A stretch of DNA of 64,000 nt from contig NZ_CP108569.1 in the NCBI RefSeq assembly GCF_036010505.1, forward strand, positions 2,048,001 to 2,112,000. The letters are read 5' to 3'. The position numbers were made by a program, and so were the translations under genes. Of the stretch, positions 1 to 64,000 are shown one piece after another. Every line of letters starts with the position of its first letter. Within the stretch, counting starts at the first letter, position 1. Origin of the DNA: Streptomyces sp. NBC_01197 (GTDB lineage: Bacteria; Actinomycetota; Actinomycetes; Streptomycetales; Streptomycetaceae). The notes under the pieces are model-generated. The model saw only the letters and a program-made list of their open reading frames with translations. It searched no databases and had not been told where the DNA came from.

Positions 1-128
1 ACACCGCCGGACATCGCGGCCAGTACCCGGAGGGAACGGGGGCGGGGGCTCTGGGGTGTCTGAGTCATAGCCGTACCAGGGTACGGGTACGGGGGAATCC
101 CGCGCTCGCACGGATCGTTGAGCTGCAC

Positions 129-833
129 ATGGAAGGTACGGGCAGCGACACGGACCGGCACGTGGGCCGGCGGGGCCTGCTGATCGGCGGGCTGAGCGCC
201 GCGGCGGGCGCCGCCGCGCTGGGCAGGAGCGAGCTGGCGCACGTGTGGGACCGGCTGTCCGGTGGCGGGGCGTCGGGCGAGAAGGGCGCGGTGGATTTCG
301 CGGGGGCCGAGTGGGCTGCGGCCTCCCCGGCCAACTACCGGCGGGCCGACCGGCCCCATGACTATGCGATCGACCGGGTCGTCATCCACACCGTCCAGGG
401 CAGTTACGCGATGGCGCTCCGGGTCTTCGCTGATCCGGCCCACGCGGCCGCCGCGCACTATGTCCTGCGCAGGGACGGAAAGGTGGCGCAGACGGTCCGG
501 GAGCCGGATGTGGCGTTCCACGCGGGCAACCGCTCCTACAACGAACGCAGCATCGGCATCGAGCACGAGGGGTTCGTGGAACGGGCCTCGTCGTACACGG
601 ACGCCATGTACCGGTCGTCCGCGCGGCTGACCGCGGACATCTGCGCGCGGTACGGGATACCCGTGGACCGGCAGCACATCATCGGGCATGTCGAGGTCCC
701 GGGGGCCGACCACACGGACCCCGGGCCCTACTGGGACTGGGCCTGGTACGTACGACTGGTGCGAAAGGCGCGGGAGCTGTCCGGGCCGCAACGGGACCTG
801 CCCGGAACGTCACGGGGCCGGTCCAGACCGTGA
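129..833 (+). CDS. Tat-exported N-acetylmuramoyl-L-alanine amidase (Amidase_2 family)
   Basis: A 234-residue peptidoglycan amidase expected to cut the bond between MurNAc and the stem peptide outside the membrane. The N-terminus has twin arginines at residues 14-15 followed by an Ala/Gly-rich hydrophobic stretch, which reads as a Tat signal. The catalytic domain runs from about residue 75 to 215 and shows the zinc-ligand pattern of the family: His87 in VVIHTVQG, His187 in IGHVEV and Asp197 in HTDPG. Asp in place of Cys as third ligand is common in actinobacterial members. The start is ATG at 129; no strong ribosome binding site precedes it, so a nearby alternative start is possible. It is convergent with the cysteine desulfurase gene, separated by a 19-bp tandem repeat. 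Confidence 0.85.
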   Translation: MEGTGSDTDRHVGRRGLLIGGLSAAAGAAALGRSELAHVWDRLSGGGASGEKGAVDFAGAEWAAASPANYRRADRPHDYAIDRVVIHTVQGSYAMALRVFADPAHAAAAHYVLRRDGKVAQTVREPDVAFHAGNRSYNERSIGIEHEGFVERASSYTDAMYRSSARLTADICARYGIPVDRQHIIGHVEVPGADHTDPGPYWDWAWYVRLVRKARELSGPQRDLPGTSRGRSRP

Positions 834-861
834 ACACCCGGGCCCAGCGGTCTGTCCGTCT

Positions 862-937
862 CAGCTCAGTCCGGCCGCCTCAGCTCAGTCCGGCCGCCTC
901 AGCTCGCTCCGGCCGCCTCAGCTCAGTCCGGCCGACC
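862..937. repeat. four-copy 19-bp tandem repeat covering the 3' end of the desulfurase gene
   Basis: Four contiguous 19-bp units (862-880, 881-899, 900-918, 919-937) of the form CAGCTCAGTCCGGCCGCCT. Units 1 and 2 are identical, unit 3 has two changes and unit 4 differs at its last bases. Unit 4 contains the last codons and stop of the minus-strand desulfurase, so the other three look like tandem copies of that gene's end laid out downstream of its stop. Confidence 0.95.
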
Positions 938-2081
938 GGGCCCGTTCCACCGCCGGGCCGATCGCCTCCGCCACCGCCGCCACATCCGCCTCGGTCGAGG
1001 TGTGTCCGAGGGAGAACCGCAGGGTGCCGCGGGCCAGATCGGGGTCCGTGCCCGTGGCCAGGAGTACATGGCTGGGCTGCGCCACACCCGCCGTGCACGC
1101 CGAGCCGGTTGAGCAGGCGATGCCCTGGGCGTCCAGGAGCAGCAGCAGGGAGTCACCCTCGCAGCCGGGGAAGGTGAAGTGGGCGTTGGCGGGGAGGCGG
1201 TCCCACGGGTCGCCGCCCAGGATGGCCGTGGGGACCGCGGAGCGTACCGCGGCGATCAGTCCGTCGCGCAGTGCGCCTACCTCCCGGGCGAAGACCTCGC
1301 GCCGTTCGGCGGCCAGCGTTCCCGCCACGGCGAAGGAGGCTATGGCCGGCGCGTCCAGCGTCCCGGAGCGTACGTGGCGTTCTTGGCCCCCGCCGTGCAG
1401 GACGGGGACCGGCGTGTACTCACGGCCGAGCAGCAGTGCGCCGACCCCGTACGGGCCGCCGATCTTGTGGCCCGACACCGTCATCGCGGCCAGGCCCGCC
1501 GCGGCGAAATCCAGCGGGAGCTGGCCGTACGCCTGCACCGCGTCGGCGTGCAGCGGAACACCGGACTCGGCTGCCACTTCGGCCAGTTCACGGACCGGCA
1601 TGACCGTGCCGATCTCATTGTTGGCCCACATCACGGTGGCCAGCGCGACGTCGGACGGGTCCCGTTCGATCGCCTCGCGGAGGGATTCGGGGCGCACCCG
1701 GCCGTAGCCGTCGACCGGCAGGTACTCGACCGTCGCGCCCTCGTGCTCGCCCAGCCACTCGACGGCGTCCAGGACGGCGTGGTGTTCGACCGGGCTGACC
1801 AGTACCCGGTTCCTGCGCGGGTCGGCGTCGCGGCGGGCCCAGAAGAGGCCCTTGACCGCGAGGTTGTCGGCCTCGGTGCCGCCCGCGGTGAAGACCACCT
1901 CGCTGGGGCGAGCGCCGAGCGACTCCGCGAGAGCCTCCCGGGCTTCCTCGACGGTACGCCGGGCCCGTCGCCCGGCGGCATGCAGCGATGAGGCGTTGCC
2001 GGTGACGGCGAGCTGGGCGGTCATCGCCTCGACCGCCTCCGGAAGCATGGGAGTGGTCGCAGCGTGGTCGAGGTAAGCCAT
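918..2081 (-). CDS. cysteine desulfurase (NifS/IscS-like, PLP-dependent)
   Basis: A 387-residue class V aminotransferase-fold enzyme that takes sulfur from L-cysteine as an enzyme-bound persulfide and passes it to acceptors such as tRNA thiolation or Fe-S assembly proteins. The PLP lysine is Lys206 in SGHKIGGP, and the mobile-loop catalytic cysteine is Cys329 in STGSACTAG; Cys323 lies nearby. The N-terminus LDHAATTP is the family signature. Length is normal. ATG start at 2081. No suf or isc genes are adjacent, which fits a tRNA-thiolation desulfurase better than an Fe-S operon enzyme, but that is inference. The gene's 3' end lies inside a 19-bp tandem repeat. Confidence 0.93.
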
Positions 2082-2152
2082 GGTGCCGACGATTCTACGA
2101 GTTCCGGGGTGGCCTCCCCGCCGCGCGTCCCCGGTTGGCGCCCGATGACCGG

Positions 2153-2431
2153 TCAGCCGCCGAAGTTCCAGATCACGGCGCCGCTCGAAGTGAAGACGGT
2201 GGCCAGGACCACCAGGTCGGCCACGCCGAGCGCGAGGCCGAGCAGGGCGCGGCCGCGGCGGGCCGTGCCGCGCCAGAGCGCGAGGCCGGCCAGCACGATG
2301 GCGATGGGGCCGAGGACGATGTTCAGCACCAGCAGGCCCAGCAGGCCCAGCACGAACGAGGCGACGGCCATGCCGTCGGCGTCCCGGGTGCCGGTCCGGG
2401 TGCGGGTGCGGGCGGATGCGGTGAGTTCCAT
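2153..2431 (-). CDS. DUF4190-type small membrane protein
   Basis: A 92-residue protein with two predicted membrane helices: residues about 20-48 (rich in [10 protein letters not shown]) and about 62-85. Between them is a short basic loop ([10 protein letters not shown]). This arrangement, with a Gly-rich first helix and an Arg-rich turn, matches DUF4190 proteins of Streptomyces, whose role is not established. GGAG lies seven bases before the ATG at 2431, a good ribosome binding site. It sits between the desulfurase and another small membrane protein on the same strand, possibly one transcript with the latter. Confidence 0.75.
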
Positions 2432-2480
2432 GATGCAGCTCCCTTACGTGGTGAGTCGCTGGACGCGGTGAGGCGCTCGG

Positions 2481-2654
2481 CTACTTGTTGAGACGCTCGG
2501 TGAGGCGCCCACGGCCGTGGCGCTCGCGCACGGCGAACACGACGAGCCAGCCGCCGATGACGGCCGCGGCGATCAGGGACACGGAGAGCGGGAAGTGAGC
2601 CACGGCACCCAGCACGACTCCGAAGACGAGGAGAAGCGCGACGAGGGCAATCAT
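2481..2654 (-). CDS. small two-helix membrane protein
   Basis: A 57-residue protein, MIALVALLL at its start, with two hydrophobic helices (about residues 1-20 and 24-40) and a basic C-terminal tail (RERHGRGRLTERLNK). The start is placed at ATG 2654 because AAAGGAA lies just upstream; longer frames to 2690 lack a ribosome site. A GTG directly before the ATG is an alternative. It is divergent from the TetR-family gene at 2787, and the palindrome at 2705-2734 lies in the shared promoter region, so it may be a target of that regulator. Function unknown. Confidence 0.65.
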   Translation of the reverse strand: MIALVALLLVFGVVLGAVAHFPLSVSLIAAAVIGGWLVVFAVRERHGRGRLTERLNK

Positions 2655-2704
2655 CACTGTTCCTTTCGGGGCGCCCGGTTCGGCGCACACATACGGATCG
2701 GTTG

Positions 2705-2734
2705 AGTGAACAATTGTGAGTACGACTGTTCACT
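2705..2734. promoter_or_regulatory. inverted repeat operator candidate between divergent genes
   Basis: A perfect 8-bp inverted repeat, AGTGAACA (2705-2712) and TGTTCACT (2727-2734), separated by 14 bases. It lies about 50 bp before the TetR-family start at 2787 and about 50 bp before the divergent small membrane gene. A related half site, TGTTTACT, occurs at 2772-2779. The AGTGAAC core resembles what I recall of DesT-type operators, consistent with the FabR/DesT-like neighbour. The site assignment is inference. Confidence 0.6.
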
Positions 2735-2786
2735 GACTCTGAGTCTACGCTTCCCTTCGACGGAGAACGGTTGTTTACTGAATGGC

Positions 2787-3413
2787 ATGAGTCACACCGC
2801 GGGCATCCGTCAGGCCCAGAAGCAGAAGACCCGCCAGGCCCTCCTGGACGCGGCCCTCGGCCTGCTGGAGGAGCAGAGTCTGTCCAGCCTCGGTCTGCGC
2901 GAGGTGACCCGTGCCGTGGGCGTCGCGCCGACGGCCTTCTACCGGCACTTCCGGGACACCGCCGACCTCGGGGTCGCGCTCGTCGAGGAGACCCTGGGTT
3001 CGCTGCACGGGCTGATCGCCGCGACACTCGCGGACACCGGCGACAGCGAGATGCGGATCGGTACCACAGTGGACCTGATCGCCGAGCTGGTCCGCACCCA
3101 TCCCGCCCATGTCCGGTTCATCGCCCGCGAACGGCACGGCGGCGTCCAGCCGGTGCGTGCGGCGATAGCGGCGCAACTGCGCCTGTTCACACAGGAGGTG
3201 GCCGCCGCGTTCACAGGCGAGCCGCGGTCCGAGGGGTGGAGCGAGGACGACCTGCTGATGCTGGCAGGCGTCTATGTGGATCACATGGTGATGACCGCCT
3301 CGGTCCTGCTGGAGGCGGCGGAGGACGGGCCGCAGGCCTCGGAGCGGGCGCGGGACATGGCCCGGCGCCAGATGCGGCTGGTCAGTCTGGGCCGGCTGCA
3401 CTGGCTCGACTGA
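2787..3413 (+). CDS. TetR-family regulator, FabR/DesT-like
   Basis: A 208-residue one-component regulator. The N-terminal helix-turn-helix region (residues about 8-55) contains REVTRAVGVAPTAFYRHFRD, closely like the DNA-binding segment of FabR and DesT, which sense acyl-CoA pools and control unsaturated fatty acid genes. The rest is an alpha-helical ligand domain. The start at ATG 2787 (MSHTAGIRQ) is preferred over 2706 because the upstream 27 residues do not resemble the family and would run through the operator palindrome. Autoregulation is likely. No desaturase gene is adjacent, so its target set is not shown here; the divergent small membrane gene is one candidate. Confidence 0.85.
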   Translation: MSHTAGIRQAQKQKTRQALLDAALGLLEEQSLSSLGLREVTRAVGVAPTAFYRHFRDTADLGVALVEETLGSLHGLIAATLADTGDSEMRIGTTVDLIAELVRTHPAHVRFIARERHGGVQPVRAAIAAQLRLFTQEVAAAFTGEPRSEGWSEDDLLMLAGVYVDHMVMTASVLLEAAEDGPQASERARDMARRQMRLVSLGRLHWLD

Positions 3414-3494
3414 GGCTCGGCTGAGTCACGGCACCTCGCCCAGGTACGGAGCGGGGCCCAGCTCTCCCGCTTGCAGCCCGGCCGCCCCGAGCAG

Positions 3495-3516
3495 CCTCCC
3501 GGCCAGGACCGGGAGG
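3495..3516. terminator. hairpin terminator between convergent genes
   Basis: Perfect 8-bp GC stem CCTCCCGG (3495-3502) and CCGGGAGG (3509-3516) with a 6-base loop, between the TetR gene end and the convergent thioesterase end. It has no U tract, as usual in Streptomyces. Confidence 0.65.
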
Positions 3517-3542
3517 TGCCCCCCAAGGGCTGGGGCCAACCC

Positions 3543-4379
3543 CTACCGCCGTGGCGCCAGCGCCAGTTGCCGGGACTGGGCCACCAGGCGGTCCGCGCTG
3601 TCCCAGACCTCCGCGTCCTCCTCCAGGAAACCGCCGGCAAGGTTGCGCGTGGTGATCGACACCCGCAGCGGACCCGGCGCCGGGCGGCAGCGGACGTGGG
3701 TGGTCAGTTCGACCGTGGGCACCCAGCCCTTGATGCCGAGCTCGAACGCGGTCGGCGGCAGCGCGTCCACCGTCAGCAGCAGCGAGAGCGGATCGGCGTC
3801 GCGGCCGTCGGAGAGTCCGAACCACGCCCGCATCTCGCCGTTGCCGGACGGCGCGCCCACCGCCCACCCGCAGGTCGCCGGGTCCAGCTTCAGCATCAGG
3901 CGGCCCGTGATCGCGGAGGAGCCGGGTATGGGCGCCGGTCCGTCGCCGGAGCCCAGGCAGTGCTCGATGGGCGGGATCGACGGCGGCTTCGCCGTGGTGC
4001 GCACGTCATCGGTGAGCGCGTCGAGGTCGCCGTACGAGGCGAGCACCCGTATCCGTTCGACCTCGGTGCCGTCCTCCTCGTACTGGAACAGCGACGCCTG
4101 GCCGGTGGAGAGCGTGCGGCCGCTGCGGACGGTCTGGGTACGGATCACCGCGGGGCCCGGCCGGGAGGCGCTCACATAGTGCGCGGAGACCGAGAACGGG
4201 TCGGGGTGCGGGAGCGCGTCGCCCAGAGCGCGGCCCATCAGGGCCAGCAGATAGCCGCCGTTGACCGCCTGGATGATGGTCCAGCCCGCGGAGAGCTCCG
4301 CGTCGTAGACGCCTTCTTCACGACGGGTGACTGCGGTGTCGCGGTCGAACTCGCTGTCCCCGATGGATGCCTGTGCCAT
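3543..4379 (-). CDS. thioesterase family protein (double hot-dog, TesB-like)
   Basis: A 278-residue protein that resembles the acyl-CoA thioesterase family with two fused hot-dog domains. The first domain (about residues 20-110) has the typical GGYLLALMGRAL helix followed by FSVSAHYVSASRPGP; the second (about 150-275) includes VDALPPTAFELG and ends in the VAQSRQLALAPRR strand typical of the family. These enzymes hydrolyse acyl-CoA thioesters; the substrate cannot be read here. Start is placed at ATG 4379 (MAQASIGD) rather than 4400 because homologous proteins begin near this point. Its start lies 23 bases after the end of the upstream TRIC-type gene, so they may be cotranscribed. Confidence 0.8.
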   Translation of the reverse strand: MAQASIGDSEFDRDTAVTRREEGVYDAELSAGWTIIQAVNGGYLLALMGRALGDALPHPDPFSVSAHYVSASRPGPAVIRTQTVRSGRTLSTGQASLFQYEEDGTEVERIRVLASYGDLDALTDDVRTTAKPPSIPPIEHCLGSGDGPAPIPGSSAITGRLMLKLDPATCGWAVGAPSGNGEMRAWFGLSDGRDADPLSLLLTVDALPPTAFELGIKGWVPTVELTTHVRCRPAPGPLRVSITTRNLAGGFLEEDAEVWDSADRLVAQSRQLALAPRR

Positions 4380-4402
4380 GGACAGCACCGTACACCGCAA
4401 GG

Positions 4403-5065
4403 TTACTCGTCGGTAGAGACGGCCGCCGAACGCCGGTTCCAGGCCCGCGAGGCCCGCCAGTGGAAGCGCAGCGCGAGCAGCCGCAGCACGAAGCAGGTGA
4501 GCGCCGCGACGACGCCCGTGGTGGTGGTCAGCACGTCGAACCGGATAAAGAGGGCTACCATCGCGGCCCCCACCATCGCCGGCACGGCGTACAGGTCGCG
4601 GTCCCAGCGCACCAGCGACGGCGTCTCGTTGGCCAGTACGTCGCGCAGCACACCGCCGCCGACAGCGGTGGCGAGGCCCAGCACGGCGGAGGAGGTGAGG
4701 CCGAGCCCGTAGTCGTACGCCTTGGTGGTGCCCGTCACACAGAAGAGCCCGAGCCCCGCCGCGTCGAAGACGTTCACCCCGACCTGGATCCGTTCGACCT
4801 CTGGATGGAGGAAGAAGACCAGCGCCGCCGCGATCAGCGGTGTGATGAAGTACCCGAGGTCGGTGAAGGCGGCGGGCGGCACCGCGCCGATCACGATGTC
4901 GCGGAACAGCCCGCCGCCCGTCGCCGTGACCTCGGCGAACACCGCGATCCCGAAGACGTCGAAGTTCTTCCGGACGGCGAGCAGCGCGCCCGAGATCGCG
5001 AAGACGAAGATCCCGGCGAGGTCGAGCGCGTGCTGGACGGAGGTGTTGAACAGGTCATGGAGCAC
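4403..5065 (-). CDS. TRIC-family cation channel / UPF0126 membrane protein
   Basis: A 220-residue integral membrane protein with about seven helices and an internal duplication. Each half contains the family's Gly-rich motif: ATGGGLFRDIVIG near residue 50 and AVGGGVLRDVLANETP near residue 135. Bacterial members are homotrimeric monovalent-cation channels related to the animal TRIC proteins; some have been proposed to act in glycine or glyoxylate metabolism. Start is GTG 5065, with a G-rich stretch upstream. Same strand as, and closely followed by, the thioesterase gene. Confidence 0.88.
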   Translation of the reverse strand: MLHDLFNTSVQHALDLAGIFVFAISGALLAVRKNFDVFGIAVFAEVTATGGGLFRDIVIGAVPPAAFTDLGYFITPLIAAALVFFLHPEVERIQVGVNVFDAAGLGLFCVTGTTKAYDYGLGLTSSAVLGLATAVGGGVLRDVLANETPSLVRWDRDLYAVPAMVGAAMVALFIRFDVLTTTTGVVAALTCFVLRLLALRFHWRASRAWNRRSAAVSTDE

Positions 5066-5121
5066 CCGACAGTTCTACCCCCCGTCGCCCGCCCCTGCCG
5101 CGCGCCCCCGCTCTCTCCCCG

Positions 5122-6513
5122 TTACAGCTCCGGTTTGGCCGAGGTGCGCAGCCACGCGTCGAAGAAACCGTCGAGCCGCTGCCCGGAGATCTTCTCGGCG
5201 AGGGCGGTGAACTGCCCGGTGTCGGCGTTCCCGTAGCGGTGCGCCTTCGTCCAGGCGGGCAGCAGCCGGAAGAACGCCTTGTCCCCGATCCGTTCGCGCA
5301 ACGCCTGGAGCGTCATCGCGCCCCGGTCGTAGACGGCCGACGCGAACATCGTGTCGCGCTGCGGGTCAGCGACCTTCGTGCGCCAGAAACCGGAGCTCGC
5401 GGGGGTCGCGTTGTACTCGTTGAGGAAGGCGTCGTGGGCCGAGCGCTTGCCCTGGTGCTCGTCCCAGAGCCACTGGGCGTACGTGGCGAAGCCCTCGTTC
5501 AGCCAGATGTCCTTCCACTGCTTCACCGAGACGGAGTCGCCGAACCACTGATGGGCCAGCTCGTGCACGATCGTCGACGCGCTGCGTACGGCGGAGTAGC
5601 TCGGCTTGGACTGGGTCTCCAGCGAGAAACCCGCCTGCGGCATGTCGTCGACCACCGCGCCGGTCTCCTCGAACGGATAGGGCCCGAAGAGCTTCGACCA
5701 GTAGTCGGTGGCCTCGGCCGTTACGGCGTACACGTCAACGGCGTTGCTGTTGGCGAGCACTGGGTCGATGGCCACGTAGATCGGCGTACCGGCGGGCGTC
5801 CGGCCGGTCTTGACGTCGAACTTGCCGATCGAGGCGGTGGCGAGGTAGGTGGCCATCTGCCGGGACTCGCGCCAGTGCGAGACGGTCGACGCGCCCTGCG
5901 TACGGGTGGAGAGCAGCCGCCCGTTGGAGACACCGGTCAGCCCCTTGGGCGCCTTGATGGTGATGTCGAAGGCGGCCTTGTCGGAGGGGTGGTCGCTCGA
6001 AGGGAACCAGGTGGAGGCGGCGTTGGGCTCGCAGGCGACGAAGACACCGTCCTTGGTCTTCATCCAGCCGTAGTCGGACCCGAAGACGATCGGGCCGCTG
6101 AGCGCCTGCGGCACACCGCCGTAGACCACCCGCACGGTGAAGGTGCGGCCCTTGTGCAGCGGGCCGGCCGGGGTGATGCGTATCTCGTCGCCGGAGCGGG
6201 TGAAGCCGGCTCGCGCGCCGTTCACCTCGACCGATGCGACCGTCAGCTTCTGGAGGTCCAGGTCGAAGGAGGAGAGGTTCTGGGTGGCTCGCGCCGTGAC
6301 CGTCGTACGGCCGTCGAGCCGGCCGGTGTCCGGGTTGTACGCGACATCGAGGCCGTAGTGCAGGGCGTCGAAGCCGCCGTTGCCCAGCTGTGGGAAGTAG
6401 GGGTCGCCGATTCCGGCCGAACCGGGTGAGGGTGCGGGAGCGGCCGCGATGACACAGAGGGCTGCCGTCGCGGTGGCGAGGGCGGCCAGACGTGCCGAAC
6501 GGGAGAGCGCCAA
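5122..6513 (-). CDS. secreted M1-family metallopeptidase (aminopeptidase N type)
   Basis: A zinc aminopeptidase of about 463 residues, expected outside the membrane. It has a hydrophobic signal (LAALATATAALCVIAAAP), an M1 beta-sandwich domain, and the zinc motif HELAHQWFGD followed by the downstream Glu in WLNEGFATY. The exopeptidase motif is degenerate and the C-terminal domain is short, as in small bacterial M1 members. I place the start at TTG 6513 because AAGGG lies seven bases upstream and the signal peptide then begins normally; the longer frame to TTG 6597 adds 28 atypical residues. It follows the peptide-importer operon on the same strand, 120 bp after its last ATPase gene, which suggests release of amino acids or peptides for uptake. 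Confidence 0.88.
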   Translation of the reverse strand: MALSRSARLAALATATAALCVIAAAPAPSPGSAGIGDPYFPQLGNGGFDALHYGLDVAYNPDTGRLDGRTTVTARATQNLSSFDLDLQKLTVASVEVNGARAGFTRSGDEIRITPAGPLHKGRTFTVRVVYGGVPQALSGPIVFGSDYGWMKTKDGVFVACEPNAASTWFPSSDHPSDKAAFDITIKAPKGLTGVSNGRLLSTRTQGASTVSHWRESRQMATYLATASIGKFDVKTGRTPAGTPIYVAIDPVLANSNAVDVYAVTAEATDYWSKLFGPYPFEETGAVVDDMPQAGFSLETQSKPSYSAVRSASTIVHELAHQWFGDSVSVKQWKDIWLNEGFATYAQWLWDEHQGKRSAHDAFLNEYNATPASSGFWRTKVADPQRDTMFASAVYDRGAMTLQALRERIGDKAFFRLLPAWTKAHRYGNADTGQFTALAEKISGQRLDGFFDAWLRTSAKPEL

Positions 6514-6636
6514 GAGTCTGCCCTTCGTGCGTGCGCCGTTGTTACGGACACGCTGACTCTGCACTCTCCCGTTGCGGCATGTACATGACTTTGCCAACTT
6601 GTCATGGGCAAGCCTGCCGCCGCATCTCGTGGCGGA

Positions 6637-8034
6637 CTACTTCTCGTCCGACTCCACAGCGGCGTCGGACTCGGCAGTGGTACCGGGCGCCGCAGTGGCA
6701 TCGGGCTCCGCAGCGTCCTCGGCCGCCTTCTCCGCGCCCTGTGCAGGCTTCGCCTTGCCCTCCGACGCCTTCTCCGCGCCACGTGCAGGCTTCTCCGCGC
6801 CCTTCGGCGGCTTCTCCGCGTCCTCCGCAGGCTTCTCCGCCGGCTCGGGCTTCGCGACCGACACCAGCTCGGCCGCCTCCCGTGCCTGCGGCAGCCGTTC
6901 CTCGCCCGGCGCTTGGTCGGGTGCGTTCTCCGGGTGGTGACAGGCCACCTGGTGTCCGGTCCGCAGCGTCAGCAGCGGCGGCTCCTGCACCCCGCAGATC
7001 TCCGTCGCCTTCCAGCACCGGGTGTGGAACCGGCAGCCGGCCGGCGGCGAGATCGGCGAAGGGACATCGCCCTCCAGCCGGATCCGGTCGCTCCTGACCC
7101 CCTTGCGCCGCGGGTCGGGCACCGGCACCGCCGAGAGCAGCGCCTTGGTGTACGGATGCATCGGCGACTCGTACAGCGACTTGCGGTCCGCAAGCTCGAC
7201 GATCTTCCCGAGGTACATCACCGCGATCCGGTCCGAGACATGGCGGATGACCGAGAGGTCGTGCGCGATGATCACGTAGGTCAGACCGAGCTCGCTCTGG
7301 AGGTCGTCCAGCAGGTTCACGACCTGTGCCTGGATCGACACGTCCAGCGCCGAGACCGGCTCGTCCGCGACGACGAGCTTGGGCCGCAGCGCGAGTGCGC
7401 GGGCGATACCGATGCGCTGGCGCTGGCCCCCGGAGAACTCGTGCGGGTACCGGTTGTAGTGCTCGGGGCTGAGACCCACCAGCTCCAGCAGGCCCTGGAC
7501 CTCCTTCTTCACGCCTCCCTCGGGCTCGACGCCCTGAAGCCGGAAGGGAGTGCCGACGATCCCGCCGATGGTGTGCCGGGGGTTCAGTGAGCCGTAGGGG
7601 TCCTGGAAGATCATCTGGACGTCGCGACGCATCGGCCGCATCTGCCCGGTGGACAGATGCGTGATGTCCCTGCCCTCGAACTCGACCTTGCCTCCGGTCG
7701 GTTCGAGCAGCCGCGTGATCAGCCGGCCCATGGTCGACTTGCCGCAGCCCGACTCGCCGACGACGCCCAGGGTCTCGCCCGGGTACACGTCGAACGACAG
7801 CCCGTCCACGGCCTGGACCGCGCCCACCTTGCGCTTGAGCACGCCCTTGGTGATCGGGAAGTGCTTGACCAGGTCGGTGACCTTCAGCAGCGGCTCCGCC
7901 CCGGTGTCCTTGGCGGAAGCCGCCACCGCGGCGTCCGTGGACTTGGACGTCTGCTGCGGGACCTTCGGCGTCTCGGGAGCCTCGGCAGCCTGCGGAGCCT
8001 TCTTCTCCTCCGCCTTCTTCTTCTGATCAGTCAC
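6637..8034 (-). CDS. peptide ABC importer ATPase, OppF/DppF type, with low-complexity tails
   Basis: A 465-residue ATPase that energises peptide import. It has Walker [11 protein letters not shown]-loop, signature LSGGQ-like [16 protein letters not shown], Walker B LVVADEP, and the C-terminal oligopeptide/dipeptide region with the Cys-rich motif [15 protein letters not shown]. It is unusually long: about 45 Lys/Ala/Pro/Glu-rich residues precede the core, and about 90 residues of AEKP/GAEK-like repeats follow it. Start is GTG 8034, and its GTGA overlaps the OppD stop codon, so the two are translationally coupled. The tails are charged, likely disordered, and of unknown role. Confidence 0.92.
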
Positions 8035-9125
8035 AGCTTCGGCGCAATCTCTTCGGTCCAGATCTTTTCCCGCTGGGCCTTCGTCATGTGGCAGGCGGAG
8101 AAGTGCCCCTCCGTGCCCTCCCGCAGTTCCGGACGCTCGGTGCGGGTGATGTTGTCCTTGGGCACGTCGGCGTACGGGCAGCGCGGGTGGAAGGCGCAGC
8201 CGGACGGCACGTTGATCAGACTGGGCGGGGAACCCTTGACGGGCACGAGACGCTCGGTCTGCTCACGGTCGATGCGCGGCATGGAGCCCAGCAGCCCCCA
8301 GGTGTAGGGGTGCTGGGGCTCGTAGAAGACCTTCTCGGCCGAGCCGCGCTCGATGCAGCGGCCCGCGTACATCACCAGGAGCTCATCCGCGATCTCGGCG
8401 ACGACGCCGAGGTCGTGGGTGATGATGACGACCGCCGAGCCGAACTCCTTCTGCAGGTCGCGGATGAGGTCGAGGATCTGCGCCTGGACGGTCACGTCCA
8501 GGGCGGTCGTCGGCTCGTCGGCGATGAGCAGTTCGGGGTTGTTGACCAGGGACATCGCGATCATCGCGCGCTGGCGCATACCGCCGGAGAACTGGTGCGG
8601 GTAGTCCTCGAAGCGGCGGTGCGGCTCGGGGATGCCGACCCGGTCGAGCATCTCGACCGCACGTGTGCGCGCGGTCTTCTTGTCGACCTTGTTGTGGACG
8701 CGGTACGCCTCCACGATCTGCGCGCCGATGCTGTAGTACGGGTGCAGCGCCGACAGCGGGTCCTGGAAGATCATGGCCATCTTCTGGCCGCGGAGGTTGC
8801 GGACCCGCTCGGGCCCCGCTCCGATCAGCTCCTCGCCGTCGAGCCAGATCTCACCGGAGATCCGCGCCCGGTCCGAGTTGTGCAGACCCATGATCCCCAG
8901 CGAGGTCACGGACTTGCCCGATCCTGACTCGCCGACGATGCCGAGCGTCTGACCGGCCTTCAGGTCGAAGCTGACGCCGTCAACCGACTTGACCAGGCCG
9001 TCGTCGGTGTCGAAGTGGATCCGCAGGTCCCGCACCGAGAGGAAGCTCTTGCCGGCCGCGGACGGCGCACCGGCCTGGCCGCTCTTGGGGGGCTCGCCGG
9101 AACCCTTCTTGCGCACGTCGCTCAT
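8031..9125 (-). CDS. peptide ABC importer ATPase, OppD/DppD type
   Basis: A 364-residue ATPase subunit with Walker [10 protein letters not shown], signature [15 protein letters not shown], Walker [13 protein letters not shown], and the C-terminal peptide-transporter motif [11 protein letters not shown]. About 25 Gly/Ser/Ala-rich residues precede the nucleotide-binding domain. The true start is ATG 9125; the frame stays open further upstream only as a shadow of the permease gene. Its ATGA overlaps the permease stop at the 5' side and a GTGA overlap joins it to the OppF-type gene at the 3' side. It forms the ATPase heterodimer with OppF. Confidence 0.93.
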
Positions 9126-10129
9126 GAGAGCCTCACCCGGGGGTCGATCGCGGCGTACACAAGGTCCACCAGCAGGTTGCAGACAACGATGAAGAAGGCG
9201 GCCACCAGCGTCACACCCATGACGATCGGGAGGTCGCTGCGGGTCACGCCCTGGATGGCGTAGGCCCCCATCCCCTGGAAGTCGAAGACGGTCTCGGTGA
9301 TGACCGCGCCGCCGATGAGCAGCGCGAAGTCCATCCCGAAGATGGTGACGAGCGGGGTCAGCGCGGCGCGCAGACCGTGCTTGACGACCACGTTCCGCTC
9401 CCGCAGGCCCTTGGCCCGCGCGGTTCTGATGTAGTCCTCGCCCATGGTCTCCAGCATCCCGGCCCGGGTGAGCCGGGCGTAGAGCGCCGAGTACAGGAAG
9501 GCGAGGGTGCACCAGGGGAGGACCAGGTTCCAGGCCCACTCCGCCGGATTGTCCGTGAAGGGCACGAAGTGCACGTCCCAGATCGTCCAGTGGAAGCTGA
9601 ACAGGGCGAGCGAGACGAGTCCGGTGAAGAACATCGGCAGTGAGACGCCGGCCAGGGCCACGCCCATCGCCAGCCGGTCGATGAGGGTGCCCCGCTTGAG
9701 CGCGGAGAGCACGCCGGTCGCGACACCGCTGACCACCCAGATGACCGCCGCACCGATCGCGAGCGACAGGGTCACCGGGATGCGCTGCTGGATCTCGGGC
9801 CAGACCGCCGAGTGGGTCTTGAAGGAGTAACCGAAGCACGGCGCGTGACACACGGCGGGGTCGGGCCCGAAGTGGTAGTTCGCGCCGACAACGATGCCCT
9901 TGATGAAGTGCCAGTACTGCTCGTAGAGGGGCTGGTCGAGCCCCAGGTTCTTCTTGACCGCGGCGAGCGTCGCGGGGTCGGGGCTCTTGCCCACGAACTG
10001 GGCGGCCATGGAGTCGGTCGTCTGCCCGCCGAGGCGGGGGACGAGGAAGAAGATCGCGAAGGTGACTGCGCTGACCACCAGCAGCAGCAACACCGCGGCG
10101 AATACGCGTCGGATGATGTACGCAGCCAC
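9122..10129 (-). CDS. peptide ABC importer permease, DppB/OppB type
   Basis: A 335-residue inner-membrane permease with six predicted helices. It begins with the family's short N-terminal helix MAAYIIRRVFAAVLLLLVVS. The cytoplasmic EAA loop (RTARAKGLRERNVVVKHGLR) contacts the ATPases. An extra loop of about 60 residues (about 75-105 region, with Cys pairs in AVCHAPCFGYS) lies outside the membrane between helices 1 and 2, as in other actinobacterial DppB proteins. Start ATG 10129. Overlaps the next ATPase gene by ATGA. Confidence 0.92.
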   Translation of the reverse strand: MAAYIIRRVFAAVLLLLVVSAVTFAIFFLVPRLGGQTTDSMAAQFVGKSPDPATLAAVKKNLGLDQPLYEQYWHFIKGIVVGANYHFGPDPAVCHAPCFGYSFKTHSAVWPEIQQRIPVTLSLAIGAAVIWVVSGVATGVLSALKRGTLIDRLAMGVALAGVSLPMFFTGLVSLALFSFHWTIWDVHFVPFTDNPAEWAWNLVLPWCTLAFLYSALYARLTRAGMLETMGEDYIRTARAKGLRERNVVVKHGLRAALTPLVTIFGMDFALLIGGAVITETVFDFQGMGAYAIQGVTRSDLPIVMGVTLVAAFFIVVCNLLVDLVYAAIDPRVRLS

Positions 10130-10224
10130 AGCCGTGCGGCGCCGGGTCGGACGGACGGGGTAGGCCCGTCCGTCCCGGCGCCTTCACCTGCCTTTCAGGG
10201 GGGTGCTGTCGATGAACAGGTGTG

Positions 10225-11970
10225 TTACTTGGTCGAGGTCATCAGCACGTAGTCGTACATGCCCAGGTACGCCTGACTGACCGTTACGTTCGCCGCCGAG
10301 TCCGGGCGGTAGAGCAGGTTCTTGCGGTAGAAGAGCGGGACGAGCGACGCGTTCTCCATCACCATCTGGTCGACCTTGCCCCAGGTGGCGTTGCGCTTCG
10401 CGTTGTCCAGCGTCCCGATGCCCTTGACGATCTCCGCGTTGATCTTCGGGTCGTCGAGCTCCATCAGGTTGGTGCCACCGGACGGCTTGATGGCCTTTCC
10501 GTCGACGATCTGGTCGATGTAGCCGAAGCCGGCCGGCCAGTCGGCGCCCCACGCCATCATCATCATTCCGGCGTTGTTCTTGTGGACCCAGTCCGGGACA
10601 CCCGCGAAGTCGGTGAAGTACTTGTCCGACGGGAACGTCTTGATGTCGGCGGTGATGCCGATCTTCTTCAGGCTCTGCTGGAGCTGGGTGGCGCTGGTGA
10701 CCTCGTCGGGACGGTCGGTGCGGGCGGTCAGCGTCGTCTTGAAGCCGTTCGGCTTACCGCACTTGGCCAGGTGCTGCTTGGCCTTGGCGATGTCGCCCTT
10801 GTTGCCCGGGGTCGGGTACAGGTCGAACTTCTTGTAGCCCGAGACGCCCGGCGGGATGACGGTCGTCGCCGGGTCGCCCCGGACCTCGCCGCCGATCGCG
10901 TCGACCATGTCGGCCTTGTCCGCGACGTACTGCACGGCCTTGCGGCACTCGACGTTGTCGAACGGCTTCACGTGCACGTTCAGCGCGAGGTACTGCAGCG
11001 CGCCGGCGTACGGGTCGTCCGTCTTCGCCTTCTCGGTGGCCTTGGTGATGACCTTCGGCTGGGTCTTGGACTGCAGACCAGTACCGGCGATGTCCGCGGT
11101 GCTGGTGTCGTTGAGCAGGTGCTCGTCGACGGTCGTCGGCGTGACGTTGAAGTTCAGGTTGATCTTGTTCGGCAGCGCCTTGCGGATCGGGTCCGTCTTC
11201 GGGTCCCACTGCGGGTTGCGGACCAGCGTCGCGCCCCGGCTCTCGCTGTACGAAGCGAACTTGTACGGGCCCGAGGACACGATGTGCTGGACGTACGCAG
11301 CGCCCTTGTCCGCCTTCTGCGGCACCGGAGCCGTCTGCGAGAACGTGGCCAGATAGTCCATGTCCGCGAACGGCTTGCTCAGGTGGAAGACGATCGTGGA
11401 GTCGTCCGGCGTCTCGATGGACTTGAGACCGCCGGGCGACTTGTCCTTGTAGGGGCCCTTGTACTTGTCGCCGTCCTTGAGGTACGTGCTGAAGTACGTG
11501 GGCCCGTTGGAGAGTGCCTCACGGGCGAAGCTCCGCTCGATGGCGTACTTGACGTCCTTCGAGGTGATGACCGAACCGTCCTGGAACTTCACGCCCTTGC
11601 GGATGTGGTACGTCCAGGTCTTGGCATCCGGGCTGGCCTTGCCGAGGCTCGTCGCCAGGTCGGGCACGATCTTGAGCCCGTCCTTGCCCGGAGCCGGGTT
11701 GAAGGTCACCAGCGCACGCGCGTAGAGCCGGGAGAAGTTCTGCACCCAGCCGTAGTACGTGTTGCCGGGGTCCAGGGAGTCCGCGCCACTGGCGTGCTCG
11801 TAGGTGACCGTCCCCCCCTTCTTGTCGGTCTTGTTGACGATGCTCGTCAGACCCGCGTCGACCTTGCCGTGGCTGCCCCCGCCGCCACTGGCGCTGCTCC
11901 CGCAAGCGGTGGCAGCGAGCCCCAGCGCTACCGTCGCGGCTATCGCCGCTGCCGTCTTCCTGCTCTTCAT
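10225..11970 (-). CDS. peptide-binding lipoprotein of the ABC importer (SBP family 5)
   Basis: A 581-residue extracytoplasmic solute-binding protein. The signal ends at a lipobox (LAATAC, Cys about residue 23), followed by a Gly/Ser linker, so it is a membrane-anchored lipoprotein. The family 5 fold is visible in GTVTYEHASGADSLDPGNTYYGW, LATSLGKASPDAKTWTYHIRKGVKF and YAIERSF. It captures peptides and delivers them to the two permeases. Start ATG 11970 (MKSRKTAAA) is chosen because it gives a proper signal peptide; the frame continues to 12027 without supporting features. It sits between the two permease genes instead of at the operon's head, as in several Streptomyces importer operons. Confidence 0.93.
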   Translation of the reverse strand: MKSRKTAAAIAATVALGLAATACGSSASGGGGSHGKVDAGLTSIVNKTDKKGGTVTYEHASGADSLDPGNTYYGWVQNFSRLYARALVTFNPAPGKDGLKIVPDLATSLGKASPDAKTWTYHIRKGVKFQDGSVITSKDVKYAIERSFAREALSNGPTYFSTYLKDGDKYKGPYKDKSPGGLKSIETPDDSTIVFHLSKPFADMDYLATFSQTAPVPQKADKGAAYVQHIVSSGPYKFASYSESRGATLVRNPQWDPKTDPIRKALPNKINLNFNVTPTTVDEHLLNDTSTADIAGTGLQSKTQPKVITKATEKAKTDDPYAGALQYLALNVHVKPFDNVECRKAVQYVADKADMVDAIGGEVRGDPATTVIPPGVSGYKKFDLYPTPGNKGDIAKAKQHLAKCGKPNGFKTTLTARTDRPDEVTSATQLQQSLKKIGITADIKTFPSDKYFTDFAGVPDWVHKNNAGMMMMAWGADWPAGFGYIDQIVDGKAIKPSGGTNLMELDDPKINAEIVKGIGTLDNAKRNATWGKVDQMVMENASLVPLFYRKNLLYRPDSAANVTVSQAYLGMYDYVLMTSTK

Positions 11971-12016
11971 GCTGAGGAAAGCCCCCTCGGTTGTCCGGTG
12001 TGCGGCATGGCCGCGA

Positions 12017-13015
12017 TTACTTGCCACGGGGGTCGAGTGCGTCGCGCAGCCCGTCCCCCAGCAGATTGAAGGCCAGCACGGTGATGAAGATCGCCAGGCC
12101 GGGAATGACCATGAACATCGGGTCGACCTGGTAGAGGTCGACCGCGCTGGACAACATGCCGCCCCACGAGGCCTGCGGCGGCTGGATACCCACGCCGAGG
12201 AAGCTCAGGGACGCCTCGAAGAGGATGTTGGTGGGGATCAGCAGCGTCGCGTACACGAGGATCGGCGCGATCAGGTTCGGGAGCAACTCGCGGAAGAGGA
12301 TGAAAGGCCCGCGGGCACCCAGGGAGCGGGCGGCCTCGACGAACTCCCGTTCACGCAGACTGAGCGTCTGCGCACGGACGATACGGCCCATGTAGGGCCA
12401 GTTGAAGAAGCCGATCACGAAGATCAGCACGCAGATACGGAGCGTCAGACCGCTCATGCCGAAGGCGTTGCCCTGCAGTGCGGCGGAAATGGAGATCGCG
12501 AAGAGCAGCAGCGGGAACGCCAGGAAGGTGTCCATCAGGCGGCTGATGCCGCTGTCCACCCAGCCGCCGTAGAAGCCCGCCACCACGCCCATCACGACGC
12601 CGATGACGACCGAGAGCAGTGTCGACCCGGCGGCGACCACCAGCGAGACCCAGGAGCCCTCGACGACGCGTGCCAGGATGTCCCGGCCGGTCTGCGGCTC
12701 CACACCCAGCGGGTGGCTCCAACTCATGCCGCCGAAGCTGCCCTTGGGCGCCAGCAGAGCGGGATCGACCAGGTTCTGGTGGAAGGCGTTGGGGTCGAGC
12801 CCGAACATCGCCTGGATCGGCTTGGACAGGACGGCGACCAGCACCAGCAGGATCACGACGACCCCGCCCGCCACGGCGACCTTGTCCCGCTTGAAACGCG
12901 TCCAGGCGATCCGGCCGAGTGAACGGCCCTCGATCTGGCTCTGCGTGGCCCCCGTGAGTACTGCCTCCGGCTGCGCTTCGGCAGTCGATCCGGTGGTCTC
13001 GATCGGTGCGGTCAC
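12017..13015 (-). CDS. peptide ABC importer permease, DppC/OppC type
   Basis: A 332-residue permease, first gene of the importer operon. A polar N-terminal segment of about 45 residues precedes the OppC N-terminal helix (WTRFKRDKVAVAGGVVVILLVLVAV), then five helices with the EAA loop EAARSLGARGPFILFRELLPN. The C-terminus NLLGDGLRDALDPRGK is the classic DppC ending. Start is placed at GTG 13015, with AAAGG a few bases upstream; the long frame to 13195 lacks a ribosome site. It pairs with the DppB-type subunit to form the translocation path. Confidence 0.92.
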   Translation of the reverse strand: MTAPIETTGSTAEAQPEAVLTGATQSQIEGRSLGRIAWTRFKRDKVAVAGGVVVILLVLVAVLSKPIQAMFGLDPNAFHQNLVDPALLAPKGSFGGMSWSHPLGVEPQTGRDILARVVEGSWVSLVVAAGSTLLSVVIGVVMGVVAGFYGGWVDSGISRLMDTFLAFPLLLFAISISAALQGNAFGMSGLTLRICVLIFVIGFFNWPYMGRIVRAQTLSLREREFVEAARSLGARGPFILFRELLPNLIAPILVYATLLIPTNILFEASLSFLGVGIQPPQASWGGMLSSAVDLYQVDPMFMVIPGLAIFITVLAFNLLGDGLRDALDPRGK

Positions 13016-13352
13016 AGTGCCTTTGACCCCTCCCGGCCGGCGGTGGCCGGCCCGTACCTGCCGCGGTGGCGGCTGCTGTGCATCAAGCGCATCGGGTGAT
13101 GCCACTGTGCTGAAGTGACGGAATGTGTTCATGACTCGCCGCACAAGGGCACGACGATGCTCAATGCAGGGAGTCTTCATTGCGGTTGCGATCACCCGCC
13201 AGACCTGAAGGTGAAAGTATGCGCAACCGTGATGCGGCTAATGAACTTCCGTTATCCGGACGCCGGGACCGGCTGAGCGGAAATCTTCCTCACCAAAGCG
13301 CCAGTTCGGACATCACGCCCAACGGCCGCCATTGACGGCCTAATTGGTGCAC
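13016..13352 (-). promoter_or_regulatory. promoter-bearing intergenic region upstream of the peptide importer operon
   Basis: A 337-bp gap, less GC-rich than its surroundings between about 13080 and 13345, with no credible gene. It should carry the importer promoter and the end of the downstream SseB gene transcript. An 8-bp inverted repeat, CGGTTGCG (13183-13190) and CGCAACCG (13222-13229), is separated by 31 bases and is a possible operator or looping site. No clear -10/-35 pair can be fixed by eye. Confidence 0.45.
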
Positions 13353-14123
13353 TCAGCCTACCGGCGGGTAGCCGTATCCTGCCGCGGGAGAGGGCGCCGC
13401 GTGGGCCTCGCGGTCGTAAAAGGGGCGGGAGTTGGCCCGCAGCCACATCCCGACCGGGTCGTACGGGTCGGACAGCGCCACCGTCGAGACGGGCAGCCCC
13501 TCGGGCACAGCGGCGATCGACTGCTGCATCATCGCCCGCACCGAATCCACGGACTGCTGGCTCGTGTCGTACAGATCGAGCCCGATGGCCAGATACGGGG
13601 TGCCGAGCGCGGGCTGCACCCAGACCCGGCTCAACGCGCGGATCGCCGGGGTGTGATGGGCGCTCTGGGTGAGCAGCGCGTAGAACTGCGGGATCTCGAT
13701 GGCCGGCTCGGACAGCCGCAGCGGCCCGGCCGGCATCCGGTCCAGCCCGGTGGCGATCCGCCGCAGATCGGTCCAGGGGATGCCGACGCCGCCGCCGGGG
13801 GCATGTGGATTGAGCCAGATTCCCCAGTGGTCGGGGTAGAGGGAGCGGGCGACGTCACGTCCTGTGACCACCTCGTGCGAACGGTTCCAGCCGGAGACCG
13901 CCAGCTCCTGCGCCGAGGTCACACACGGGGCGTAACCGAGACCTTCGATCTCCATGTTCCCGTACTGGGCGTCCGGCGACCCGGCCTGGCCGTGCCAGAG
14001 CAGCATCCAGACCTGGCTGTCGGCGAGCGCCTGCAGCAGTGCCTCATAGGCGTCGTACCGCCCGGGGGTCACCTGGAGCAGCATCTGCTCGACCTGCCCG
14101 GCCGCCGTGCCCGACGCACTCAC
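13353..14123 (-). CDS. SseB-family protein (second of two tandem copies)
   Basis: A 256-residue cytoplasmic protein of the SseB (enhanced serine sensitivity) family. The N-terminal domain (about 1-120) includes DSQVWMLLWHGQ and TSAQELAVSGW; the C-terminal domain includes a motif near residue 225 (DPYDPVGMWLRANSRPFYDR) that is shared with the neighbouring SseB gene. Start is GTG 14123; the frame remains open further upstream, but that is read-through of the spacer and has no homology. In E. coli SseB alters serine sensitivity by an unknown route; here the pair stands directly beside the glycine/serine gene block, a suggestive context. A biochemical role cannot be stated. Confidence 0.75.
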   Translation of the reverse strand: MSASGTAAGQVEQMLLQVTPGRYDAYEALLQALADSQVWMLLWHGQAGSPDAQYGNMEIEGLGYAPCVTSAQELAVSGWNRSHEVVTGRDVARSLYPDHWGIWLNPHAPGGGVGIPWTDLRRIATGLDRMPAGPLRLSEPAIEIPQFYALLTQSAHHTPAIRALSRVWVQPALGTPYLAIGLDLYDTSQQSVDSVRAMMQQSIAAVPEGLPVSTVALSDPYDPVGMWLRANSRPFYDREAHAAPSPAAGYGYPPVG

Positions 14124-14454
14124 TCTGGGTCCCGCCCCTCTTTGATCCACCCGTTGTTGACCCACGCGCTTCTGATCCACGCGCTTCTGATCGCCCGTCG
14201 CCGTTCCACGCGCCGGGACGCAGCTCACACGACCCCGCCCGCACGATCCGTTCCGTACGATCAGTTCGATCCGGTTCGGTGCGCCTCGGTTCCGTGTGAT
14301 TCCGGTTCCATGCGATTCCGGCCAACTCGCGCGCCGGCCCTCCCACACATCCCGCACATCAGACCAGCTTAGGCCGCGGCGGGTTTCCGGTGCCTGCGCG
14401 GCACCGGCCGCCTCGGTCCCGGCGCCGCAGGTCCCGGCCCTGCGGCACCGGCCC
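14124..14454. other. repeat-rich spacer between the two SseB genes
   Basis: This 331-bp gap carries no credible gene, although the frame on the minus strand stays open through it. It holds short degenerate direct repeats: CACGCGCTTCTGATC occurs twice back to back near 14162-14192, and GATCCGTTC / GATTCCGGTTCC-like words recur between 14240 and 14330. It appears to be an expanded low-complexity spacer. Confidence 0.6.
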
Positions 14455-15210
14455 CTACAGCACCGGCCCGATGGCGTCGGCCCTGACGTAGAACGGCCTG
14501 ACCTTGTCCAGCATCCAGTCGGCGACCGGGTCCTGCGCCACGTCCAGCAGGACGAGATTGACCGGCCAGGGCACCTCGACCCGGTGCAGTGCCCGGCCGA
14601 GCGCGTCCATCGGGGCGTTGCGTCCCGCGCCGTCCCACGTCGCGAACTCGACCCCGACGAAGAGGACCGGGTCGCCGCCCTCGATGGAGGCGAGGGCCCG
14701 TCGCGCCGAAAGGACCACGCCCGACTCCTCGAACTCACCGGCGGCGGCGGAGAGGAAATCGACCGGCTCCTCCTGCCAGTCCGGCTCGAAGAGCCGCACC
14801 CGGCCGCCGGTCGCGGGCCCGTCGAGGGAGGTACGGCCGGTGCGGCACAGTTCGGCCACGGCGGGCGGCGGCAGCGGCATACCGATCGCACCGCCCGGGT
14901 TCACCGCGACGCCCAGCTGCGGCGGCAGCCCGCGGGCGAACTCGACCGCCGGCGCCACCGCGAAGGAGTAGTGCGAGCCGACGCACTGGAGGAACTGAGC
15001 CTCGGAGCTGAAGACGGGGACATAGGCCCCGCCCTCGATGTCCACGGTGGGCAGGTCGAGCGAACTGCTGTCCTGTCCACCGCCGTTGGGCAGCGGTACC
15101 CAGAGGTTGCTGCGCCCCAGCACCTCGATCAGCCGGCCGCCCGCGGCGGGGTTCCCGACCGATGTGGTCAGGACCTCTTCGAGCTCGTTTCCCGGCCATG
15201 CCATGTCCAC
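14455..15210 (-). CDS. SseB-family protein (first of two tandem copies)
   Basis: A 251-residue protein with an SseB N-terminal domain (LWVPLPNGG near residue 36, YVPVFSSEAQFLQ near 63, PPQLGVAVNPGGAIGMPLP near 97) and an SseB C-terminal domain ending in DPVADWMLDKVRPFYVRAD. GTG start at 15210 with GAAGGGG seven bases upstream. The paralogous gene follows on the same strand after a 331-bp spacer. The stop at 14455 is a real TAG/TGA stop on this frame, so the pair is two proteins, not one. Function unknown beyond the family name; proximity to gcvT-gcvH-glyA-sdaA is the only hint. Confidence 0.82.
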   Translation of the reverse strand: MDMAWPGNELEEVLTTSVGNPAAGGRLIEVLGRSNLWVPLPNGGGQDSSSLDLPTVDIEGGAYVPVFSSEAQFLQCVGSHYSFAVAPAVEFARGLPPQLGVAVNPGGAIGMPLPPPAVAELCRTGRTSLDGPATGGRVRLFEPDWQEEPVDFLSAAAGEFEESGVVLSARRALASIEGGDPVLFVGVEFATWDGAGRNAPMDALGRALHRVEVPWPVNLVLLDVAQDPVADWMLDKVRPFYVRADAIGPVL

Positions 15211-15296
15211 CGAGGTATCCCCTTCTCACCTGTTCACCTGCCGACCGGCCTTGGAGCCGCTCGTTCGGTCTCCCCCAACCATAAGGAGCGGGACCG

Positions 15297-15998
15297 TCAC
15301 ACCGCTGCCCCGAACCCGATCCGGCGCAGTACGGCCGCCGCTTCCCGGTCGAGCAGCACGACCGAACCGCACCCCGCGGGCAGCCGCGCCCGCTCGGCGT
15401 TGCGGATCAGCCCGGCGACCGCCCTGCGGTGCCGGGCGAAGGCGTACACGGAGACCTTCCGGCCGCGCTCCGCCTGACCGGCCAGCGCCGCCCCGGGTGC
15501 CACGTCGAGCAGCAGCAGATGCAGGGCGCTCCGGCGCCGCCGCGCCGCCCGGGCCAGCAGAGCGCGCACCCAGGAGTGCGTGCCGCAGTCGTGCACGACG
15601 ACACCGGCGCCCGAGCGCAGGGCGCGCCACAGCCTGCCGTAGTGGGCGGCCCGCACCAGCGGCCGGTAGCTCCAGTACGGAAGACAGCCGGGCATCCGGC
15701 GCTCCCAGCGGTCCCGGGCGTCCTGCGAGTCGATCCCGCGCGCCCCCGCGGCCCTTCGTAAGAGCGTGGACTTCCCGCTGCCCGGCAGACCGGACAGGAC
15801 CACCACGTCCCCGGCGGCGAACACCAGACGGTGCGGGCTGCGGCCGGCCCGCCGACGCAGGTCCCTCACCGCGGGCGGCTCGCCGCCGGCCGCCTCCCGT
15901 CCGGGCCGAACCGCCCGCCCGGACTGCGCCGGCACCGCCCCCGGCCCCCGGGATGTCTCAGTCGGCGCCACATCCGTGCGCCACCCCTGCCCCACCAT
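15297..15998 (-). CDS. small P-loop ATP/GTP-binding protein
   Basis: A 233-residue protein with a Walker A motif GLPGSGKST near residue 70, preceded by a beta strand (DVVVLSG), and a likely Walker B strand VVVHDCG near 120 and LHLLLLDVAPG near 150. This order matches small AAA/zeta-toxin-like or kinase-like P-loop proteins found next to the glycine cleavage genes in Streptomyces. Basic residues are frequent. Start ATG 15998 has GGGGGAG just upstream. Divergent from the riboswitch-gcvT operon. The substrate is not known; a kinase or nucleotide-dependent switch role would be guesswork. Confidence 0.75.
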   Translation of the reverse strand: MVGQGWRTDVAPTETSRGPGAVPAQSGRAVRPGREAAGGEPPAVRDLRRRAGRSPHRLVFAAGDVVVLSGLPGSGKSTLLRRAAGARGIDSQDARDRWERRMPGCLPYWSYRPLVRAAHYGRLWRALRSGAGVVVHDCGTHSWVRALLARAARRRRSALHLLLLDVAPGAALAGQAERGRKVSVYAFARHRRAVAGLIRNAERARLPAGCGSVVLLDREAAAVLRRIGFGAAV

Positions 15999-16145
15999 GG
16001 CCACTCCCCCCTGCGCCCGTATGCCTGCGTATCCCCTGCATACCCCCGCTGACGGAGTGTAAAGAAAGAGTAATGCGACACAGGTGAGGCGCCGCCCGCG
16101 CGGCATGCGATGATGTGCGCGCCAACTCCATACAGGCCGTTCGAA

Positions 16146-16357
16146 TCCGCGCGGGAGAGTTCCCGGCCACCGGCCGGGGCGCCGAAGGAGCAAGTCCCTC
16201 CCTTGTAATCTCTCAGGCCCCGTACCGCGCGGACGAGGCAGATCTGAAAAGCGGGCCGCCCTGCGGCCCCACCCAAGGTGCAAGCCGTCCCTCTCAACAG
16301 GCGCCGGCGAACCTCTCAGGTTCCGATGACAGATGGGGAGGATCGTCCTCGTCTGTC
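16146..16357 (+). promoter_or_regulatory. tandem glycine riboswitch upstream of gcvT
   Basis: Two glycine aptamers in series. Aptamer 1 is closed by a perfect 9-bp P1 (TCCGCGCGG 16146-16154 with CCGCGCGGA 16225-16233) and carries the conserved cores GGGAGAG, GCCGAAGGAGCAAG and AATCTCTCAGG. Aptamer 2 starts near 16240 (CAGATCTGAAAAGC) and has GGTGCAAG and ACCTCTCAGGTTCCGATGAC. It ends in a strong hairpin, GACAGA (16328-16333) with TCTGTC (16352-16357) and an inner GAGGA/TCCTC stem. That hairpin uses the 3' end of aptamer 2, so it is the likely expression platform. Glycine binding is expected to turn on the glycine cleavage genes. Confidence 0.93.
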
Positions 16358-16377
16358 ATGCCCCGGGAGTACCGCAT

Positions 16378-17493
16378 ATGAGCCCCACGCCCCGTCTCAC
16401 AGCACTCGACGCCCTGCACCGTTCGCTGGGCGCGACCATGACCGACTTCGCGGGCTGGGACATGCCGCTGCGCTACGGCAGTGAGCGCGACGAGCACATC
16501 GCCGTACGGACGCACGCCGGTCTCTTCGACCTCTCCCACATGGGCGAGATCACCGTCAGCGGCCCGCAGGCCGTGCGGCTGCTCGACCACGCGCTGGTCG
16601 GCAACATCAGCACCGTCGGCAACGGCCGCGCCCGCTACACCATGATCTGCCAGGAGGACGGCGGGATCCTGGACGATCTGATCGTGTACCGGCTCGGCGA
16701 GCAGGAGTACATGGTCGTCGCCAACGCGGGCAACGCGCAGGTGGTCCTGGACGCGCTGACCGCCCGCGCGGGCGGCTTCGACGCCGTCGTACGGGACGAC
16801 CGCCACGCGTACGCCCTGCTGGCCGTACAGGGCCCGGAATCCTCCGGCATCCTGAAAGCGCTCACGGACGCCGACCTGGACGGGCTGAAGTACTACGCGG
16901 GCCTGCCCGGCACCGTCGCCGGCGTCCAGGCGCTCATCGCAAGGACCGGCTACACGGGCGAGGACGGATTCGAGCTGTTCGTCGCCCCGTCCGACGCCGA
17001 GAAGCTCTGGCAGGCACTGACCGAGGCGGGCGCGCCGGCCGGTCTGGTGCCCTGCGGCCTCTCCTGCCGCGACACCCTGCGTCTGGAGGCGGGTATGCCC
17101 CTCTACGGCCATGAGCTGACCACCGCGCTGACCCCCTTCGACGCCGGTCTCGGCCGGGTCGTCAAGTTCGAGAAGGAGGGCGACTTCGTCGGGCGCGCTG
17201 CCCTGGAGGCTGCCGCCGAGCGCGCCGCAGCGGCCCCGCCGCGCAAGCTGGTCGGTCTGATCGCCGAGGGCCGCCGGGTCCCCCGCGCGGGCTACCAGGT
17301 CGTCGCGGACGGCCAGGTCGTCGGCGAGGTCACGTCGGGCGCCCCTTCGCCGACGCTGGGCAGGCCGATCGCCATGGCGTACGTCGACGCGGCCCACGCG
17401 GAGCCCGGCACCTCCGGTGTGGGCGTGGACATCCGCGGTACGCATGAGCCGTACGAGGTCGTGGCCCTCCCCTTCTACAAGCGCCAGAAGTGA
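16378..17493 (+). CDS. gcvT: glycine cleavage system T protein (aminomethyltransferase)
   Basis: A 371-residue GcvT. It transfers the methylene group from the aminomethyl-lipoyl arm of GcvH to tetrahydrofolate and releases ammonia. Family motifs: FAGWDMPLRYG near residue 23, LSHMGEI near 47, the folate-site segment TGYTGEDGFELF near 185, and the C-terminal AYV/RGTHEPYEVVALPFYKR. The start is ATG 16378 (MSPTPRL) with GGGAG seven bases upstream, not 16333, which would lie inside the riboswitch platform. Regulated by the upstream glycine riboswitch; followed by gcvH after 67 bp. The P protein and dihydrolipoamide dehydrogenase genes are not in this window. Confidence 0.97.
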   Translation: MSPTPRLTALDALHRSLGATMTDFAGWDMPLRYGSERDEHIAVRTHAGLFDLSHMGEITVSGPQAVRLLDHALVGNISTVGNGRARYTMICQEDGGILDDLIVYRLGEQEYMVVANAGNAQVVLDALTARAGGFDAVVRDDRHAYALLAVQGPESSGILKALTDADLDGLKYYAGLPGTVAGVQALIARTGYTGEDGFELFVAPSDAEKLWQALTEAGAPAGLVPCGLSCRDTLRLEAGMPLYGHELTTALTPFDAGLGRVVKFEKEGDFVGRAALEAAAERAAAAPPRKLVGLIAEGRRVPRAGYQVVADGQVVGEVTSGAPSPTLGRPIAMAYVDAAHAEPGTSGVGVDIRGTHEPYEVVALPFYKRQK

Positions 17494-17560
17494 CCCACAC
17501 CATCTCAGCCCGTAAGACCACCGTTCATCAGCACTCCCCCGCATCCAGGAGAATCAGGTC

Positions 17561-17941
17561 ATGAGCAACCCCCAGCAGCTGCGTTACAGCAAGGAGCACG
17601 AGTGGCTGTCGGTCGCCGAGGACGGCGTCTCGACGGTCGGCATCACGGAGTTCGCGGCCAACGCGCTCGGTGACGTCGTCTACGCCCAGCTCCCTGAGGC
17701 CGGGTCCACCGTCACCGCGGGCGAGACCTGCGGCGAGCTGGAGTCGACCAAGTCGGTCAGCGATCTGTACGCCCCGGTCTCCGGTGAGATCACCGAGATC
17801 AACCAGGACGTCATCGACGACCCCTCGCTGGTGAACACCGCCCCGTACGAGGGCGGTTGGCTGTTCAAGGTGCGCGTCACCGGCGAGCCGGACGACCTGC
17901 TCTCCGCCGACGAGTACGCCGCTCTCTCCGCCGGCAACTAG
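17561..17941 (+). CDS. gcvH: glycine cleavage system H protein (lipoyl carrier)
   Basis: A 126-residue lipoyl carrier that shuttles the aminomethyl group between P, T and L proteins. The lipoyl-lysine site is in [14 protein letters not shown] near residue 63. N-terminal [10 protein letters not shown] and the [19 protein letters not shown] strand are typical. AGGAGA lies about nine bases before ATG 17561. Very tightly followed by glyA. Confidence 0.97.
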
Positions 17942-17950
17942 GGACTATTG

Positions 17951-19213
17951 ATGTCACTTCTTGATTCCTCCCTCCATGAGCTCGACCCGGACGTCGCCGC
18001 CGCTGTCGACGCCGAGCTGGTCCGCCAGCAGTCCACCCTCGAAATGATCGCCTCGGAGAACTTCGCTCCGGTCGCGGTCATGGAGGCCCAGGGCTCGGTC
18101 CTCACCAACAAGTACGCCGAGGGCTACCCGGGCCGCCGTTACTACGGCGGCTGTGAACACGTCGACGTGATCGAGACGATCGCGATCGACCGTGTCAAGG
18201 CCCTCTTCGGTGCCGAGCACGCCAACGTCCAGCCGCACTCGGGCGCCCAGGCGAACGCTGCCGCGATGTTCGCGCTGCTCAAGCCCGGTGACACGATCAT
18301 GGGTCTGAACCTCGCCCACGGCGGGCACCTGACCCACGGTATGAAGATCAACTTCTCCGGCAAGCTCTACAACGTGGTCGCGTACCACGTCGACGAGCAG
18401 ACCGGCCAGGTCGACATGGCCGAGGTCGCGCGCCTGGCCAAGGAGTCCCAGCCGAAGCTGATCGTGGCCGGCTGGTCCGCCTACCCGCGCCAGCTGGACT
18501 TCGCCGCGTTCCGCAAGATCGCGGACGAGGTCGGCGCGTACCTGATGGTCGACATGGCGCACTTCGCGGGCCTGGTGGCCGCGGGCCTGCACCCGTCCCC
18601 CGTCCCGCACGCGCACGTCGTCACCACGACCACGCACAAGACGCTGGGCGGCCCGCGCGGTGGCGTGATCCTCTCCACCGCCGAGCTCGCCAAGAAGATC
18701 AACTCCGCGGTCTTCCCCGGTCAGCAGGGTGGTCCGCTGGAGCATGTGATCGCGGCCAAGGCGGTCTCCTTCAAGGTCGCGGCGACGGACGATTTCAAGG
18801 AGCGCCAGCAGCGCACCCTGGACGGCTCCCGCATCCTGGCCGAGCGTCTGGTGCAGGCCGATGTCACCGAGCACGGTGTCTCGGTCCTCTCCGGCGGCAC
18901 CGATGTGCACCTGGTCCTGGTGGACCTGCGCAACTCGGAGCTGGACGGCCAGCAGGCCGAGGACCGTCTCCATGAGATCGGCATCACGGTCAACCGCAAC
19001 GCCGTCCCGAACGACCCGCGCCCGCCGATGGTCACATCGGGGCTGCGGATCGGTACGCCTGCCCTGGCCACCCGCGGTTTCCAGGCCGAGGACTTCTCCG
19101 AGGTCGCGGACATCATCGCGGCCGCGCTGAAGCCTGCCTACGACCGGGAGGCGCTGGCCGCCCGGGTCACCGCGCTGGCCGAGAAGTTCCCGCTGTACCC
19201 CGGGCTGAAGTAG
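17951..19213 (+). CDS. glyA: serine hydroxymethyltransferase
   Basis: A 420-residue PLP enzyme that interconverts serine and glycine with tetrahydrofolate as one-carbon carrier. The PLP lysine is in [14 protein letters not shown] near residue 228; other family signatures are [20 protein letters not shown] and [10 protein letters not shown]. Start ATG 17951 directly follows a TTG at 17948; AGGGA lies eight bases before the ATG. It lies 9 bases after the gcvH stop, so gcvT-gcvH-glyA is one operon, with the glycine cleavage product methylene-THF usable directly by GlyA. Confidence 0.97.
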
Positions 19214-19252
19214 GACCGGTCGGTCCGGATCAGTACGGTTTTGTACGAACCA

Positions 19253-19293
19253 CGGGGCACCCCGCACACTGGACAAGTGAGCAGGGTGCCCCG
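19253..19293 (+). terminator. hairpin downstream of glyA
   Basis: Perfect 10-bp stem CGGGGCACCC (19253-19262) and GGGTGCCCCG (19284-19293) with a 21-base loop, 40 bp after the glyA stop and 93 bp before sdaA. A smaller GGACC/GGTCC hairpin sits right after the stop at 19213-19226. It may terminate or attenuate gcvTH-glyA transcription before sdaA; the long loop makes this less certain. Confidence 0.5.
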
Positions 19294-19385
19294 CACCACG
19301 TAGGCACCCCGCTCACCGCTGTACCGCGCTTCCTCTGCACCACCCCGGCAGACAACGGCGTCTACCCACACCAAGGAGTTCCCCC

Positions 19386-20753
19386 GTGGCCATATCGGTC
19401 TTCGACCTCTTCTCGGTCGGCATCGGCCCCTCCAGCTCCCACACGGTGGGCCCCATGCGGGCCGCCCGGATGTTCGCCGCCCGCCTGAAGAACGAGGGCC
19501 TGCTGGCCCACACCGGATCGGTCCGCGCCGAGCTCTTCGGCTCGCTGGGCGCGACGGGTCACGGACACGGCACCCCGAAGGCGGTGCTCCTCGGACTGGA
19601 GGGCGAGTCCCCCCGTACGGTCGACGTCGAGCACGCCGACGAGCGCATCGAGCAGATCCGCACCAGTGGCCGCCTCAGCGTCCTCGGTGCGCACGAGATC
19701 GCCTTCGACTACGACACGGACCTGGTCCTGCACCGTCGCAAGGCACTGCCGTACCACGCGAACGGGATGACGGTCTCCGCCTACGACACCGAGGGCGCCC
19801 CACTCCTCGAGAAGACGTACTACTCGGTGGGTGGCGGCTTCGTGGTGGACGAGGACGCAGTGGGCGAGGACCGCATCGTCCTCGACGACACCGTCCTGAA
19901 GCACCCCTTCCGCACGGGCGACGAATTGCTGCGGCTGACCCGGGAGACGGGTCTCTCCATCTCGGCGCTGATGCTGGAGAACGAGAAGGCGTGGCGCACC
20001 GAGGCGGAGATCCGCTCGGGGCTGCTGGACATCTGGGGCGTCATGCAGTCCTGCGTCGCCCGCGGCATGTCCCGCGAGGGCATCCTCCCCGGCGGCCTCA
20101 AGGTCCGCCGCCGCGCGGCCAACTCGGCCCGCCAGCTGCGCGCCGAGGGTGACCCCCTCGCCCGCGCCATGGAGTGGATCACGCTCTACGCGATGGCCGT
20201 GAACGAGGAGAACGCGGCCGGCGGCCGAGTCGTCACCGCCCCCACGAACGGCGCGGCCGGCATCATCCCCGCCGTCCTGCACTACTACATCAACTTCGTC
20301 CCGGGGGCTGACGAGGAAGGCATCGTCCGTTTCCTGCTCTCCGCGGGCGCCATCGGCATGCTCTTCAAGGAGAACGCCTCGATCTCCGGCGCCGAGGTCG
20401 GCTGCCAGGGCGAGGTCGGCTCCGCCTGCTCCATGGCGGCGGGCGCCCTGGCCGAGGTCCTGGGCGGCTCCCCCGAGCAGGTGGAGAACGCAGCGGAGAT
20501 CGGCATGGAGCACAACCTGGGCCTGACCTGCGACCCGGTCGGCGGCCTGGTCCAGATCCCCTGCATCGAGCGGAACGGCATGGCAGCGGTCAAGGCGGTC
20601 ACGGCGGCCAAGATGGCGATGCGCGGCGACGGCAGCCACAAGGTGTCCCTGGACAAGGTCATCAAGACGATGAAGGAGACCGGCGCCGACATGTCGGTCA
20701 AGTACAAGGAGACGGCGCGGGGCGGGCTCGCGGTGAACATCATCGAGTGCTAG
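19386..20753 (+). CDS. sdaA: L-serine ammonia-lyase (L-serine deaminase, Fe-S type)
   Basis: A 455-residue one-chain L-serine dehydratase that converts serine to pyruvate and ammonia with a labile 4Fe-4S cluster. It has the beta domain at the N-terminus ([25 protein letters not shown]) and the alpha domain after about residue 180. Cluster cysteines are in [12 protein letters not shown] and [14 protein letters not shown]. Start GTG 19386 with AAGGAG upstream. It follows gcvT-gcvH-glyA, forming a glycine-to-serine-to-pyruvate path. Its last 65 bp are repeated at 23830-23894 on the far side of an inserted segment; the copy here is intact. Confidence 0.96.
20685..20751 (+). repeat. left copy of the sdaA 3'-end direct repeat (attL-like)
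   Basis: The last 67 bp of sdaA before its stop codon. About 60 positions match the sequence at 23830-23894, including the perfect runs GGTCAAGTACAAGGAGACGG and, at the end, 25 bases through GAGTGCT. It marks the left edge of the insertion. Confidence 0.9.
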
Positions 20754-20975
20754 ACAGATGGGTCCTGACCAGCGCATTCATATCTTTCGGTGCTGTCAGT
20801 GCCTTCCCTGCTCACACAATGGAAAGTCCCTGAGATCTCCCTCGGACAGACGCGAAGGCCCTGAGAAGTCCCTGACGGGTTCCCCGCTGATGGGCGTCCG
20901 AGCTAGGAGTTCGCGGCGTCCGCGCGGTGATGGATGACTCGGACACGGCAGATCGAACCCATCACCCCCATCCAA

Positions 20976-20992
20976 TAACAAGAGTCTTGTTA
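20976..20992. promoter_or_regulatory. palindromic operator of the toxin-antitoxin operon
   Basis: TAACAAGAGTCTTGTTA: two perfect 8-bp arms around a single central G, ending 11 bp before the antitoxin start at 21004. It is AT-rich against a GC-rich background and overlaps where the -10 region would be. Ribbon-helix-helix antitoxins commonly repress their own operon through such palindromes. Confidence 0.75.
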
Positions 20993-21003
20993 AACTCTGC
21001 TCC

Positions 21004-21276
21004 ATGGCTATCTCCCCGGCGCCCGGTGAAGGACCCGTCCGGCCTGTATCGGTCTCACTCCACGAAGGCACCATCGCCGCCCTCAAAGCACGTACGGGCA
21101 AAAGAGGCATGTCCGCCTACGTCGAGTCGCTAGTCCAGCGCCAACTGGAACGGGACCGGCTGCGCGAACTCATCGAGGATGCGGAAGCCGAGCATGGTCG
21201 AGTCGACCAGTCGGCCGTCGATGCCAAACGTGCGATCCTCCGCGACGAGACGGCCGGCTCGGCGGACGCCGCGTGA
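21004..21276 (+). CDS. ribbon-helix-helix type antitoxin
   Basis: A 90-residue protein. Residues about 14-48 read as a ribbon-helix-helix unit: strand PVSVSLHEGTIAAL, then helices KARTGKRGMSAYVESLVQRQLERDRL in outline. The acidic C-terminal half (ELIEDAEAEHGRVD...) would wrap and neutralise the toxin. The stop overlaps the toxin start (GTGA at 21273-21276), the usual TA coupling. ATG start at 21004, 11 bp after the palindrome. Expected to repress its own operon with the toxin as co-repressor. Confidence 0.8.
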   Translation: MAISPAPGEGPVRPVSVSLHEGTIAALKARTGKRGMSAYVESLVQRQLERDRLRELIEDAEAEHGRVDQSAVDAKRAILRDETAGSADAA

Positions 21277-21665
21277 GCGGCACGCTCGTCCTGGACTGCG
21301 AAGGTCTGTCCAAACTGGTACGACGCACACCTGAGATCACCGAGTGGCTGACGGCAGCCGAAGCCGAAGACATCCGCGTCGTCACCAGCTCCGTCACCCT
21401 CGTCGAAGCACGCGACCCCAAAATCAACCAGGCCCGCTTCGACTACGCCGTCTCCCGAGTGAACATCATCCCGCCCAACGAAGCCATCGCCCGCCATGCA
21501 AGCAAGCTCCTGGCCACGGCCGGACTACACGGCCACAAGTACGCCCTCGACGCCATCGTGGCCGCCACCGCGCTCACCTCACCAGCCCCAGCGACCGTCC
21601 TGACATCGGATCCCGAAGACCTCCTGCTGCTCTGCGGCCCCCGCGTCCGCATCATCAAGGTCTGA
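21273..21665 (+). CDS. PIN-domain toxin (VapC-like ribonuclease)
   Basis: A 130-residue PIN-domain nuclease. Acidic residues are in place: Asp in LVLDCEGLSKL near residue 8, Glu in SSVTLVEARD near 45, Asp in HKYALDAIVAATAL near 93 and Asp in VLTSDPEDL near 112. PIN toxins of this class cleave tRNA or other RNA and are kept inactive by the cognate antitoxin. Start GTG 21273, coupled by a 4-bp overlap to the antitoxin. In an island this pair would help retain the element. The target RNA cannot be read from the sequence. Confidence 0.85.
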   Translation: MSGTLVLDCEGLSKLVRRTPEITEWLTAAEAEDIRVVTSSVTLVEARDPKINQARFDYAVSRVNIIPPNEAIARHASKLLATAGLHGHKYALDAIVAATALTSPAPATVLTSDPEDLLLLCGPRVRIIKV

Positions 21666-21669
21666 CCGT

Positions 21670-21852
21670 GAGGCCGCGGCCTCGACCCACCCCTTGCGCG
21701 GATCAGAGCGCCGCGTCGAAGGCCAGTGCCCAGCCGGTACGCAGCTCCTCATCAACATGTTCGTCAGCAATGGCCTTGCTGCCGCAAGCTTGCTGGTGAA
21801 CATCGTGGTCGCCTGGCGAGCAGCCCACCCCGTCACGCAAGATCGAGGCTAG
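21670..21852 (+). pseudogene. possible remnant of an interrupted reading frame
   Basis: Downstream of the toxin, a plus-strand frame stays open to a TAG at 21850-21852 and encodes a hydrophobic stretch (LLINMFVSNGLAAASLLVN) followed by VAWRAAHPVTQDRG. The same VTQDRG codons recur at 23729-23746, there continuing as VTQDRGQKSLENP before a stop. Joining the two copies would give one continuous C-terminus, so this could be the split end of a gene disrupted by the SDR/LysR segment. No start or homology is evident. Confidence 0.3.
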
Positions 21853-21853
21853 A
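21830..21853 (+). repeat. left 24-bp direct repeat bounding the SDR/LysR segment
   Basis: CCGTCACGCAAGATCGAGGC followed by TAGA. The same 20 bases followed by CAGA occur at 23727-23750, 1,897 bp away, giving 23 of 24 matches. The repeat overlaps the end of the SDR gene. Confidence 0.9.
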
Positions 21854-22595
21854 GTTGCGAAGCCCCTCCGTCGACAGGGAACTCCGTTCCCGTCGAGAAG
21901 GTCGCACCGAACGCCAAGTACGCCACCGCGGCAGCCACTTCCTCGGACGACCCCAGCCGCTGCATCGGAATGGTGCTCCGGTAGGTGTCCTTCGTCGCCT
22001 CGACGACATCGGCGGGCAGCGAGGAGCGGTCCAGGATGCCCGAGTCGATCGGGCCGGGGCTCACGGCATTGACGCGCACCTTGCGCGGCAGCAGCTCGCG
22101 GGCCAGGGTGCGCGTCATCGACCGCAGGGCTGCCTTGCTCGCCGAGTAGACACTGAGCGCGTCGAGGCCCAGGACGTTCACCACCGACGTGGTGAGCACC
22201 ACGCCGCTTCCCTCGCGCAACAGCGGCGCCAACGCCTGCACCGTGAAGTACGGGCCCTTGGCGTTGACGCCGAACAGCTCGTCGTACATCTCCTCCGTCG
22301 TCGAGTCGAACGGCGCGGACGCAGTGACGCCGGCGTTGACGAACAGCGCGTCCACTGCGCCGAACCGCTCCTGCACCGTGTCGGCCAGCGCCTTGATGTC
22401 CTTCAGGGACGCGGCGTCGCTTCGGACGGCGATCGCCTTGTTCCCCAACTGTTCCAACGCGGTGTCCAGGGAGGAACGGGTACGGCCTGTGATCAGTACG
22501 TGCGCCCCACCGTCCGCGAACAACTGGGCCGTAGACAGGCCGATACCGTTGCTTCCGCCCGTGATCACGATCTTCTTGCCGTCATAAGTGGTCAT
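21849..22595 (-). CDS. SDR-family NAD(P)-dependent oxidoreductase
   Basis: A 248-residue classical short-chain dehydrogenase. Cofactor motif TGGSNGIG near residue 12; NAG motif FVNAG near 86; catalytic Ser in TTSVVN near 139, and the Tyr-Lys pair in YSASK near 152-156; C-terminal TEFPVDGG is typical. An Arg in ITGRTR after the second strand suggests NADP(H) preference. ATG start 22595; GAGGG lies unusually close upstream. Divergent from the LysR-family gene 99 bp away, which probably controls it. Substrate unknown. The pair is bounded by 24-bp direct repeats within the island. Confidence 0.88.
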   Translation of the reverse strand: MTTYDGKKIVITGGSNGIGLSTAQLFADGGAHVLITGRTRSSLDTALEQLGNKAIAVRSDAASLKDIKALADTVQERFGAVDALFVNAGVTASAPFDSTTEEMYDELFGVNAKGPYFTVQALAPLLREGSGVVLTTSVVNVLGLDALSVYSASKAALRSMTRTLARELLPRKVRVNAVSPGPIDSGILDRSSLPADVVEATKDTYRSTIPMQRLGSSEEVAAAVAYLAFGATFSTGTEFPVDGGASQL

Positions 22596-22694
22596 GCCCT
22601 CAAGCCAAATACCCACCCGCGCACCATGTCCAAGACCTGTTCCGTATGCCGCCATGCCCCAGGCGTATGACGGCGCACGGCGTACCCTGAGCGA

Positions 22695-23597
22695 ATGGAC
22701 ATCGATCTGCGGCTCGTGCGCTATTTCACGGTCGTGGCGGAGTACGGCAACTTCGGTCGGGCCGCCACCAAGCTGCACCTGGCGCAGCCGTCGCTGAGCC
22801 GCCAGATCCAGCGACTGGAAGCCCAGCTCGGTGTCCGGCTTTTCGACCGCTCGCCGCAGGGCAGCAGCCTCACCGACGCCGGTCAGGCCTTTCTTCCCAG
22901 AGCCCGGATACTGCTCCACGAGGCCGAGCAAGCCGCTTACACGGCCAGAGCCGCCGTCCAGCCCCCTACCATCACTGTCGGCTGCGCCGAAGGACTGGTC
23001 ATCACCTCCTGCGTGCAGGAACTGCGCCGCCGGCACCCCGAAAGCCAGGTCCGCACCCGGCACTTGGACTGGCGGGACACGCACGCCCTCGCCGAGGGTC
23101 GGGTCGACGCCGTCATCGCATACAAACCCCTGCCCTTGCCCACGGACGGCCTCCGGGTGACCAAGCTCCATGTGGAGCCGCGGGTGCTCGTCACGTCGGC
23201 GAGCCATGATCTGGCGAACGAGAAACCCGTCAGCCTGCGGGCTCTGTCGGACCAGGAACTGGTGACCTGCGTCAGCACTCCGGTCGTCTGGAGCACGCCC
23301 AAGCCGGTCGGCGACCGACCTGCACCACCCCCGCCCGCAATCGACGACAGCTATGAGGACAAGCTGGAACTCATCGCCACCGGCCACTGTGTCGCGATCT
23401 TCCCTGCCAGCGATCGACGCGCCGCTATGCGTGAGGACATCGCCCTGGTGCCTGTCATCGACATCGATCCCTGCGAAGTCGTGCTCGTCACGCGCGCTGA
23501 CGACCCCAACCCGCTGCTCGGATCACTCGAAGACGTCGCACGCACAGTGCTCGGCACAGCCTCCCGCTGGGAGAACAACGAACTGCCGGTCCACTGA
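22695..23597 (+). CDS. LysR-family transcriptional regulator
   Basis: A 300-residue LysR regulator. The N-terminal winged helix-turn-helix (residues 1-60, FTVVAEYGNFGRAATKLHLAQPSLSRQIQRLE in outline) is followed by a linker helix and a periplasmic-binding-like effector domain from about 90 to 290. It starts at ATG 22695 and is divergent from the SDR gene, the standard layout for LysR control of a neighbouring operon. CGTATG words repeat in the 99-bp shared region (near 22645 and 22667), possible parts of its binding site. The effector is unknown, perhaps the SDR substrate. Confidence 0.9.
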   Translation: MDIDLRLVRYFTVVAEYGNFGRAATKLHLAQPSLSRQIQRLEAQLGVRLFDRSPQGSSLTDAGQAFLPRARILLHEAEQAAYTARAAVQPPTITVGCAEGLVITSCVQELRRRHPESQVRTRHLDWRDTHALAEGRVDAVIAYKPLPLPTDGLRVTKLHVEPRVLVTSASHDLANEKPVSLRALSDQELVTCVSTPVVWSTPKPVGDRPAPPPPAIDDSYEDKLELIATGHCVAIFPASDRRAAMREDIALVPVIDIDPCEVVLVTRADDPNPLLGSLEDVARTVLGTASRWENNELPVH

Positions 23598-23726
23598 CCC
23601 CCTGCCTCTGCGAGGTGTCATAGGGCTGTCGCCGCGCTGCCCTCGTCGGCCTGCACCAGCTGGACGATCAACGGCCCCCCGTTCCCGCCAGCGGAGCCAG
23701 CAGCAGCATCGCGCGCCGTCGGCGGA

Positions 23727-23750
23727 CCGTCACGCAAGATCGAGGCCAGA
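23727..23750 (+). repeat. right 24-bp direct repeat bounding the SDR/LysR segment
   Basis: Second copy of the repeat at 21830-21853 (23 of 24 bases). It is immediately followed by AAGTCCCTGGAAAATCCCTG, the right-hand TCCCTG motif. The 129 bp between the LysR stop and this repeat contains no gene. Confidence 0.9.
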
Positions 23751-23829
23751 AGTCCCTGGAAAATCCCTGAAGCGACGCAAAGCGTGCTTGTCGCCCCAGA
23801 ACCGCAGGTCAGAACGGCACCCGGATGCA

Positions 23830-23894
23830 GCCGACATATGGGTCAAGTACAAGGAGACGGCCGGGCGGCCTCGCGGTGAACATCATCGAGTGCT
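23830..23894 (+). repeat. right copy of the sdaA 3' end (attR-like)
   Basis: A 65-bp near-copy of sdaA codons just before its stop, with two single-base deletions and a few substitutions. The sdaA stop TAG is TGG here. It is not translated as SdaA. It overlaps the last four codons of the convergent gtrA-type gene, so the original junction was sdaA facing this gene. Confidence 0.9.
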
Positions 23895-24371
23895 GGGGGA
23901 CTCGTTCGAGGAGGCGGGGATCACCCGGAACACCCAGGTTCGGTACGACCAGAATCTGAAGAGGGTGGCGATTCCGATGCCGACGAACTTGAATACGTTG
24001 CTCTGCAGCGGGCTGTCCCAGCCGAAGCCGTAGGTCGCCAGATAGAGAACACCGTTCTCGATCACCAGGCCGATGGCGCTGAACAGCAGAAACAGTCCCA
24101 TCTCACGGGTGCAGCCGCTTTTGTCCCGGTCCCGGTAGGCGAAATATCTGAGCCCGGTGTAATTGAAGATGATCGAAACGACGGTGGCGATCACACTCGC
24201 GCTCACCACCGGTATCGAGGTCGTGTGGCGCACGAGATTGAACACCAGAAGATTGACCGCCACGCCGGACACGCCGACCGCTGCGAATTTCACGACCTCC
24301 CGCGTCTTCGGAGGCGGCGCTTTCGGAGACGGCGCCGCTGCTCGTACCGCTTGCTCACCTCTTACGGACAT
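23883..24371 (-). CDS. GtrA-like membrane protein
   Basis: A 162-residue protein with four predicted helices (about 33-55, 62-82, 100-120, 130-150) and the GtrA pattern KFAAVGVSGVAVNLLVFNLV at its first helix and FRFWSYRTWVF at the last. GtrA-family proteins are thought to flip polyprenyl-linked sugars across the membrane. Start ATG 24371 has AAGGAA eight bases upstream; the longer frame to 24683 is Pro/Ser-rich shadow. The last four residues lie in the duplicated sdaA 3' end, so its C-terminus may have been altered by the insertion. Confidence 0.82.
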   Translation of the reverse strand: MSVRGEQAVRAAAPSPKAPPPKTREVVKFAAVGVSGVAVNLLVFNLVRHTTSIPVVSASVIATVVSIIFNYTGLRYFAYRDRDKSGCTREMGLFLLFSAIGLVIENGVLYLATYGFGWDSPLQSNVFKFVGIGIATLFRFWSYRTWVFRVIPASSNESPSTR

Positions 24372-24791
24372 CGGCACAGTTCCTTCGGGGAGGGCCGGCG
24401 GGAGTCGATCGTCCTTCCACCCCAACGGCCACCGGCTTCCCACACCGGAGGCGTGGGGGCACGAGGGCGTGGAGCGTGGGTTCGATGGAGCAACCGGGCA
24501 CTCAGGCGCGCGGGCACCTGGCTGAGACGCGTGGCTGCTCGGAACCACTTGGCTGAGACGCGTGGCTGCTCGGAACCACTTGGTCGGGCGGGCCCGTACG
24601 GGGAGCCGTACGGAAGCGCCGTTGAAGGCCGACGGCGGCTTCGGTGTGGCGGAGGCTCCCCCGTGGGGGCTGCGCGACACCATCCCCTCCAGACTCCCAC
24701 CGGAGGTCGGCCTGTCAAGACGATCAAGAAGTGGGCGGATCAGGGCGGCCGCCGGGCCCCTGAAAAGCCTCGGGGCCCGTGCTTCCCGCCC
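24372..24791. other. 420-bp intergenic region with a tandem duplication
   Basis: No gene is supported; frames here are Pro/Arg-rich and lack ribosome sites. It contains the perfect 31-bp tandem duplication at 24520-24581 and the promoter of the gtrA-type gene. Otherwise I see only GC-rich sequence. Confidence 0.6.
24520..24581. repeat. perfect 31-bp tandem duplication
   Basis: Bases 24520-24550 and 24551-24581 are identical (unit begins GGCTGAGACGCGTGGCTGCT). Two copies only and no decay, so it is a recent duplication. Confidence 0.95.
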
Positions 24792-25421
24792 TCACTCCTG
24801 GTCGTCAGGCAAGAAGGATCCGTACTCGGGCATTCCCGCCCGTTCGTAGACGCAGTACTGCACTCCCACGCTGGTAACGCGGGATTCCGTGAGCGTCCAG
24901 GCGGCAGGGGCGGCGCCCTCGGCGAAGAGCCGCTTGCCGGTGCCGATGATCACGGGATTGACGAGCAGCCGGTACTCGTCGACGAGGTCATGGCGCTGCA
25001 GGGTGCGGATGAGGTCGCTGCTGCCCTGCGTCATGATCACACCGTCGAGCCGCTCCTTGAGCTCTGCGACGGACTCCGCCGCCTCGCCCTCCAGGAGATG
25101 GGAGTTGTGCCAGTCCAGGCTGGAACGGGTGCGCGAGGCTACGTACTTGGGCATGGCGTTGAGTCTCACGGCGATCGGGTTGTTCTCGTCGGTGATACGA
25201 GGCCAGTAGGCGGCGAAAATGTCGTAGGTCTTCCGGCCGAGCAGGAGGTGGTCGGCGGTCCGCTCGAAAACACCCTTCATGAGGCCCATGAAGTCGTTGT
25301 CGACGTACGGAACCTGCCAGCCGCCGTGCTCGAAGCCGTCGTCGACGTCCTCGCCCGGGCCGCCCGGGGCCTGCATGACGCCGTCCAGAGTGACGAACGC
25401 GGTGACGATCAGCTTGCTCAT
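24792..25421 (-). CDS. dihydrofolate reductase family protein (RibD C-terminal type)
   Basis: A 209-residue protein with the DHFR-like fold of the RibD C-terminal family. It begins SKLIVTAFVTLDGVMQAPGG, has the nucleotide-binding motif LLLGRKTYDIFAAYWP near residue 64, and the later strand YRLLVNPVIIGTGKRLF. Family members are usually NADPH-dependent reductases of unknown substrate in actinobacteria, not folate enzymes. Start ATG 25421 is preferred (AAGGGC upstream) over 25436. Stands alone, divergent from the alpha/beta hydrolase gene. Confidence 0.88.
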   Translation of the reverse strand: MSKLIVTAFVTLDGVMQAPGGPGEDVDDGFEHGGWQVPYVDNDFMGLMKGVFERTADHLLLGRKTYDIFAAYWPRITDENNPIAVRLNAMPKYVASRTRSSLDWHNSHLLEGEAAESVAELKERLDGVIMTQGSSDLIRTLQRHDLVDEYRLLVNPVIIGTGKRLFAEGAAPAAWTLTESRVTSVGVQYCVYERAGMPEYGSFLPDDQE

Positions 25422-25572
25422 GGTGCTGCCCTTCACGTGTGCGTGTGACCGGATGCGAAAACCGGCTGCACCAGGGTTGACTCCCGGGCCGGCGAGAACT
25501 CATCGCCCGCTGTACGACCAGTCGTGACACCATGCCGGTCCGCGCAGGTCCCCGGTGGAGGAGGAGCCAGCC

Positions 25573-26304
25573 ATGGCCAGGATCGTCAGGTCGGTGCACG
25601 CGTGGGGCGGGGAGAAGCTCAGCTACTTCGAGGTGACACCGGACGCGGGCGCCACCGAGCGGGAGCGGGTGGTCCTCATGCATGGCGGGGGCCCAGGCGA
25701 CAGCAAGGAGCCGAGTCTTGCGCTCGCCGAAGACTTCGCCGCGCTCGGGTTTCACGTCCTGGGACTCGACTTCATGGGAAGCGGTCAGAGTTCGGGCACC
25801 TGGTCCGGGATGACTCTGAACCGCAGGCAGGATCAGGCCGCCTCCCTCATTGATGCGCACGTTCCCGCAAGCTCGCCCTTGATACTCATCGGCTTCAGCA
25901 TGGGCGGCCAGACCGCCACTGACCTGGTCGGCCGGTTCGGCGACCGGGTTCAGCGGATCGCTCTCTTTGCTCCCGGTGTGTACGGGAGCACCATCCGGGA
26001 CACCCGTTTCGGGGACGATACGTTCACCGATCTGGTCTTCAACAGACCGGAGCTATGGCCGGACAGCCCAGCGCTCGAGGTCATGGCTACGTTCCACGGG
26101 CAGACGCTGCTCATACTCCCCGGGCACGACGAGGCAGTGCCGCCGGGAATGGCCGGTCTCATCGAGCGAAGCGTGCGGAGCAACCCCCGGTCGAGCACCC
26201 TGGTCATCGACGGCGCCGGGCATCTGCTCGACCACTGGCTCGCCGAACACCCGGAGGACCGGAAGTCCGTGATCGGTGGTCTCACGAGGGACCGCCGACC
26301 GTAG
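25573..26304 (+). CDS. alpha/beta hydrolase
   Basis: A 243-residue hydrolase. Oxyanion segment HGGGPGDS near residue 36, nucleophile Ser in GFSMGGQ near 102, Asp in LPGHDEAVPP near 188 and His in DGAGHLLDHW near 217 complete the triad. ATG 25573 is chosen as start because GGAGGAG lies six bases upstream; an in-frame GTG at 25555 would sit on that site. Substrate cannot be deduced. Divergent from the RibD-like reductase. Confidence 0.87.
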   Translation: MARIVRSVHAWGGEKLSYFEVTPDAGATERERVVLMHGGGPGDSKEPSLALAEDFAALGFHVLGLDFMGSGQSSGTWSGMTLNRRQDQAASLIDAHVPASSPLILIGFSMGGQTATDLVGRFGDRVQRIALFAPGVYGSTIRDTRFGDDTFTDLVFNRPELWPDSPALEVMATFHGQTLLILPGHDEAVPPGMAGLIERSVRSNPRSSTLVIDGAGHLLDHWLAEHPEDRKSVIGGLTRDRRP

Positions 26305-26306
26305 AT

Positions 26307-26343
26307 GAACGTGCGGCCCGGGCGACCGCGGGGCCACACGTTC
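26307..26343. terminator. bidirectional hairpin terminator
   Basis: A 13-bp stem with one mismatch, GAACGTGCGGCCC (26307-26319) and GGGCCACACGTTC (26331-26343), between the convergent hydrolase gene and the helical-repeat gene. Confidence 0.7.
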
Positions 26344-26353
26344 CCCGGCCCCG

Positions 26354-26962
26354 TCACCCCTCCCGCCTGTACACCCGGTCGACCACCTCTGCCAGGGCCC
26401 GGGGCAGGTGGGGCGGGAGGCCATGGTGGAGCTGGGCCAGCAGGCTGTGGCGGGCTTCTTCCGGGAGGAGGTCCGGGCTGGGTGCGGCGGGTCCGGGGGG
26501 TTCCGGGCGGGGGCCGGGGCGGGCCGTGGCCAGTTTCGCTGACTGCGCGCGCCAGTACTTGGCGTCCCGGTACTCACCGCGCCTGCGGTGGTCGAGGAAG
26601 AGTGCGTACGCGGCCGTCCTGCTGCCCGCGCCCGCGGCGAAATGCCACCAGGAGCGGGCCGCGTCGTGTCTGCCGGTGATGTGCAGCAGCGCGGCGAGGA
26701 CCAGCGCGCCCTCCGGGTCGGGGCGCTGCTCGTCGATCAGGCGGAGGAGGCCGGCCGCCGCTTGCGGGGCGTTCAGGACCAGGGCGCAGGCCAGGCCCAG
26801 TTCGTGTGCGGCCTGTTCGTACGCCGTCGGGTAGGGCGCCGGGGCCGGGGCGCCGGGACGTGCCGGGGTGTGCGGGCGGTCGGCGTCACCCGTGGCCCGG
26901 AGGCGGGGTGCGTTCTGCGGGGCGTACGGGACGGGCGGGACGTCCTCATGCTTCCCGTACAT
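26354..26962 (-). CDS. helical (TPR/Sel1-like) protein coupled to a sigma-like factor
   Basis: A 202-residue protein with no assigned family. The N-terminal 45 residues are Pro/Ala-rich and likely disordered. Residues about 48-140 form short antiparallel helix pairs resembling TPR/Sel1 units (HELGLACALVLN, GALVLAALLHITGRHDAARSWW, AAYALFLDHRRRGEYRDAKYW). A Pro-rich linker and one more amphipathic helix follow. It starts three bases after the sigma-like gene's stop, so the two form one operon and it is probably a partner or modulator of that factor; this is inference. Typical of actinobacterial genes coding sigma plus repeat proteins. Confidence 0.7.
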   Translation of the reverse strand: MYGKHEDVPPVPYAPQNAPRLRATGDADRPHTPARPGAPAPAPYPTAYEQAAHELGLACALVLNAPQAAAGLLRLIDEQRPDPEGALVLAALLHITGRHDAARSWWHFAAGAGSRTAAYALFLDHRRRGEYRDAKYWRAQSAKLATARPGPRPEPPGPAAPSPDLLPEEARHSLLAQLHHGLPPHLPRALAEVVDRVYRREG

Positions 26963-26965
26963 GCG

Positions 26966-27574
26966 TTACTCCCCCGGGCCGGGCGCCCAGTTGAGGCCCA
27001 GGTCGAGGGCCAGTCGCCGCTTCGCGTGCCGGATGTGCGAGCGGACTGTCTCCTGCGGGACGCCCATGATGAACGCGGTGCGGGCCTGATCGTATTCCAG
27101 TACGTACCGGAGCAGCAGCACGTCGTACTGGCGCTCCGGGAGGGCCGCGATGGCGGCGTAGAGCCCCGGCTGCCTACGGTCAGGGCCGGGTCGTCCCGCG
27201 CCGGGGGCCGGGGGCCCGCAGGTGCCCAAAATGTTCTGGTACACCTTGGCGGGCGCCGCGATTCGGGTCAGTGCCGGTTCCAGGCCGCGCTCGTCAAGCC
27301 ACTCGAAGATGATCTCCTTGAAGATCTTCCAGGAGTGCCCCTCGACCGACTCCCGGCGCAGCGCGTGTTCCCAGTGCAGTGTCAGTCTGCCCTTGAGTTC
27401 ACCGACCAGGCCGTGAGCCGTCGCGCTGTCGCCGACCTGCAGGAAGGCATAGGACTGCCACTCCTCGTGGTGCTCGGCGCAGAACGCCTCGCAGACCATG
27501 TGCAGCCGGCGCGCCGACAGTCCGGCTGTCAGCGCCCGTAAGCTGCCGTCATCTACCGCGGTCGTCCGCCGCAT
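26966..27574 (-). CDS. sigma-70-like factor, divergent ECF type
   Basis: A 202-residue protein. The C-terminal part (about 140-190) is a clear sigma region 4: IAALPERQYDVLLLRY followed by the helix-turn-helix MGVPQETVRSHIRHAKRRL. The N-terminal part (about 20-110) resembles a degenerate region 2, lacking an obvious -10 recognition motif. The region between is short and Gly/Pro-rich. It may be a sigma factor with unusual promoter choice or a sigma-like DNA-binding protein. Start ATG 27574, weak ribosome site. Cotranscribed with the helical-repeat protein; divergent from the methyltransferase gene. Confidence 0.75.
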   Translation of the reverse strand: MRRTTAVDDGSLRALTAGLSARRLHMVCEAFCAEHHEEWQSYAFLQVGDSATAHGLVGELKGRLTLHWEHALRRESVEGHSWKIFKEIIFEWLDERGLEPALTRIAAPAKVYQNILGTCGPPAPGAGRPGPDRRQPGLYAAIAALPERQYDVLLLRYVLEYDQARTAFIMGVPQETVRSHIRHAKRRLALDLGLNWAPGPGE

Positions 27575-27916
27575 TCACGTACCTGCTCTGCTGTGCCCCG
27601 CGCCGGTTCCCCCGCTGGAACCGGCGTCCGGTGATCAGGGATACGCCCCCGTACGCCGGCACACACCATGGTCCGCACATCCATGCCGTGACGCATACAG
27701 AAGCTGCCATCGGTGTTCGTTCCGTTACGTTGGGCTCGTATGTGTGTACCTGAAAAATACAGTGTGGTGGTTCCGTTTCCCGGCCTGGACCGGATGGGAC
27801 CGAAGTAGGCCAGTACTGGACGGACTTGGCCGGAGTTGACTGGAGCCGGCCGGAGTTTCCGCGCCGCTCGGCGGGCATGGTGCTCCCGAGCGGCGCACCG
27901 ACAAGGGGAGGCAGTC
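27575..27916. promoter_or_regulatory. divergent promoter region (sigma-like gene / methyltransferase)
   Basis: A 342-bp gap without a credible gene. Stretches near 27740-27780 are less GC-rich and could hold promoters. It contains a 10-bp palindrome CCAGTACTGG at 27810-27819 and repeated CCGGAGTT words near 27830-27855. No motif can be tied to a specific regulator. Confidence 0.4.
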
Positions 27917-28747
27917 ATGACGGACCACAACGGGCAGGCGCCCGGTGCGAGTTCGGTCGACCTGGAGCTGGACCGGGCCCACTCGGCCCGGATGTACGAC
28001 TACTACCTGGGGGGTACCACCAACTTCACCGCCGACCGGGAGGCGGTCGGCAGGGTGCTCACCGCGTTCCCCGGTGTGCGCATCGCCGCGCGGACGAACC
28101 GGGAGTTCATGCACCGCGCCACCCGGTGGGCCGCGGAGAACGGGCTGCGCCAGTTCCTCGACATAGGCACCGGCATCCCCACCTCCCCCAACCTCCACGA
28201 AGTCGTCCAGCTCTCCGTACCGACCGCGCGTGTGGTGTACGCGGACAACGACCCCATCGTGCTCGCCCACGCCCAGGCGCTGCTGCGCAGCACGCCACAG
28301 GGGCGGACCGCGTACGTCGAGGCCGACGCGACGGATCCCGACACCCTGCTGAAGGCGTCCGCCCTGTGCGACACCCTCGATCTGAGCCGGCCCGTCGCGC
28401 TGAGCCTCAACGCGTTGCTGCACTTCGTCACCGACGCCGACGACGCCCACTCGATCATCGAGCGGTACAAGGACGCGCTCGCGCCGGGCAGCACACTCGC
28501 CCTGTCACACGCCACCCCGGACTTCGACGCGGAGACCATGAACCGCATGATCGACATCTACACCGCGGCCGGCACACCGCTGCAGTTCCGCACCCGGGCG
28601 GAGTTCAGCCGCTTCTTCGACGGCTGGGAGCTCGTCGAGCCGGGCGTCACGGTGTCCCACCGGTGGCGGCCCGACGACCACCGGGAGTCCGGCCAGGTCA
28701 GCGATGCCGACGCCGCCTGCTACGTGGCCGTGGCCCGCAAGCCCTGA
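27917..28747 (+). CDS. SAM-dependent methyltransferase (SAV2177/DUF574 family)
   Basis: A 276-residue Rossmann-fold methyltransferase of the family abundant in Streptomyces. Signature ARMYDYYLGGTTNF near residue 22, SAM-binding LDIGTGIP near 84, VVYADNDPIVLAHA near 108 and the ALSLNALLHFV strand near 160. Substrate is not known for this family. Start ATG 27917 with GGGGAGG eight bases upstream. The 3' end overlaps the convergent TetR gene by 28 bp. Often such genes stand next to regulators without forming an operon. Confidence 0.88.
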   Translation: MTDHNGQAPGASSVDLELDRAHSARMYDYYLGGTTNFTADREAVGRVLTAFPGVRIAARTNREFMHRATRWAAENGLRQFLDIGTGIPTSPNLHEVVQLSVPTARVVYADNDPIVLAHAQALLRSTPQGRTAYVEADATDPDTLLKASALCDTLDLSRPVALSLNALLHFVTDADDAHSIIERYKDALAPGSTLALSHATPDFDAETMNRMIDIYTAAGTPLQFRTRAEFSRFFDGWELVEPGVTVSHRWRPDDHRESGQVSDADAACYVAVARKP

Positions 28748-29334
28748 TCCCCGGGGCGCGGCGGGGCCAGCTTGCGGGCCGTCTCCACCACGTGGGCCCG
28801 CAGCGCGTCGGCATCCGGCGGCCCCTCCCCCGCACCCAGGACCAGCCGGGCCATCTGCGGGAACGCGAGCGGCCAGACCGCCACCCCGATGAGGGCGAGG
28901 AAGGTGGCGGCGGCGTCCCCGGCGAGCCGCCCGTCGGTGGACTCCGCCAGCGCGGCGGCTTTCCGCTCGTAGTGCGCGATGCGCACCTCGGTGTCGGGCA
29001 CCGCCCGGTCGCCGTAGTGCAGGGCCTCCCACATCAGCATCCGGGTCAGCTCGGGGTTGCTCAGGTGGTAGTCGTACATCCGTCCCGCGTACTCGCCCGG
29101 GTCGCCGTCCGGCAGCCCGACCCGGACCGCGTGTTCGTTCAGCGCCTCCGCGACGACCGCTGTGAACAGCTTCTCCTTGCTGCCGAAGTACCCGTAGATC
29201 CGCTCCTTGTTGGCCCCCGCCCGCACGGCGATGCGGTCGACCCGGGCGCCGCCCATGCCGTGTTCGGCGAACTCCGTGCGCGCGGCCGCCAGCAGGCGGG
29301 CGCGGGTCCCCTGGGTGCGGGCGCTTGTCGTCAT
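28720..29334 (-). CDS. TetR-family transcriptional regulator
   Basis: A 204-residue TetR repressor. The N-terminal helix-turn-helix (about 10-55) contains VDRIAVRAGANKERIYGYFGSKEKLF; the C-terminal helical domain is TetR_C-like. Start ATG 29334. It is divergent from the ketosynthase gene, and the perfect inverted repeat at 29355-29376 between them is its likely operator, controlling both genes. The 3' end overlaps the convergent methyltransferase gene by 28 bp. Confidence 0.88.
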   Translation of the reverse strand: MTTSARTQGTRARLLAAARTEFAEHGMGGARVDRIAVRAGANKERIYGYFGSKEKLFTAVVAEALNEHAVRVGLPDGDPGEYAGRMYDYHLSNPELTRMLMWEALHYGDRAVPDTEVRIAHYERKAAALAESTDGRLAGDAAATFLALIGVAVWPLAFPQMARLVLGAGEGPPDADALRAHVVETARKLAPPRPGDQGLRATAT

Positions 29335-29354
29335 GGGGAGATCATACGCAAGTT

Positions 29355-29376
29355 GCCAACCAACTGGATGGTTGGC
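29355..29376. promoter_or_regulatory. TetR operator candidate
   Basis: Perfect 8-bp inverted repeat GCCAACCA (29355-29362) and TGGTTGGC (29369-29376) with a 6-base centre. It lies 21 bp before the TetR start and 14 bp before the ketosynthase start, so binding would block both promoters. Confidence 0.8.
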
Positions 29377-29390
29377 TACCGTCCCCTCGC

Positions 29391-30614
29391 ATGGCGACAA
29401 GAACGGATGTCTGGGTCACCGGGCTGGGGGCCACCACACCTCTCGGCGGCGATGTCCCGAGTACCTGGGCCGCGATGACAGCGGGCGAGAACGGAATCGG
29501 CAGCCTGGACGGTGAGAGCTGGGCGAGGCAGCTGCCGGTACGGATCGGGGCCCGGATGCGCCAGGACCCGGCGGAGTCACTGAAGCGCACCGAGGCCCGC
29601 CGGCTCGACCGGTGCGAACAGGCCGCACTCGTCTGCGCACGCGAGGCCTGGGCGGACGCGGGAGCGCCCGGCGTCGATCCGGACCGGCTCGCCGTGGTGA
29701 TCGGTACGGGTACCGGCGGCGTGCTCTCCCTGCTGGGGCAGAACCGCGTACTGGAGGAGTCGGGCCCCAGGAAGGTCTCCCCGCACACCGTCCCCATGCT
29801 CATGGCCAACGGCCCCGCCGCCTGGGTCTCCATCGACCTGGGAGCCCGGGGTGGGGCGCACACACCGGTGAGCGCCTGCGCGTCCGGGGCGGAGGCCATC
29901 GCGTACGGGCTCGACCTCATCCGGGCGGGGCGGGCCGACATCGTCGTGGCGGGCGGCTCCGAGGCGAGCCTGCACCCGCTGCCGCTGACCGCCTTCGCAC
30001 AGATGATGGCGCTGTCGACGGCCAACGACGACCCTGACGGCGCCTCACGCCCCTTCGACGCGGCGCGGAGCGGTTTCGTGCTCGGTGAGGGCGCCGCCGT
30101 ACTGGTCCTGGAGAGCGCCGAGCACGCCCGCGCCCGCGCCGCGCGGGCGCACGGAGCGGTGGCCGGGGCGGGGACGACGTCCAGCGCGCAGCACATCACC
30201 GCGTCCGACCCCGAGGGCCAGGTGCGGGCGATCCGCAAGGCGCTGCGGGACGCGGAGCTCGCCCCCGGGGACATCGGGCACGTCCACGCGCACGCCACGT
30301 CAACCCCGCAGGGGGATCTCGCGGAGGCGGAAGCGGTCGCCGCGGCTGTCGGCACCCATCCGGTGGTCACGGCCACCAAGTCGATGACCGGTCATCTGCT
30401 GGGCGCCTCCGGCGCGTTGGGCGCGATGGCGGCGATCCTGGCGCTGCAGGACGGGACCGTCCCGCCGATCCGCAACCTTACCCGGCTCGACGACCGGGTA
30501 CCGCTGGACGTCGTCAAAGGCGCTGCTCGCAGGGGGAGTTGGGACGCGGCCCTGGCCAACTCGTTCGGCTTCGGCGGCCACAACGTATCCCTGGTTCTCA
30601 CTTCGCCCAGGTGA
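29391..30614 (+). CDS. beta-ketoacyl-ACP synthase II (FabF-like)
   Basis: A 407-residue condensing enzyme that extends acyl-ACP with malonyl-ACP. Active-site Cys163 in VSACASGAEA, the first His in HVHAHATSTPQGD, the Lys and second His in TKSMTGHLLGASG, and the C-terminal NSFGFGGHNVSLVL are all present, so it should be active. No acyl carrier protein or FabD/FabH gene is adjacent, so it is not the core fatty-acid operon copy. Start ATG 29391; no clear ribosome site, so possibly leaderless. Likely controlled by the divergent TetR protein. Confidence 0.92.
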   Translation: MATRTDVWVTGLGATTPLGGDVPSTWAAMTAGENGIGSLDGESWARQLPVRIGARMRQDPAESLKRTEARRLDRCEQAALVCAREAWADAGAPGVDPDRLAVVIGTGTGGVLSLLGQNRVLEESGPRKVSPHTVPMLMANGPAAWVSIDLGARGGAHTPVSACASGAEAIAYGLDLIRAGRADIVVAGGSEASLHPLPLTAFAQMMALSTANDDPDGASRPFDAARSGFVLGEGAAVLVLESAEHARARAARAHGAVAGAGTTSSAQHITASDPEGQVRAIRKALRDAELAPGDIGHVHAHATSTPQGDLAEAEAVAAAVGTHPVVTATKSMTGHLLGASGALGAMAAILALQDGTVPPIRNLTRLDDRVPLDVVKGAARRGSWDAALANSFGFGGHNVSLVLTSPR

Positions 30615-30697
30615 CCGAATGCAGTTGAGCCCTCCGGAATGGGTAAGTGGAATATGGAATACCTGAATCTCCGACCACACACCGGAAGGCGGTGCAC

Positions 30698-31255
30698 ATG
30701 CTGCACGGCATCGATGTCAGTACGTACCAGACGTCATTCGAAACCGGCGGTCTGGCCTTTGTGTTCATCAAGGCCTCCGAGGGCCACACCTACGTCAATC
30801 CGCGGCTGACCGCTCAGACCAAACTGGCGCGGGACGGCGGGTGCGTCGTCGGCTTCTACCATTTCCTGTGGCCGGGCAACATCCAGACGCAGGCTGAGTA
30901 CTTCGTGAGCAAGGCCCCTGAGAAGGGGGGCGACCTGCTCGCGGTGGACTGGGAGACCACCGGCGACCACACCCGGGCCAGCAACTCCGAAAAGGACAGC
31001 TTCATCCGCGCGGTGAAGAAGCTGCGGCCGCACAACCGGGTGCTGCTGTACACCAACCGCGACTTCTGGCTGCACCACGACACCACGTCGTACGCCGGGG
31101 ACGGACTGTGGATCGCGGACTACACCACGGCGGGCAAGCCCAGGATCAAGGCGGCCTGGACCTTCCACCAGTACACCGACAGCCCGCTCGACAAGGACGT
31201 GGCCCACTCGCGCTTCGCGAGCAAGAGCGCGCTGAAGGAGTGGGCCACACCGTAG
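30698..31255 (+). CDS. GH25-family muramidase (lysozyme-like), no signal peptide
   Basis: A 185-residue GH25 domain protein. The fold's acidic residues are visible: Asp6 in GIDVSTYQ, Asp84 and Glu86 in LAVDWE, plus FIKASEG and FYHF strands. It should cleave the MurNAc-GlcNAc bond. No signal peptide precedes it, and there is no cell-wall-binding domain, so it resembles a phage endolysin or an intracellular form. Start ATG 30698 has GGAAGG eight bases upstream. The stop is followed immediately by in-frame 18-bp repeats that would encode ESAAPQ units. Confidence 0.85.
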   Translation: MLHGIDVSTYQTSFETGGLAFVFIKASEGHTYVNPRLTAQTKLARDGGCVVGFYHFLWPGNIQTQAEYFVSKAPEKGGDLLAVDWETTGDHTRASNSEKDSFIRAVKKLRPHNRVLLYTNRDFWLHHDTTSYAGDGLWIADYTTAGKPRIKAAWTFHQYTDSPLDKDVAHSRFASKSALKEWATP

Positions 31256-31317
31256 GAAGCGGCTGCACCGCAGGAATCGGCTGTACCTCAGGAGTCGGCT
31301 GCGCCGCAGGGATCAGG
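31255..31317 (+). repeat. 18-bp degenerate tandem repeat, 3.5 copies
   Basis: Units 31255-31272, 31273-31290, 31291-31308 and a partial 31309-31317, each of the form GGAATCGGCTGCACCGCA with a few changes. Unit length is a multiple of three, and it begins at the last base of the muramidase stop codon. Confidence 0.85.
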
Positions 31318-31972
31318 CCCGGAAGGCAGCGGGGCGCTCGCGCGGGGCATCGGCGAGCGCCTTGGCGATCCCGTCCGCGTCGGCCGAGAGCCCGTAGACA
31401 GGCGTATCCGGCTGCTGGCGCCAGGAGTCGTCGATACCGCCCGCGTCAACGGTGTCGAAACCGATCGCGTCGATCAGCTCGCGTACGACCCGCTTGGCGG
31501 CCTCGTCGTCCCCCGCGACCGGCAGCGCGAACCGGCCGGAAGCCCCCTGGGGCCGGGCCGCGTCGATGATGTTGTGCGCGTAGGTGCCGTTGAACGCCTT
31601 GATGACCGGGTGGCCGATCTGCTGCTCGGTCCAGCGGCTCTCGGTGAGCCCGTCCTCGATGGCGTCGATCCGCCCGTCCCGCTCCCGCGGGTAGTAGTTG
31701 CCGGTGTCGATCACGGCGACGCCCTGAGCGGCGCCGTCGAGCAGACCGGACGGGAGATCCGGTACGGCACTCAGCGGGATGGCGATCACGACGACCTCGG
31801 CACCGCGCGCCGCCTCGGCGGCCGGGACAGGGGTGGCCCCCGTCTCGTCGGCGAGATCGCCCAGGGTGTGCGGGCCGCGCGAGTTGGCCACGGACACGTC
31901 GTGCCCGAGCGCCGTGAGCCGACGGGTGAGATTGCCGCCGATGTTTCCGGCGCCGATGATGCCGATCTTCAT
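31313..31972 (-). CDS. NADPH-dependent oxidoreductase, F420:NADP reductase-like
   Basis: A 219-residue protein. It begins with a Rossmann dinucleotide motif GIIGAGNIGGNL, and the segment SVANSRGPHTL, together with PVIKAFNGTYAHNI, is typical of the NADP oxidoreductase coenzyme F420-dependent family. Bacterial members often act as NADPH-dependent reductases; F420 use is not established here. Start ATG 31972 with GGAGGGC upstream. Convergent to the muramidase gene, divergent from the glucanase gene. Confidence 0.83.
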   Translation of the reverse strand: MKIGIIGAGNIGGNLTRRLTALGHDVSVANSRGPHTLGDLADETGATPVPAAEAARGAEVVVIAIPLSAVPDLPSGLLDGAAQGVAVIDTGNYYPRERDGRIDAIEDGLTESRWTEQQIGHPVIKAFNGTYAHNIIDAARPQGASGRFALPVAGDDEAAKRVVRELIDAIGFDTVDAGGIDDSWRQQPDTPVYGLSADADGIAKALADAPRERPAAFRA

Positions 31973-32239
31973 GATGTGCCCTCCGCTAGGGGTTTCCTGG
32001 TGCGGTGCTGTGTTCGTGCGTGTGCTGTGGCTGTGTGGTGCTGTGTTCTCACCCGGTGTCGTACCGTGCGCTGCCGGCCGGTGCGCTGCTCCGCGCCGGC
32101 GCATCGATCGCCAACCTCCGTGCGGGCCGGGCTATTCCGGCACCATTGCCCGTTCACCCGGATGCCCTGCCGGATGCCGCAGCTGAGGCCGCCCCCGTAC
32201 GGGCCCGCATGCCGCGCCCGCTTCAGCCCGGATGCCTGC

Positions 32240-32272
32240 CTTCTCCGCCTTCAAGTGGTGAAGGCGGAGAAG
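32240..32272 (+). terminator. strong 14-bp hairpin upstream of the glucanase operator
   Basis: CTTCTCCGCCTTCA (32240-32253) and TGAAGGCGGAGAAG (32259-32272), perfect 14-bp stem with a 5-base loop. It lies between divergent genes, so it does not close either of them. It could block read-through into the glucanase gene or act as a cruciform/regulatory site. Confidence 0.5.
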
Positions 32273-32276
32273 AATA

Positions 32277-32290
32277 TGAGAGCGCTCTCA
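32277..32290. promoter_or_regulatory. LacI-type operator palindrome before the glucanase gene
   Basis: TGAGAGCGCTCTCA, a perfect 14-bp palindrome 114 bp before the GTG start. It has the GAGCGCTC core of Streptomyces LacI-family sites such as the CebR box TGGGAGCGCTCCCA, which control glucan and cello-oligosaccharide genes. The regulator gene is not in this window. Confidence 0.78.
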
Positions 32291-32404
32291 GCCATAGGTA
32301 TTGACCTGTCTCCCGAGCCTCGCGACAGTAAGGGCCAAGCGGGCGACCACCCCCACAGCGCCTCCGTCTCCCGCGCTCACCCCCCACAGACACAGGAGAC
32401 TTGC

Positions 32405-33625
32405 GTGATATCCCGCAGACTGTTCCTGACCGGCGCCGCGGCGACCGCCACCGCTCTCACCTACCCCGCCTGGGGAAGCGCGCTGAGTCCACGCGCCTCG
32501 GCCTCCGCCGCCACCTGCGAACTGGCCCTGGAGAACAAGTCGTTGCCCGGCAACGTCAACGCCTACGTCACCGGCCACGAGCAGGGCACCAACCAGTGGG
32601 TGCTGCTGCGCGCCGACGGCAGCGTGTACCACCCACAGTCGCCGTCGGCCCCGCAGACACCGCTGCCGGTCGACTGCGCCATCCCCCTGAAGGCCGCAGG
32701 CGCCGGGCCGGTCGTCCTGACGCTGCCCCAGATGTACGGTGCCCGCGTCTACTTCGTTCGCGACGACAAACTCGACTTCTTCCTCAACCCGGGCCCTGCC
32801 CTGGTAGAGCCGGCCTTCGCCACCGCCGCGGACCCGAACTACGGCCGCACCTGGTCGTTCTGCGAGTTCACCTTCAACCCGGACCAGCTGTACGCCAACA
32901 TCTCCTACGTCGACCTGGTGACCGCCCTGCCCATCGGGCTCTCGCTCAAGGGCGACAGCGACCACACCGTGGCGCCGCTCCCCGACGGCGCGGTCGACAA
33001 GATCGCCGCGGATCTCACCGCCCAGGCGGGCAAGGACGGCCGGCCCTGGGACAAGCTGGTCATCCGCGGCTCGGACGGCAAGGTGCTACGGGTGATCTCG
33101 CCGCAGAACCTGATGGCGTCCGCGCCCCCCGACGCGATGCCGTTCGGCGATCTGTGGACCGGCTACGTGGACCAGGTCTGGGAGAAGTACAGCTCCACCG
33201 ACCTCACCATCGACCTGCAGGGCGGCAGGGGCAGCCTGAAGGGCCGGGTCAGCGGCGGCACCCTCACCTTCGACGGCGGCCACACCTTCACCAAGCCCGA
33301 CTCGAAGTCCATCTTCACCTGCAACGACGGCCCGTTCGCCAACAATCCGGGGGACCCCGACGACAAGAAGGCGCTGCTCGCCAGGATCGCGGCCGGGTTC
33401 AACCGGTCGATCATGCTCACCCACCCCGGCCAGCCGAACGGAACCACCGCTGCCGACTACTACCAGGGGGACGTGACCAACCACTGGGCGCGAGTGGTCC
33501 ACGCCAACTCGCCGATCGGGTACGCCTTCCCGTACGACGACGTGGTCCCCGACGGCCAGCCCGATGTCTCGGGCGCCGCGAACGACGGCAATCCGGTCCG
33601 CTTCACGGTGTCCGTCGGGTCCTGA
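32405..33625 (+). CDS. secreted GH64 beta-1,3-glucanase
   Basis: A 406-residue enzyme that should release oligosaccharides from beta-1,3-glucan such as fungal wall or laminarin. The N-terminal Tat-type signal has RR at residues 4-5 (SRRLFLTGAAATATALTY). The rest is one GH64 domain. In the family member I recall (laminaripentaose-producing glucanase of S. matensis) a Glu/Asp pair is catalytic; here Glu154 in FCEFTF and Asp170 in SYVDLV fit. Start GTG 32405 with AGGAGA six bases upstream; no carbohydrate-binding module is attached. A LacI-type palindrome upstream suggests induction by glucan sugars. Confidence 0.9.
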   Translation: MISRRLFLTGAAATATALTYPAWGSALSPRASASAATCELALENKSLPGNVNAYVTGHEQGTNQWVLLRADGSVYHPQSPSAPQTPLPVDCAIPLKAAGAGPVVLTLPQMYGARVYFVRDDKLDFFLNPGPALVEPAFATAADPNYGRTWSFCEFTFNPDQLYANISYVDLVTALPIGLSLKGDSDHTVAPLPDGAVDKIAADLTAQAGKDGRPWDKLVIRGSDGKVLRVISPQNLMASAPPDAMPFGDLWTGYVDQVWEKYSSTDLTIDLQGGRGSLKGRVSGGTLTFDGGHTFTKPDSKSIFTCNDGPFANNPGDPDDKKALLARIAAGFNRSIMLTHPGQPNGTTAADYYQGDVTNHWARVVHANSPIGYAFPYDDVVPDGQPDVSGAANDGNPVRFTVSVGS

Positions 33626-33634
33626 CGCGGCACG

Positions 33635-33664
33635 ACGCCCCCCGGCACGGGTGCCGGGGGGCGT
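33635..33664. terminator. bidirectional hairpin terminator
   Basis: ACGCCCCCCGGCAC (33635-33648) and GTGCCGGGGGGCGT (33651-33664), a 14-bp GC stem between the convergent glucanase and EF-hand genes. Confidence 0.85.
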
Positions 33665-33669
33665 ACGCG

Positions 33670-33882
33670 CTACTTGTCCAGCGACGCCCAGAACTCCTCG
33701 AAGGAGAGCCTGCCGTCGCCGTTGGCGTCCTTGGACCTGATGATGGACTGAGCCACGGTCTCGGTCACATGGAAGTCACCGAGCTGCGCCATGACGCTCT
33801 TGTACTCGCTCGCCGTGATCCGGCCGTCGCCGTCCACGTCGAGACGCTCGAACGCCTTGCGGGCCTCTTCTTTGTCCGCCAC
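33670..33882 (-). CDS. two-EF-hand calcium-binding protein
   Basis: A 70-residue cytoplasmic protein with two canonical EF-hand loops: DVDGDGRITASE and DANGDGRLSFEE. It looks like the small Streptomyces Cab-type proteins that bind calcium. The start is set at GTG 33882, giving MADKEEARKAFERL as in relatives, with AAGAAGGGG seven to nine bases upstream; GTG 33891 is too close to that site. Probably a calcium buffer or sensor. Monocistronic. Confidence 0.9.
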   Translation of the reverse strand: MADKEEARKAFERLDVDGDGRITASEYKSVMAQLGDFHVTETVAQSIIRSKDANGDGRLSFEEFWASLDK

Positions 33883-34058
33883 TGGGTCCACCCCTTCTTG
33901 GTACGTGCCTGACGGTAGTCAGATTAACCGGCGGGGTGGAGCCGCATGACCCGGCGGGGTGGGCCTCCCGCCGGGAAGACTTCGGGCCTTCGCCGTCCAT
34001 GTCTGCGAGTGTGGTCCTCCCAGCCGGTGGAGACTCAAGCCGAGGAGATACCCCAGAA

Positions 34059-34721
34059 ATGCCTTCGCCCAGGAACGGCGCGTCACGCGGCACTCTGGCA
34101 GCCGTCCTGGCAGCGGCGGCCCGCGGTTCCTTCCCGCCTGCGGACGGGGCGACGACCGTGATCGCCCAGCCGAACGCCCGGGACGCCGGGGTGCTGGCCC
34201 TGACCGCCCACTCGGTGGTCTTCCTCGACGAGGATCCGCTGTGGGTACGGAGGACGCTGGCCGGGATCGCGGCGGATCCGCTCGCCGCAGCGATGAACCC
34301 GGCCTTCCTGGCCGCGCTGATGGCCCGTACCGGCCGCCGGATGAACACCATCGACCTGCTGACGGCCGCCCCCGCGCTGCGGGGCGAACCCCCGGTCGCG
34401 CTGCGGGAGATCGAGGACCCGGACCACCCGAGGGTGGCCCGGTCCCGGACGTTCCGCGACGGCGTCCGGGTGTGGGCGGCTGACGGCGGGGTGCTGATCA
34501 TGGGGCGCGGGGTCGCGGGGCGCCAGGAGGCCGCCATCGAGGTGGACGAGGCGGCGCGCGGCCGGGGGCTGGGACCACGGCTGGCGGTGGCCGCGCGGCA
34601 CCTCGTCAAGGGGGAGGTCGTATGGGCACAGCAGTCGCCGGGCAACGCCCGCAGCGTGCGGGCGTTCCAGCGGGCGGGGTACCTGCCGGTGGGCTCGGAG
34701 GCACCGCTGGTGGCGGAGTGA
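34059..34721 (+). CDS. GNAT-family N-acetyltransferase-like protein
   Basis: A 220-residue protein. The C-terminal GNAT core has motif A-like IEVDEAARGRGLGPRLAVAARHL near residue 168 and a final NARSVRAFQRAGYLPVGSE strand, the standard acetyl-CoA site. The N-terminal half (about 1-110) is not like simple GNAT enzymes and starts TVIAQPNARDAGVLALTAHSVVF, resembling a pseudo-duplicated domain. Start ATG 34059 has GAGGAG about 11 bases upstream. Acceptor substrate unknown. Confidence 0.78.
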   Translation: MPSPRNGASRGTLAAVLAAAARGSFPPADGATTVIAQPNARDAGVLALTAHSVVFLDEDPLWVRRTLAGIAADPLAAAMNPAFLAALMARTGRRMNTIDLLTAAPALRGEPPVALREIEDPDHPRVARSRTFRDGVRVWAADGGVLIMGRGVAGRQEAAIEVDEAARGRGLGPRLAVAARHLVKGEVVWAQQSPGNARSVRAFQRAGYLPVGSEAPLVAE

Positions 34722-34745
34722 CCCGCTCACGTACTCCTGAAGGTT

Positions 34746-35951
34746 CTAGCGGAAGATCCCGGTGTGGCCCAGCGAGTAGCGGCCGGGCTGCGGGTACACC
34801 GCGAGGCCGTGCGGGCCGCTGCCGACCGGGATGCGGGCGAGCTGCTTGCCGCTGGTGGTGTCGATCGCGTACACCTCCGCGTTGTAACGCCCGGTCAGCC
34901 AGAGCACCTTGCCGTTCGCCGATACGCCGCCCATGTCGGGGCTCCCGCCGCCGGGCAGGACCCACTTCTTGATGAGCTTGTTCTGCGCGAAGCCGAAGAC
35001 CGAGATCGTGCCCTCGCCCCGGTTGGAGATGTACATCTCCTTGGAGTCGCGGCTGATGTAGAGCCCGTGGCAGCCCTTGCCGGTGTGCACCAGCTTCGGG
35101 GTGGTGAACTTGTCCGCCGGGAGCACCCACACCCCGTCGGCCACCATGTCGGCGATGTAGAAGGTCCGTCCGTCCGGCGAGATCTTCACGTCCTGCGGCA
35201 TCGCCCCCGTGAAGGGCAGCTTCTGCTGACCGACCACCTTCATCTTCTCGGTGTCGACCTTGAGCAGTTCACCGGAGAACTCACAGGAGACGATGAAGTA
35301 CCGCCCGTCGGCGGAGAAGTCCGCGTGGTTGACGCCGGCACACGCCACCGGGAGCGCCTTCTTGACCTTCATGGTGTGCGGGTCGCGGAAGACGAGCTGA
35401 CGGTCGAGCGAGGCCATGACGATGGCGTACTTGCCGTTGGGTGTGAAGTAGAGGTTGTACGGGTCGTGGACGGCGAGCGCCTTCCCCACCTTGCCCGTCG
35501 CCGGATCGATCGGCGTGAGCGTGTTGCCGCGGTCGTTGTTGACCCAGAGCGTCTTCAGGTCCCAGGAAGGCACGACGTGCTGCGGCTGCACACCGACCGG
35601 GATGGTGCGGATGACCTTGTACGTCCTGGGGTTGATCACATCGACCGTGTTGGAGTTGGTGTTCGGAACATAGACCAGGGACGGGAACTTCCTTACGACG
35701 GGCGAGAGTTTGCCCGGATGGTCGGCCGCGTACAGGTCCTTGGGATTGAGAACCGGGGGCATACCGGCCAGCGGCGCGGGTTCCGCCGGCTTCGCCACGG
35801 TGCCCCGCTTCGCGACGGCCGCTGTGGTGGGCCTGGTGGTGTCCGGGTGTGCGTGCCCGGCCCCGCCGGACGACCCGCAGCCGCCGAGTGCGACGGTGAG
35901 GCCGGTGATGACGGCGGTGGCGAACAGCCCGGTGGTGCGTTTGGTGATCAT
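34746..35951 (-). CDS. YncE-like YVTN beta-propeller lipoprotein
   Basis: A 401-residue lipoprotein. The signal ends in a lipobox (VALGGC), then a Gly/Ala/Pro linker. About seven propeller blades follow, with YVTN-type motifs such as LVYVPNTNSNTVDVINPRTYKVIRTIPVG and LYISNRGEGTISVF. Such propellers bind partners or cofactors at the cell surface; a role is not known. It overlaps the upstream deacetylase-like gene by ATGA, so the two are coupled and probably act together outside the membrane. Confidence 0.87.
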   Translation of the reverse strand: MITKRTTGLFATAVITGLTVALGGCGSSGGAGHAHPDTTRPTTAAVAKRGTVAKPAEPAPLAGMPPVLNPKDLYAADHPGKLSPVVRKFPSLVYVPNTNSNTVDVINPRTYKVIRTIPVGVQPQHVVPSWDLKTLWVNNDRGNTLTPIDPATGKVGKALAVHDPYNLYFTPNGKYAIVMASLDRQLVFRDPHTMKVKKALPVACAGVNHADFSADGRYFIVSCEFSGELLKVDTEKMKVVGQQKLPFTGAMPQDVKISPDGRTFYIADMVADGVWVLPADKFTTPKLVHTGKGCHGLYISRDSKEMYISNRGEGTISVFGFAQNKLIKKWVLPGGGSPDMGGVSANGKVLWLTGRYNAEVYAIDTTSGKQLARIPVGSGPHGLAVYPQPGRYSLGHTGIFR

Positions 35952-36751
35952 GAGGTCAGCAGCTCCGTAGTCGTCACCGCGTGCAGCCCGCGGCGGTCGA
36001 AGGCGTCGAGGATGGCGGGCAGCGCGGCGACCGTGTCCGCGTAGCCGAAGTGCATCGAGACCACCGACCCCGGCCGGACCGCGCCGGTGACGTTGCGGAC
36101 GACGGCCGCGCTGCCGGGCGAGGTGAAGTCGAGAGAGTCGGTGTCGTACGAGAGCACGTGCGGGTACCCCGCGCGTCTCGCGAGCCGCTGGACCAGGGGG
36201 GTCGCGTACTGGGTGCGCGAGGGGCGGAACCAGGTGCCGATGGAGCCCGTGAGCCGCCGCAGCCGGTCGGCACAGCCGGTGATCTCCGCGTACGCCTCCC
36301 GCTCGCTCATCGCCGAGATGGAGGTGTGATGGAGGGTGTGGTTGCCCAGGTCGTGACCGCCGTCGAGGATCCGGCGGGCCATCGCGGGATACTCGTCGAG
36401 CCAGGTGCCGACGGCGAGGACGGTGACCCGCGCTCCGGCCCGTTCCACCTCTGCGAGCACGGACTCGGCGACGGCGGGTTTGCCCTGGCCGTGGAAGGTG
36501 AGCGCGACGCGGGGGCGGCCGCGGGGGCCGTTCGCGATCTGGACCGGCTGCCCGGCGAAGGCGAGGGGGGCCGGGGCGTGGAGGGGGGCCGGGGGCTTCG
36601 CGGGCCCGGAAGGGGAGCGTGCGGGGCGGGCTCCGGCCGGGGAAGGGGCCGCCGCGGGTGCGCCACCGCCGGAACAGCCCGCGGTGAACGCCCCGGCGAC
36701 GGCCGCGCCGGCTCCTGCCCGCAGTGCGCTGCGGCGGCTTATATCAGTCAC
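35948..36751 (-). CDS. NodB-like polysaccharide deacetylase lipoprotein, variant metal motif
   Basis: A 267-residue protein with a Tat-like signal (SRRSALRAGAG) leading to a lipobox (FTAGC). The NodB domain runs from about 75 to 265. The usual TFDDG motif reads LTFHGQGK, so the catalytic base Asp and metal Asp are replaced, whereas GNHTLHH supplies the metal histidines and FRPSRT the Arg-Pro element. This LTFHG variant occurs in a group of actinobacterial proteins and may have altered or no deacetylase activity. Translationally coupled to the propeller gene. Confidence 0.83.
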   Translation of the reverse strand: MTDISRRSALRAGAGAAVAGAFTAGCSGGGAPAAAPSPAGARPARSPSGPAKPPAPLHAPAPLAFAGQPVQIANGPRGRPRVALTFHGQGKPAVAESVLAEVERAGARVTVLAVGTWLDEYPAMARRILDGGHDLGNHTLHHTSISAMSEREAYAEITGCADRLRRLTGSIGTWFRPSRTQYATPLVQRLARRAGYPHVLSYDTDSLDFTSPGSAAVVRNVTGAVRPGSVVSMHFGYADTVAALPAILDAFDRRGLHAVTTTELLTS

Positions 36752-37039
36752 GCGACCATTTAATGAGGAATCGCCCGACCCGGCCTTTTTTGCCTCTTTC
36801 CGCCCAGCGGCGACACGAGGCCCCTAGGAGCGGGCGATCGCGCCCCTGAACCGGCAATCATCCGTCTGAACTCGCGCTCACTCACTGATTTCCAGGTGGG
36901 TCGGTCACCTCACCTGGGATTCACAGCAGCCACGCCGCGATCCGGATGGGTACAACCGGGTGGCGCCCCAGCCGTACGGGACCCGATTTCACCAGTACGG
37001 ACTTCCACGGGCACGCACTTTGACGTGGCCCGCCGGGTG

Positions 37040-37564
37040 TCACGAGGACTGACGGTCGGCGACCCTCATCTCGAACCAGGTGGTCTTGCCGCGCGGCAGC
37101 AGGTCCACCCCCCAGCGGTCCGAGAGCTTGTCGACCAGGAAGAGGCCGCGGCCACTGACATCCATCGGCTGGACCGGCATCAGACAGGGCAGCCCGCGGG
37201 ACGGATCGCGCACCTCCACCCGGATCCAGCCCCGGCGACGCAGCATCCGGAGCCCGAAGACCCGGGCGCCGGTGTGGCGGACCGCGTTGCCGACGAGCTC
37301 CGACACCAGTAACACCGCGTACTCGGCGGTCTGCGCGGAGAGCCCCCACTGACGCAGTACGACGCCCCGGGTGAGCCGCCGCGCGGTCGCCGCCGACTCC
37401 GGACGGGACGCCAGGCGCACCTCCGCGTCCGTTGGGCTTCCGAACAACTCCAGTGCTTTCAGGGCCTGTTCGTCCTCAACGGCCGGTACCCATCGCGCAG
37501 CATCCGCTTGAACGCGCTGCCGCGGTTGCTCCACACCCTCCAGGCCCGCCATGCCCCCCATCAT
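37040..37564 (-). CDS. ATP-binding protein, SpoIIAB/RsbW-like anti-sigma kinase type
   Basis: A protein of about 174 residues with a GHKL ATPase domain. N box ELVGNAVRHTGARVFG near residue 95, and G1 box GRGLFLVDKLSDRWGV near 140, with final KTTWFEMRVADR strand. Streptomyces has many such stand-alone HATPase proteins that may act as anti-sigma kinases. No anti-anti-sigma gene lies beside it. Start is uncertain among clustered ATG codons at 37564, 37561 and 37552. Function of this copy unknown. Confidence 0.82.
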   Translation of the reverse strand: MMGGMAGLEGVEQPRQRVQADAARWVPAVEDEQALKALELFGSPTDAEVRLASRPESAATARRLTRGVVLRQWGLSAQTAEYAVLLVSELVGNAVRHTGARVFGLRMLRRRGWIRVEVRDPSRGLPCLMPVQPMDVSGRGLFLVDKLSDRWGVDLLPRGKTTWFEMRVADRQSS

Positions 37565-37732
37565 GGCTGCCCGAAGCGGCCTCCGGGGCCGTTCCGGCGG
37601 AATCCGCAGCCAGGGACCGGGGCCGGACACCCCACGTTTTGGCATATGCACTTGGCATTGCAGGGGCCGTGACACCCACCCTGAGCTGCAAGAACCCTCT
37701 CCTCATGAACGAAATTCAAGAGTAACGATCGC

Positions 37733-37761
37733 CCACGCCTTAAGGTTCCCTTAAGGCGTGG
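37733..37761. terminator. 13-bp hairpin terminator downstream of the enoyl-CoA hydratase
   Basis: CCACGCCTTAAGG (37733-37745) and CCTTAAGGCGTGG (37749-37761), perfect stem with a 3-base loop, 25 bp beyond the minus-strand stop at 37786. On the minus strand it serves the hydratase gene. Confidence 0.85.
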
Positions 37762-37785
37762 AAAATCCACCCAACCGGGTGCCCC

Positions 37786-38553
37786 TCAGCGGAACTTGGC
37801 CTTGCCGGGGCCCTCTTCGACGAAGCTGCGCATCCCCAGTTCACGGTCCTCCGTCGCGAAGAGACCGGCGAACCAGGTGCGCTCGATGGCCAGTCCGGTG
37901 CCGAGGTCCGTCTCCAGACCCGCGTCGATGGACTCCTTGGCGGCGCGCAGCGCGATGGCCGGCCCCTGGGCGAGCCGAGCCGCCCAGGCCTGCGCCTGCT
38001 CGTACACCTCGGCCGCCGGGACGACCCGGTCGACCAGGCCGAGGGCGAGCGCCTCGGGCGCTTTGACCTGACGGCCGGTGAAAATCAGGTCCTTGGCCTT
38101 GGAGGGACCGATCAGCCGGGAGAGCCGCTGGGTGCCGCCCGCGCCGGGGATCAGGCCGAGCAGGATCTCGGGCTGGCCGAGCTTGGCGTTGTCGGCCGCG
38201 ATACGGAAGTCGGCGCAGAGCGCCAGTTCGCAGCCGCCGCCCAGCGCGTATCCGGTGACCCCGGCGACCACGGGCTTGGGGATCCTGGCCACCGCGGTGA
38301 AGGAGTCCTGCAGGGCCCGGGAGCGTACGACCATCGCCGCGTGGTCCATCGCCTGCATCTCCTTGATGTCCGCTCCGGCCGCGAACACCTTCTCGCCGCC
38401 GTAGAGCACCACGGCACGTACGTCGTCGCGCTGGGACGCCTCTTCGGCGAGCTCGCGGAGCCGGTCCTGGATCGCGACGTTGAGTGCGTTCATCGGCGGG
38501 CGGACCAGACGGATGGTGCCGACGCCTTCGGAGACTTCGAGGGTGACTGTCAT
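37786..38553 (-). CDS. enoyl-CoA hydratase/isomerase family protein
   Basis: A 255-residue crotonase-fold enzyme. Oxyanion-hole motif AAGADIKEM near residue 60 and YALGGGCELAL near 103; the catalytic Glu positions are GCELAL and QPEILLGLIPGAGGTQRL, both present, so hydratase chemistry is expected. It probably acts in beta-oxidation or a related CoA pathway. ATG start at 38553. No beta-oxidation partners are adjacent. Confidence 0.93.
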   Translation of the reverse strand: MTVTLEVSEGVGTIRLVRPPMNALNVAIQDRLRELAEEASQRDDVRAVVLYGGEKVFAAGADIKEMQAMDHAAMVVRSRALQDSFTAVARIPKPVVAGVTGYALGGGCELALCADFRIAADNAKLGQPEILLGLIPGAGGTQRLSRLIGPSKAKDLIFTGRQVKAPEALALGLVDRVVPAAEVYEQAQAWAARLAQGPAIALRAAKESIDAGLETDLGTGLAIERTWFAGLFATEDRELGMRSFVEEGPGKAKFR

Positions 38554-38583
38554 GACAGCAGGTTAACGGCGGCTAACGCGGTG

Positions 38584-38618
38584 CGGCCCGGTGCACTTGG
38601 TCACAGTGCACCGGGCCG
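38584..38618 (-). terminator. 13-bp hairpin terminator between L,D-transpeptidase and hydratase genes
   Basis: CGGCCCGGTGCAC (38584-38596) and GTGCACCGGGCCG (38606-38618), perfect stem with a 9-base loop, right after the L,D-transpeptidase stop on the minus strand. It isolates the hydratase gene from that operon. Confidence 0.88.
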
Positions 38619-38638
38619 TACGGGATGGAGAGCAGCTG

Positions 38639-39892
38639 TTACTTCTTCCAGTCCGCCCAGGACATATTCCAGCCGTTGAGCCCGTTGTCCGGCTGGATCG
38701 TCTTGTCGTGCGAGTTCTTGACGATCACCACGTCACCGACGATCGACCTGTTGTAGTACCAGGCGGCCGGGGTCTCCTTGCTCCAGCCACCGCGCACGTC
38801 GTGCAGGCCGACACAGCCGTGGCTGGTGTTGGCGGCGCCGAACGTGCTGTTGGACGCCCAGTAGTTGCCGTGCACGAAGGTGCCGGAGTCGGACAGGCGC
38901 ATCGCGTGCGGCACGTCCTTGATGTCGTACTCACCGCCGAACCCGACGGTGGCGCCGTTCATCCGGGTCACCGCGTACTTCTCGCTGATGACCATCTGGC
39001 CGTTGTACGTCGTGGTCGCCGGGGCGCCCGCGCTGATCGGAATGGTCCTGATCAGCTTGCCGTCCTTGACGACCTTCATGGTGTGGCTGTCCGCGTCCAC
39101 CGTGGAGACCATCGAGCGGCCGACGGTGAACTTCACGGTCTTCGTCTGCTTCCCGTACACCCCGGGCCGGCCCTCGACACCGTCGAGGTTCAGCTTCACC
39201 GTCACCTTGGTGCCGGCCGCCCAGTACTTCTCGGGGCGGATGTCGAGGCGGTCGTTGCCGAACCAGTGGCCCTCGACCGGTACGGCGGGGTCGGCCGTCA
39301 CCTTGATCGCGTCCGCCACGTCCGCGGGGTGGGTGATCCCGCGGGTGAAGTGGATCGAGACCGGCATACCGACACCGACGGTCGAGCCGTCCTCCGGTGT
39401 GTACTGGCCGACGAAGGTGTTCTTCGGCACGAGCGTGGTGAACGCGGTGTCCTTCGCGGACTCCCGGCCCTTGGCGTCCTTGGCGACCGCGTGCACCTTG
39501 AACCTGGTGGCCGCGGGCAGGTGCTGGAGCGGCTGCCAGCTGGCGCCGCCCGCCGCGATACGGCCCGCGACCTCGTTGCCCTTGGTGTCCTTGACGGTGA
39601 CGGAGGTCAGTCGGCCCTGGTCCGCGGTGACCTTGAGCGCGTCGCTGGTGGCCACCGACTCGGCGCCGTCCTGCGGGGTCACCGTCACGACGGCCTGCGA
39701 GGCGGCGGGTTCGGCCGCCTTGCCCTCACCCTGCTTCGCCTTCTCACCGCCGCCGCTCCCCGAACCGCCGCACGCCGTGACAAGCAGCAGCAGCGCGCCC
39801 AGCAGGAGGGCCAGCAGCCCGGGCCCGCCGCGCCGCGATCCGTGCGCAGGCCGGACCCCGGCCGATGTCCCCGATATCGGTCGCCCGTTCAA
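38639..39892 (-). CDS. L,D-transpeptidase lipoprotein with Ig-like domains (copy 1)
   Basis: A 417-residue peptidoglycan cross-linking enzyme that forms 3-3 bonds. Lipobox LLLVTAC then a Gly/Ser linker; two Ig-like domains (about 90-180 and 190-275), then the YkuD catalytic domain with the HGNYW histidine and the SHGCVGL cysteine motif; a C-terminal Trp-rich tail (GLNGWNMSWADWKK) follows. Start taken as TTG 39892 because GAGGGGAGA lies upstream and the frame before it is not lipoprotein-like. A close paralog lies upstream on the same strand. Streptomyces uses many 3-3 cross-links. Confidence 0.88.
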   Translation of the reverse strand: MNGRPISGTSAGVRPAHGSRRGGPGLLALLLGALLLLVTACGGSGSGGGEKAKQGEGKAAEPAASQAVVTVTPQDGAESVATSDALKVTADQGRLTSVTVKDTKGNEVAGRIAAGGASWQPLQHLPAATRFKVHAVAKDAKGRESAKDTAFTTLVPKNTFVGQYTPEDGSTVGVGMPVSIHFTRGITHPADVADAIKVTADPAVPVEGHWFGNDRLDIRPEKYWAAGTKVTVKLNLDGVEGRPGVYGKQTKTVKFTVGRSMVSTVDADSHTMKVVKDGKLIRTIPISAGAPATTTYNGQMVISEKYAVTRMNGATVGFGGEYDIKDVPHAMRLSDSGTFVHGNYWASNSTFGAANTSHGCVGLHDVRGGWSKETPAAWYYNRSIVGDVVIVKNSHDKTIQPDNGLNGWNMSWADWKK

Positions 39893-40093
39893 GATGGTGG
39901 TCTCCCCTCGCGCACATCCCGGCGCCGCCGGTGCACGTCCCCCCGCGCGCCCTGTCCGCGCGCACTGGTCACAGAATAATCGCAGCGCGGCCCCGCCCGG
40001 CTCCCCGCCGATGTCACCGTTCAGTCCCAACCGGGCGCCACCGCACAGGCCATGGGCACACGACTCGTGCAGACTCTGCGGGCAGGCGGCGGT

Positions 40094-41314
40094 TCAGCCG
40101 AGCGCCGAGCCGGACTTCCAGTGGGCCCAGTCCAGGTTCCAGCCGCTGAGCCCGTTGTCCGGGGCGACTGTCGTGTCCGGTGAGTTGACGATCTCCACCA
40201 CGTCGCCGATCAGCGTGTTGTCGAAGAGCCAGCCGGCCGGGGAATCGGCACTGCCGCCGCGCACATCGCGCAGTCCGACGCAGCCGTGGCTGGTGTTGGA
40301 AGCGCCGAAGGTACGGGCGGGCGCCCAGTAGTTGCCGTGCAGGAACGTCCCCGAGTTGGTCAGCCGCATCGCGTGCGGGACATCCGGGATGTCGTACTCA
40401 CCGCCGAAGCCGACCGTCCGGCCGTTCATCCGGGTCACCGCGTGCTTCTCCATGACGATCATCTTGCCGTTGTACGTGGTGTGTTTCGGGGCGCCGGCGG
40501 TGACCGGCAGGGTCGTCAGGAGGGTGCCGTCACGGCGTACGGCCATGGTGTGCGCCGCCGTGTCGACCACGGACACCTGGGAGCGGCCCACCGTGAAGCC
40601 GATGGTCTTCTGCTGAGTCCCGTACACCCCCGGCGCCGCCTGCACGTCGCGCAGCCGCATCCCGACGGAGACCCGGGTGCCCGGCTTCCAGTACGCGCTC
40701 GGCCGGAAGTCCAGACGGGTCTTGCCGAACCAGTGGCCCTCGACCGGGACCGATGGGGCGGCGGTGACGCGGATCGCCCGCTCCACGGCCGTGCGGTTCT
40801 CGACCGGGCGGTTGAAGTTGAAGGAGACGATCATGCCGGTGCCGACGGTGGAGCCGTTCTCCGGTGTGAAGTAGCCGATGAAGCGGTGCGGGGGGACGAA
40901 CGTGGTGAAGGTGGTGTGGCGGGCCAGGGTGTGGCCGTCGCCGTCGGAGGCCACCGCGTCCACCGAGTACTCGGATGCGAGCCCCAGTCGGCCGCCGTCC
41001 GGCTTCCAGGTCCTGCCGTCGCCGGAGACACTGCCGGGAAGCACCTCGCGGTGCCCGTCGGTGCCGCTGTAGACGGTGACCTGTTCGAGCCGCTTACCGT
41101 CCGGTACCCGTACCTCGACCTCGTCGTTCGCGCGGACGCCCTTCGCGCCGTCGTCGGGCACCACCCGGATCGCCTCTTCGGGGGCCCGGGGTTTTCCATC
41201 CCAGCCGGCTCCGCATCCGGTCGGTCCGGCCAGCAGTCCCGCCCATACCAGCGCGGCCGCGACGCCCGCCCATGTCCGCTTTGTCAGTTGTCTCACAGAG
41301 CGCTCAACGACCAC
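40094..41314 (-). CDS. L,D-transpeptidase lipoprotein with Ig-like domains (copy 2)
   Basis: A 406-residue paralog of the next gene, same order: lipobox (GPTGC), two Ig-like domains, YkuD domain with HGNYW and SHGCVGLRD, and a Trp-rich C-terminal tail (GLSGWNLDWAHWK). The two share long identical motifs (PVEGHWFG, TRMNGRTVGFGGEYDI in copy 2, TRMNGATVGFGGEYDI in copy 1). Start set at GTG 41314 after a G-rich site; the longer frame to 41647 is shadow. A 200-bp gap separates the two genes. Both should anchor outside the membrane and form 3-3 cross-links. Confidence 0.88.
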   Translation of the reverse strand: MVVERSVRQLTKRTWAGVAAALVWAGLLAGPTGCGAGWDGKPRAPEEAIRVVPDDGAKGVRANDEVEVRVPDGKRLEQVTVYSGTDGHREVLPGSVSGDGRTWKPDGGRLGLASEYSVDAVASDGDGHTLARHTTFTTFVPPHRFIGYFTPENGSTVGTGMIVSFNFNRPVENRTAVERAIRVTAAPSVPVEGHWFGKTRLDFRPSAYWKPGTRVSVGMRLRDVQAAPGVYGTQQKTIGFTVGRSQVSVVDTAAHTMAVRRDGTLLTTLPVTAGAPKHTTYNGKMIVMEKHAVTRMNGRTVGFGGEYDIPDVPHAMRLTNSGTFLHGNYWAPARTFGASNTSHGCVGLRDVRGGSADSPAGWLFDNTLIGDVVEIVNSPDTTVAPDNGLSGWNLDWAHWKSGSALG

Positions 41315-41447
41315 CCCCCTGCGGGGGAAACGTGAGATTGCCGGTTGTTGCGGGCAGAACAAGAGCGAGGACCATGCGAGGGAGCCGCGGCCGGGCCGCC
41401 GCGGCCCGACGCGCCGCCGGTCCCGATGAGCCGCGGGAGGCCGACAG

Positions 41448-43721
41448 GTGTCGAGCGCAGCCGAGCAGGAGACCGCACCGGAAGCGGTGCAGGAAGCCGT
41501 GCCCGAGGCGGTGCCGGAAGCCGTGCCGGGTGCCGTACCCGGGCCGGTGTCCGCAGCCGTACCGGACGCGGTGACCGTGTGGCCGGGTACGCCCATGCCG
41601 CTGGGGGCGCGGTACCGGGTCGGGCCCGACGGGGTCGCCGGTACCAACTTCGCGCTCTGGGCGGGCGGCGCCGAGGCCGTCGAGCTCTGCCTCTTCGACG
41701 AGTCAGACCAGGAGACGCGCTGCGAACTGACCGAGCTGACCCATGAGATCTGGCACGGATTCCTGCCCGGGGTCCGGCCCGGACAGCGGTACGGCTACCG
41801 CGTCCGGGGCCGCTGGGACCCCTGGACCGGGGCCCGGTGGAACGCGGCGAAGCTGCTCCTCGACCCGTACGCGCGCGCCGTGGACGGGGAGTTCCAGCTG
41901 CCCCCCGAGGTGTACGGGCACGTCAGGGACTGGCCGGAGCAGGCGGTCGCCGACACCGTGCGCGACGAGCGGGACTCCGCGCCGTACGTGCCCAAGGGCG
42001 TCGTCGTCCACGACGACACCCCCGGCGACGAGTGGGCGGACGACCTGCGGCCCAAGACGCCGTGGGCGGACACCGTCATCTACGAGCTGCATGTGCGCGG
42101 CTTCACCAAGCGGCACCCCGGGATCCCCGAGGAGCTGCGGGGGACGTACGCGGGTCTGGCGCATCCGGCGGCGATCGGCCATCTCGTACGGCTCGGGGTG
42201 ACGGCCGTCGAGCTGCTGCCGGTGCATCAGTTCGCGCACGAGGATCATCTGCTGCGGCGCGGGCTGCGGAACTACTGGGGCTACAACTCGATCGGTTACT
42301 TCGCCCCGCACGCCGGGTACGCGGCGTCCGGGACCGGCGGCGGGCAGGTCGGCGAGTTCAAGCGGATGGTGCAGGCGCTGCACGCCGCCGGGATCGAGGT
42401 CATCCTCGACGTCGTCTACAACCACACGGCGGAGGCCGGTGAGCTGGGGCCGACGCTGTCGCTGCGCGGTGTCGACAACCGCGGCTACTACCGGCTCCAG
42501 GACGACCCGCGCCGCTACGCGGACTACACCGGCTGCGGCAACACTCTGCACGTGGTGCAGCCCCATGTACTGCGGCTGATCACCGACTCGCTGCGCTACT
42601 GGGTCACCGAGATGGGCGTGGACGGCTTCCGCTTCGATCTGGCCGCCGCGCTGGCCCGGTCCTTCCACGACGTCGACATGCTCTCCCCCTTCCTGGCGGT
42701 GATCGCCCAGGACCCGGTGCTGCGGCGGATGAAGCTGATCGCCGAGCCGTGGGACGTGGGCAGCGGCGGCTACCAGGTGGGCGCCTTCCCGCCGCTGTGG
42801 ACGGAGTGGAACGACCGTTACCGGGACGCCGTACGGGACTTCTGGCGGGGTGCGCTGCCCGACGTACGCGATCTGGGGTACCGGCTCTCCGGCTCCAGCG
42901 ATCTGTACGCCTGGGGCGGGCGGCGTCCGCAGGCTTCCGTCAACTTCATCACGGCGCACGACGGTTTCACCCTGCGCGACCTGGTCTCCTACCAGCACAA
43001 GCACAACGAGGCCAACGGCGAGGACAACCGGGACGGCACCGACGACAACCGGTCGTGGAACTGCGGCGCGGAGGGCCGGACGGACGATCCCGAGATCGGC
43101 GCGCTGCGCCGGAGGCAGCTGCGGTCGCTGCTCACAACGCTGCTGGTGTCGACCGGGGTGCCGATGCTCGTCGCCGGTGACGAGATGGGGCGGACGCAGG
43201 GCGGCAACAACAACGCGTACTGCCAGGACAACGAGGTCAGCTGGGTCGACTGGTCGCTGCTCGACGAGCCGGGCCCGCGGATGCTGCTCGGCCTCACCTC
43301 CCGGCTGCTCGCGCTGCGCCACGCCCATCCGGTGCTGCGCCGCCGGGCGTTCTTCTCCGGGGCGCGCGCGGGCGACGGGCTGCGGGATCTCGCCTGGTTC
43401 ACCCCGCACGGCCGCGAGATGACCGAACAGGACTGGTACGCGCCGACGGCCACGCTCGGGGTCTATCTCTCGGGGGGCGACATCCCCGGCCGGGACGCCA
43501 GGGGCGAGCGGATCACCGACGACAGTTTCCTGACGGTCCTGCACTCGGCGGAGCGGCCGGTGGGCTTCCTGCTTCCCGGGGCCCCGTGGGCGGACACCTA
43601 CGAACTGCTGGTCGACACCTCGCTGGAGGACCAGAACACGGCGCCGGGCACGCTGCACCGGGGCGGCGCCGTGCTCACGGTGCCGGCCCGGTCGGTGCTG
43701 CTGCTGAAGGTGCGGGCCTGA
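41448..43721 (+). CDS. glgX: glycogen debranching enzyme GlgX
   Basis: A 757-residue isoamylase-type glycogen debranching enzyme that hydrolyses alpha-1,6 branches. N-terminal CBM48-like domain (about 45-160), then a GH13 (alpha/beta)8 barrel. Catalytic residues: nucleophile Asp in VDGFRFDLA, acid/base Glu in LIAEPWDVG and transition-state Asp in TAHDGFTL; also DVVYNHTAE. The first 45 residues are unusual: repeated PEAV/QEAV units encoded by 12-bp repeats (41485-41540), low-complexity and probably disordered. Start GTG 41448. Divergent from the L,D-transpeptidase gene, and no other glycogen gene is adjacent. Confidence 0.95.
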   Translation: MSSAAEQETAPEAVQEAVPEAVPEAVPGAVPGPVSAAVPDAVTVWPGTPMPLGARYRVGPDGVAGTNFALWAGGAEAVELCLFDESDQETRCELTELTHEIWHGFLPGVRPGQRYGYRVRGRWDPWTGARWNAAKLLLDPYARAVDGEFQLPPEVYGHVRDWPEQAVADTVRDERDSAPYVPKGVVVHDDTPGDEWADDLRPKTPWADTVIYELHVRGFTKRHPGIPEELRGTYAGLAHPAAIGHLVRLGVTAVELLPVHQFAHEDHLLRRGLRNYWGYNSIGYFAPHAGYAASGTGGGQVGEFKRMVQALHAAGIEVILDVVYNHTAEAGELGPTLSLRGVDNRGYYRLQDDPRRYADYTGCGNTLHVVQPHVLRLITDSLRYWVTEMGVDGFRFDLAAALARSFHDVDMLSPFLAVIAQDPVLRRMKLIAEPWDVGSGGYQVGAFPPLWTEWNDRYRDAVRDFWRGALPDVRDLGYRLSGSSDLYAWGGRRPQASVNFITAHDGFTLRDLVSYQHKHNEANGEDNRDGTDDNRSWNCGAEGRTDDPEIGALRRRQLRSLLTTLLVSTGVPMLVAGDEMGRTQGGNNNAYCQDNEVSWVDWSLLDEPGPRMLLGLTSRLLALRHAHPVLRRRAFFSGARAGDGLRDLAWFTPHGREMTEQDWYAPTATLGVYLSGGDIPGRDARGERITDDSFLTVLHSAERPVGFLLPGAPWADTYELLVDTSLEDQNTAPGTLHRGGAVLTVPARSVLLLKVRA

Positions 43722-43763
43722 GGCGGCTCGTGCGGGCCGGCCCGGAGGCGTGCCGGGTCCGCG

Positions 43764-44405
43764 TCAGCCGAGGATCTTGCGGTCGTACGCCACCGCGACC
43801 GCCGCTGCCCGGTCCTTGACGTCCAGCTTCCCGTAGATATGGGTCAGATGGGTCTTGACCGTCGCCTCGCTGATGAAGAGCTCACGCGCGATGTCGCGGT
43901 TGGACGTGCCCCTGGCGACCAGCACGAGCACCTCGCGTTCCCGGGCGCTCAGCGCGTCGTGGCCCGGTCCGGCCGGAGTGCGCACCCGCGAGACCAGCCG
44001 GGAGGCGACCGCCGGGGAGAGCACCGTACGGCCGTCCGCCGCGGCCCGTACCGCGGTGAAGAGTTCCTCGCGCGGTGCGTCCTTGAGCAGGTAGCCGGTG
44101 GCGCCCGCCTCGATGGCCGGGAGCGTGTCGGAGTCCGTGTCGTACGTCGTCAGTACGAGCACCTTGGCCCGGCTGCCGCGGCGGGTCAGTTCGGCGATGG
44201 CGTCCACCCCGTTACCGCCCGGCATCCGCAGATCCATGAGGACCACATCGGGGTCGAGCCGGCCGGCCAGCTCGACGCCCGTGACGCCGTCGGCGGCCTC
44301 GCCGAGCACCTGGAAACCGGGGGCCTCGGTGAACATGCCGCGCAGACCGTCCCGGACCACGGGGTGGTCGTCGACGATCAGCAGGGTGATGACATCAGAG
44401 TTCAT
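43764..44405 (-). CDS. NarL/FixJ-family response regulator
   Basis: A 213-residue regulator with a receiver domain (Asp in VLMDLRMPGG near residue 55, DDHPVVRDGL at the start, Lys in YLLKDAP) and a LuxR-type DNA-binding domain (LSAREREVLVLVARGTSNRDIARELFISEATVKTHLTHIYGKL in outline). It is the target of the adjacent kinase, whose stop region overlaps its start by 11 bp. Likely controls the ABC-2 exporter genes of the same operon. Confidence 0.94.
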   Translation of the reverse strand: MNSDVITLLIVDDHPVVRDGLRGMFTEAPGFQVLGEAADGVTGVELAGRLDPDVVLMDLRMPGGNGVDAIAELTRRGSRAKVLVLTTYDTDSDTLPAIEAGATGYLLKDAPREELFTAVRAAADGRTVLSPAVASRLVSRVRTPAGPGHDALSAREREVLVLVARGTSNRDIARELFISEATVKTHLTHIYGKLDVKDRAAAVAVAYDRKILG

Positions 44406-45705
44406 GGCGGACCAAAGGTACGCGAGCCGACACCGCCGTGCCGTGCCCCGGCTCGGACTCGACCGCCACCCTCCCGGCGATCCGCTCGGCGCGGGCACAC
44501 ATCCCGCCGAGGCCGAAGCCACCGTCGGTGCTGCGCGGCGGCAGCGCGAGCGGGTCGAAGCCGCGGCCGTCGTCGCGTACGTCAAGGGTCATCTCGTCGT
44601 CCATGTACGAGAGGGTGACCCCGACCCGGGAGGCCGCGGCGTGCCGTCCGGTGTTGGTGAGGGCCTCCTGGGCGATCCGCAGCAGGGTGGCCTCGACCTC
44701 GTCGTGCAGCGGCTCGGCGGTGCCGGTGACGGTGAACTCGGCGCGCACACCGGCCTCCGCCGACCACCCGGCGACCAGTTTCTTCAGCGCTTCGGGGAGC
44801 GAGGCCTCGGCCAGGGCGACCGGGCTGAGGTTCTGCACCGAGCGCCGCGCCTCGCCCAGGCTGTGCCGGGCCAGCTCCTGGGCGCGGGCGAGGTGTTCAC
44901 GGGCGGCGTCCGGGGTCCTGGTGACGGCGACGACCTGGAGCTGGGTGATGATTCCGGCGAGCCCCTGCGCGATGGTGTCGTGGATCTCGGCGGCCAGCCT
45001 GCGGCGCTCGTCGGCGACCCCGGCCTCCCGCGCCTGGACCAGGAGCTGGGCGTGCAGGGCGGCGTTCTCGTCGAGCGCCTGCTGCAGGCGGACGTTGGTG
45101 CGCTCCAGCTCGCCGATGGTCTCGGTCTGCTGCGTCGCGCGCTCCCCCTCCAGGTTGGCGAAGTGGGTGAAGACGATGAGCAGGGTGACGTTGACGCCCA
45201 ACAGCGCGGGGAACACCATCCAGCCCATGAGGCCGTCCGGTGGCAGCCCGCCGGCCTGGGAGCCCGACACGGTGACCGCGCTGGCGAGCAGCCCGATCCG
45301 CACCAGCCGGCGGGGCAGCAGCCGCTCGGCGCCGAAGTAGCCGGTGACCGCGTAGAACGCGTAGAAGGTGTTCAGCCAGGTCAGGGCGAAGGCGATCGCC
45401 CAGCGCAGCACGTAGTACCAGGTTCCCGCCGTCGAGGGGCCCGGCCGGGTGCGGGCGGCGTGGCCCCACCACAGCTGGAGCCCGGCCCCCGACGCGGTGA
45501 GGGCCGCCGAAGCGACCAGTTCGGACCGGGTCATGTGGAGTGCGCCGGCGGTGGCGGCCGCGGCGAGGGTGCCGATGGCGAGCAGCGCGTAGGGACCCCA
45601 GCGGTAGAAGGCCGCCCATCCGGCGCCCAGCCTGGCGCCGCCGATCATGGGCGCGGCGGCCTCCCCGCACGGCCGGGCGGCGGGGCCGGTCAGCTCCGAT
45701 GTCAT
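44395..45705 (-). CDS. DesK-type sensor histidine kinase
   Basis: A 436-residue kinase. The N-terminal region (about 30-195) has five to six membrane helices and no large extracellular domain, so it senses through the membrane. A coiled coil follows, then the HisKA_3 motif with the phosphorylated His in AEIHDTIAQGLAG near residue 260, and a HATPase domain (QEALTNTGRHAAAS, DDGRGFDP, GFGLGGMCARAERI). Start ATG 45705. It overlaps the response regulator gene by 11 bp and follows the exporter permease by 35 bp. The signal may be membrane stress or an exported antibiotic. Confidence 0.93.
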   Translation of the reverse strand: MTSELTGPAARPCGEAAAPMIGGARLGAGWAAFYRWGPYALLAIGTLAAAATAGALHMTRSELVASAALTASGAGLQLWWGHAARTRPGPSTAGTWYYVLRWAIAFALTWLNTFYAFYAVTGYFGAERLLPRRLVRIGLLASAVTVSGSQAGGLPPDGLMGWMVFPALLGVNVTLLIVFTHFANLEGERATQQTETIGELERTNVRLQQALDENAALHAQLLVQAREAGVADERRRLAAEIHDTIAQGLAGIITQLQVVAVTRTPDAAREHLARAQELARHSLGEARRSVQNLSPVALAEASLPEALKKLVAGWSAEAGVRAEFTVTGTAEPLHDEVEATLLRIAQEALTNTGRHAAASRVGVTLSYMDDEMTLDVRDDGRGFDPLALPPRSTDGGFGLGGMCARAERIAGRVAVESEPGHGTAVSARVPLVRHEL

Positions 45706-45740
45706 CCGTCCAGTCTGCCCGTAACGGCCCACGGTGGCGG

Positions 45741-46526
45741 TCACTCCCAGCGGAACCAGCGGTTGGCCCCGGCCGACAGCGCCAGCGTCCACCCGGCGAG
45801 CACGCCCAGGTGGGCCCAGCCCGGCCAGCCGCCCGTCGCCGCCCCGTTGAGGGCCTGCGCCGCCGCGCCGAAGGGGGTCAGCCCGACGACATGGGCCAGG
45901 GCGTCCGGCATCGCCTGGACGGGCAGCCAGACCCCGGCGCAGAACATCATCGGGAAGAGGACGGCGGACCCGATCGCGTTCGCGATCTTCGGGTTGCGCG
46001 ACAGCGCGGCCACCAGGGAGCCGAGGGCCAGAGCTGCGCAGACCGCCAGGGCGAGCGAGAGCAGATAGCCGAAGATCTGCTGGGGCAGGGCGACCTTGAA
46101 GGCGATGCGCCCGACAGTGAGCGAGAGCGCGGTCGAGATGAGGGCGGCGGCGCCGTGCAGGCCCATCTGCGCGGTGAGCAGCGCGTGCGGTCTGACCGGT
46201 GTGGTGGACATCCGGCGCAGGATGCCGCGTTCGCGGTACCCGGTGATCACCTGGGGCATCGCCTGCAGCCCGGCCATGATCATCGCGAGCAGCACGGTGA
46301 CCGGGACGTACGCGCTGATCAGTGTCCGGCCTCCGACGGACGGGTCGTGCTGCCGGAAGGACGGGATCGAGCCGAGGATCACCAGCAGGATGGTGGGGAA
46401 CGCCATGACCCAGAAGATGGTGGCCGGTTCACGGCGGAAGAGCCTGTACTCGGAGCGCAGGACCGCGGCTGAAGCGCCCTTCCCCGCGGTGGCCTTCGTA
46501 CGTGTGGTTACGGTCGCTGTGCTCAT
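45741..46526 (-). CDS. ABC-2 type exporter permease
   Basis: A 261-residue membrane subunit with about six helices and the ABC-2 pattern (YRERGILRRMSTTPV cytoplasmic loop near 100, MMFCAGVWLPVQAMP near 190). N-terminal 20 residues are polar. It partners with the adjacent ATPase; its ATG overlaps that gene's stop (ATGA at 46523-46526). Together they form a drug or lipid exporter of the DrrAB type, run by the kinase and regulator downstream. Confidence 0.9.
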   Translation of the reverse strand: MSTATVTTRTKATAGKGASAAVLRSEYRLFRREPATIFWVMAFPTILLVILGSIPSFRQHDPSVGGRTLISAYVPVTVLLAMIMAGLQAMPQVITGYRERGILRRMSTTPVRPHALLTAQMGLHGAAALISTALSLTVGRIAFKVALPQQIFGYLLSLALAVCAALALGSLVAALSRNPKIANAIGSAVLFPMMFCAGVWLPVQAMPDALAHVVGLTPFGAAAQALNGAATGGWPGWAHLGVLAGWTLALSAGANRWFRWE

Positions 46527-47425
46527 GCTGCGGCTCCCGTCAGGTCCAGGAACGCGTCGTCCAGCGTGGCGTCGGTGACCCGGAGTTGGTGGGCGGTGAT
46601 GTGGTGCCTGGCGAGCAGGGTGATGACGGCGTTGACCGTCTCGTCGGTGCCTTGGATGACCAGCGCGCCGTCCCGGTGCTGTACGGAGGTGGCGCCGGGC
46701 AGTGCGTCCAGTTCACCTTCGTCGAGCGGCTGCGAGGGGGCGAAGGAGATGACCGTCGAGCCGGCCGAGCGGCGGATGAGGCCCGCCGGTGTGTCGAGCG
46801 CGGCGACCCGGCCACGGTCGATCACGGCGATGCGGTCACAGAGGCGCTGGGCCTCCTCCATGAAGTGGGTGACGAGCAGGACGGTCACCCCGCTGTCCCT
46901 GACGTCCTCGATCAGCTTCCAGGTGTCGCGGCGGGCGCGCGGGTCGAGCCCGGTCGTCAGCTCGTCGAGCACGACCACCTTGGGGTTGCCGATCAGCGCC
47001 AGCGCGATGGAGAGCCGCTGCTTCTGGCCGCCGGAGAGCTTGGCGAAGCGGGAGCCCGCCTTTTCGGCGAGGCCGAGCCGTTCGGTGAGCGGCCGCCAGT
47101 CGGCGGGGTGCGGATAGAAGGACGAGTAGAGCTCCAGCGCCTCACGGACGGTGATCTTCGGCTGGAGTTCGCTCTCCTGGAGCTGGGCGCCGAGGATGCG
47201 TGTCACCCGGTTGTGGTCGGCGACCGGATCGAATCCGGCCACCCGCACCACGCCCCCGTCGGGCACCCGCAGCCCCCCGATGCACTCGACTGTCGTGGTC
47301 TTGCCCGCGCCGTTCGGCCCGAGAATCCCGAAGATCTCCCCCACCTCGACGGCGAAGGACACCCCGTCAACGGCGTGCTTGCCGCCGTACGCCTTCCGCA
47401 GCCCGTCCACTTCGATGATTGCCAT
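46523..47425 (-). CDS. ABC-2 exporter ATPase (DrrA-like)
   Basis: A 300-residue ATPase. Walker A LGPNGAGKTTT, signature LSGGQKQRLSIAL, Walker B VVVLDELTTGLD; the extra C-terminal 80 residues are the DrrA-type tail. Start ATG 47425 (MAIIEVDGL) has GGGGGT immediately upstream; the longer frame to 47461 is atypical. First gene of the four-gene exporter/two-component operon on the minus strand. Confidence 0.93.
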   Translation of the reverse strand: MAIIEVDGLRKAYGGKHAVDGVSFAVEVGEIFGILGPNGAGKTTTVECIGGLRVPDGGVVRVAGFDPVADHNRVTRILGAQLQESELQPKITVREALELYSSFYPHPADWRPLTERLGLAEKAGSRFAKLSGGQKQRLSIALALIGNPKVVVLDELTTGLDPRARRDTWKLIEDVRDSGVTVLLVTHFMEEAQRLCDRIAVIDRGRVAALDTPAGLIRRSAGSTVISFAPSQPLDEGELDALPGATSVQHRDGALVIQGTDETVNAVITLLARHHITAHQLRVTDATLDDAFLDLTGAAA

Positions 47426-47607
47426 ACCCCCAGGCTCCCGGCGGACGGCTTTCCGCGGCATCCGCCATCACGCTCGAACAGGCATCAACCGATCGGCTGA
47501 TGCCGGGGTACGACCCCCAGGCAGCCGGGCCGGGCCCCCGCCGGGCGGCGCGGACTGCCGCGAAATCCGGTGGGCACTGTCAGTGCCGGACCGTAGGCTC
47601 CCGCCCG

Positions 47608-49404
47608 ATGCCCGAAACACATGCAACAGACAGACAACTCTCCGGCGTACGTTCGCTGCTGCGGCTCTGGCCGTATGTACGGCCGGTACGAAGACGGCTG
47701 GCCGCGGCGGCTCTGGTGGGGATCGTCGCCTCCTGTCTGAGCCTGGTCATCCCGCTCGTACTGAAGTGGATCGTCGACGGCCCGGTGACCGACCGGGACA
47801 CCCGCGGGGTCTGGGTCGGCGCCCTGATGCTGCTGGGGTCCGGGGTCGCCGAGGCGCTGCTCTTCGGCCTGCGGCGGTGGCTGGTCGCCCGGCCGCTCGC
47901 CTGGGTCGAGGCGTCGATGCGGGCCGACCTCTACCGCCATCTGCAACGGCTTCCGGTGGCGTTCCACGACCGGTGGCCTTCGGGCCAGCTGCTCTCGCGC
48001 GGCACGACCGATCTGATGCTGGTGCGGATGTTCCTCTCCTTCCCGCTGACGTTCCTCCTGGTCAACGGTGTGACGATCGTGGTCGGCTTCGTCATCCTGC
48101 TGGTGCAGCGGTGGACGCTCGGGCTGGTGCTGCTGGCTCCCGCGATTCCGCTGATGATCCTCTGCAAGGTCTTCGAGGAGAAGTACGCCAAGGTCGCCAG
48201 GGTCTCCCAGGACCAGATCGGCGACATCACCACGGTCGTCGAGGAGAGCGTGCTCGGCATCCGCATCATCAAGGGCTTCGGACGCCACCGCAGCCAGGCG
48301 CGGGCCTTCCGCGAGCTGTCGGGGCGGCTGCGCTCGACGGAACTGGTCAAGGCGCGGCTCCTGGCGGGCATCTGGGCGGTGATCACCACCATTCCCGAGC
48401 TGGCGATCGGCGCGGCCCTCGTTCTCGGCACGGTCCAGGTCGCCGACGGGCATCTCTCCGCGGGCACCCTGGTCGCCTTCCTCTCCACCGCGCTCGCGCT
48501 GCGCTGGCCAGTGGAGTCGATCGGCTTCCTGCTGGCGATCACCCAGGACGCGTCGACCGCCACCCAGCGGTACTTCGAGGTGATCGACGTGGCCGAGGAG
48601 ACGGACGCCGCCGGTCCGGCCGCGCTCGGCCGCGGTGTCACCGGTGCCGGCGACACCGGCGGCGGCCTGCGCTTCGAGGGCGTCGAGTTCCGGTACCCGG
48701 ACGCCGCGCCCGGCACCCCGCCCGTCCTCGACTGCATCGATCTGCACATCCGGCCGGGCGAGACACTGGCCGTGGTGGGTGCCACCGGTTCGGGCAAGAC
48801 CACGCTCACCGCGCTCGTACCGCGACTGCACGAGATCACCGGGGGCCGCATCACCCTCGACGGTCAGGACATCACCGCCCTGCCCCGCGAGCGGCTGCGT
48901 GAGCTGGTGTCGGTCGCCTTCGAGGAACCCACCCTCTTCTCCGCGAGCGTCGCCGAGAACGTTCGGATGGGCGCCGCGGACGCCGACGACGACGCGCTGC
49001 TGCGCGCCCTGTCCACCGCCCAGGCCGACTTCGTGCACGAGCTGCCGCACGGCCAGGACACCCAGGTCGGCGAGCAGGGGCTGAGCCTGTCGGGCGGGCA
49101 GCGCCAGCGGCTCGCGCTGGCCAGGGCCGTCGTCGGGCAGCCGCGCTTCCTGGTGCTCGACGATCCGCTGTCCGCGCTGGACGTACACACCGAGGCGCTG
49201 GTGGAGGCCGCCCTGCGCCGGGTGCTCGCGGAGACGACAGCCCTCGTCGTCGCACACCGGCCGTCCACCGTGCTGCTCGCCGACCGGGTCGCGCTGCTCT
49301 CCAACGGGCGTATCGACGCGGTCGGCACCCACCACGAACTTCTGCAGACCAACGCCGAGTACGCCTGGCTGATGTCCGGCGCCGAAGGGGACGGGACCCG
49401 ATGA
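47608..49404 (+). CDS. heterodimeric ABC exporter half, degenerate ATP site
   Basis: A 598-residue ABC exporter half with an N-terminal membrane domain (six helices, about 20-310) and a C-terminal nucleotide-binding domain. Walker A GATGSGKTT, signature LSLSGGQRQRLAL and Walker B FLVLDDPLSALD. The residue after the Walker B Asp is Asp rather than the catalytic Glu, the mark of the non-catalytic site in heterodimeric exporters. Start ATG 47608. It overlaps its partner gene by ATGA and is transcribed in the opposite direction from the ABC-2 operon. Transports drugs or lipids. Confidence 0.92.
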   Translation: MPETHATDRQLSGVRSLLRLWPYVRPVRRRLAAAALVGIVASCLSLVIPLVLKWIVDGPVTDRDTRGVWVGALMLLGSGVAEALLFGLRRWLVARPLAWVEASMRADLYRHLQRLPVAFHDRWPSGQLLSRGTTDLMLVRMFLSFPLTFLLVNGVTIVVGFVILLVQRWTLGLVLLAPAIPLMILCKVFEEKYAKVARVSQDQIGDITTVVEESVLGIRIIKGFGRHRSQARAFRELSGRLRSTELVKARLLAGIWAVITTIPELAIGAALVLGTVQVADGHLSAGTLVAFLSTALALRWPVESIGFLLAITQDASTATQRYFEVIDVAEETDAAGPAALGRGVTGAGDTGGGLRFEGVEFRYPDAAPGTPPVLDCIDLHIRPGETLAVVGATGSGKTTLTALVPRLHEITGGRITLDGQDITALPRERLRELVSVAFEEPTLFSASVAENVRMGAADADDDALLRALSTAQADFVHELPHGQDTQVGEQGLSLSGGQRQRLALARAVVGQPRFLVLDDPLSALDVHTEALVEAALRRVLAETTALVVAHRPSTVLLADRVALLSNGRIDAVGTHHELLQTNAEYAWLMSGAEGDGTR

Positions 49405-51335
49405 CCACCACCGTCGACGGCCGGGAGGCCGCGGAACCGGGCCCGGATGAGGAGCCCGGCTCAGGGCCCGCCGCGGGCCCCGCGGCCGTACCGCAGAAAA
49501 CCGGTGACGCGCAGAAGGCCGGTGATACTCGGAAGGCCGGTGACGACCCGTTCGACAGGGACGAGTTGCCCGCCCCGCCCGGCGCGACCGGTGCCCTGCT
49601 GCGCTCACTCATCGCGCCGCACCGGACGGCGGCGATCGTCTCCGCCGTGCTGATGCTGATCCAGCAGGCGGCGGTGCAGGCCGGGCCGCTGCTCGTCGCG
49701 TACGCCATCGACACCGGCGTCCCCGCCTTCCGCGACCGCGACCACGGCCCGCTGATCGCCGTGGCCGTCGGCTACCTGGCCAGTGCGCTGCTCTCCGGCG
49801 GCCTGCAGTACGCGTTCGTCCAGGTCTCCGCCCGCCTCAACCAGGGCGCCCTGCTGGACCTGCGCGGCCGGATCTTCCGCCACGCGCAGGCCCTGAGTGT
49901 GGACTTCCACGAGCGCTATACGTCGGGCCGGCTGATCTCCCGCTCCACCAGCGATGTGGAGTCGCTGCGCGAACTGCTCAGCGACGGGCTCCAGGAGCTG
50001 ATCGGCGTCGTGCTCTCCGCCGTCTACATCTGCGCGATGCTGCTCTTTCTCGATCCCGGCCTCGGCGCGGTGGCCGTGCTGTCGTTCGCACCGCTGTATC
50101 TGCTGATCCGGCGCTACCGCAGGCGGGTCGGCGTCGTGTTCAGCCGGCGCTCCACCGCGGTCGCCGCCGTCATCGTGAAGTTCGCCGAGACGATGAACGG
50201 CATCCGGCCGGTGCGGGCCTTCCGCCGGGAGCGCGCCAACGACGCGGAGTTCGACCGGCTCAACCACCGCCACGAGCGGGCCAACGGGGACTCCATGCTG
50301 GAGATGGCCCGCTATGTGACCGGCTCCCGCCTGATCGCCAACACCGCCGTCGCCTGCATCGTGCTGTGGGGCGCCTACCGGGTCACCCGGGGTGGGCTCG
50401 AACTCGGGGTGCTGGCGGCATCGGTGCTGTATCTGCGCAGGCTGTACGACCCGATCGACCGGCTCGGTATGTTCCTCAACTCGTATCAGTCGGCGGCCGC
50501 CTCACTGGAGAAGATCGCCGGGCTGCTGGCCCAGGAGCCGACGGTCCCGGCGCCGGTGAATCCGCGTACGCTGCCCGCCCTGGCATCCGAACACCCGGGC
50601 CGCGAGGTCGTGTTCGACGGTGTCCGGTTCGCGTACCGCACCGGGGGTGAGGTGCTGCCGCGCTTCGACCTCACCATTCCGGCGGGCCAGACCGTCGCGG
50701 TCGTCGGCTCGACCGGCGCGGGCAAGTCGACCCTCGCCAAGCTCCTGGCCCGGTTCTACGACCCGACCGAGGGGCAGGTCCGGCTCGACGGGGTCGGCCT
50801 GGACGACCTGGACGTGCCCGAACTGCGGCGCGGGGTCGTCATGGTGACGCAGGAGGCGTTCCTCTTCTCCGGGACGATCGCCGAGAACATCGCCATCGGC
50901 CGCCCCGAAGCCACCCCCGCCGAGATCGAGCGGGCGGCGAAGGCGATCGGAGCGCACGACTTCATCAGCGCGCTGCCGGAGGGGTACGACACGGACGTAC
51001 GCAAACGCGGCGGCCGGATCTCGGCCGGCCAGCGGCAGCTGGTGGCGTTCGCCCGCGCGTTGCTGGCCGACCCGGCCGTACTGATCCTGGACGAGGCGAC
51101 CAGCTCGCTGGACATCCCGGGCGAACGGGCGGTGCAGCGGGCCATGGACACGGTGCTGCACGGCCGCACCGCGGTGGTCATCGCACACCGGCTCTCCACG
51201 GTGGAGATCGCCGACCGGGTCCTGGTGATGGAGGACGGCCGGATCACCGAGGACGGCACCCCGGACTCACTCATCGGCGGCAGCGGGCAGTTCGCGGGTC
51301 TGCACCGTGCCTGGCGGGAGAGCCTGGTGGGGTGA
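49401..51335 (+). CDS. heterodimeric ABC exporter half, canonical ATP site
   Basis: A 644-residue partner half. It has an N-terminal polar extension of about 65 residues rich in Ala/Gly/Pro, then six helices and a nucleotide-binding domain with Walker A GSTGAGKST, Walker B LILDEATSSLD with catalytic Glu, but a degenerate signature (RISAGQRQL). With the first half's degenerate Walker B and good LSGGQ, the pair gives one competent and one degenerate site. ATGA overlap (49401-49404) couples the genes. Substrate unknown. Confidence 0.93.
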   Translation: MTTTVDGREAAEPGPDEEPGSGPAAGPAAVPQKTGDAQKAGDTRKAGDDPFDRDELPAPPGATGALLRSLIAPHRTAAIVSAVLMLIQQAAVQAGPLLVAYAIDTGVPAFRDRDHGPLIAVAVGYLASALLSGGLQYAFVQVSARLNQGALLDLRGRIFRHAQALSVDFHERYTSGRLISRSTSDVESLRELLSDGLQELIGVVLSAVYICAMLLFLDPGLGAVAVLSFAPLYLLIRRYRRRVGVVFSRRSTAVAAVIVKFAETMNGIRPVRAFRRERANDAEFDRLNHRHERANGDSMLEMARYVTGSRLIANTAVACIVLWGAYRVTRGGLELGVLAASVLYLRRLYDPIDRLGMFLNSYQSAAASLEKIAGLLAQEPTVPAPVNPRTLPALASEHPGREVVFDGVRFAYRTGGEVLPRFDLTIPAGQTVAVVGSTGAGKSTLAKLLARFYDPTEGQVRLDGVGLDDLDVPELRRGVVMVTQEAFLFSGTIAENIAIGRPEATPAEIERAAKAIGAHDFISALPEGYDTDVRKRGGRISAGQRQLVAFARALLADPAVLILDEATSSLDIPGERAVQRAMDTVLHGRTAVVIAHRLSTVEIADRVLVMEDGRITEDGTPDSLIGGSGQFAGLHRAWRESLVG

Positions 51336-51375
51336 ACCGGCGCTGGTGCAGTAGCGGATGAGGTTCGCCCGTCGC

Positions 51376-51396
51376 GGCAGGCGGGGTTCGCCTGCC
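51376..51396. terminator. hairpin terminator between exporter and DinB genes
   Basis: GGCAGGCG (51376-51383) and CGCCTGCC (51389-51396), 8-bp stem with 5-base loop. An outer pair CGGATGAG (51355-51362) and CTCATCCG (51439-51446) brackets it. It lies between convergent genes. Confidence 0.7.
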
Positions 51397-51493
51397 TGCC
51401 GAGGCACCAGGGTCCGGGGCTTTCCGACGATGGAGGGTCTCATCCGCGCGGTGCTCAGCGCATGCCGGCCGGGCGCGGTCTTCCGGCGTCCGC

Positions 51494-52003
51494 TCAGGCG
51501 CCGACGGTCCCGTCGACACCCTCCCGCAGGAAGTCCGCGTGCCCGTTGTGGCGGCCGTACTCCAGGAGTACGTGCACCATCACCATCCGGAGCGACACCT
51601 CCTCGCCCCACCTCGGCTGAAGGCCCGCCCGGTCCAGCGAGTCGGCCTCAAGCTCGATACGTCGCGAGTTCTCCACCTCGGCCTCCCACGCGGCGAACGC
51701 CTCCCCCCGGGTCGACGCGCTCGCGTCGTACGCCGCCTGGAAATCGATCTCCGTCGACCAGACCATGGGCGCGTCGTTGTCCTCGAACACCCGGCGGAAC
51801 CAGGCGCGTTCCACCTCCGCCATATGCCGCACCAGACCGAGCAGCGAAAGCGTCGACGGCGGCATCGACTGCTGCCGCAGCTCCTCGTCGGTGAGCCCTT
51901 CGCACTTCATGGCGAGGGTCGCACGGTGGTAGTCGAGGAAGGCCCGGAGTGTGTCGCGTTCATTCCCGGAACTGGGTGGTCCTGTGCGCTTGTCGATGGC
52001 CAA
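51494..52003 (-). CDS. DinB-family metal-binding protein
   Basis: A 169-residue four-helix-bundle DinB/YfiT-like protein. Candidate metal ligands: His in LVRHMAEVERAWF near residue 60 and the two His in YGRHNGHADFLRE near 150. Start TTG 52003 with AAGGAG seven bases upstream. DinB-like proteins serve as thiol-S-transferases or other metal-dependent enzymes in actinobacteria, including mycothiol-linked members, but no subfamily is assigned here. Confidence 0.85.
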   Translation of the reverse strand: MAIDKRTGPPSSGNERDTLRAFLDYHRATLAMKCEGLTDEELRQQSMPPSTLSLLGLVRHMAEVERAWFRRVFEDNDAPMVWSTEIDFQAAYDASASTRGEAFAAWEAEVENSRRIELEADSLDRAGLQPRWGEEVSLRMVMVHVLLEYGRHNGHADFLREGVDGTVGA

Positions 52004-52090
52004 AGCCGTACTCCTTGTCGGTATCCCTGCGGTGAGGGCCAGTATCGGCGCCGGACGCGCCCCGCGGTCGCCACCCGGCAGCCCTTTCCG

Positions 52091-53059
52091 TCATGGGCGG
52101 CGAGGCGGCGGGCCGTCACCGGTCGCCACGGGCCGGGCCGACGGCAGGCCCCACTCGCTCCAGGACCCGTCGTACACGGACAGGTCGCGGTACCCGGCGA
52201 GTTCGGCCCCGAGGGCCAGCACGCAGGCGGTGACACCCGATCCGCAGCTGAGGACCAGCCGCTCCCGGCCGCCCGCGGCGTCGGCGAAAGCGGTACGCAG
52301 TCCGGCGACCGGGGACATCCGGCCGCCGTGCTGGATCTCCCCGAAGGGGAGGTTCACCGCTCCCGGCATATGGCCGCCGCGCAGCCCCGGGCGGGGTTCG
52401 GCGACCTCGCCGGAGAACCGGTCGCGGGCGCGGGCGTCGAGGACGGCCGCAGCCGGGTCGGCGAGCGCCGCGGTGACCTCGGCGCTGCCGACGAGCAGGC
52501 CGGTACGGGGCCGGGCGGTGAAGTCGCCGCGCCTGCTCACGGGTCCGGGTCCGCCGCTCACCACCGGCAGCCCCGCCGCCGTCCAGGCGGGCAGCCCGCC
52601 GTCGAGTACGGCCGCCCGGTCGAAGCCCATCGCCCGCAGCATCCACCAGGCCCTGGCGCTGGAGTAGATGCCCACGGCGTCGTAGACCACGACGGTGTCG
52701 GTGTCGTTCACGCCCAGGGCGCGCAGCTCGTCGGTGAAGTGTCCGGGGCCCGGCATGGTGTGCGGCAGCGGGCTCGCGTGGTCGGACAGCGCCCCGTCGA
52801 TGTCGAAGATCCGGGCGCCCGGGATTCCCGTCCGGTTCTCCCTTACGCGGGACGAACCCGGTTCGATGCCCCGGTGCGCGCCCACCGATGCGTCGAGGAC
52901 CACCAGCCCCGGCCCGCCGAGCCGGGCCGCGAGCCAGTCGGCACCGATCAGCGGCCCGGGCAGCGGCCCGGCCGGGGCACCGGTCGACATACCGACCGGG
53001 GTACCGCCCGACGTACCGATCCGCGACGGATCCTGCCCCGACGGCTTCCCCGCGCTCAT
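52091..53059 (-). CDS. two-domain sulfurtransferase (rhodanese / mercaptopyruvate type)
   Basis: A 322-residue protein with two rhodanese domains. The C-terminal domain has the active-site loop CGSGVTA, whose Cys takes the persulfide; the CGSGVTA form is typical of 3-mercaptopyruvate sulfurtransferases. About 30 Gly/Pro-rich N-terminal residues are extra. Start ATG 53059 overlaps the IclR-type gene stop (ATGA), so the two are translationally coupled. Likely regulated with, or part of, the IclR operon. Confidence 0.9.
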   Translation of the reverse strand: MSAGKPSGQDPSRIGTSGGTPVGMSTGAPAGPLPGPLIGADWLAARLGGPGLVVLDASVGAHRGIEPGSSRVRENRTGIPGARIFDIDGALSDHASPLPHTMPGPGHFTDELRALGVNDTDTVVVYDAVGIYSSARAWWMLRAMGFDRAAVLDGGLPAWTAAGLPVVSGGPGPVSRRGDFTARPRTGLLVGSAEVTAALADPAAAVLDARARDRFSGEVAEPRPGLRGGHMPGAVNLPFGEIQHGGRMSPVAGLRTAFADAAGGRERLVLSCGSGVTACVLALGAELAGYRDLSVYDGSWSEWGLPSARPVATGDGPPPRRP

Positions 53060-54003
53060 CCGATACCCCACGGTGATCCCTGCGGAAAATCGTCCGGCGC
53101 GGTGCCGTGGATGTCGCGGGTGATGGCGCGGGAGGCCGCCAGCAGCCGGTCGCCGAGAGCTTGGATACGGGCCGGTTCGAGGTCGTCCCACACGTGCACG
53201 CTGATGCTGAGTACCGCGACCCGGTCGCCCGCGAAGGCGGGAGCGGTCATGACGCTGACCGGGTAGGTGCGTCCGGCCTCCAGGTCGTCGTCCAGATACT
53301 CGATCGCGCCGATCTCGTGGAGCAGCCCGGTCAGGGTCGGCCGCTGGCGGACGGTGAGGGAGTCGAGTTCGGCCAGCAGGTCCCGCAGTCGCCGCGACGC
53401 CGGGGTGCTCCTCTCGACGGTGTAGCCCCGTCGGCGCACCGTGGCCAGGACGTCACGGAAGCGGGGGGCGGCGCCGGGGTCCATGCGCGGCGCGCGGGAG
53501 AGCCAGCGGTCGATCTCGGCGCTGCCGCTCCAGGCGACCAGGCCGGGGCCGAACGGCGGAGCGAACGGGAAGCGTTGGCCCACGCGTACCCCGTTGCCGC
53601 CGCGGTTGGTCGCGGCGGGGCTGTGGCTGCCGATGACGATGTGGTCTCCGCTGGGATGACTGATGGTCGCCGGGAGGCCCAAGTCCCCTGCGAGCAGAGC
53701 GAGTTCTGAGTCTGCGGTGCGCGCGGCCGGTACGCCGGACTCGGCCGCGCGACCCACGGCGATCAGCGCCGGTCCTGGCATGAAGGTGCGTTCGGCGGGA
53801 TCGCGGGCGACCCAGCCGGCCCGGACCAGGGCGGCGAGGACGGCGTGGCAGGTGGCGCGGTTGAGGCCGAGTTGCCGGACGAGTTCGGCGACGGTGGCCG
53901 GTTCGGCCGGGCGGGAGGCGAGGAACTCGACGACGGCGACCACCCGGTCCGTGGGCGGTGACGGTATCGCGGACCAGGAATCGCGGCCCGGGGCGGTGGT
54001 CAT
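53056..54003 (-). CDS. IclR-family transcriptional regulator
   Basis: A 315-residue regulator. N-terminal winged helix (about 15-75, TVAELVRQLGLNRATCHAVLAALVRAGWV in outline) and an IclR effector domain from about 85 to 300. Start ATG 54003 with GGAAGGA nine bases upstream. Divergent from the SnoaL-like gene; a 10-bp palindrome at 54117-54126 lies between them. It probably controls the SnoaL operon and its own coupled sulfurtransferase. Effector unknown. Confidence 0.87.
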   Translation of the reverse strand: MTTAPGRDSWSAIPSPPTDRVVAVVEFLASRPAEPATVAELVRQLGLNRATCHAVLAALVRAGWVARDPAERTFMPGPALIAVGRAAESGVPAARTADSELALLAGDLGLPATISHPSGDHIVIGSHSPAATNRGGNGVRVGQRFPFAPPFGPGLVAWSGSAEIDRWLSRAPRMDPGAAPRFRDVLATVRRRGYTVERSTPASRRLRDLLAELDSLTVRQRPTLTGLLHEIGAIEYLDDDLEAGRTYPVSVMTAPAFAGDRVAVLSISVHVWDDLEPARIQALGDRLLAASRAITRDIHGTAPDDFPQGSPWGIG

Positions 54004-54116
54004 CGTGGGCGGGTCCTTCCATGTCGCGGCCGGCCGCTCGGCGCCACGCGCCGACGGGCCATGACCGTTGATCTCCCGGCGGGGCACCGATACGGTACCT
54101 GCTCGACATCCCATGT

Positions 54117-54126
54117 TGAATATTCA
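54117..54126. promoter_or_regulatory. palindrome between IclR and SnoaL-like genes
   Basis: TGAATATTCA, a perfect 10-bp AT-rich palindrome in GC-rich DNA, 15 bp before the SnoaL-like GTG start and 113 bp before the divergent IclR start. It is a good candidate for the IclR operator or the -10 region. Confidence 0.6.
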
Positions 54127-54141
54127 TCACAGGAGGACGCC

Positions 54142-54603
54142 GTGTCCCGTGTCGAGCACGACCCCACGTCGGCCCGCCTCGCTGCGACCGAGGACATAAA
54201 GCAACTCAAAGCGCGTTACTTCCGGCTGATGGACACCAAGGACTGGACGGCGATGCGGGAGGTGTTCACCGACGACGCCCGCATGGACATCGACGGCTTC
54301 GTGACCACCGGCGGCGACGCGATCGCCGCGTTCCTGTCCGATGTCCTCACCGACGTGCGCACCGTGCACCACGGCCACATGCCGGAGATCGAGTTGACCG
54401 GCGACGGCCGGGCCACCGGGATCTGGGCGATGTACGACTACGTCCAGTTCCCCGGTGACGGTCTCCCGCAGGGCTTCCACGGTTACGGCCACTATCACGA
54501 CGAGTACCGCCTCCAGGACGGCGCCTGGCGCATCGCCACCACCCGCGTGGCACGCCTGCGCCAGGACCTGCTGGCTGGTGGCCTCCCGCAAGGACAGGCA
54601 TGA
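54142..54603 (+). CDS. SnoaL/NTF2-like protein
   Basis: A 153-residue NTF2-fold protein. Motifs of the SnoaL_4 group: IKQLKARYFRLMDTKDW near residue 16, TDDARMDIDGF near 42, TVHHGHMPEIELTGDGRATGIWAMYDYV in outline. These act as hydratases, isomerases or dehydratases in catabolic or polyketide steps. GTG start 54142 with AGGAGG five bases upstream. It overlaps the next truncated NTF2-like frame by ATGA. Under probable control of the divergent IclR protein. Substrate unknown. Confidence 0.87.
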   Translation: MSRVEHDPTSARLAATEDIKQLKARYFRLMDTKDWTAMREVFTDDARMDIDGFVTTGGDAIAAFLSDVLTDVRTVHHGHMPEIELTGDGRATGIWAMYDYVQFPGDGLPQGFHGYGHYHDEYRLQDGAWRIATTRVARLRQDLLAGGLPQGQA

Positions 54604-54821
54604 CCGCACCTCAGCGGACGACCGGGAGTGACCCGGCGGAAGCGGCGGAGGCCACAGCGGAAGCGGCAGACGCGGCGGACGCGGCGGCCCGGCTCGACCT
54701 CGCGGACCTGGTCAACACCTACGCCGACGCCCTCGACCGCCGCGACTGGTCAGCCCTGGACGCGGTGTTCGCTCCGGAGGTGTCCGCGGACTACAACGGC
54801 CGGCACCTCGCCGGTGTCTGA
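54600..54821 (+). pseudogene. truncated second SnoaL/NTF2-like gene
   Basis: A 73-residue frame coupled by ATGA to the SnoaL-like gene. After an Ala-rich stretch it reads LDLADLVNTYADALDRRDWSALDAVF and ADYNG, the first helices and strand of a SnoaL-like fold, then stops where the rest of the domain should follow. No other frame continues the fold. Downstream to 55030 is Gly/Pro-coding GC repeats and then the protease promoter, so the second half was lost, perhaps by insertion of the protease block. Protein product may be unstable. Confidence 0.7.
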
Positions 54822-55126
54822 ACCCGGAACCGGAACCGGCTCGCCCGGCCCCGACCCGGTTCGGCCCGGCCCACCTCGGGTCCCGCCCGCCTCTGCCCCG
54901 ATCGGCCCGGCCCCGCCCGGCCCGCAACCATCCGCATCGGGCAGCCCAGCAAACATTCCGTATAGCGAACACGACCATGTGGACAACGGACGATTTCCAG
55001 CCAACCTTTTGACGCGGTCCTGACACAGGGTCCTCACAGATGTCACTCTCTCCCCGTTCTGCGCACTGCTTGCTCGTCAGAACGGCCCATCAGGTCGCTC
55101 TGTCCACCCATGCAGAAGGAGTCAGC

Positions 55127-57157
55127 GTGAGACCCACGCACCGTCGTGCCACCGCCACCGGCGCACTCATCGCCGCCGCGGCACTGCTCGCCGTAGGAGT
55201 ACAGGCCGGCACAGCCTCCGCATCACCCGGGAACAGCGCCGCTTCGGCCGCGATCACCGGCAAGTCCGCCCCCGGCGCCGCCCCGGCAGCCCTCTCGCCC
55301 TCCCAGCGGGCCGAGTTGCTGCGTCACGCGAACGCCACCAAGGCGGACACCGCCCGGAGTCTCGGTCTCGGAGCACATGAACAGCTCCAGGCCCACGACG
55401 TCACCAAGGACCGTGACGGCACCACACACACCCGGTACGAGCGCACCTACGACGGGCTCCCCGTACTCGGCGGCGACCTGGTCGTCGACACCTCGAAGGC
55501 CGGAGCGACCGAGGGTGTCACCAAGGCGTCCCGCGCGGAACTGAAGAACGTGAACACCAGCGCGGCCGTCGCTCCGGCCGCCGCCGAGAAGTCGGCGCTG
55601 AAGGCCGCTGCCGCACAGGGGTCGGCGAAGACCTCGGCCGACCGGGCACCCCGCAAGGTGGTCTGGCTGGCGCAGGGCAAGCCGACGCTCGCCTACGAGA
55701 CGGTCGTGGGCGGCTTCCAGGACGACGGCACTCCGAGCGAGCTGCATGTCATCACCGACGCCACCACCGGCAAGAAGCTCTTCGAGCGCCAGGCCGTCGA
55801 GACCGGCGTCGGCAACACCGAGTACAGCGGCAAGGTCACCCTCGGCACCACTCAGTCGGGGTCGAACTACACGCTGAACGACGGTGCCCGCGGCGGCCAC
55901 ATGACGTACAACCTCAACCACGGGTCCTCCGGCAAGGGGACCCTGTACTCCAACTCCACGGACACCTGGGGCAACGGCCTGGCCTCCAACTCGGAGACCG
56001 CGGCGGCCGACGCCCACTACGGGGCCGCTGAGACCTGGGACTTCTACAAGAACGTCTTCGGCCGGACCGGGATCGCGGGCGACGGTGTCGCTGCCTACTC
56101 CCGCGTCCACTACGGCAACGCGTACGTCAACGCGTTCTGGGACGACAGCTGCTTCTGCATGACGTACGGCGACGGGGCGGGCAACGCAGACCCGCTGACC
56201 GCCCTCGACGTAGCGGGCCACGAGATGTCGCACGGTGTGACCGCGGCCACCGCCGGGCTCAACTACAGCGGTGAGTCGGGCGGGCTGAACGAGGCCACCT
56301 CCGACATCTTCGGTACGTCGGTCGAGTTCTACGCCAACAACACCGCCGACCCCGGTGACTACCTCATCGGCGAGAAGATCAACATCAACGGCGACGGCAC
56401 CCCGCTGCGCTACATGGACAAGCCGAGCAAGGACGGCGGCTCGGCCGACTACTGGTCCTCCAGCCTCGGCGGACTCGACGTCCACTACTCGTCGGGCCCG
56501 GCCAACCACTTCTTCTACCTGCTCAGCGAGGGCAGCGGCAAGAAGACCATCAACGGCGTCAACTACGACTCCCCCACGTCCGACGGTCTGCCCGTCACCG
56601 GCATCGGCCGGGACAAGGCCCAGCTGATCTGGTACAAGGCGCTCACCGAGAAGTTCACGTCGACGACCAACTACGCCTCGGCCCGCACCGGGACGCTGGC
56701 GGTCGCGAGCGAGCTGTACGGCGCGACCAGCGCCGAGTACAAGTCGGTCGCGGACGCCTGGGCCGCCATCAACGTCGGCTCCAGGCCCGGCGGCGGGGAT
56801 CCGGGCACGGGCACCGTCTTCCAGTCCACCACCAAGTACGCCATCCCCGACGGCGGTCCGGCGATCAACTCGCCGATCGCGGTCACGGGCCTGACGGGCA
56901 AGGCTCCGGCCACGCTCAAGGTGGACGTCAACATCAGCCACACCTGGCGCGGCGACCTGGTCATCGACCTGGTCGGCCCGAGCGGGAAGACGTACCGGCT
57001 GAAGAACTCCAGTCCGTCCGACTCGGCGGACAACGTGGTGGCGTCGTACACGGTCAACGCGTCCACCGAAACGGCCAACGGCACCTGGAAGCTGAAGGTC
57101 CAGGATGTCGCCCTGCAGGACACCGGAACGCTGAACAGCTGGAAACTGACCTTCTGA
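55127..57157 (+). CDS. secreted M4-family metalloprotease with C-terminal P-domain
   Basis: A 676-residue thermolysin-like preproprotease. Signal peptide to about residue 30 (VGVQAGTASA), then FTP and PepSY propeptide domains (about 70-230; HTRYERTYDGLPVLGGDLVV in outline), M4 catalytic domain with zinc motif HEMSH (His365) and Glu389 in GGLNEATSD, the usual catalytic His in DVHYSSGPANHFFYLL, and a C-terminal proprotein-convertase P-domain (about 565-676, WRGDLVIDLVGPSG). GTG start 55127 with AAGGAG upstream. A paralog lacking the P-domain follows; the two are nearly identical across one 221-bp tract. Confidence 0.93.
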   Translation: MRPTHRRATATGALIAAAALLAVGVQAGTASASPGNSAASAAITGKSAPGAAPAALSPSQRAELLRHANATKADTARSLGLGAHEQLQAHDVTKDRDGTTHTRYERTYDGLPVLGGDLVVDTSKAGATEGVTKASRAELKNVNTSAAVAPAAAEKSALKAAAAQGSAKTSADRAPRKVVWLAQGKPTLAYETVVGGFQDDGTPSELHVITDATTGKKLFERQAVETGVGNTEYSGKVTLGTTQSGSNYTLNDGARGGHMTYNLNHGSSGKGTLYSNSTDTWGNGLASNSETAAADAHYGAAETWDFYKNVFGRTGIAGDGVAAYSRVHYGNAYVNAFWDDSCFCMTYGDGAGNADPLTALDVAGHEMSHGVTAATAGLNYSGESGGLNEATSDIFGTSVEFYANNTADPGDYLIGEKININGDGTPLRYMDKPSKDGGSADYWSSSLGGLDVHYSSGPANHFFYLLSEGSGKKTINGVNYDSPTSDGLPVTGIGRDKAQLIWYKALTEKFTSTTNYASARTGTLAVASELYGATSAEYKSVADAWAAINVGSRPGGGDPGTGTVFQSTTKYAIPDGGPAINSPIAVTGLTGKAPATLKVDVNISHTWRGDLVIDLVGPSGKTYRLKNSSPSDSADNVVASYTVNASTETANGTWKLKVQDVALQDTGTLNSWKLTF

Positions 57158-57197
57158 TTTCCAGCCACAAAGCCACCCGGCCGCACTAATGTTCCAC

Positions 57198-57226
57198 CGA
57201 ACGGCGTTTCACAGAAACATCGTTCG
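57198..57226. repeat. interrupted inverted repeat between the two M4 protease genes
   Basis: CGAACG (57198-57203) with CGTTCG (57221-57226), and inside it GTTTC (57206-57210) with GAAAC (57214-57218) around ACA. The symmetry centre is shared, so it can form a two-part hairpin or be an operator before the second protease gene. Confidence 0.6.
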
Positions 57227-57252
57227 ACCGTAGGCCTGTTCCACAGGACAGA

Positions 57253-57286
57253 GCTGCCCGGGGGACCCCAATCGCCCCCGGGCAGC
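57253..57286 (+). terminator. hairpin terminator between the two M4 protease genes
   Basis: GCTGCCCGGGGG (57253-57264) and CCCCCGGGCAGC (57275-57286), perfect 12-bp stem with 10-base loop, about 100 bp after the first stop and 60 bp before the second start. It separates the two transcripts. Confidence 0.85.
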
Positions 57287-57346
57287 GCCACCACCCGCAC
57301 GTCACCCGCATCTTTCCAACCCCCCACCTCTGAAAGGGAAAATCGA

Positions 57347-58978
57347 GTGACCTCTCACATATCGCGTTCCCAGCGCATCGCCGGTTCGATCGCCGTCGCG
57401 GCGCTGCTGGCCACCGGCCTCACCACCCTCTCCTCCGGCTCCGCGGGCGCGGCGCCCACGCCGGCCGCCACGGGTGCTCAGGCCCTGGCCCTCTCCACCA
57501 CCCAGCACGCGGCCCTGATGCGCTCAGCGGCGGCCAACACCGCGAGCACCGCGGGCAAGCTCGGCCTGGGCAGCCAGGAGAAGCTCATCGTCCGGGACGT
57601 CATCAAGGACGCCAACGGCACGACGCACACGCGATACGAGCGTACTTACGCCGGACTCCCGGTCCTCGGCGGCGACCTCGTCGTCCACACGCCGAAGTCG
57701 GGTGCCGCCACGGTCACCAAGGCGACCAAGGCCACCATCAAGGTCGCCCGCACCACCGCGGCCGTGAAGCCGGCCGCCGCCCAGCAGAAGGCGCTCAGCG
57801 CCGCCAAGTCAGCGGGAACCGACAGGACTTCGGCCGACAAGGCCCCGCGCAAGGTCATCTGGGCGGCCACCGGCAAGCCCACCCTGGCCTACGAGACCGT
57901 GGTCGGCGGCTTCCAGGACGACGGCACCCCCAGCGCGCTGCACGTCGTCACCGACGCCGCCACCGGCAAGAAGCTCTCTCAGTGGCAGGCCGTCGAGACC
58001 GGCACCGGAACCAGCGAGTACAGCGGCAAGGTCACCCTGGGCACCACCAAGTCGGGGTCGAACTACACGCTCAACGACGCCGCCCGCGGCGGCCACCAGA
58101 CGTTCAATCTGAACCACAAGACGTCCGGCAAGGGAACCCTGTTCAGCAACTCCACCGACACCTGGGGCGACGGCACCGCCAAGAACCCTCAGACAGCGGC
58201 GGTGGACGCTCACTACGGCGCGGCCGAGACCTGGGACTTCTACAAGAACGTCCTCAAACGCAACGGCATAGCCGGTGACGGCAAGGCGTCCTACAGCCGG
58301 GTGCACTACGGGAACGCGTACGTCAACGCGTTCTGGGACGACAGCTGCTTCTGCATGACGTACGGGGACGGGGCGGGCAACGCAGACCCGCTGACCGCCA
58401 TCGACGTAGCGGGCCACGAGATGTCGCACGGCCTCACGGCGGCGACCGCCAACCTGGACTACACGGGTGAGTCCGGCGGGCTCAACGAAGCGACGTCGGA
58501 CATCTTCGGCACCGCCGTCGAGTTCTACGCCAACAACGCGTCGGATCCGGGCGACTACCTCATCGGCGAGAAGATCAACATCAACGGTGACGGCACCCCG
58601 CTGCGCTACATGGACAAGCCGAGCAAGGACGGCGGCTCGGCCGACTACTGGTCCTCCAGCCTCGGCGGACTCGACGTCCACTACTCGTCGGGCCCGGCCA
58701 ACCACTTCTTCTACCTGCTCAGCGAGGGCAGCGGCAAGAAGACCATCAACGGCGTCAACTACGACTCCCCCACATCTAACGGCTCCACGGTCACCGGCAT
58801 CGGCCGGGACAAGGCCATCCAGATCTGGTACAAGGCCCTGACGACGTACATGACGTCGACAACCGACTATGCGGCGGCCCGCGTGGCGACGCTGAAGGCG
58901 GCGACTGACCTTTACGGCACGAACAGCGCCGAGTACAAGGCGGTCGGCGCGGCCTGGGCCGGCATCAACGTGAAGTAG
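57347..58978 (+). CDS. secreted M4-family metalloprotease (no P-domain)
   Basis: A 543-residue thermolysin-like preproprotease, paralog of the upstream gene: signal peptide (about 1-35), FTP/PepSY propeptide, M4 catalytic domain with HEMSH (His357) and downstream Glu in GGLNEATSD, ending at the M4 C-terminal helix domain with GINVK. GTG start 57347 with AAGGG upstream. It lacks the P-domain, the most visible difference from its neighbour. It should be secreted and self-processed and act on extracellular proteins. A strong terminator follows it at 59011-59055. Confidence 0.93.
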   Translation: MTSHISRSQRIAGSIAVAALLATGLTTLSSGSAGAAPTPAATGAQALALSTTQHAALMRSAAANTASTAGKLGLGSQEKLIVRDVIKDANGTTHTRYERTYAGLPVLGGDLVVHTPKSGAATVTKATKATIKVARTTAAVKPAAAQQKALSAAKSAGTDRTSADKAPRKVIWAATGKPTLAYETVVGGFQDDGTPSALHVVTDAATGKKLSQWQAVETGTGTSEYSGKVTLGTTKSGSNYTLNDAARGGHQTFNLNHKTSGKGTLFSNSTDTWGDGTAKNPQTAAVDAHYGAAETWDFYKNVLKRNGIAGDGKASYSRVHYGNAYVNAFWDDSCFCMTYGDGAGNADPLTAIDVAGHEMSHGLTAATANLDYTGESGGLNEATSDIFGTAVEFYANNASDPGDYLIGEKININGDGTPLRYMDKPSKDGGSADYWSSSLGGLDVHYSSGPANHFFYLLSEGSGKKTINGVNYDSPTSNGSTVTGIGRDKAIQIWYKALTTYMTSTTDYAAARVATLKAATDLYGTNSAEYKAVGAAWAGINVK

Positions 58979-59010
58979 CAGCTGGCCAGTTGCTCGACCT
59001 GCACGACTGT

Positions 59011-59055
59011 GAAGGCCCCGCCTCCCGCCGTACATCGGCGGGAGGCGGGGCCTTC
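59011..59055 (+). terminator. 20-bp-stem hairpin terminator
   Basis: A perfect 20-bp stem, 59011-59030 paired with 59036-59055, with the loop TACAT, ending in GGGCCTTC followed by CCCC. It lies 33 bp after the second M4 protease stop and is the strongest hairpin in the window. Confidence 0.92.
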
Positions 59056-59140
59056 CCCAGTCCGGCCGGCCTGTGCGATCCGGATCCCCGGTACTCGGTC
59101 TCCGAGCAGAGGAAGAAGAACAGGACTTTAGGCTGACGTC

Positions 59141-59818
59141 ATGACGGAACCACGACCACGGGTACGCGTCCTGCTCGCCGACGACGAGGCGCTGATCCGC
59201 GCGGGGATCCGGGCCGTCCTCGCCGCCGACCCGTCCATCGAGGTCGTCGCTGAGGCCGCCGACGGACACCAGGCGGTCGAACTGGCCCTGAAACACCGGC
59301 CGGACGTCGCCCTCCTGGATATCCGGATGCCGCGCCTCGACGGCCTGCGGGCCGCCGGGGAACTGCGGACGGCGGCACCGGATACCGCCCTCGTCATGCT
59401 CACCACCTTCTCCGAGGACGAGTACATCGCACGGGCGCTCGACAGCGGTGTCAGCGGTTTTCTGCTGAAATCCGGCGATCCCCGGGAGCTGATCGCCGGG
59501 GTCCAGGCCGTCGCCGACGGCGCCGCCTTCCTCTCCCCCGAGGTGGCCCGGCGCGTCCTCACGCATCTCGGCACCGGGCGGCTCTCCCGCGCGGCGGACG
59601 CCCGCACCCGGCTGGACCCGCTCACCGACCGGGAACGCGAGGTGGTGGCGCGCGTTGGTGCGGGGCTCACCAACGCGGAGATCGGGGCCCAACTGCACGT
59701 CGTCGAGGGCACCGTCAAAGCCCATGTCAGTTCCGTACTCGCCCGCCTGGAACTCAGGAACCGCGTCCAACTGGCCATCCTCGCCTACGAGGCCGGGCTG
59801 GTCACCGGTTCCCGCTGA
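59141..59818 (+). CDS. NarL/FixJ-family response regulator
   Basis: A 225-residue regulator. Receiver domain with acidic pair DDEALIRAG, phosphorylation Asp in VALLDIRMPRLDG near residue 56, Lys in FLLKSGD; LuxR-type DNA-binding domain (LTDREREVVARVGAGLTNAEIGAQLHVVEGTVKAHVSSVLARL in outline). ATG start 59141. It overlaps murJ's 3' end by 17 bp on the opposite strand. The most likely partner kinase is at 61656-63224, separated from it by murJ. Confidence 0.93.
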   Translation: MTEPRPRVRVLLADDEALIRAGIRAVLAADPSIEVVAEAADGHQAVELALKHRPDVALLDIRMPRLDGLRAAGELRTAAPDTALVMLTTFSEDEYIARALDSGVSGFLLKSGDPRELIAGVQAVADGAAFLSPEVARRVLTHLGTGRLSRAADARTRLDPLTDREREVVARVGAGLTNAEIGAQLHVVEGTVKAHVSSVLARLELRNRVQLAILAYEAGLVTGSR

Positions 59819-61505
59819 CCAGCCGGAACCGCAGCGCCCCGCGCAACTCGCCGATCCGACACACCCGTGCGAGCAGCAGGAACACCAGCAGCATGGCTCC
59901 ACCGCCCGCAGCCAGGGCGAGCGCGGCCGCCCCGGCGGACGCGCCGGACGGCACCGGGCAGAGCCCGGCCACCACCCGCCCGGCGGCAGCGCCCGCAAGG
60001 GCCGCCGCAACCAGCTTGCCGTAGGTGCGGGCGATCCTCCCGCCGGCCGGCCGGCCGCCGAGTCTCCGGCGCAGCAGCCGCGCGGTGACCAGCAGTCCGG
60101 CCGCGTAAGCGACCCCGTAGGCGGCCGCCATCCCGGTGACCGCCCACCGTGCGGGCAGCAGCAGGTGGCAGCCGGTGGCCAGCGCGACCTGGACCGCGCC
60201 GATCCACAGCGCCATCAGGAACGGGGTACGGGTGTCCCCGAAGGCGTAGAAGCCGCGCAGCAGCACGTACTGCGCGGAGAACGGGATCAGTCCGGGCCCG
60301 AACGCCTGGAGCATCTGCCCCAGCGGCCGGGTGGCGGCGGCGTCGGCGGCGCCGTGCGCGAAGAGCAGTTGCGCCAGCTGCGGGCCGAGCGCGAGAAAAA
60401 AGAAGGCAGCCGGGACGGTGACGAGGCCGCTGGTCCGCAGGGTGCGGGACAGATCGCGGCGCATGTCGTCGCCGCGGTGCTCGGCGACGGCCCGGCTCAT
60501 CCGGGGCAGGGACGCGGTCACCAGCGTGACCGTGACGACGGACTGCGGCAATGACCAGATGGTCTGCGCGTATGTGTACGCGGTGAAGCCGACTCCGGCC
60601 CGGGGCAGTTCCCGGTCGGCCGCGGTGGCGTAGCGGGTGACCACGGTGGCCGCCGCCAGATTGGCCAGCACGAACAGCAGCGTCCAGCGGGCCGCGCCGA
60701 GGCTCGCCCGCATTCCGGTCCCGTGCCAGTCGAGGCGCGGGCGGAAGCGGAATCCGGCGGCGCGGACGAACGGCACCAGCGCGAGGGCCTGGACCGCGAG
60801 GGCCGAGGTGGTGCCGGCGCCCAGCAGCGTAACCTGTGCCCGGCTGATGTCGTGCACACCGTCCGCCACCGTCATGACCCCGGCGTACCAGCCGAACACC
60901 GCGATCAGCAGTACGTTGTTGAGCACCGGCGTCCACATCATCGCCCCGAACCTCCCCCGGGCGTTGAGCACTTGGCCGAGGACGCCGTACATCCCGTAGA
61001 AGAAGATCTGCGGCAGCAGGAACCGGGCGAAGACCACGGTCAGTTCGAAAGCGGCGTGGTTGCCTGGCGTGTCCCTCTGGTACACGCCGATGATCTGCGG
61101 CGCGGCCCACACGGCCAGCAGGGAGCCCGCTCCGAGGACTGTCAGCGTGAGCGTCACCAGCCGCTGTTCGAAGGCCCGTCCACCGTCCGGCTGCTCGATC
61201 CGGGCGCGGACCAGCTGTGGCACCAGGACGGAGTTCAGCGCCCCGCCGATGATGAGGAAGTACAGGCTTGCGGGGACGGTGTTGGCCTGGTTGTACGTGG
61301 TGGCGAGGAGACCCGTACCGAGTGCCCCGGCCTGGAGCACCTGTCTGATCAGGCCGGTGGCTCTGGACGCCACGGTCCCCGCCGCCATCAGCACAGCGGG
61401 TTTCAGCAGTACGCGTGGGGCCGGGCGCGGTTTCCTTGGAGCGGCGTGCCGGCCCCGGGCGGCCCTCCCGCGCGGCCGTGTCCCTGCTGGTTCTGTGCCC
61501 TCCAC
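59802..61505 (-). CDS. murJ: MurJ/MviN-family lipid II flippase (or paralog)
   Basis: A 567-residue polytopic protein with about 14 membrane helices, expected to move lipid-linked peptidoglycan precursor across the membrane. Basic N-terminal tail of about 40 residues, then the MviN pattern (MAAGTVASRATGLIRQVLQ, YNQANTVPASLYFLIIGGALNSVLVP in outline, and RGFYAFGDTRTPF near residue 430). Start GTG 61505, with GGGGGAGA five bases upstream, is preferred over the ATG at 61538. Streptomyces genomes carry more than one such gene, so the essential copy may be elsewhere. It lies between a response regulator and its likely kinase. Confidence 0.88.
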   Translation of the reverse strand: MEGTEPAGTRPRGRAARGRHAAPRKPRPAPRVLLKPAVLMAAGTVASRATGLIRQVLQAGALGTGLLATTYNQANTVPASLYFLIIGGALNSVLVPQLVRARIEQPDGGRAFEQRLVTLTLTVLGAGSLLAVWAAPQIIGVYQRDTPGNHAAFELTVVFARFLLPQIFFYGMYGVLGQVLNARGRFGAMMWTPVLNNVLLIAVFGWYAGVMTVADGVHDISRAQVTLLGAGTTSALAVQALALVPFVRAAGFRFRPRLDWHGTGMRASLGAARWTLLFVLANLAAATVVTRYATAADRELPRAGVGFTAYTYAQTIWSLPQSVVTVTLVTASLPRMSRAVAEHRGDDMRRDLSRTLRTSGLVTVPAAFFFLALGPQLAQLLFAHGAADAAATRPLGQMLQAFGPGLIPFSAQYVLLRGFYAFGDTRTPFLMALWIGAVQVALATGCHLLLPARWAVTGMAAAYGVAYAAGLLVTARLLRRRLGGRPAGGRIARTYGKLVAAALAGAAAGRVVAGLCPVPSGASAGAAALALAAGGGAMLLVFLLLARVCRIGELRGALRFRLVSGNR

Positions 61506-61655
61506 GCTGTCTCCCCCATGGTGTGCTGCTCCGTGCATGCTGTGCCGCGCCGACGGTAGGCAGCGCCGCCCGCCGGGTTCATGGGGCGTACGGCAGACGC
61601 AGACCCCGACTTTCGTCGGGGGCCGGGAAGCGGCCGGGTCCGGCAAGCTGGGCCC

Positions 61656-63224
61656 ATGGGGAGAGAGCGGAGAGAGCGCATCACCGATCTGGCACTCTGG
61701 GCGCTGATCTGTGCGCCCGTAGTGCTGAGGACCGTGGTGGCCGGCGGGGGTACGTGGTGGCGGCCCGTGGCCGGGATCGCGGTGCTGGGGGCGGGCGTCG
61801 GGCTGTCCCGCGGGCGGCCGCTGACCGCGCTGCTGCTCGCGGTGGCGCTGGGCCTGACCGTCACGCCGAGGCTCTGGACACCGGAGTACGCGGCTGCCCT
61901 CGCGGTCTTCGGCTATCTGGCCGGCCGGCGGACCTCGCTCGCCCGGCCCGCGCTGCACGCCTTCGCGGGGACGGCCGCCGTGGGCCTGCTGATCACGCAG
62001 GCCGCGCACCTGGATCTCTGGACCTGGCTCGTCGAGCTGTCCACCCTGGCCTTCGCGGTGATGGTCCCGTGGCTGCTCGGCCGGTATGTGCGGCAGTACG
62101 CCCAACTCGTCGACACCGGCTGGCTGCTGGCCGGCCGGCTGGAGCGCGAGCAGGCCGTCGCCGCAGACCGGGCGCGGCTGCTGGAGCGCTCCAGGATCGC
62201 GGGCGACATGCACGATTCGCTCGGCCACGATCTGTCGCTGATCGCCGTACGGGCGGCGGCACTTGAGGTCGACCCATCGCTGAGCGGAAGGCAGCGGAGC
62301 GCGGCCGGTGAGCTGCGGGCCGCTGCGGGGGACGCCACCGCCCGGCTGCGCGACATCATCGGTGTTCTGCGGGAGAACGACGGGGCGGCTCCGGTCTCGC
62401 CGCCGGGCGAGAGCGTGGCGGAGCAGGTGGAACGGGCCCGCAGGTCGGGGATGGAGGTGGAGCTGAGCGGCGACGGGGTGGCGGACGGCCTGGCCCCGAT
62501 GACCGGCCGCGCGGTGCACAGGACCGTCCAGGAGTCGCTCACCAACGCGGCCAGACACGCGCCGGGCGCACCGGTGGCGGTACGGTTCGTGCGGTCGGAT
62601 TCGGCCCTGACGGTCACCGTCACCAGCACGGCAGGACCATCCGGCCTGTCAGCGGGCCCGGCGGCGGAGGCCGGCTGGGCGGACGAGGTGGAACTCCACG
62701 GCGGCCCGGGCGGCGGTACGGGGCTGGTCGGCCTGGACGAACGGATCCGTCTCGCAGGCGGGGTCCTGCGCCACGGGCCGCTGCCCGGCGGCGGCTTCGA
62801 AGTGTCCGCAACCCTGCCTCCCGAACCCGGCGCCCCGCCTGCGGCTCCCGGCGGAACATTTTCATCCGCGCAGGAGTTGGCCAGGGCCAGACAGCAGGTC
62901 CGGCGGCGTCTGAAGCAGGCGGTCTGGGTCCCGCTGGCGGCCACCGCCGCACTGGCGGTTCTGATCGGCGCCGTCGGCCTCGCCACCCGGTACGGAACGG
63001 TCCTCGACCGCGCCCAGTACGACCTGTTCCGCGTCGGCGACCGCGCGGGGCCGGTCGGTGCGCGGCTCCCCCGGCACGCGATGGGCGGCGCACCGGCGGG
63101 TGCGCCGCCTGTGTCCGCCGGTGCGGAGTGCCGGTACTACCGTGCCGGGCTGTTCGCCGAACTGCCCGCGTACCGGCTCTGCTTCAGCGGTGGCACCCTG
63201 ACGTCCAAGGCGGTGCTCCGCTGA
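61656..63224 (+). CDS. NarL-system sensor histidine kinase with C-terminal extracytoplasmic extension
   Basis: A 522-residue kinase. Membrane helices fill about residues 10-150; the HisKA_3 motif has His in AGDMHDSLGHDLSLIA; the HATPase follows with QESLTNAARHAPGAP, a short loop and GTGLVGLDERIRLAGG. Unusually, the HATPase is followed by a linker, a further membrane helix (AVWVPLAATAALAVLIGAVGLA) and a domain of about 80 residues with two Cys (ECRYYRA and RLCFSGG), likely outside the membrane and disulfide-linked. Start ATG 61656. Probable partner of the response regulator at 59141, with murJ between. Confidence 0.88.
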   Translation: MGRERRERITDLALWALICAPVVLRTVVAGGGTWWRPVAGIAVLGAGVGLSRGRPLTALLLAVALGLTVTPRLWTPEYAAALAVFGYLAGRRTSLARPALHAFAGTAAVGLLITQAAHLDLWTWLVELSTLAFAVMVPWLLGRYVRQYAQLVDTGWLLAGRLEREQAVAADRARLLERSRIAGDMHDSLGHDLSLIAVRAAALEVDPSLSGRQRSAAGELRAAAGDATARLRDIIGVLRENDGAAPVSPPGESVAEQVERARRSGMEVELSGDGVADGLAPMTGRAVHRTVQESLTNAARHAPGAPVAVRFVRSDSALTVTVTSTAGPSGLSAGPAAEAGWADEVELHGGPGGGTGLVGLDERIRLAGGVLRHGPLPGGGFEVSATLPPEPGAPPAAPGGTFSSAQELARARQQVRRRLKQAVWVPLAATAALAVLIGAVGLATRYGTVLDRAQYDLFRVGDRAGPVGARLPRHAMGGAPAGAPPVSAGAECRYYRAGLFAELPAYRLCFSGGTLTSKAVLR

Positions 63225-63235
63225 CCGGCGGACGG

Positions 63236-63272
63236 CTCCTGAGGTGGAACCCGTGAAGTGCCACCTCAGGAG
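63236..63272. terminator. bidirectional hairpin terminator
   Basis: CTCCTGAGGTGG (63236-63247) and CCACCTCAGGAG (63261-63272), perfect 12-bp stem with 13-base loop, between the convergent kinase and glucan phosphorylase genes. It ends three bases before the phosphorylase stop. Confidence 0.88.
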
Positions 63273-63274
63273 GA

Positions 63275-64000
63275 TCACCTCAGAAGCACACCCGCGCCCT
63301 CCCCCGTCGCCGCGGTCGGTGCCGCGACGAGTCCCAGCTCCGCGCCGGTCGCCAGCAGGTGGTGCGCCGGCAGGATCCGGACCGTGTAGCCGTACGGCCC
63401 CGTACGGTCCAGGGCGAGCGGGCCCTCGTACAGCCGGCGTCCGTCCAGGTCGGGGCCGCCCGCCGGTTTCAGTGCGACAGTCCGCGCGTCCGCGATGCGG
63501 TCCTGCTCGTCGACCCGGCCCGACACCGCCTGCACCTCCACGTCGTCAGGCCCCAGCCCGCCGAGCGCGACCTGGACCCTCAGCGAGAGAGTGGAGCCCA
63601 GTTCCGCCGTGCCGTCGGCCGCGGTCGCCGCTACGGCCTCCACATGGTCGACGTGCACTTCCGGCCAGGCGGTCCGCACCCGCGCCTTCCAGCCTGCCAG
63701 CTCCCGGGCCGCTTCGGGCCCGAGCGAGCGGTGGGCGAGGGCGGCTGGCGCGTAGAGCCGCTCGACGTACTCACGCACCATCCGCCCCGCCAGCACCTTC
63801 GGCCCCAGGGTTGCCAGCGTGGAGCGGACCATCCCGACCCAGCGTTCGGGCAGGCCGGAGGCCGTACGGTCGTAGAAGCGCGGCGCGACCCGGTCCTCGA
63901 TCAGCGAGTACAGCGCCGCCGACTCCAGCTCGTCCCGCCGGTCCTCGTCCATCCCCGAGCCGCTCGCGGTGGGAATGGCCCAGCCGAAGTCCGGCTCGAA
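63275..64000 (-). CDS. glgP: alpha-glucan phosphorylase, C-terminal part (runs off the window)
   Basis: The frame is open to the window edge; only the last 241 residues are visible. They match the C-terminal region of actinobacterial glycogen/maltodextrin phosphorylases: GWAIPTASGSG, then ELESAALYSLIEDRVAPRFYDR, ERWVGMVRSTLATLGPKVLAGRMVREYVERLYAPAA and a C-terminal beta domain (AGRMV in outline). An internal ATG at 63952 is not a start. The reaction is phosphorolysis of alpha-1,4-glucan to glucose-1-phosphate. The catalytic PLP lysine lies upstream, beyond the window. Confidence 0.85.
   Translation of the reverse strand, partial: FEPDFGWAIPTASGSGMDEDRRDELESAALYSLIEDRVAPRFYDRTASGLPERWVGMVRSTLATLGPKVLAGRMVREYVERLYAPAALAHRSLGPEAARELAGWKARVRTAWPEVHVDHVEAVAATAADGTAELGSTLSLRVQVALGGLGPDDVEVQAVSGRVDEQDRIADARTVALKPAGGPDLDGRRLYEGPLALDRTGPYGYTVRILPAHHLLATGAELGLVAAPTAATGEGAGVLLR

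Follow-up and report, generated by a model that had tools for sequence, protein, structure and literature searches.

A 3.1-kb segment that follows the L-serine dehydratase gene sdaA is probably an eroded member of a class of islands that carry no recombinase, are site-specific for the 3' end of sdaA and are moved in trans by the integrases of other elements. The segment lies in a stretch of 64 000 nucleotides from Streptomyces sp. NBC_01197 (hereafter, the window), in which all positions were counted.

The duplicated sdaA 3' end and the segment it encloses

The features of the locus are as follows.

19386-20753, + strand: sdaA, the intact target gene, encoding L-serine dehydratase and ending in TAG (open frame; SDH_alpha and SDH_beta)
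20685-20753, + strand: candidate attL core, the sdaA 3' end (direct repeat)
20754-20875, + strand: candidate attL arm, an inverted-repeat region followed by AAGTCCCTG-type repeats (similarity to the G232 element)
21004-21276, + strand: vapB-like antitoxin gene, 90 aa (homologues 84-93% identical in sdaA-linked loci)
21273-21665, + strand: vapC-like gene, PIN domain, 130 aa (PIN; homologues in sdaA-linked loci)
21830-21853, + strand: left copy of the 24-bp direct repeat that flanks the putative secondary SDR-LysR insertion
21849-22595, - strand: SDR oxidoreductase gene, putative secondary cargo (absent from the colinear G384 element)
22695-23597, + strand: LysR-type regulator gene, putative secondary cargo (absent from the colinear G384 element)
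23727-23750, + strand: 24-bp direct repeat, right copy
23747-23829, + strand: candidate attR arm of the non-coding type, with AGAAGTCCCTGGAAAATCCCTGA and CCGCAGGTCA sites (profile score; similarity to G384)
23830-23894, + strand: candidate attR core, the second sdaA 3' end, eroded (2-bp deletion, stop now TGG)
23883-24371, - strand: gtrA-type gene, host flank, last codons within the att copy (GtrA/DPMS domain)

sdaA had been predicted to remain intact and its 3' end to be repeated beyond the segment, and both claims were borne out. SDH_alpha and SDH_beta were above cut-off in the product of the open frame, and its alignment with PDB 4rqo extends through the final SdaA residue. The 67 bp closing sdaA (20685-20751, ending on the first base of the stop codon) were found again at 23830-23894 with 91% identity and a 2-bp deletion; in BLASTN against the source genome, the second copy was matched over query bases 1-67 (91%, E 8e-20). 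The repeat consists of two ungapped blocks, 94% identical each, and its length is given as 65-67 bp because these blocks sit 2 bp out of register. The overlap claimed between the second copy and the 3' end of the gtrA-type gene, which is convergent, was confirmed. Its description as a dead copy was not retained: the sequence on its left is an attachment-site arm common to other elements, so that it is better named the right attachment site, and a plain dead sdaA fragment was ruled out. The crossover likely takes place in or near AAGTACAAGGAG (20700-20711), and the core AGT(A/T)CAAGGAG is common to the sdaA site and to the sites in another gene used by related integrases.

The target was said to be a coding 3' end and not a tRNA. 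No tRNA was detected by ARAGORN in the window, nor was any found in 20 stretches around the sites of relatives, and a tRNA target was discarded. A homogenised target, in which repeated integration would give the sdaA 3' end exceptional synonymous-site conservation, was also rejected. Conservation in the last 22 codons (0.813) was within the range of the upstream 22-codon windows (mean 0.772, maximum 0.913), in a test that kept 53 of 69 sequences (16 were removed by an ungapped-similarity filter) and that is biased because the set was chosen for similarity at the sdaA 3' end.

The segment encodes a VapB/VapC-like pair together with an SDR and a LysR-type regulator, and nothing more. PIN was above cut-off in the putative toxin (28.6 bits against 23.6); the 90-aa VapB-like partner upstream matched no Pfam or NCBIfam model. 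The SDR-LysR pair appears to have been added to the island later. The source genome contains 12 Phage_integrase and five Resolvase matches and none lies between the sdaA copies, in agreement with the claim that no recombinase gene is present there.

Two kinds of element at the sdaA site

Empty sites in relatives and larger integrase-bearing elements at the same site were expected from the original prediction, and both were found. A second sdaA 3' end was present downstream, on the same strand, in about 40 of 392 same-genus genomes, and the left arm directly follows sdaA in 15 of the 80 loci of a named sample. Empty sites were seen in G315 (against G130), G335 (against G007) and G023 (against the window). 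The G130/G315 comparison is nearly base-perfect; about 116 bp differ at the junction between G023 and the window, and in G023 the gtrA-type homologue lies 118 bp past sdaA with no arm between. Together with the conserved arms on both sides and the larger elements, these sites support the reading of the sdaA repeat as site-specific integration, restoring its target, at a hotspot. Tandem elements were found in G116, G141, G369 and G372. G040 and G068 contain joined-end forms at places other than sdaA, of the non-coding type in the former and of the integrase type in the latter.

Elements at the site are of two kinds, one with a tyrosine integrase and the other without recombinase. In the first, the integrase gene stands at the right end and, at the DNA level, reads into the sdaA copy in the frame of sdaA; the integrase therefore ends with SdaA's own C-terminus. 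Integrases were sought by a loose motif scan, a family profile and Pfam. Among the matches listed, the SdaA C-terminus was carried by 61 of 120 homologues, and tails were broken in three of the 64 having whole or partial ones. In the stretch from the catalytic domain to the tail, the well-conserved residues (PEKSL, QV) are translated DNA sites; given this and the broken tails, selection on the tail as a peptide was unsupported. The SdaA-tail integrase was not among the matches in the source genome (best relative 43% identical, aligned to query residue 422 only), and no helper for the island was detected there. All matching records in the phage and plasmid collections (505/505 and 34/34) were less than 60% identical to the integrase, and a known phage or plasmid bearing it at 60% or more was thus dismissed for both collections. 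The target of a second integrase tail was not found in the source genome and was found in the wider family.

Elements of the second kind have the same arms and core and a conserved non-coding right end. Tyrosine and serine recombinase domains (PF00589, PF00239) were absent from all 11 of these elements, the window's included. Their cargo is VapBC or AbiE plus varied genes and differs widely between elements; those of G384 and G091 hold little besides a toxin-antitoxin pair. The non-coding right end was counted in 18 genomes, and only in G068 is an SdaA-tail integrase also present, as one fragment and one almost complete copy whose tail is damaged.

The left arm is alike in elements with and without integrase. 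That of the window is 83% identical to its counterpart in the G232 element (query bases 2-122, E 3.8e-28), and its layout was read from the alignment by eye. With a profile of conserved non-coding right ends built from 14 elements other than the window's, the right end of the window scored 40.3 bits (best of 500 shuffles, 3.4), a modest gap from the integrase-coding right ends, which scored at most 30.8 bits, and the window was below threshold in a separate search for ends of the non-coding type. Positions 23749-23895 are 82% identical to the G384 element, a colinear 1.7-kb sdaA-vapBC element that is the closest relative found. The window right end resembles the non-coding kind most and, because of these scores and of the 10 further elements without a recombinase domain, the evidence leans towards the integrase-less type. 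Of the two fates first proposed, mobilization in trans or a stripped remnant, the former is favoured since a recombinase-less kind shares site, arms and core with the integrase kind; the latter stands in part, as the window copy is eroded and therefore also a relic.

Alternative origins of the segment

The segment could instead be a decayed autonomous element whose right-end integrase was lost by deletion. The site often holds integrases that have decayed and att copies that have eroded (G044, G261, G191, G089), AAGTCCCTG and GCAGGTCA sites occur in right ends of both kinds, and the cited part of PMC9513070 describes AICEs that decay in this manner. However, the window right end is nearer to the non-coding type than any integrase-coding one, the segment is colinear with the G384 element, and separate integrase losses would not leave a shared non-coding block in 14 other elements; this origin is considered unlikely.

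Considerably less credible is that integrase-less elements are old and vertically inherited, with ends kept by descent and empty sites produced by loss. The chromosomal site is the same, and of 36 pairs compared only 7 had a vapBC that was closer than sdaA, leaving 29 in which it was not. Descent alone fits poorly with the wide differences in cargo, with AbiEi being closer than sdaA in 8 of 15 pairs (G311 and G252, 94.6% against 88.0%) and with the same-type ends away from sdaA in G040 and G068. Ordinary recombination or repair might also have duplicated the sdaA end as a segment, as suggested by second copies that reach further into sdaA in two genomes (G055 and G096), but this origin was already disfavoured and is very unlikely, the repeat stopping at the core in the window and most spanned loci and being adjoined by conserved arms on both sides.

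Proposed mechanism and relation to known systems

In the preferred explanation, movement in trans, the island would insert into the sdaA 3' end by site-specific recombination while encoding no recombinase. It would supply its own copy of the last sdaA codons and stop, so that sdaA would stay whole, C-terminal cysteine codon included. Recombination would most likely be performed by tyrosine integrases of other elements using the same site, which have similar arm sites beside them and are predicted to bind these. The attachment site of these integrases lies within the 3' end of their own gene, in the reading frame of sdaA, and integrase and SdaA would therefore swap C-terminal tails at each integration. 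The VapBC pair would form the core of the island, presumably retained by addiction, and the SDR-LysR pair would have joined it afterwards. Like the addiction, the route of transfer is put forward as a proposal.

PAISt of Streptomyces turgidiscabies is inserted at the 3' end of bacA, as described in the cited part of PMC4057263. The window segment likewise shows a direct repeat of the target 3' end with the target gene whole. PAISt differs in its target, its 8-bp palindrome and its size (hundreds of kb, against sdaA and 3.1 kb here), and an integrase gene is found in other elements at the sdaA site and not in the window segment. In the relevant part of PMC3191183, the microcin H47 island of E. 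coli is reported to be small, repeat-flanked and without integrase, and to excise with functions of the host background. The sdaA island is alike in these structural traits, with conserved attachment sites and no recombinase gene; site and repeats are different, and excision was experimental there, whereas we infer it here. Streptomyces AICEs and their decayed forms resemble the sdaA elements in insertion hotspots, accretion and decay to direct repeats and cargo (PMC9513070). Unlike AICEs, in which int accompanies tra and rep genes, the window segment has no tra or rep gene and holds VapBC, SDR and LysR only. The AICE sites in the cited part of that source are 36 tRNA, 14 protein-coding and one intergenic, and sdaA is not named there. 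In mycobacteriophage BPs, according to the cited part of PMC4557955, attP lies in the repressor gene. Both there and in the sdaA integrase, attP is within a gene of the element and integration alters the C-terminus of its protein; the BPs repressor is shortened, whereas the sdaA integrase keeps its frame and would gain the C-terminal codons of the target.

A wider proposal is more tentative, with slightly less than an even chance of being right: in Streptomyces-type genomes, sdaA would host a family of parasites of integrases, small defence and toxin-antitoxin islands that keep the arms only and are moved by a family of tyrosine integrases bearing the C-terminus of the target, with tails swapped at each integration. 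In-frame tail capture would have arisen for at least two targets, one being sdaA and the other, in related genera, a small conserved protein, making the tail a barcode of the target.

No earlier report of an sdaA insertion hotspot was found in the literature searched; the genus is known for antibiotics, and the cargo at the site is defence and toxin-antitoxin genes. The locus offers a clear test case for islands that have no recombinase but whose ends look intact. In part of the integrase family, the last ~20 residues reveal which gene is the target, which would aid in finding attachment sites and in building site-specific vectors.

The sdaA 3′ end as an insertion site

Features of the window around the insertion are as follows (the terms attP, attL, attR, AICE and addiction are used in their general sense):

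19386-20753, +, sdaA, coding for an iron-sulfur type L-serine dehydratase
20685-20753, sdaA 3′-end copy (attL core)
20754-20875, left arm
21004-21665, vapB/vapC, VapB-like and PIN-domain vapC-like
21849-22595, SDR
22695-23597, LysR
23747-23829, right end (right arm)
23830-23894, second sdaA 3′-end copy (attR core)
23883-24371, -, convergent gtrA-type gene

The original prediction was of an island flanked by a duplicated target. A second copy of the last 67 bp of sdaA, 91% identical and shortened by a 2-bp deletion, was indeed found at 23830-23894, and the gtrA-type gene shares its end with it. VapB-like, vapC-like, SDR and LysR genes lie between the two copies. Upstream of the gtrA-type gene, a 31-bp unit is present in two tandem copies (97%) at 24515-24576.

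The window SdaA was aligned through its final cysteine to PDB 4rqo. The C-terminal cysteine is reported to be the fourth cluster ligand in that enzyme (PMC12647591). An inserting element would presumably have to bring back this codon of sdaA. The window sdaA stops with TAG, as did 5 of the 15 named loci carrying the arm and 2 of the 65 lacking it (Fisher p 0.002, a guide only as the loci are related to one another). Such a bias fits a model in which the strands are exchanged before the stop is reached and the stop is supplied by the element.

The sdaA 3′ end was found in all 392 genomes searched of the same genus (G numbers). The 105 two-match genomes of a first screen were re-searched in sets of 47 and 58; the count is a lower bound, as that screen considered no more than two candidates in each genome. 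A second copy was present downstream, on the same strand and within about 140 kb, in 42 of the 105, including the window and G068; 40 stretches were retrieved and G068 was checked separately. G055 and G096 were left out as longer sdaA duplications, which gives at least about 40 of 392 genomes. In both (stretches L034 and L035) the second copy reaches further into sdaA than the core, a different kind of duplication. Among 80 loci from named records, which overlap at least partly with the 392 genomes, the left arm was immediately 3′ of sdaA in 15. A second core lay within the retrieved stretch in two; in one of these, from Streptomyces sp. 130, the integrase is broken.

Empty sites, expected if integration had occurred, were recovered. 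The right flank of the G130 vapBC element corresponds to the sequence starting at the sdaA stop of G315 (92% over 549 bp), and G335 is the empty-site counterpart of the G007 element (84%). In G023, the flank matching the window gtrA (86.7% over 490 bp) begins 118 bp past the sdaA stop with no arm between; about 116 bp were thus lost in the window or gained in G023. The same comparison indicates that the final codons of the window gtrA-type gene derive from the att copy. The literature consulted, mostly outside subscription papers, did not yield any description of sdaA as a target of integration.

Elements with an integrase ending in the SdaA tail

Larger elements with an integrase at the same site, as had been anticipated, were found in G067 (137 kb), G337 (120 kb), G070 (109 kb) and G232 (54 kb). 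The right terminus of each is a complete tyrosine integrase gene that reads in the sdaA frame into the core and ends at its stop; the G067 protein matches Pfam Phage_integrase. Integrases with the same tail, shortened, end the elements of G138, G340 and G068, and decayed ones occur at sdaA elements in G044, G191 and G261. In the linker, the residues PEKSL and QV are conserved and are translations of the DNA sites AAGTCCCTGAGAAGTCCCTG and GCAGGTC.

With a 478-aa query and at most four candidates scored per genome, 213 of 392 genomes had an integrase relative at E 1e-60 or better; among the matches listed, the query was aligned to its last residue in at least 10 genomes. The SdaA C-terminus is the protein end in 61 of 120 listed homologues (of 660), and is partial in three more.

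At 11.775 Mb in G068, integrase, core, stop and left arm are consecutive, as they would be in an attP, although the core has a small deletion. In G023 (1244341-1395968; L084, L083, L098, L104), 151 kb lie between sdaA 3′-end copies, apart from the empty main sdaA site. The left arm is at one end and an integrase with one interrupting TGA at the other; by eye, the sequence past the integrase stop resembles a transposase gene.

Elements with a non-coding right end and their probable mobility

The second kind of right end is non-coding yet conserved. A profile of 14 such ends scored 40.3 bits on the window and 57.0 on the G130 element, versus at most 30.8 on integrase-coding right ends and 3.4 on the best of 500 shuffles. 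When one non-coding end was used as query, 14 of 392 genomes matched and the window fell under that threshold.

The lack of a recombinase gene noted between the copies agrees with domain searches: in 11 genomes (10 fully spanned elements plus the window), 0 of 133 Phage_integrase and 0 of 45 Resolvase matches fell inside elements. The larger integrase-less elements may code for a recombinase outside both Pfam families, and several of their proteins had no match at all. The G091 and G384 elements have space for little besides a toxin-antitoxin pair.

Cargo was surveyed on selected proteins (a set of 31, a set of 27 that includes two elements of other kinds, and some singles). AbiEi and AbiEii, or VapBC, lie near the left arm. 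Further cargo comprises the Wadjet proteins JetA, JetC and JetD, STAND ATPases, and proteins of the CHAT, caspase, RHS and HINT kinds; one element also has biosynthetic genes. The set of 31 proteins matched 22 Pfam families, none of which is a conjugation or phage family.

The window element and the 1.7-kb element of G384 are colinear, with 90% identity across the left arm and vapBC, 96% across a further 82 bp and 82% across the right end. The SDR-LysR stretch is missing from the G384 element, and in the window a direct repeat of 24 bp flanks it, whose 19-base core has two matches in the window versus 0.06 expected; this stretch is therefore a later insertion. Seven other genomes (G384, G130, G094, G072, G343, G032, G187) have a like vapBC about 2.5 kb or less from sdaA, G104 has one at a distance of some 18 kb, and a VapC relative is 3′ of sdaA in 3 of 80 named loci. 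The right end was not found at some of these loci.

Mobility is favoured by the empty sites, the differing cargo, tandem elements in G116, G141, G369 and G372, forms with joined ends elsewhere than at sdaA (G040 and G068), and AbiEi, which in 8 of 15 pairs is more similar than sdaA. In L091 (G040) and L095 (G068), far from sdaA, right arm, core and left arm are consecutive, the order expected of joined ends or a tandem junction. Against mobility, only 7 of 36 pairs have a vapBC more similar than their sdaA, the window attR is damaged, and the best integrase relative in this genome is 43% identical with no SdaA tail in the alignment. Moreover, among the matches listed for the 18 genomes with a non-coding right end (the 14 matching the single-end query, G151, G263, G283 and the window's genome), only G068 has SdaA-tail integrases, one a fragment and one nearly full-length with a damaged tail.

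Related integrases at other genes

Some integrases of this family, 423-444 aa long, have another target, the 3′ end of a gene whose product Pfam assigns, at one locus, to the 3-hydroxyacyl-CoA dehydrogenase family. They have the same kind of arms and a core AGTACAAGGAG or AGTTCAAGGAG, and their genes end before the core. Same-arm relatives (L117-L136) also use a site with core CAGAACCCGGCGTACAGCCCGACTCGTCTGCC, without a tRNA according to ARAGORN.

Another tail, MN-x-QFK-(K/R)-(V/I)-(D/N)F, ends 7 of the 120 listed homologues (by name, three Kitasatospora and one Streptomyces):

P0094, second-tail integrase
P0101, second-tail integrase
P0102, second-tail integrase
P0105, second-tail integrase
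P0107, second-tail integrase
P0115, second-tail integrase
P0117, second-tail integrase

In six of the seven, this tail matches the C-terminal end of a small protein that is conserved in related genera and has a hydrophobic stretch (L105-L116); this protein had no family match. In the literature consulted, mostly outside subscription papers and narrow in its coverage of integrase C-termini, no integrase was reported to end in the C-terminus of its target. Judged from the sequences, in-frame tail capture is not universal, yet it appears to extend to at least two targets, the second being recognized from protein tails alone and not from mapped islands.
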